DNA from: Chloroflexota bacterium
GTDB lineage: Bacteria > Chloroflexota > Anaerolineae > Promineifilales > Promineifilaceae
Direction of reading: 5' to 3'
DNA: 12,444 nt
Assembly: GCA_008501785.1 (NCBI GenBank)
Contig: QQUD01000771.1
Location: 1 to 12,444 of the forward strand
How positions within the stretch are numbered: position 1 is the stretch's first letter; each line of letters opens with the position of its first letter. The notes beneath the pieces were generated by a model, which saw nothing but the letters and a program-made list of their open reading frames with translations, ran no database searches and was not told where the DNA came from. Of this stretch, positions 1-12,444 are shown piece after piece. The position numbers and the translations under genes were made by a program.

Positions 1-104
1 TTTTTAACTGCGCCCCTTCTTTCTTTTAGGGTAGAATATGACCATTGGTGTAAGAATGAAGCTTATTTTTAGCTCAAACCAGCTCCAATCAACTTCATTT
101 CCCA

Positions 105-134
105 TTGCAGTCACAAATAGCATCAATTTAAAAT
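105..134 (+). promoter_or_regulatory. candidate promoter of the hybrid kinase gene, possibly leaderless
   Basis: A -10-like TAAAAT lies at 129-134 (5 of 6 match to TATAAT), with a weak -35-like TTGCAG at 105-110 and an 18-nt spacer. Transcription would start near 140-143, on or next to the ATG at 143. No Shine-Dalgarno sequence is visible before that ATG, and an in-frame TAA at 134-136 excludes an upstream start. Both facts fit a leaderless message. The -35 match is poor and the region is AT-rich, so chance similarity is quite possible. Nothing else recognisable lies in 1-142. Confidence 0.25.
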
Positions 135-142
135 AATTTACT

Positions 143-2278
143 ATGGATGATCAGCCACAAACTCTTCTGGAATACGTTATTGCTGTCAGTCGTTCCATGG
201 CCGAAACACGAAACCTGGATACTTTATTACAGTATGCCATGAAAGAAGTTTTGCAATTAGTTAAGGCCGAACGTGGATATATTGTTTTAATCGATGAATC
301 AGGTGCATTGGATTTCAAAGTAAAATGCCATTTTGAAATTGGGGATGCAGACAATATCAAGGACGAAATAAGCTATTCCATCCTCAATGAAGTAGTCAGT
401 AATCAGAAACCGCTTGTTTTATCGAATGCAATGACTGATTTGCGTTTTTTTACAGCAAAGAGTGTGTTTATTCATCATTTACGTTCGGTGATGTGTGTGC
501 CTTTAGTAACCCAAAATCGGACAATTGGCGCGATTTATGTGGAAAATCGCTCGATAAAAGGGTTGTTTCGTGAACAAGATGTGCGGCCATTAGAATTATT
601 TGCTAATCAAGCGGCCGTTTCTATCGAAAATGCTCGCTTATATACGAATTTGGAATTTCGCGTTGAGGAAAGGACCAGAGAGTTAAAGAAAGCGAATGAG
701 GAATTGGCACATTCAAAGCTCGAGGCGGAAAAAGCGAATAAGGCGAAAAGCACCTTTGTTGCAAATATGAGTCATGAGATTCGTACTCCGCTTAATGCCA
801 TTCTTGGCTTAACCAGCCTGCTGGCAGATACACAACTTAGTGATGAACAGAAAGAATTTGTGAAACTGCTGAGTACAAGCGGAGATGGCTTGTTAACCAT
901 TATCAACGATATTCTTGATTTCTCGAAGATTGAGGCTGGTAAATTGGAGATTGAGGGAGTTCCATTTAACCTGCGTCAATGTGTGGGGGATGCGCTTGAT
1001 TTGGTATCGAAACGGGCGAATGATAAGGGGCTAGAAATCATATCGTTTGTCGATGAACACGTTCCAGAGATGATTGTGGGTGATGTGACTCGCATACGTC
1101 AAATCCTCATAAATTTGCTGAATAATGCAGTTAAGTTTACCGATACCGGCGAGGTGATTGTATCAGTTACCAACAACAGTGAGCCGACAGCAAAGGATAG
1201 TATCCGAATTTCGGTTATCGATACCGGTATTGGTGTTCCTGATGACCGTATCAACAAACTTTTCCTCCCGTTTAGTCAGGTAGATTCATCTACGACCCGC
1301 AAATACGGTGGAACGGGTTTAGGCTTGATTATCAGCAAGCGTCTGGCGGAAGCAATGGGTGGGGAAATGTGGGTAGAGAGTGAAAGTGGGCGTGGCTCTA
1401 CATTTAGCTTTACCTTTGCGGCAAAACGGGTAGTAGGCAAGGATGCGGAGCAAAAGAAGATTGACAAGACTGTATTGGCAGGTAAGCGGATTTTAGCTGT
1501 AGATGATAATGCCGTTAATCGATTGGTGCTTAAACATTATTTGCAATCCTGGCAGTCAATAACTCGAATTGTACCTTCAGGTCAAGGTGCATTAACGTTA
1601 TTGGAAAATGGAGAGATGTTTGATGCGGCCATTGTGGATATGCAAATGCCGGATATGGATGGACAAGAGTTGGCAAAACGCTTTCGAGACATCCCATCAG
1701 CAGCAGCTATGCCGATTTTGCTGTTAACGTCGATGGGAGAAGTAAAGAACAAGGAAACGGCCGTTCTCTTTGACAAATTCCTGCTCAAACCTGTACGGTC
1801 ATCACAGCTGCAAAATGCCCTGGTAGATCTTTTTGCGAATGTGACTAACAATGAGGTGTCCCAACAAACGGCCGTTTCACCATTCAATGCTCAAATGGGG
1901 CAGGAGCATCCCTTGCGGATTCTTTTAGCGGAAGACAATGCTATCAATCAAAAAGTCATTCAGCGGATTTTAGAACGAATGGGGTACGGTACAGATATTG
2001 CGGCCAATGGATTAGAAGCGATTGATGCTTTGCAGCGACAACCCTATGATGTCGTTCTGATGGATGTGCAAATGCCGGAAATGGATGGGGTGACGGCAAC
2101 TATCAAAATTCGCCAGATTTTCCCTCCCGAGCAGCAGCCCCGTATTATTGCGCTGACGGCCAACGCACTCAAAGGAGATCGGGAAGAATATTTAGCGGCA
2201 GGTATGGATGACTATGTAAGTAAGCCCATTCAGTTAGAAAATTTGGTGAATGGATTACGTAAATGTTGGCGTGAATAA
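143..2278 (+). CDS. cytoplasmic GAF hybrid histidine kinase with two receiver domains
   Basis: This is a hybrid sensor kinase of 711 residues with no membrane segment or signal peptide, so it should sense a cytoplasmic cue. Domains in order are: GAF (about 20-170); a charged coiled-coil linker (about 170-205); HisKA with H-box [11 protein letters not shown] and phospho-acceptor His211; HATPase with N-box [10 protein letters not shown]1 box DTGIG (Asp360) and G2 box GTGLGL (390-395); receiver 1 (about 449-565) with Asp454/Asp455, acceptor Asp499 in DMQMPDMDG, and Lys549; receiver 2 (about 589-708) with Glu597/Asp598, acceptor Asp641 in DVQMPEMDG, and Lys694. Both receivers look catalytically complete. 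No HPt or output domain follows. The ATG at 143 is the first start after an in-frame stop and has no visible Shine-Dalgarno. The gene is 26 nt upstream of the Ser/Thr kinase gene and is probably cotranscribed with it. The ligand is unknown. Confidence 0.95.
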
Positions 2279-2304
2279 ATACAGTTAGGCGGTAGGTAAA
2301 CACG

Positions 2305-5300
2305 ATGGTTGATTTGATTAACGGCCGTTACCACCTCCACACCCTCCTCGGCGAAGGCGGCATGGGCAAAGTATTCCGAGCCACCGACCGCCTCACCGGA
2401 AACACAGTAGCTCTCAAACAAGTCACCACTCCCGAAATGCTGCACATTTCGATGAATATGACCAGCAATGCCACCGATAGCGCCATGCGGCTGGCGTTGG
2501 CGCACGAATTCCAAACCCTGGCCGGACTGCGCCATCCGTACATCATCAGCGTTCTCGACTATGGCTTTGATGTGGAGAAACGACCTTACTTTACAATGGA
2601 TTACCTTACCCCAGCCCAAAACCTACGGGAAGCAGGTCAAGGTCTTTCAATTGAAGCCAAAATAGACTTGATTCAACAGGTGCTACAAGCGCTTGCTTAT
2701 CTACATCGGCGTGACATTCTACACCGTGACCTGAAACCAGAGAATGTGCTGGTGCAAGATGGGCATGTGCGCGTACTCGACTTTGGATTGGCCGCTACTG
2801 GGGGTAAGGGGGGCAGGTCTGTCGGTACATACCTTTATATGGCACCAGAGCTTTATGATGACGCACCTTTTTCAGCAGCAGCAGATTTGTATGCTGTTGG
2901 TGTCATTGCCTTTCAATTGCTTGCGGGTAATCATCCATTTGCACCAGTTGATCATGAATTTATTTTGCGAGTGATCGATAACAAACCTGATTTCAGTTGG
3001 CTAACAGATTATTCAGGATTGGCAGCTGTGATTGGCCGTTTGTTGGCAAAAGATCCCCGCGATAGGTACAAAAGCGCAAGTGAAGCACTCGCTGACTTCG
3101 CAGCGGCGGTGGGGCAAGCGCTTCCTCCTGAGACGACGGCCATTCGTGAAAGCTATCTGCAAGCTGCCAAATTTGTGGGGCGCGAAGCTGAAATGGTGCA
3201 GCTAAAAGATGCGATGTTGAGGGCGGAAATGAGCTTTGGTTCTGCCTGGCTGATTGGTGGTGAGAGCGGCGTGGGTAAAACTCGTTTTATTAATGAGCTG
3301 CGCACAAAGGCATTAGTTGATGGATTTGTGGTGCTGCGTGGGCAGGGAATACAAGATGGTGGCAGGTTACCCTATCAGCTATGGTCTGCTCCATTGCGCC
3401 ATTTGCTGTTGGCGTTGCCAGACGTGCCCGATCTGATTGCGTCTGTTTTGTTGCCGCTTGTACCAGACATCCCAGATTTGTTAGGACGTGACATTCCTTT
3501 GGCACCACCGTTAGCGGATGAACCCGCCCAAATTCGCCTTTTTTCAGCTATTGCACAACTGTTTGAATTGGTGAAACGGCCGTTACTGCTCATCCTTGAA
3601 GACCTCCATTGGGCAGAAGCCAGCCTTGCACCAATTCCGTATCTACTCCACCAAATAAACCAACAACCTCTGCTGCTGATTGGTACTTATCGGGATGACG
3701 AACGACCAGAACTAACACGAACACTATCCGAAATGCAAACCCTACACCTTAATCGCTTAACGGCTGATGACATGGTTGAATTGAGCACCGGCATGCTCGG
3801 CGAGATCGGGCAGCGACCCGATATTTTGCAACTGCTGCAGCGAGAGACCGAAGGAAATGCCTTTTTTGTTGTTGAGGTTGTGCGGGCATTGGCTGAGGAT
3901 ATCGGCCGTTTAAGCCAGATTGGGCAAATGTCGTTACCTGAAACCCTCTTGCCCGATGGCATTCAGTCCATTGTTGAACGGCGTCTGGACACTGTTCTTG
4001 GGGCAGATCAAAAGTTGTTGCAGTTAGCGGCTGTTGCCGGACGAACGTTGGACCTCGATGTGATGCAACAACTCAATGATAATATTTTGCCTGATCGTTG
4101 GTTGTCCACCTGCATGGATGCCTATGTGTTAGAAATTGAAGATGATATCTGGCAGTTTAGACATGCAAAGATTCGTGATGGGCTGCTGGCAACTATATCT
4201 GCTGAAAAATTGCAGGCGCATCACCAACGGGTGGCTCAAGCAATTGAGCAGGTCTATCCAAACGATCCACAACATGCTGCCCAATTAATGTACCATTGGC
4301 GGCAAGCTAAAAACCAGGAGAAGGTGCGCACCTTCGCGTATCAGGCTGGTATCTACGCTGCCAGCCAATATGCCAATGAAGATGCACTCATTTGTTTGAC
4401 AATCACATTTGAATTAACGGATGCAGCAGAATTGGAACAACGTTATGATGCATTGTTGACGCGTGAAAAAACTTTTGCGCTTATGGGGCGTTCTGAGGCA
4501 CAAAAAGCAGACTTAGAGATGCTGGCGGACCTGGCTCAGAAAATTGGGCAGCCTGAACAGCAAGCAGAGGTTGCGCTGCGGCAGGCAAACTATGCTATTA
4601 CGATTAGCGATTTTCCGGCTGCAATTGCGTATACACAAACGGCCGTTTCCCAAGCACATCTGGCCAATAATAAATTATTGTTGACAAGGGCGCATCGCCA
4701 CCATGGCCGAACCTTAGCTGCACAGGGCAATTATGAAGCGGCTGTGGGGGCTTTTGAACATGCGTTGATACTGGCACAGCAAATTGAAAACGGTCGAGAG
4801 ATAGCCAGATTGCTGGCACAATTAGGTGGCATTGCGGATAGACGGGGACAATTTGAACAAGCAGCAGATTACTTTAAACAAAGCCTGGTCATTCATCAAG
4901 AGTTAGAGAATGTACAAGGTGAAGCGACTGCTCTCTGGTCTTTGGGACAAACGGCCGTAAATCTGACTTCTTTTCAAGAAGCACATACCTATTTGGAACA
5001 AAGTTTAGAAATTTTCCAGACGATTGGTGACAAGCAAGGGGAAAGTAAAACACGCAATAGCTTGGCGATTCTTTATTCAGACATGGGCAAACCGAGCGAA
5101 GAAAAAAAACATCTTGAGCAAGCCCTTGAAATTGAGCAAAGCATTGGTAGTAAAGCAGGTATTGGCAAGATGCTCAATAATCTGGGAACGCATGCCTATG
5201 GGCAAAAGCAGTATGATGAGGCTTATGGTTATTTTGAGCAACAAATAAAAATTGCTGAAGAGACGGGTGATAAATTAGGACAGACAATCGGGTTCATGAA

Positions 5301-6084
5301 CATCGGAAGTACCTTCCTGGATCGCAAAGGGGCTTATCATCAGGCAATGCGTCATTTAGAAAGGAGTCTTTCCCTTGCACAAGAACTAGAATCAAAAGAT
5401 TTAGAAGCCGGTATTTTAATGCACTTGGGGGGGCTTTTCAATCGACTTGGGCAATATAACGTAGCCAAGCCTTATTTGGAAAAGGCTTTGACCATTCATC
5501 AACAAATTGGCAGGCGCTGGTGGGAAGGGTGGACACTAGTTTACCTGGGGAATTGGTTTGTTGCACAGCAACAGTATAAACAATCCAAGAAATTGCTTGA
5601 AGCGACGTTAGCTCTCAACAAAGAGCTAAATTATCAAGAACGGGTTGGGACAGTTCTGAATATATTGGCCTGGGTTGCCTATCAGTTGGGTGATTATAAG
5701 CAGATGCTGGCACATTATGAGGCCGCGTTGGCCAGCTTGCGAGATACAACTGAACTTCATGAAACGGCCGTTAGCCAGGCCGGAATTACTTTGTCACGGT
5801 TTTTAATAGATGGCACTTTTTCCGAAGAGTTCCTCATGCTTACCTTGGCATATTTAGAAAACAATCCAACACTAATGGAGTCTGAAACGCCATTTCGGGC
5901 CTATTTGATTTGCTACAGGCTTTTGCAGGCATCAAATGATGAACGTGCCGCACCGTTGCTCACGATTGCTTATCATCGGCTGCAAGCGTTTGCTGAGAAT
6001 ATTGAGGATGCTGCTTGGCGACAATCTTTTTTAGAAAGTGTACCGGAGCAATGGGAAATTGGTCGGCTTTTCAAGAGTTTGTAG
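2305..6084 (+). CDS. Ser/Thr protein kinase - AAA/STAND-like NTPase - TPR protein
   Basis: This is a 1259-residue soluble multidomain kinase. The N-terminal Hanks-type kinase domain (about 9-265) has glycine loop GEGGMGKV (16-23), Lys38 in ALKQ, catalytic HRDLKPEN with Asp142, DFG Asp159 and a MAPE motif, so it should be active. An AAA_16-type NTPase begins at FVGRE (290-294), with Walker A GESGVGKT (319-326) and Walker B LLLILED ending at Asp433. A helical region follows, then about ten TPR units of 40 residues (about 753-1146) and a helical C-terminus. There is no transmembrane helix, unlike PknB/PASTA kinases. The layout recalls PknK-like and Hstk-like regulators: TPRs probably bind partners and the NTPase may switch the kinase. 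AGG at 2294-2296, 8 nt before the ATG, is a good ribosome binding site. Codons in the kinase N-lobe (about 2320-2560) are more GC-rich than the rest. Substrates are unknown; the neighbouring histidine kinases are plausible partners. Confidence 0.94.
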   Translation: MVDLINGRYHLHTLLGEGGMGKVFRATDRLTGNTVALKQVTTPEMLHISMNMTSNATDSAMRLALAHEFQTLAGLRHPYIISVLDYGFDVEKRPYFTMDYLTPAQNLREAGQGLSIEAKIDLIQQVLQALAYLHRRDILHRDLKPENVLVQDGHVRVLDFGLAATGGKGGRSVGTYLYMAPELYDDAPFSAAADLYAVGVIAFQLLAGNHPFAPVDHEFILRVIDNKPDFSWLTDYSGLAAVIGRLLAKDPRDRYKSASEALADFAAAVGQALPPETTAIRESYLQAAKFVGREAEMVQLKDAMLRAEMSFGSAWLIGGESGVGKTRFINELRTKALVDGFVVLRGQGIQDGGRLPYQLWSAPLRHLLLALPDVPDLIASVLLPLVPDIPDLLGRDIPLAPPLADEPAQIRLFSAIAQLFELVKRPLLLILEDLHWAEASLAPIPYLLHQINQQPLLLIGTYRDDERPELTRTLSEMQTLHLNRLTADDMVELSTGMLGEIGQRPDILQLLQRETEGNAFFVVEVVRALAEDIGRLSQIGQMSLPETLLPDGIQSIVERRLDTVLGADQKLLQLAAVAGRTLDLDVMQQLNDNILPDRWLSTCMDAYVLEIEDDIWQFRHAKIRDGLLATISAEKLQAHHQRVAQAIEQVYPNDPQHAAQLMYHWRQAKNQEKVRTFAYQAGIYAASQYANEDALICLTITFELTDAAELEQRYDALLTREKTFALMGRSEAQKADLEMLADLAQKIGQPEQQAEVALRQANYAITISDFPAAIAYTQTAVSQAHLANNKLLLTRAHRHHGRTLAAQGNYEAAVGAFEHALILAQQIENGREIARLLAQLGGIADRRGQFEQAADYFKQSLVIHQELENVQGEATALWSLGQTAVNLTSFQEAHTYLEQSLEIFQTIGDKQGESKTRNSLAILYSDMGKPSEEKKHLEQALEIEQSIGSKAGIGKMLNNLGTHAYGQKQYDEAYGYFEQQIKIAEETGDKLGQTIGFMNIGSTFLDRKGAYHQAMRHLERSLSLAQELESKDLEAGILMHLGGLFNRLGQYNVAKPYLEKALTIHQQIGRRWWEGWTLVYLGNWFVAQQQYKQSKKLLEATLALNKELNYQERVGTVLNILAWVAYQLGDYKQMLAHYEAALASLRDTTELHETAVSQAGITLSRFLIDGTFSEEFLMLTLAYLENNPTLMESETPFRAYLICYRLLQASNDERAAPLLTIAYHRLQAFAENIEDAAWRQSFLESVPEQWEIGRLFKSL

Positions 6085-6131
6085 GGGCTGGCTTTGCAAG
6101 CCATGAGGTTGTAGTCTGGAAGGGCGGAAAC

Positions 6132-6171
6132 GGGGTTGGCGAGGGTTGGGGCGGTTGTAAAGGGTGGGGGG
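6132..6171 (+). other. G-rich tract in the gap before the second histidine kinase gene
   Basis: Five runs of three or more G occur on the sense strand at 6132-6135, 6143-6145, 6148-6151, 6162-6164 and 6166-6171, with gaps of 7, 2, 10 and 1 nt. The tract could fold into a G-quadruplex in mRNA or in the non-template strand, although the 10-nt loop is longer than the usual 1-7 nt. It lies just after the Ser/Thr kinase stop codon and directly before an intergenic copy of the AACGGCCGTT palindrome (6175-6184). Its composition stands out from the AT-rich sequence that follows. No function is shown. Confidence 0.4.
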
Positions 6172-6192
6172 AGAAACGGCCGTTATCACCAA

Positions 6193-6221
6193 TTGACAAT
6201 CTGTACCAAACCATTAAAAAT
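6193..6221 (+). promoter_or_regulatory. candidate sigma70-type promoter for the second histidine kinase gene
   Basis: A perfect -35 hexamer TTGACA lies at 6193-6198. Seventeen nt later is AAAAAT (6216-6221), a 4 of 6 match to the -10 consensus. The first position is not T, and TAAAAA at 6215 with a 16-nt spacer is an alternative. The predicted start near 6228 leaves about 75 nt of leader before the TTG start at 6303. If real, the second histidine kinase can be transcribed apart from the Ser/Thr kinase. The -35 is convincing and the -10 is weak. Confidence 0.35.
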
Positions 6222-6291
6222 AATCATATAGAGCTTTCTTTAAACCTGAATAACCCGTTTGTGGCAATAGTTGTCGCAGCGCATTTGTATT

Positions 6292-6305
6292 GGAGGGTAT
6301 GATTG
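6292..6305 (+). promoter_or_regulatory. strong ribosome binding site that fixes a TTG start codon
   Basis: GGAGGG at 6292-6297 lies 5 nt before TTG at 6303-6305. An in-frame TGA at 6300-6302 directly precedes the TTG, so the reading frame cannot extend upstream. The nearby ATG at 6299 is in another frame, is only 1 nt from the ribosome binding site, and stops after three codons. The first in-frame ATG is about 40 codons downstream, at the edge of the GAF domain. TTG is therefore the best start. Confidence 0.7.
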
Positions 6306-7670
6306 GCTGAGAAAAAAGATGTAGATACATCGAAAAAGATTGAACCATCATTGCCCTTAGATAAGCTGCGGGGGGAAGCGCTTTTATCGCGATTATTAGC
6401 AATTAGCCGACATTTGGCAGAAATGCGAACACTTTTGCCCTTGTTATCTTTTGTAATTGATGAAGCACTCTCCCTTGTCAAAGCAGAAAGAGGCTATATC
6501 GTTTTGATCAAAGCAGATAACTCCTTTGAAATTTGCATCAAACGTCATTTTGAAGGGGACGTTCAAGTTATCGAAGCAGACCCTATTAGCCATACAGTTC
6601 TCAGTAAAGTTATTCAATCAGGAAAATCTATTGTTATTCGCAAAGCGATAGCTGATCCAGATTTTGCCAATGCCCTCAGCGTGAGAAAAAAGAAGTTACG
6701 GTCAATAATATGTATGCCGCTTATTACAAAAAGCCGCATCATCGGTGCTGTTTATCTTGAGAATCGGGCAAAATCAGACCGATTTTCTGAAGACGACATA
6801 ATACCTTTGGAATTTTTTGGCAATCAGGCTGCTGTCGCAATTGAAAATGCAAACCTGAATGAAAACCTGGAATTGTTGGTGCAAGAGAGAACAAAAGAAT
6901 TGATTCAAGCAAAGGAAGGGCTTGAACGTGTAAATAAGAAATTGGAAACGGTTGTTCAAGAATTGGCAATTTCAAATGAGCAGCTTAAATCGAGTAATTC
7001 TGAATTAGAAGCGTTTGCGCATATGGTGGCACACGATCTGAAAGCGCCTTTGAGCAATATCATTTCCTTTAGTGAAATGGTGATAAATCAATGGGAGCAA
7101 CTCCCCGATCATGAGCGAAAGGAATATTTAGGGTATATTCAAAATGGGGGGCAAAAGTCAATTCGCATTATTGATGAATTATTGTTACTCGCCCACTTAC
7201 GGCGAGAAGACCACATTGATGTCGAATCATTGGATATGGTTTTGATAGTTGATGAAGTACACGCACAATTATTTGACATGATTGCTCGTTATCACGCTGA
7301 GATTAAGATTCCAAATTCCTGGCCTTTGGCATTGGGCCATGCACCTTGGGTTGAAATTATCTGGATCAATTATCTGAGTAATGCGATCAAATATGGTGGC
7401 AATCCGCCCCATATTGAACTTGGAGCTTCTCCATATTCTGATGAGTTTCATTGTTTCTGGGTTAAAGATAATGGCGTTGGATTATCAGAAGAAGAAAAAG
7501 ACAAGCTGTTTACCCCATTTACTCGCCTGCACAAATCGCGTGCAAAAGGGCATGGATTGGGTCTGTCAATCGTGCAGCGTATTGTTGAAAAGCTCGGAGG
7601 CACGGTCGGTGTTGAAAGCCAATCGGGTCAGGGTGCAAAGTTCTTTTTTACGTTACCTGCTGCTAAATAA
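6303..7670 (+). CDS. GAF-domain sensor histidine kinase, phytochrome-like HisKA type
   Basis: This is a 455-residue soluble histidine kinase. It has a Lys-rich tail (1-40), a GAF domain (about 42-185), a coiled coil (about 185-235), HisKA with His244 in HDLKAPLSN, and a HATPase with N-box WINYLSNAIKYGG, G1 DNGVG (Asp389) and G2 GHGLGL (416-421). The HDLKAPL form of the H-box is typical of phytochrome-like kinases and differs from the HEIRTPL form in the hybrid kinase at 143. There is no receiver, so phosphate must pass to another protein. The GAF domain is closely related to that of the kinase at 143: [12 protein letters not shown] is identical, and the RS-x-x-C-x-PL-x-T, ENR and FxNQAAVxIENA segments are shared. 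The gene is 218 nt after the Ser/Thr kinase gene, is read in the same direction, and starts at TTG. It contains no copy of the ACGGCCGT palindrome. It converges with the oxidoreductase gene at 7733. Confidence 0.93.
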   Translation: MAEKKDVDTSKKIEPSLPLDKLRGEALLSRLLAISRHLAEMRTLLPLLSFVIDEALSLVKAERGYIVLIKADNSFEICIKRHFEGDVQVIEADPISHTVLSKVIQSGKSIVIRKAIADPDFANALSVRKKKLRSIICMPLITKSRIIGAVYLENRAKSDRFSEDDIIPLEFFGNQAAVAIENANLNENLELLVQERTKELIQAKEGLERVNKKLETVVQELAISNEQLKSSNSELEAFAHMVAHDLKAPLSNIISFSEMVINQWEQLPDHERKEYLGYIQNGGQKSIRIIDELLLLAHLRREDHIDVESLDMVLIVDEVHAQLFDMIARYHAEIKIPNSWPLALGHAPWVEIIWINYLSNAIKYGGNPPHIELGASPYSDEFHCFWVKDNGVGLSEEEKDKLFTPFTRLHKSRAKGHGLGLSIVQRIVEKLGGTVGVESQSGQGAKFFFTLPAAK

Positions 7671-7732
7671 AGTTGAAAAGAGAATACGATTATTTTATGT
7701 GTGCTTAGCCAGCGTTGCTTCTGTGCAAAAGG

Positions 7733-8722
7733 TCACCTCTCATTCTCTCCGGGATATTTCACACCCCATTGAGTGCGCAGATTGTCCATAAGCTGCATCA
7801 TGCGTTGGGTTTCGTCGAGAGGCATGATGTTGCTTTCTAGTTTGCCAGCCCGTAAGCAGTTGTGAACTTCCAAGACCTCGTGTGGGTAGCCGTTGTCGAG
7901 GTAAGGGATGGTATGGGTTTGGGGGTCTTCACCGTTGAGGTGCAGCGTCATTTTATCAGGCCGGAAAAAGAGATTATGCACTTTGATAGTGCCTTTGCTG
8001 CCCATCACAAATGCTTCAATGGGTTTATTAATAACCATGCCGCTGGTTAGTTGGGCAGAGATGTTGTTGTCGTAAATCAAGGTCATCGTATTCAGTTCAT
8101 CAACACCGGATTGGCTCATTTGTGCCTGTGCGTGTATCTCGTTGGGGAAACCAAGCAGCATTGTTGTGAACGAAAGTGGATAAATCCCCAAATCGAGTAA
8201 CGCACCGCCACCTAGCTCTGGATTGTAGAGCCGGTGTGTCGGATCAAAGGGTAAATTAAAATTAAAATCAGCCTGAATGAGACGGACATCACCAATCACA
8301 CCATCAGCCAACCATTTGCGCAGCTGCGCGATTGCTGGGATAAACCGCATCCAAACGGCTTCCATCAAGAACAAATTGTTTTGACGAGCAAACGCAATGC
8401 ATTGTGCCGATTCAGCGGCATTTAATGTCATTGGTTTTTCACACAGAACGTGTTTGCTGGCGGAAAGGCACAGACGCATATTTTCGTAATGTAGATTGTG
8501 CGGCGTGGCAATGTAGATGATGTCAACATCAGGGTCCGCAGCCAACGCGTCATAGCTTGCATATCGTCTTGGGACATTCCATTTTTCGCCAAATTTATCG
8601 GCCGATGCCTGTGACCGAGAGGCGACGGCTACCAATTCTGCGTCTTCAACGGTGTGCAAGGCTTGGGCCATGCTACCTGCAATATTGCCTGTTGCTAAAA
8701 TACCCCAACGAAATTTTGTCAT
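7733..8722 (-). CDS. Gfo/Idh/MocA family NAD(P)-dependent sugar oxidoreductase
   Basis: This is a 329-residue two-domain oxidoreductase. The N-terminal Rossmann fold carries GILATGNIA (7-15), and the family motif CEKPMTLN contains Lys96. In the C-terminal domain, LDLGIYPL (176-183) places Asp177 and Tyr181 where dihydrodiol dehydrogenase and glucose-fructose oxidoreductase have their catalytic tyrosine; many other members have His there. The expected reaction is oxidation or reduction at a hydroxyl of a cyclic sugar or sugar-like substrate. The exact substrate cannot be read from the sequence. No Tat or Sec signal is present, so it should be cytoplasmic, unlike the periplasmic Gfo. Its ATG overlaps the stop of the dehydrogenase gene by 4 nt (ATGA, 8719-8722), indicating translational coupling. 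It is the last gene of the minus-strand cluster. No convincing terminator is visible in the 62-nt convergent gap at 7671-7732. Confidence 0.92.
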   Translation of the reverse strand: MTKFRWGILATGNIAGSMAQALHTVEDAELVAVASRSQASADKFGEKWNVPRRYASYDALAADPDVDIIYIATPHNLHYENMRLCLSASKHVLCEKPMTLNAAESAQCIAFARQNNLFLMEAVWMRFIPAIAQLRKWLADGVIGDVRLIQADFNFNLPFDPTHRLYNPELGGGALLDLGIYPLSFTTMLLGFPNEIHAQAQMSQSGVDELNTMTLIYDNNISAQLTSGMVINKPIEAFVMGSKGTIKVHNLFFRPDKMTLHLNGEDPQTHTIPYLDNGYPHEVLEVHNCLRAGKLESNIMPLDETQRMMQLMDNLRTQWGVKYPGENER

Positions 8723-9672
8723 TTTTTCTCCATTTGAAGGACTGCTTTAAACAATCCTGGTGTGCCCCTTGTTAAATCACGAAAAGCATGTTCTATTTCG
8801 TCAAAATCGTAGACAGTTACCAGTGGTTCGGTGGTGATGTGACCTTGCTGCATGAGCATCATTCCCTGGCGCATGGCTGCAACTTTTTCGTTCTGACGAC
8901 GCACATGCCCGTTGATCACGTCAATTGCTTTGAAGTTCCATCGCTCCATGTTCACGGTGCGCAGGCCATTATTGGATTGATGGTAGCCGACGAGGATGAT
9001 ACGGCCGTGTTGTGCCACCAAATCCGTACACAAGTCAACTGCGCTCTGCACCCCGGCCGCTTCAATAACTATATCAAATTCTCCATGTTCGGCTAAAATG
9101 GCGTCACTTTTCGTTTCAAATGGATTGTAGGCGACATCAGCACCCAGTCGCTGACTCATTTCTCGTCGCTCGACTACCGGGTCAATGGCACAAATGAAGC
9201 TGGCTCCCTGATATTTTGCCAGTTGCATACAAATCAGCCCCATAAACCCACAACCAACAATCGCCAGTTTGTCGCCCGGTTTTGTACCAAAACGGTTTGC
9301 CGCATGGACGCAACAAGCCACTGCCTCTCCAAGGGCATAAGTCGGATTTATGACCTGTGGTAGCTTGACCACTCCTTCAGCGGATGCTACAAAATAGTCG
9401 GCGTATGCTGGCAAGGCGAGTGCAGTTATGATGTCGCCTGGTTTAACGGCCGTTACATTTCTCCCAACTTCAATTACTTCACCACTCGCTTCATGCCCCA
9501 GTCGGTTATAAGTTGCTACAAAATCGGCCCGATTTTGATAGACAAACAGATCGCCGCTGCACACGCCGCAGGCCAATGTTTTGATGAGCAGTTCGTTGTC
9601 GTTGATGATGGGAATGGGGGTTTCTTGAATTTCAAAGCCGGTGAGGGTTAAAACGGCCGTTTTCATGTTCAT
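8719..9672 (-). CDS. zinc-type medium-chain alcohol/polyol dehydrogenase lacking the structural zinc lobe
   Basis: This 317-residue medium-chain dehydrogenase (MDR) is predicted to oxidise a sugar alcohol or sugar hydroxyl with NAD. Catalytic zinc ligands are visible in CGVCSGD (Cys38) and GHE (His60, Glu61); Glu116 or Cys120/121 may complete the site. The Rossmann motif is GCGFMG (140-145), and Asp164 at the end of the second strand favours NAD over NADP. The loop that normally carries four structural-zinc cysteines is missing after Gly-Asp (79-80), so the protein is about 30 residues shorter than typical family members. The start at 9672 has AGGA 5 nt upstream. A second ATG at 9666 is also possible, since core homology begins near residue 3. 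The gene is coupled to the downstream oxidoreductase by an ATGA overlap. An AACGGCCGTT palindrome (9652-9661) encodes its Thr-Ala-Val just after the start. The substrate is unknown; sorbitol-, idonate- or threonine-dehydrogenase-like roles are possible. Confidence 0.92.
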   Translation of the reverse strand: MNMKTAVLTLTGFEIQETPIPIINDNELLIKTLACGVCSGDLFVYQNRADFVATYNRLGHEASGEVIEVGRNVTAVKPGDIITALALPAYADYFVASAEGVVKLPQVINPTYALGEAVACCVHAANRFGTKPGDKLAIVGCGFMGLICMQLAKYQGASFICAIDPVVERREMSQRLGADVAYNPFETKSDAILAEHGEFDIVIEAAGVQSAVDLCTDLVAQHGRIILVGYHQSNNGLRTVNMERWNFKAIDVINGHVRRQNEKVAAMRQGMMLMQQGHITTEPLVTVYDFDEIEHAFRDLTRGTPGLFKAVLQMEKK

Positions 9673-9690
9673 AAGATTCCTGAAATTGGC

Positions 9691-9746
9691 AACAACAGAT
9701 TTAAGTATAAAACAGATTCAGAATTTTTCTGGAAAAATCTGTTGTT
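9691..9746. repeat. CAGATTT-type palindromic repeat, copy 2
   Basis: AACAACAGATTT (9691-9702) is repeated inverted and perfectly as AAATCTGTTGTT (9735-9746). Nested inside are AACAGATT (9711-9718) with AATCTGTT (9736-9743), and CAGAA (9719-9723) with TTCTG (9727-9731). More than one hairpin is therefore possible. It lies between the GH32-like gene and the dehydrogenase gene on the minus strand. Read on the minus strand, its centre (CAGATTT, then CCAGAAA, then AATCTG) resembles the loop of the element at 10786-10880, so the two look like diverged copies in opposite orientation. It may also act as an attenuator or RNA-processing site within the cluster. Confidence 0.6.
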
Positions 9747-9789
9747 TACTCTCATCTGTTATTGTCATTGCGGCAAAAGACTAAATCCA

Positions 9790-10749
9790 TTAGTCAACCT
9801 GGAGTTGTCCATCCGGCGCGACATGCAGCGGTATCGGATCGGCAATTTCACCAATAAAACCGCCATCGCCTGTCCACGAGCGTGAGGTCATTAGCACCCA
9901 GTTTCCGTTCGGGTCTTGAATGACTTTGCCTGCATAGTGCGTACCAGTAGCATCGCCGAGTAAAAATTTGTCGGTCAAAAATTTGTAGGGGCCGAGTGGA
10001 TGATCACTGACCATGTAGTGCGTGCCGGTCACTTGTTCAACGTTCGGATTGTTGCGACGGGCATCGGAATATTCTTTCACGCCGACGCAGAAGATGAGGT
10101 AGTAACGGCCGTTAATCTCTACAACCTGCGGCACTTCCATATGCCCAAACTCGGTTGACCCAGCAACCGGTGGCCCCACTTCCCATTCAATTAAATCATC
10201 CGAAGTGGCATGCGCGATGACGGCGCGTTCGGATTTGTGGCCCTGGTTGCTGCGGGCGGTGATGAAGGCGTGGAAACGGCCGTTCAACTCAAAAATCCAC
10301 GGATCACGAAACGCATGATCATGCCACATGTCCAGTTCCAGCATTTCATACCATTGTGGGTCTGCCACAATCAGTGGATTTGCAGGATGCTTCTCCCAGT
10401 CGATTAAGTTCGTGGAAGTGGCTGCGCCAATGCGTTGAATCAGACCTTTTTCCTGGTGCTTTGCGCCTGTGTAAAACAGATACCAGGTGCCATTGTGATG
10501 AAAGGTGCTGCCGGTCCAGGTTGAAGCATTGTCCCAGGCATCTTCGCTTTTGGGGGAAGGGTGCAGCGCATCGGGCAAAACTTCCCAATTGACCAAATCT
10601 TGTGAAACGGCATGACCAATAGAAACATGCCAGTGGCGCATCACCTCTTCTGGTAAATTGCGTGGCGCTTGTAGGTAAAAAATATGGGTGTCGGGTCCAT
10701 CTTGCGCAAACCAGAAATCCCATATCCATTTGTCTTTAATTTTTAGCAT
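9790..10749 (-). CDS. GH32-related five-bladed-propeller glycoside hydrolase, single domain
   Basis: This is a 319-residue protein of the GH-J/GH-F propeller type, most like GH32. The typical GH32 stretch SIGHAVSQDLVNWEVLPDAL (43-62) and the blade motifs TWTGS and FRDPWIF are present. The RDP triad residue is Asp149. Glu205 in MEVPQ stands where GH32 has its acid/base in ECPD. The N-terminal nucleophile region reads WIWDFW (Asp11) and not the canonical NDPNG. The C-terminal beta-sandwich of true GH32 enzymes is missing; most GH32 proteins are about 480 residues or more. There is no signal peptide. The enzyme may hydrolyse a fructoside or another furanoside, but the altered nucleophile motif makes substrate prediction unsafe. 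AGG lies about 10 nt upstream of the ATG. Repeat elements flank the gene on both sides. Two AACGGCCGTT palindromes encode Asn-Gly-Arg within it. Confidence 0.85.
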   Translation of the reverse strand: MLKIKDKWIWDFWFAQDGPDTHIFYLQAPRNLPEEVMRHWHVSIGHAVSQDLVNWEVLPDALHPSPKSEDAWDNASTWTGSTFHHNGTWYLFYTGAKHQEKGLIQRIGAATSTNLIDWEKHPANPLIVADPQWYEMLELDMWHDHAFRDPWIFELNGRFHAFITARSNQGHKSERAVIAHATSDDLIEWEVGPPVAGSTEFGHMEVPQVVEINGRYYLIFCVGVKEYSDARRNNPNVEQVTGTHYMVSDHPLGPYKFLTDKFLLGDATGTHYAGKVIQDPNGNWVLMTSRSWTGDGGFIGEIADPIPLHVAPDGQLQVD

Positions 10750-10785
10750 GATTTTAGCCTTTATGTTTTAAGTGATCAGCAAAAT

Positions 10786-10880
10786 GAATTAAGAAATAAC
10801 AATCCACAGATTTCACAGATTTACGCAGATTTAAGCCAGAAACAATCTGTGAAATCTGCGAAATCTGTGGTTAATAATTC
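10786..10880. repeat. CAGATTT-type palindromic repeat, copy 1 (long hairpin)
   Basis: A near-perfect inverted repeat fills most of the gap between the two glycosidase genes. CCACAGATTT (10804-10813) pairs perfectly with AAATCTGTGG (10861-10870). Inside, CACAGATTT-A-CGCAGATT (from 10814) pairs with the 10844-10860 arm with one mismatch and one bulged base, leaving a loop around AAGCCAGAAAC. Weaker outer pairing extends to GAATTA (10786-10791) and TAATTC (10875-10880). The arms themselves consist of tandem CACAGATTT/CGCAGATTT words. This is typical of dispersed intergenic REP- or MITE-like elements. In the minus-strand transcript it would form a strong hairpin after the GH32 stop codon and could stabilise or attenuate the message. 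Confidence 0.75.
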
Positions 10881-10901
10881 TGAAAACTTTTTTCATTTTA
10901 C

Positions 10902-12413
10902 TTATTCCTTATCTGACGGTGCGGTGAAGAATTTAGCGGCGTTTAGTTCGTAAATGTCGAGGCTGCGGAAGGTAACGGCCGTTTCCTCCGCAAACAACTC
11001 AATGCCCACACTGTCGCCACTCGGGAAAATTTTCTCACTAAACACAACCAATCCACCGTTTGCAAACAATTCAACAGACGATCTATCTACAAAAATGTGC
11101 AGCCGAATCAAGCCATTGTCCGGTTTTAGATGGGTGACATGGTTGCTTGCAAAACTGTCATTAAAATCTGCTTGCCCCGCATGAGAACGGTCCACGTACA
11201 GGGTTTGGCTCTGAGGCGCGTATCCAATAGTCGTTGCCTCGCCATCCCCCACGCGTACCCGAATGCCCAGGTTATTGGCCTCAATTGGCGGTTCGATTTC
11301 GGCAATAATTTCTAATGTTTCGCCGCGCACCATGGAAAGGGGGAGGGTGTTGTTGTTGATGATTAGGTCTTGCCAGGAATATTGGATGCTGCGCAGTTGG
11401 GTGAGTTCGGAAACGGCCGTTTGCACCAACCGAATCCCCTCATCCGTCTCAGTCAAGCCTAATTCACGTGGAATCGTCATCGAACCGCGCCACGTTGATG
11501 TAGGGATGATGTTAGCATATTGCCAATTGTTCATCCACGCCAGCCAGATGCGACGGCCGTTTGGCACATCACTCCACGACTGAGCCGCATAAAAATCGGC
11601 TCCCCAATCAGCCCACAAGACAGTCTCTTTTGGATTGTCGCTGATGAAGGTTTTTCCATCGAAGTTCCCGACAAAATACTGTGTGCCGCTGCCTGCTGCG
11701 GGTGCGCCATCCCCAACCCCAACTGATAATATCCAACGTGTTTCAGGACCGCCATCAACTGGAAGCTGAAACAAATCAGGTGTTTCCCAAACGCCTGTTG
11801 TGGAGCCATAGCCAAATCCAAAACGACCGCTGGGCTGCCATTCTTTCAGATTGGGTGATGTGTAAATCAAAACAGCGTTTCCTGCTGCTAACAACATCAC
11901 CCAATGGCCTACCTCGTCTCCCGATTCATACCAAATCACTTTAGGGTCTCGGAAGTTTTTTAGGTTTGGCGGTGTGGCGATAACTGGGTTGCCTTCATAT
12001 TTTATCCATGTGCGCCCGTTGTCGGTGCTGCTGGCGATGGCCTGGTTTTGGTTTGAATGGGTTGGGTTGTGGTAGGTGTAGGCGGCAACCATTGCTTCTT
12101 TGCCGAAACCGGCTGTATTGTGCCAATCAATGATAGCGCTGCCCGAGTAGATGTATCCCAGCTCATCGGGTGCTAAGGCAATCGGCAAATGCTGCCAATT
12201 CACTAAATCTGTACTGACAGCGTGGCCCCAATGCATCGCCCCCCAAACTGTATCTTTTGGGTGAAATTGGTAAAACAAATGGTATTCACCTGCGTAATAG
12301 ACCATCCCGTTTGGATCATTCAGCCCGTTTTCAAGGGGTGAGAAGTGATATTGAGGCCGGTATGCCTCATCTAGCTCAACTGTGGGTGGAATTTTTGATG
12401 GCGTATTGTGCAT
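10902..12413 (-). CDS. GH32 fructan beta-fructosidase / levanase-like enzyme
   Basis: This 503-residue enzyme is predicted to release fructose from beta-fructans or sucrose by a retaining mechanism. The N-terminal propeller carries HFSPLENGLNDPNG with nucleophile Asp33, FRDP with Asp156, and acid/base Glu210 in GVWETPDLF. The stretches GSGTQYFVGNFDGKTF and WLAWMNNWQYANIIPTS are typical of levanase/exo-inulinase-type GH32. The C-terminal beta-sandwich contains HIFVDRSSVELFANGG. Length is normal for the family. The residue after Glu210 is Thr, where many members have Cys. No signal peptide is seen, so substrates are probably short imported fructo-oligosaccharides or sucrose. AGGA lies 9 nt before the ATG. 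It is the first gene of the visible minus-strand cluster; the remaining 31 nt of the window show only its leader, and upstream genes (perhaps a transporter or regulator) are cut off. Palindromes at 10974, 11412 and 11552 fall within it. Confidence 0.95.
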   Translation of the reverse strand: MHNTPSKIPPTVELDEAYRPQYHFSPLENGLNDPNGMVYYAGEYHLFYQFHPKDTVWGAMHWGHAVSTDLVNWQHLPIALAPDELGYIYSGSAIIDWHNTAGFGKEAMVAAYTYHNPTHSNQNQAIASSTDNGRTWIKYEGNPVIATPPNLKNFRDPKVIWYESGDEVGHWVMLLAAGNAVLIYTSPNLKEWQPSGRFGFGYGSTTGVWETPDLFQLPVDGGPETRWILSVGVGDGAPAAGSGTQYFVGNFDGKTFISDNPKETVLWADWGADFYAAQSWSDVPNGRRIWLAWMNNWQYANIIPTSTWRGSMTIPRELGLTETDEGIRLVQTAVSELTQLRSIQYSWQDLIINNNTLPLSMVRGETLEIIAEIEPPIEANNLGIRVRVGDGEATTIGYAPQSQTLYVDRSHAGQADFNDSFASNHVTHLKPDNGLIRLHIFVDRSSVELFANGGLVVFSEKIFPSGDSVGIELFAEETAVTFRSLDIYELNAAKFFTAPSDKE

Positions 12414-12444
12414 GAAGTATGTTCCTGTTGAAGTCAGGAGGAGT

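Follow-up and report, generated by a model that had tools for sequence, protein, structure and literature searches.

The window, by which is meant the whole 12,444-nt stretch of DNA analysed here (46.2% GC), carries the following genes, defined by open reading frame and Pfam match:

143-2278, + strand, histidine kinase gene
2305-6084, + strand, Ser/Thr kinase-AAA-TPR gene
6303-7670, + strand, GAF/HATPase gene
7733-8722, - strand, GFO/IDH/MocA gene
8719-9672, - strand, zinc dehydrogenase gene
9790-10749, - strand, GH32-like gene
10902-12413, - strand, GH32 gene

The site-bearing genes in 143..12413 are ordinary chromosomal genes, and the kinase has its nearest named relatives in Chloroflexota. 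Scattered through them are copies of a perfect palindrome, ACGGCCGT, mostly extended to AACGGCCGTT, and a few CGGCCG cores in other contexts:

1756..1765, AACGGCCGTT, histidine kinase gene
1867..1876, AACGGCCGTT, histidine kinase gene
2320..2329, AACGGCCGTT, protein kinase gene, reading N-G-R-Y
3575..3584, AACGGCCGTT, protein kinase gene, reading K-R-P-L
4638..4647, AACGGCCGTT, protein kinase gene, reading T-A-V
4951..4958, ACGGCCGT (8-mer only), protein kinase gene, reading T-A-V
5763..5772, AACGGCCGTT, protein kinase gene, reading T-A-V
6175..6184, AACGGCCGTT, intergenic, between the protein kinase and GAF/HATPase genes
9001..9008, ACGGCCGT (8-mer only), zinc-binding dehydrogenase gene
9445..9454, AACGGCCGTT, zinc-binding dehydrogenase gene
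9652..9661, AACGGCCGTT, zinc-binding dehydrogenase gene
10104..10113, AACGGCCGTT, GH32-like gene
10275..10284, AACGGCCGTT, GH32-like gene
10974..10983, AACGGCCGTT, GH32 gene
11412..11421, AACGGCCGTT, GH32 gene
11553..11560, ACGGCCGT (8-mer only), GH32 gene
612..617, CGGCCG core with different outer bases (G..T)
3903, 8599 and 9054, three further CGGCCG cores outside ACGGCCGT

The 16 copies of ACGGCCGT span 1757-11560, compared with a mean of 0.09 and a maximum of 1 in 200 dinucleotide shuffles, while the 13 copies of AACGGCCGTT compare with a shuffle mean of 0.01. The original prediction had reported these copy numbers and expectations of ~0.1 and ~0.01 at ~46% GC, all of which are correct. 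Under an order-2 Markov model no 8-mer in the window is more over-represented than ACGGCCGT (16 versus 0.2 expected), and CGGCCG is the window's commonest palindromic 6-mer, with 16 of 20 copies lying inside ACGGCCGT. Open reading frames of at least 100 aa, chosen greedily by length by a script rather than a gene finder, contain 15 of the 16 sites, split 9, 5 and 1 between the frames, and one site lies outside.

The search for enrichment beyond the window, a check named in the original prediction and run here on related genomes, showed that in these relatives the word is genome-wide. In 19 genomes of one order of uncultured bacteria, probably Promineifilales, ACGGCCGT occurs at 991-2,102 per Mb when the genomes are counted whole, in contrast to at most 119 per Mb in 361 genomes from other orders of the class. 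The relatives were found by a contig scan with alignment; a scan with the window protein alone found none. Host density reaches 2.1 sites per kb, and the reversed word, used as a control, occurs 1-42 times in five rich genomes in which the word itself occurs 1,898-4,045 times. Sites are denser in coding than in intergenic DNA (1.5 versus 1.0 per kb), and all three frames and the intergenic regions are occupied. These counts in relatives support the proposal of a HIP1-like, genome-wide and independently evolved palindrome that does not derive from shared gene ancestry. Among the literature matches listed, no earlier description of the palindrome was found.

The outer bases of the word differ between lineages. 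When 56 genomes were assigned a state in this analysis, 28 carried ACGGCCGT (A-type), one GCGGCCGC (G-type) and two TCGGCCGA (T-type), so that the G- and T-types are sampled from one and two genomes, respectively. Six genomes displayed little outer preference around CGGCCG, with G018 and G052 tending towards A (half-site frequencies of 0.32 and 0.39), and 19 were weak or negative for the word. The samples comprised 5-102 kb per genome, including stretches around methyltransferase genes, and in 10 of the 56 were below 13 kb (G022, G025, G030, G031, G032, G039, G042, G045, G050 and G058). G022 is A-type and G045 weak by whole-genome counts of AACGGCCGTT, the G045 sample alone reading N. The states cluster on trees; RecA, with two paralogues per genome, is a blurred species marker. 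The AACGGCCGTT extension is strong in some lineages and weak in others, and the enriched genomes share CGGCCG. The idea that the word is fixed as the 10-mer AACGGCCGTT does not hold, as these genomes have only CGGCCG in common and differ by lineage in the outer bases. Within the Anaerolineae, ACGGCCGT is the highly iterated palindrome of a single order, its CGGCCG core being stable and its outer bases specific to the lineage.

The sites are maintained far beyond protein needs. In comparisons of one 20-kb stretch of an A-type genome (G015, L180) with pieces of seven other genomes, 91 of 96 orthologous sites were kept at 84-89% identity, compared with ~45% of composition-matched words (HSPs of at least 600 columns). 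The separate orthologue counts were 16/16, 35/37, 22/24, 18/19 and 11/16, against 0.52, 0.47, 0.41, 0.43 and 0.13 for matched words. Synonymous positions were identical in 98 of 98 cases inside sites and in 1,507 of 1,810 elsewhere in the same stretch. The word is also visible in protein sequence. In the main A-type set the tripeptide Thr-Ala-Val (TAV) occurs 561 times versus 86 expected (6.5-fold), 95% of the copies being spelled ACGGCCGT; the corresponding tripeptides are AAA in the G-type (58 versus 13 expected) and SAE in the T-type (51 versus 8), and the control tripeptides VAT and TAL are near expectation. TAV in other spellings is depleted (27 versus ~75 and 8 versus ~37 expected). At loci of at least 6 kb, unconverted TAV made up 16 of 183 cases within 100 bp of another site and 12 of 555 at greater distances (Fisher p 2e-4), an effect that rests on 28 unconverted sites. 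The equivalent test on the [NDHY]-Gly-Arg reading was not significant (25 of 122 near, 58 of 390 far, p 0.16).

Gaps of less than 30 bp between sites are scarce (15 versus 47 expected; 12 versus 32 in the second A-type set). Decayed inner variants, counted with cores masked, show no build-up in four word-bearing sets (0.57-0.83 of expectation), the corresponding values being 1.11 (unflanked set) and 1.22 (GC-rich set, 6-mer). One-base outer deviants are at 1.5-4.8 times expectation in two A-type sets, and the G- and T-type samples, which are smaller, showed no such excess. An initial depletion of near-miss words was partly an artefact, the background having included the word itself. Helical phasing of the spacing was not accepted, the best non-coding period being 11 bp with p ~0.03 over eight periods, and a 3-bp signal reflects coding rather than phasing.

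The word is also abundant in viral DNA. Of 23 host-unassigned viral contigs found by searching for the word, 13 were counted whole; seven carry 1.6-3.5 sites per kb, exemplified by 227 sites in 65.5 kb, and the other six 0.1-1.0 per kb. A scan for GCGGCCGC was swamped by GC-rich phages among the matches listed. Some viral sites are only 15-40 bp apart, closer than coverage of the DNA requires, and the high viral density would also suit a biased host repair to which phage DNA is exposed.

Gene surveys of the 56 genomes identified no reader protein of the word. The original prediction suggested looking for an orphan methyltransferase recognizing CGGCCG; in that form the idea is not supported by the surveys. 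PF00145, the m5C family, is absent from 14 of the 28 A-type genomes, which rejects an m5C methyltransferase as the cause, and no enzyme of this type tracks the word. The sole candidate reader found, and the one orphan methyltransferase that is widely shared, is a DUF1156-like enzyme present in 26 of the 28 A-type genomes. It is missing from A-type genomes G046 and G047 and from all six little-preference genomes, and is present in 14 of the 19 weak or negative ones. G046 also has neither PF00145 nor a strong PF01555 match, and as it is without MutL it may be incomplete; gene absences in metagenome-assembled genomes, which may be incomplete, are weak individually. The candidate resembles PglX and the DUF1156 defence methyltransferases weakly and in part, and a sequence search of the PDB returned no close relative. 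In its structural model (pLDDT 84.8), Foldseek recognizes only a methyltransferase core of generic type, with a tRNA enzyme as the best match, followed by CcrM; such a predicted fold would fit a DNA or an RNA substrate alike. Repair genes do not discriminate either: MutL is found in 50 of the 56 genomes, both with and without the word, and Vsr is confined to eight, which argues against VSP-type repair.

The reading we favour, tentatively and at somewhat below an even chance, is that a host DNA-reading system, comprising a putative core reader and an outer-pair determinant, uses the word as its landing site, and that dense sites are selected for. In such a lineage-specific system an old, shared reader would see CGGCCG, and a second, faster-evolving determinant would see the outer base pair. 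Cells, and the phages replicating in them, would be selected for dense sites wherever the protein permits, the likeliest job being a self-mark, methylated or otherwise, for the machinery of repair, recombination or the nucleoid. The rare TAV not spelled ACGGCCGT tend to have another site within 100 bp, which could then reflect diminishing returns of coverage. A more specific form, in which a conserved CGGCCG reader and an exchangeable outer-pair reader act independently of any methyltransferase and force dense coverage of host and phage DNA, rewriting proteomes, is doubtful. If such two-component reading does operate, the outer-base type would be a lineage password, with phages matched to the type of their host.

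The biased-repair ratchet advanced by Elhai for HIP1 holds that site-specific mismatch repair preserves changes by which the word arises and undoes those by which it is lost, so that the word itself would need no function. This is a credible but rather unlikely account of the present data. The wide distribution of MutL and the depletion of otherwise-spelled TAV are consistent with it, and phage DNA would meet the same host repair. The lack of a significant distance effect in the Gly-Arg reading slightly strengthens the ratchet and slightly weakens the coverage reading. As set out in PMC4390886, the repair may be methylation-directed or otherwise site-specific, and the model requires the methylated C to follow a G and levels off at about one site per kb. 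In the A- and T-types, however, A or T precedes the outermost C, although the GGCC centre of the word does contain GC. Hosts reach 2.1 sites per kb and one phage record 3.5, which exceeds the saturation level, MutL occurs irrespective of the word, Vsr is rare and half of the A-type genomes lack PF00145. Furthermore, a bias that worked on each site purely by itself would not predict that TAV relaxes where another site is within 100 bp. In a further scheme, the word identifies self DNA to a host nuclease or defence system, in a Chi-like or methylation-protected manner, and word-poor DNA is degraded, leaving successful phages as word-dense as the host or denser. The seven dense viral records and the weak, partial resemblance of the candidate enzyme to defence methyltransferases point this way. 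Known Chi sites are non-palindromic, however, no nuclease partner was found, six of the 13 host-unassigned viral records are sparse, and the HIP1 parallel is split, with 27 sites in 50 kb of one Nostoc phage and none in 41.75 kb of an Anabaena phage; this scheme is unlikely. A DNA uptake signal for natural transformation is very improbable; uptake sequences are likewise over-represented genome-wide, but they are non-palindromic (PMC1939737), and neither dense phage sites nor outer-base switching within an order would be expected of them. The higher coding density might suggest an artefact arising from base composition, codon usage or gene repetition, but this is refuted by the shuffles and Markov models, the occupation of three frames and intergenic DNA, the reversed-word control and the synonymous-site test, which leave it virtually no chance.

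HIP1 was described in 1995 and, to our knowledge, has gone unexplained since. The word reported here provides a second, independent and order-wide case with another core, natural switches of the outer base and dense phage copies. It helps to separate what is essential to such words (core, palindrome and density) from cyanobacterial particulars (GATC and Dam-like methylation), and models that invoke one methyltransferase or a G before the methylated C are now checkable in ACGGCCGT, TCGGCCGA, GCGGCCGC and bare-CGGCCG lineages. That amino-acid sequence can be altered proteome-wide by a DNA word is evident from the 6.5-fold excess of Thr-Ala-Val in the main A-type set.

Among known systems, Chi sites are likewise over-represented octamers, read by repair machinery, but differ from the present word in being non-palindromic and rarer. 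The uptake sequences of Pasteurellaceae and Neisseriaceae are also short words over-represented genome-wide, but they are non-palindromic and oriented (PMC1939737), which excludes the perfect palindrome from their class, and high phage density would not be expected of them. The closest parallel is HIP1, GCGATCGC, an octamer palindrome present in cyanobacteria at about 500-2,500 per Mb, with palindromic extensions and deviants biased to the outermost base (Elhai 2015, PMC4390886), and with site conservation beyond protein needs and maintenance by selection (Xu et al. 2018, as cited in PMC6604393). The present word shares these properties: an octamer palindrome above Markov expectation at hundreds to thousands per Mb (19 A-type relatives), a palindromic extension, deviants concentrated at the first and last positions (A-type sets) and conservation beyond protein (one 20-kb stretch). 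With respect to an associated methyltransferase, PF00145 occurs in 14 and the candidate DUF1156-like enzyme in 26 of the 28 A-type genomes. The word is not HIP1 proper, as its core is CGGCCG rather than the GATC or CGATCG of GCGATCGC; it belongs to a different phylum and to only one order of the tested class, its outer base switches between A, G and T on a constant core, and no m5C methyltransferase tracks it, whereas m4C enzymes would fall within the family PF01555. It is a HIP-type word, one that evolved independently of HIP1. The alternate cyanobacterial HIPs (TCGATCGA, GGGATCCC, GGCGCC, rCCGGy and GCsGC; PMC4390886) similarly substitute a related word for the usual one in particular genomes, TCGATCGA also by an outer-base change. 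Three non-HIP1 words described in that source occur in single strains with a matching methyltransferase, in contrast to the main word reported here, which is order-wide.

In the window (12,444 bp, 46.2% GC) the 8-mer palindrome ACGGCCGT, which has a CGGCCG core, occurs 16 times and its 10-mer extension AACGGCCGTT 13 times, compared with 0.09 and 0.01 copies expected from dinucleotide shuffles. These values bear out the copy numbers, and the far lower expectation, of the original prediction. The gene content is ordinary, comprising two proteins that resemble sensor histidine kinases, a Ser/Thr kinase-AAA-TPR protein whose closest named relative comes from a Chloroflexota MAG (56% identity), an oxidoreductase, a dehydrogenase and two enzymes of the GH32 type. 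All genome-wide figures refer to relatives of the window's genome. A scan for the kinase family returned 80 loci, nearly all under Chloroflexota titles. Among ten genomes counted from these loci, five (4.6–8.1 Mb) were rich in AACGGCCGTT, with 1,898, 3,823, 3,388, 2,492 and 4,045 copies, and the other five held 0, 0, 1, 7 and 99; a reversed-word control gave 0–42 in the same ten. Across 56 genomes of the order of G002, one of these relatives, AACGGCCGTT ranged from 4 to 5,060 copies, with rich, intermediate and poor lineages. We infer that this order is Promineifilales, because its methyltransferase has Ca. Leptofilum homologues at 61–62% identity. Among 396 genomes drawn from across the class (35 in the order and 361 outside it; one class covered, genome sizes rounded), ACGGCCGT reached 991–2,102 per Mb in 19 A-type members of the order, 10–514 per Mb in the other 16 and at most 119 per Mb in the 361. 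The enrichment thus extends beyond the window, and the initial observation is confirmed and extended.

Two genomes from other orders of the class, G007 (L013, L019) and G008 (L014, L018), contained no CGGCCG in 43.9 and 44.2 kb, against about 10 and 13 copies predicted from base composition alone, and lack ACGGCCGT throughout; they apparently avoid the same core. The exact reverse of the word, TGCCGGCA, occurs 12 times in 9 kb of G030 (L202, L203; 0.4 expected) and is also high in several further Anaerolineae (G031, G120, G283 and G361; 886 copies in the 4.7 Mb G031), and may be another HIP.

Sampled-locus k-mer spectra, in combination with whole-genome counts, assigned states, labelled by us, to the 56 genomes. 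The A-type, typified by ACGGCCGT, comprises 28 genomes. G006 is G-type, with 92 copies of GCGGCCGC in 61 kb vs 2.4 expected, while G017 and G035 are T-type, with 68 and 59 copies of TCGGCCGA in 47 kb each vs 1.2 and 2.4. Six genomes (G009, G018 and G052–G055) are enriched about 7–14-fold in CGGCCG and show little preference at the outer positions (pooled base frequencies 0.26, 0.23, 0.24 and 0.27), although A is somewhat favoured in G018 (0.32) and G052 (0.39) despite this label; the other 19 were classed as weak or negative. In an orphan-methyltransferase tree of 30 genomes G006 is nested in an A-type clade (98/95), and the word states require 3 changes vs 10 in shuffles. A RecA tree of 30 genomes, built from one of two paralogues per genome, placed the four little-preference and the five weak genomes included in one clade each (99/97 each). 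From these enrichment patterns and trees, the CGGCCG core appears to be ancient, and the base pair flanking it switches. Two strong recA hits were listed for over half of the 56 genomes.

Maintenance of the sites is strongly supported. In orthologue alignments, which share a single 20-kb reference stretch of the A-type genome G015 and are not independent, 16/16, 35/37, 22/24 and 18/19 sites were retained at 84–89% identity and 11/16 at 77%, compared with 52, 47, 41, 43 and 13% of composition-matched 8-mers. Against G006 (69% identity) none of ten sites was retained, one being GCGGCCGC, and against G017 neither of two; one of 11 GCGGCCGC copies in the G006 pieces aligns with ACGGCCGT. At conserved amino acids, the four-fold synonymous positions within the word were identical in 98 of 98 cases, compared with 1,507 of 1,810 for the other four-fold codons ending in G or C; for G011 the figures were 14/14 vs 151/274. 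Inner one-off variants total 0.57–0.83 of expectation in four word-bearing sets, and therefore decaying copies do not form a tail. Outer one-off variants are at 1.5–4.8 times expectation in both A-type sets, an excess not seen in the G- and T-type samples, which are small.

The word also leaves an imprint on the proteome. Across the 18 genomes of the main A-type set, Thr-Ala-Val (TAV) occurs 561 times vs 86 expected; 95% of these are written as ACGGCCGT, a spelling that codon usage would put at 13%. Asn-Gly-Arg occurs 197 times vs 33, 92% spelled AACGGCCGT. In the second A-type set (nine genomes) TAV reaches 270 vs 43, 97% as the word. Similarly, Ala-Ala-Ala in G006 (58 vs 13) is spelled GCGGCCGC in 83% of cases, and Ser-Ala-Glu in the T-type genomes (51 vs 8) TCGGCCGA in 90%. 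The controls Val-Ala-Thr and Thr-Ala-Leu were close to expectation. The spelling percentages indicate that conversion is near saturation. Unconverted TAV was more frequent within 100 bp of another site (16/183) than farther away (12/555; p 2e-4). We read the TAV effect as diminishing returns of coverage, with the caveat that the same comparison for [NDHY]-Gly-Arg is not significant (25/122 near vs 58/390 far; p 0.16). Gaps below 30 bp are scarce in the main (15 vs 47 expected) and second (12 vs 32) A-type sets; other spacing in the main set is roughly exponential (CV 1.05). Two Ardenticatenaceae kinase homologues, P0004 and P0006, contain no TAV, but Ser-Ala-Glu, which marks the TCGGCCGA type in proteins, occurs three times in each. 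HIP type may be readable from proteins alone.

Viral contigs were picked by scanning for the word, and 13 of 23 were counted over their full length. Seven carry 1.6–3.5 sites per kb.

Site counts in the seven dense viral contigs
226 in 100.4 kb
227 in 65.5 kb
106 in 46.2 kb
89 in 57.0 kb
85 in 33.5 kb
22 in 12.9 kb
14 in 7.1 kb

Density is 0.1–1.0 per kb in the remaining six (lowest, 4 in 29.8 kb), and reversed-word controls gave 0–7. L002, L006, L007 and L380 are tailed phages by portal, terminase or head proteins, and L004 is a fifth by its tape measure protein; L001 may be a plasmid-like element. Symmetric flanks are mostly A (49/52 in L001, 48/48 in L380), L007 has 13 additional sites with G flanks, and a few viral contigs contain T- or G-type words. 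As the contigs were chosen by the pattern, these counts are no proof that the word is present in every phage of these bacteria. The word-dense L007 also encodes, at 9827-11098, a methyltransferase with a ParB-like domain.

A look for an orphan methyltransferase recognizing CGGCCG had been suggested as a check. PF00145 is present in 26 of the 56 genomes, including 14 of 28 A-type, and PF01555 in 52. In G005, G015 and G022, A-type genomes without PF00145, the PF01555 matches are fragments of one DUF1156-like orphan methyltransferase of 660–700 aa; G005 has one further weak partial match in a different frame. This enzyme, 61–69% identical among 27 chosen homologues, contains a DPPY motif, which is usual in amino-methyltransferases, and its predicted fold is that of a methyltransferase of undecided substrate. 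It is a candidate reader of the word, not a demonstrated one. Of the 28 A-type genomes 26 have it, as do the sole G-type and both T-type genomes and 14 of 19 weak or negative ones; it occurs in none of the six little-preference genomes. In the A-type G046, a possibly incomplete genome, none of PF00145, PF01555 and the DUF1156-like enzyme was clearly found. The mechanism of maintenance is not strongly supported. One DUF1156-like entry, P0237, has radical-SAM and MiaB-like Pfam domains in addition and may represent a fusion to an adjacent gene.

Searches on the word, CGGCCG methylated motifs, HIPs, Chloroflexi metaepigenomics and over-represented palindromes in Chloroflexota, their scope mostly outside subscription journals, gave no description among the matches listed. 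In PMC6329791, the methylated motifs reported for three Chloroflexi bins from Lake Biwa, of which two are CL500-11-like, are GANTC, TTAA and GCWGC; CGGCCG is not among them. Elhai 2015 (PMC4390886) describes HIP1, alternate HIPs and a tie to methyltransferases, and selection on HIP1 is credited to Xu et al. 2018 in PMC6604393. As a parallel to the viral contigs, we counted 27 HIP1 copies in the 50 kb Nostoc phage A1 and none in Anabaena phage A-4L. The view of a HIP1-like palindrome with a different sequence is upheld by a word that is genome-wide in the relatives and built on CGGCCG: the Chloroflexota palindrome is an independent HIP-type system.
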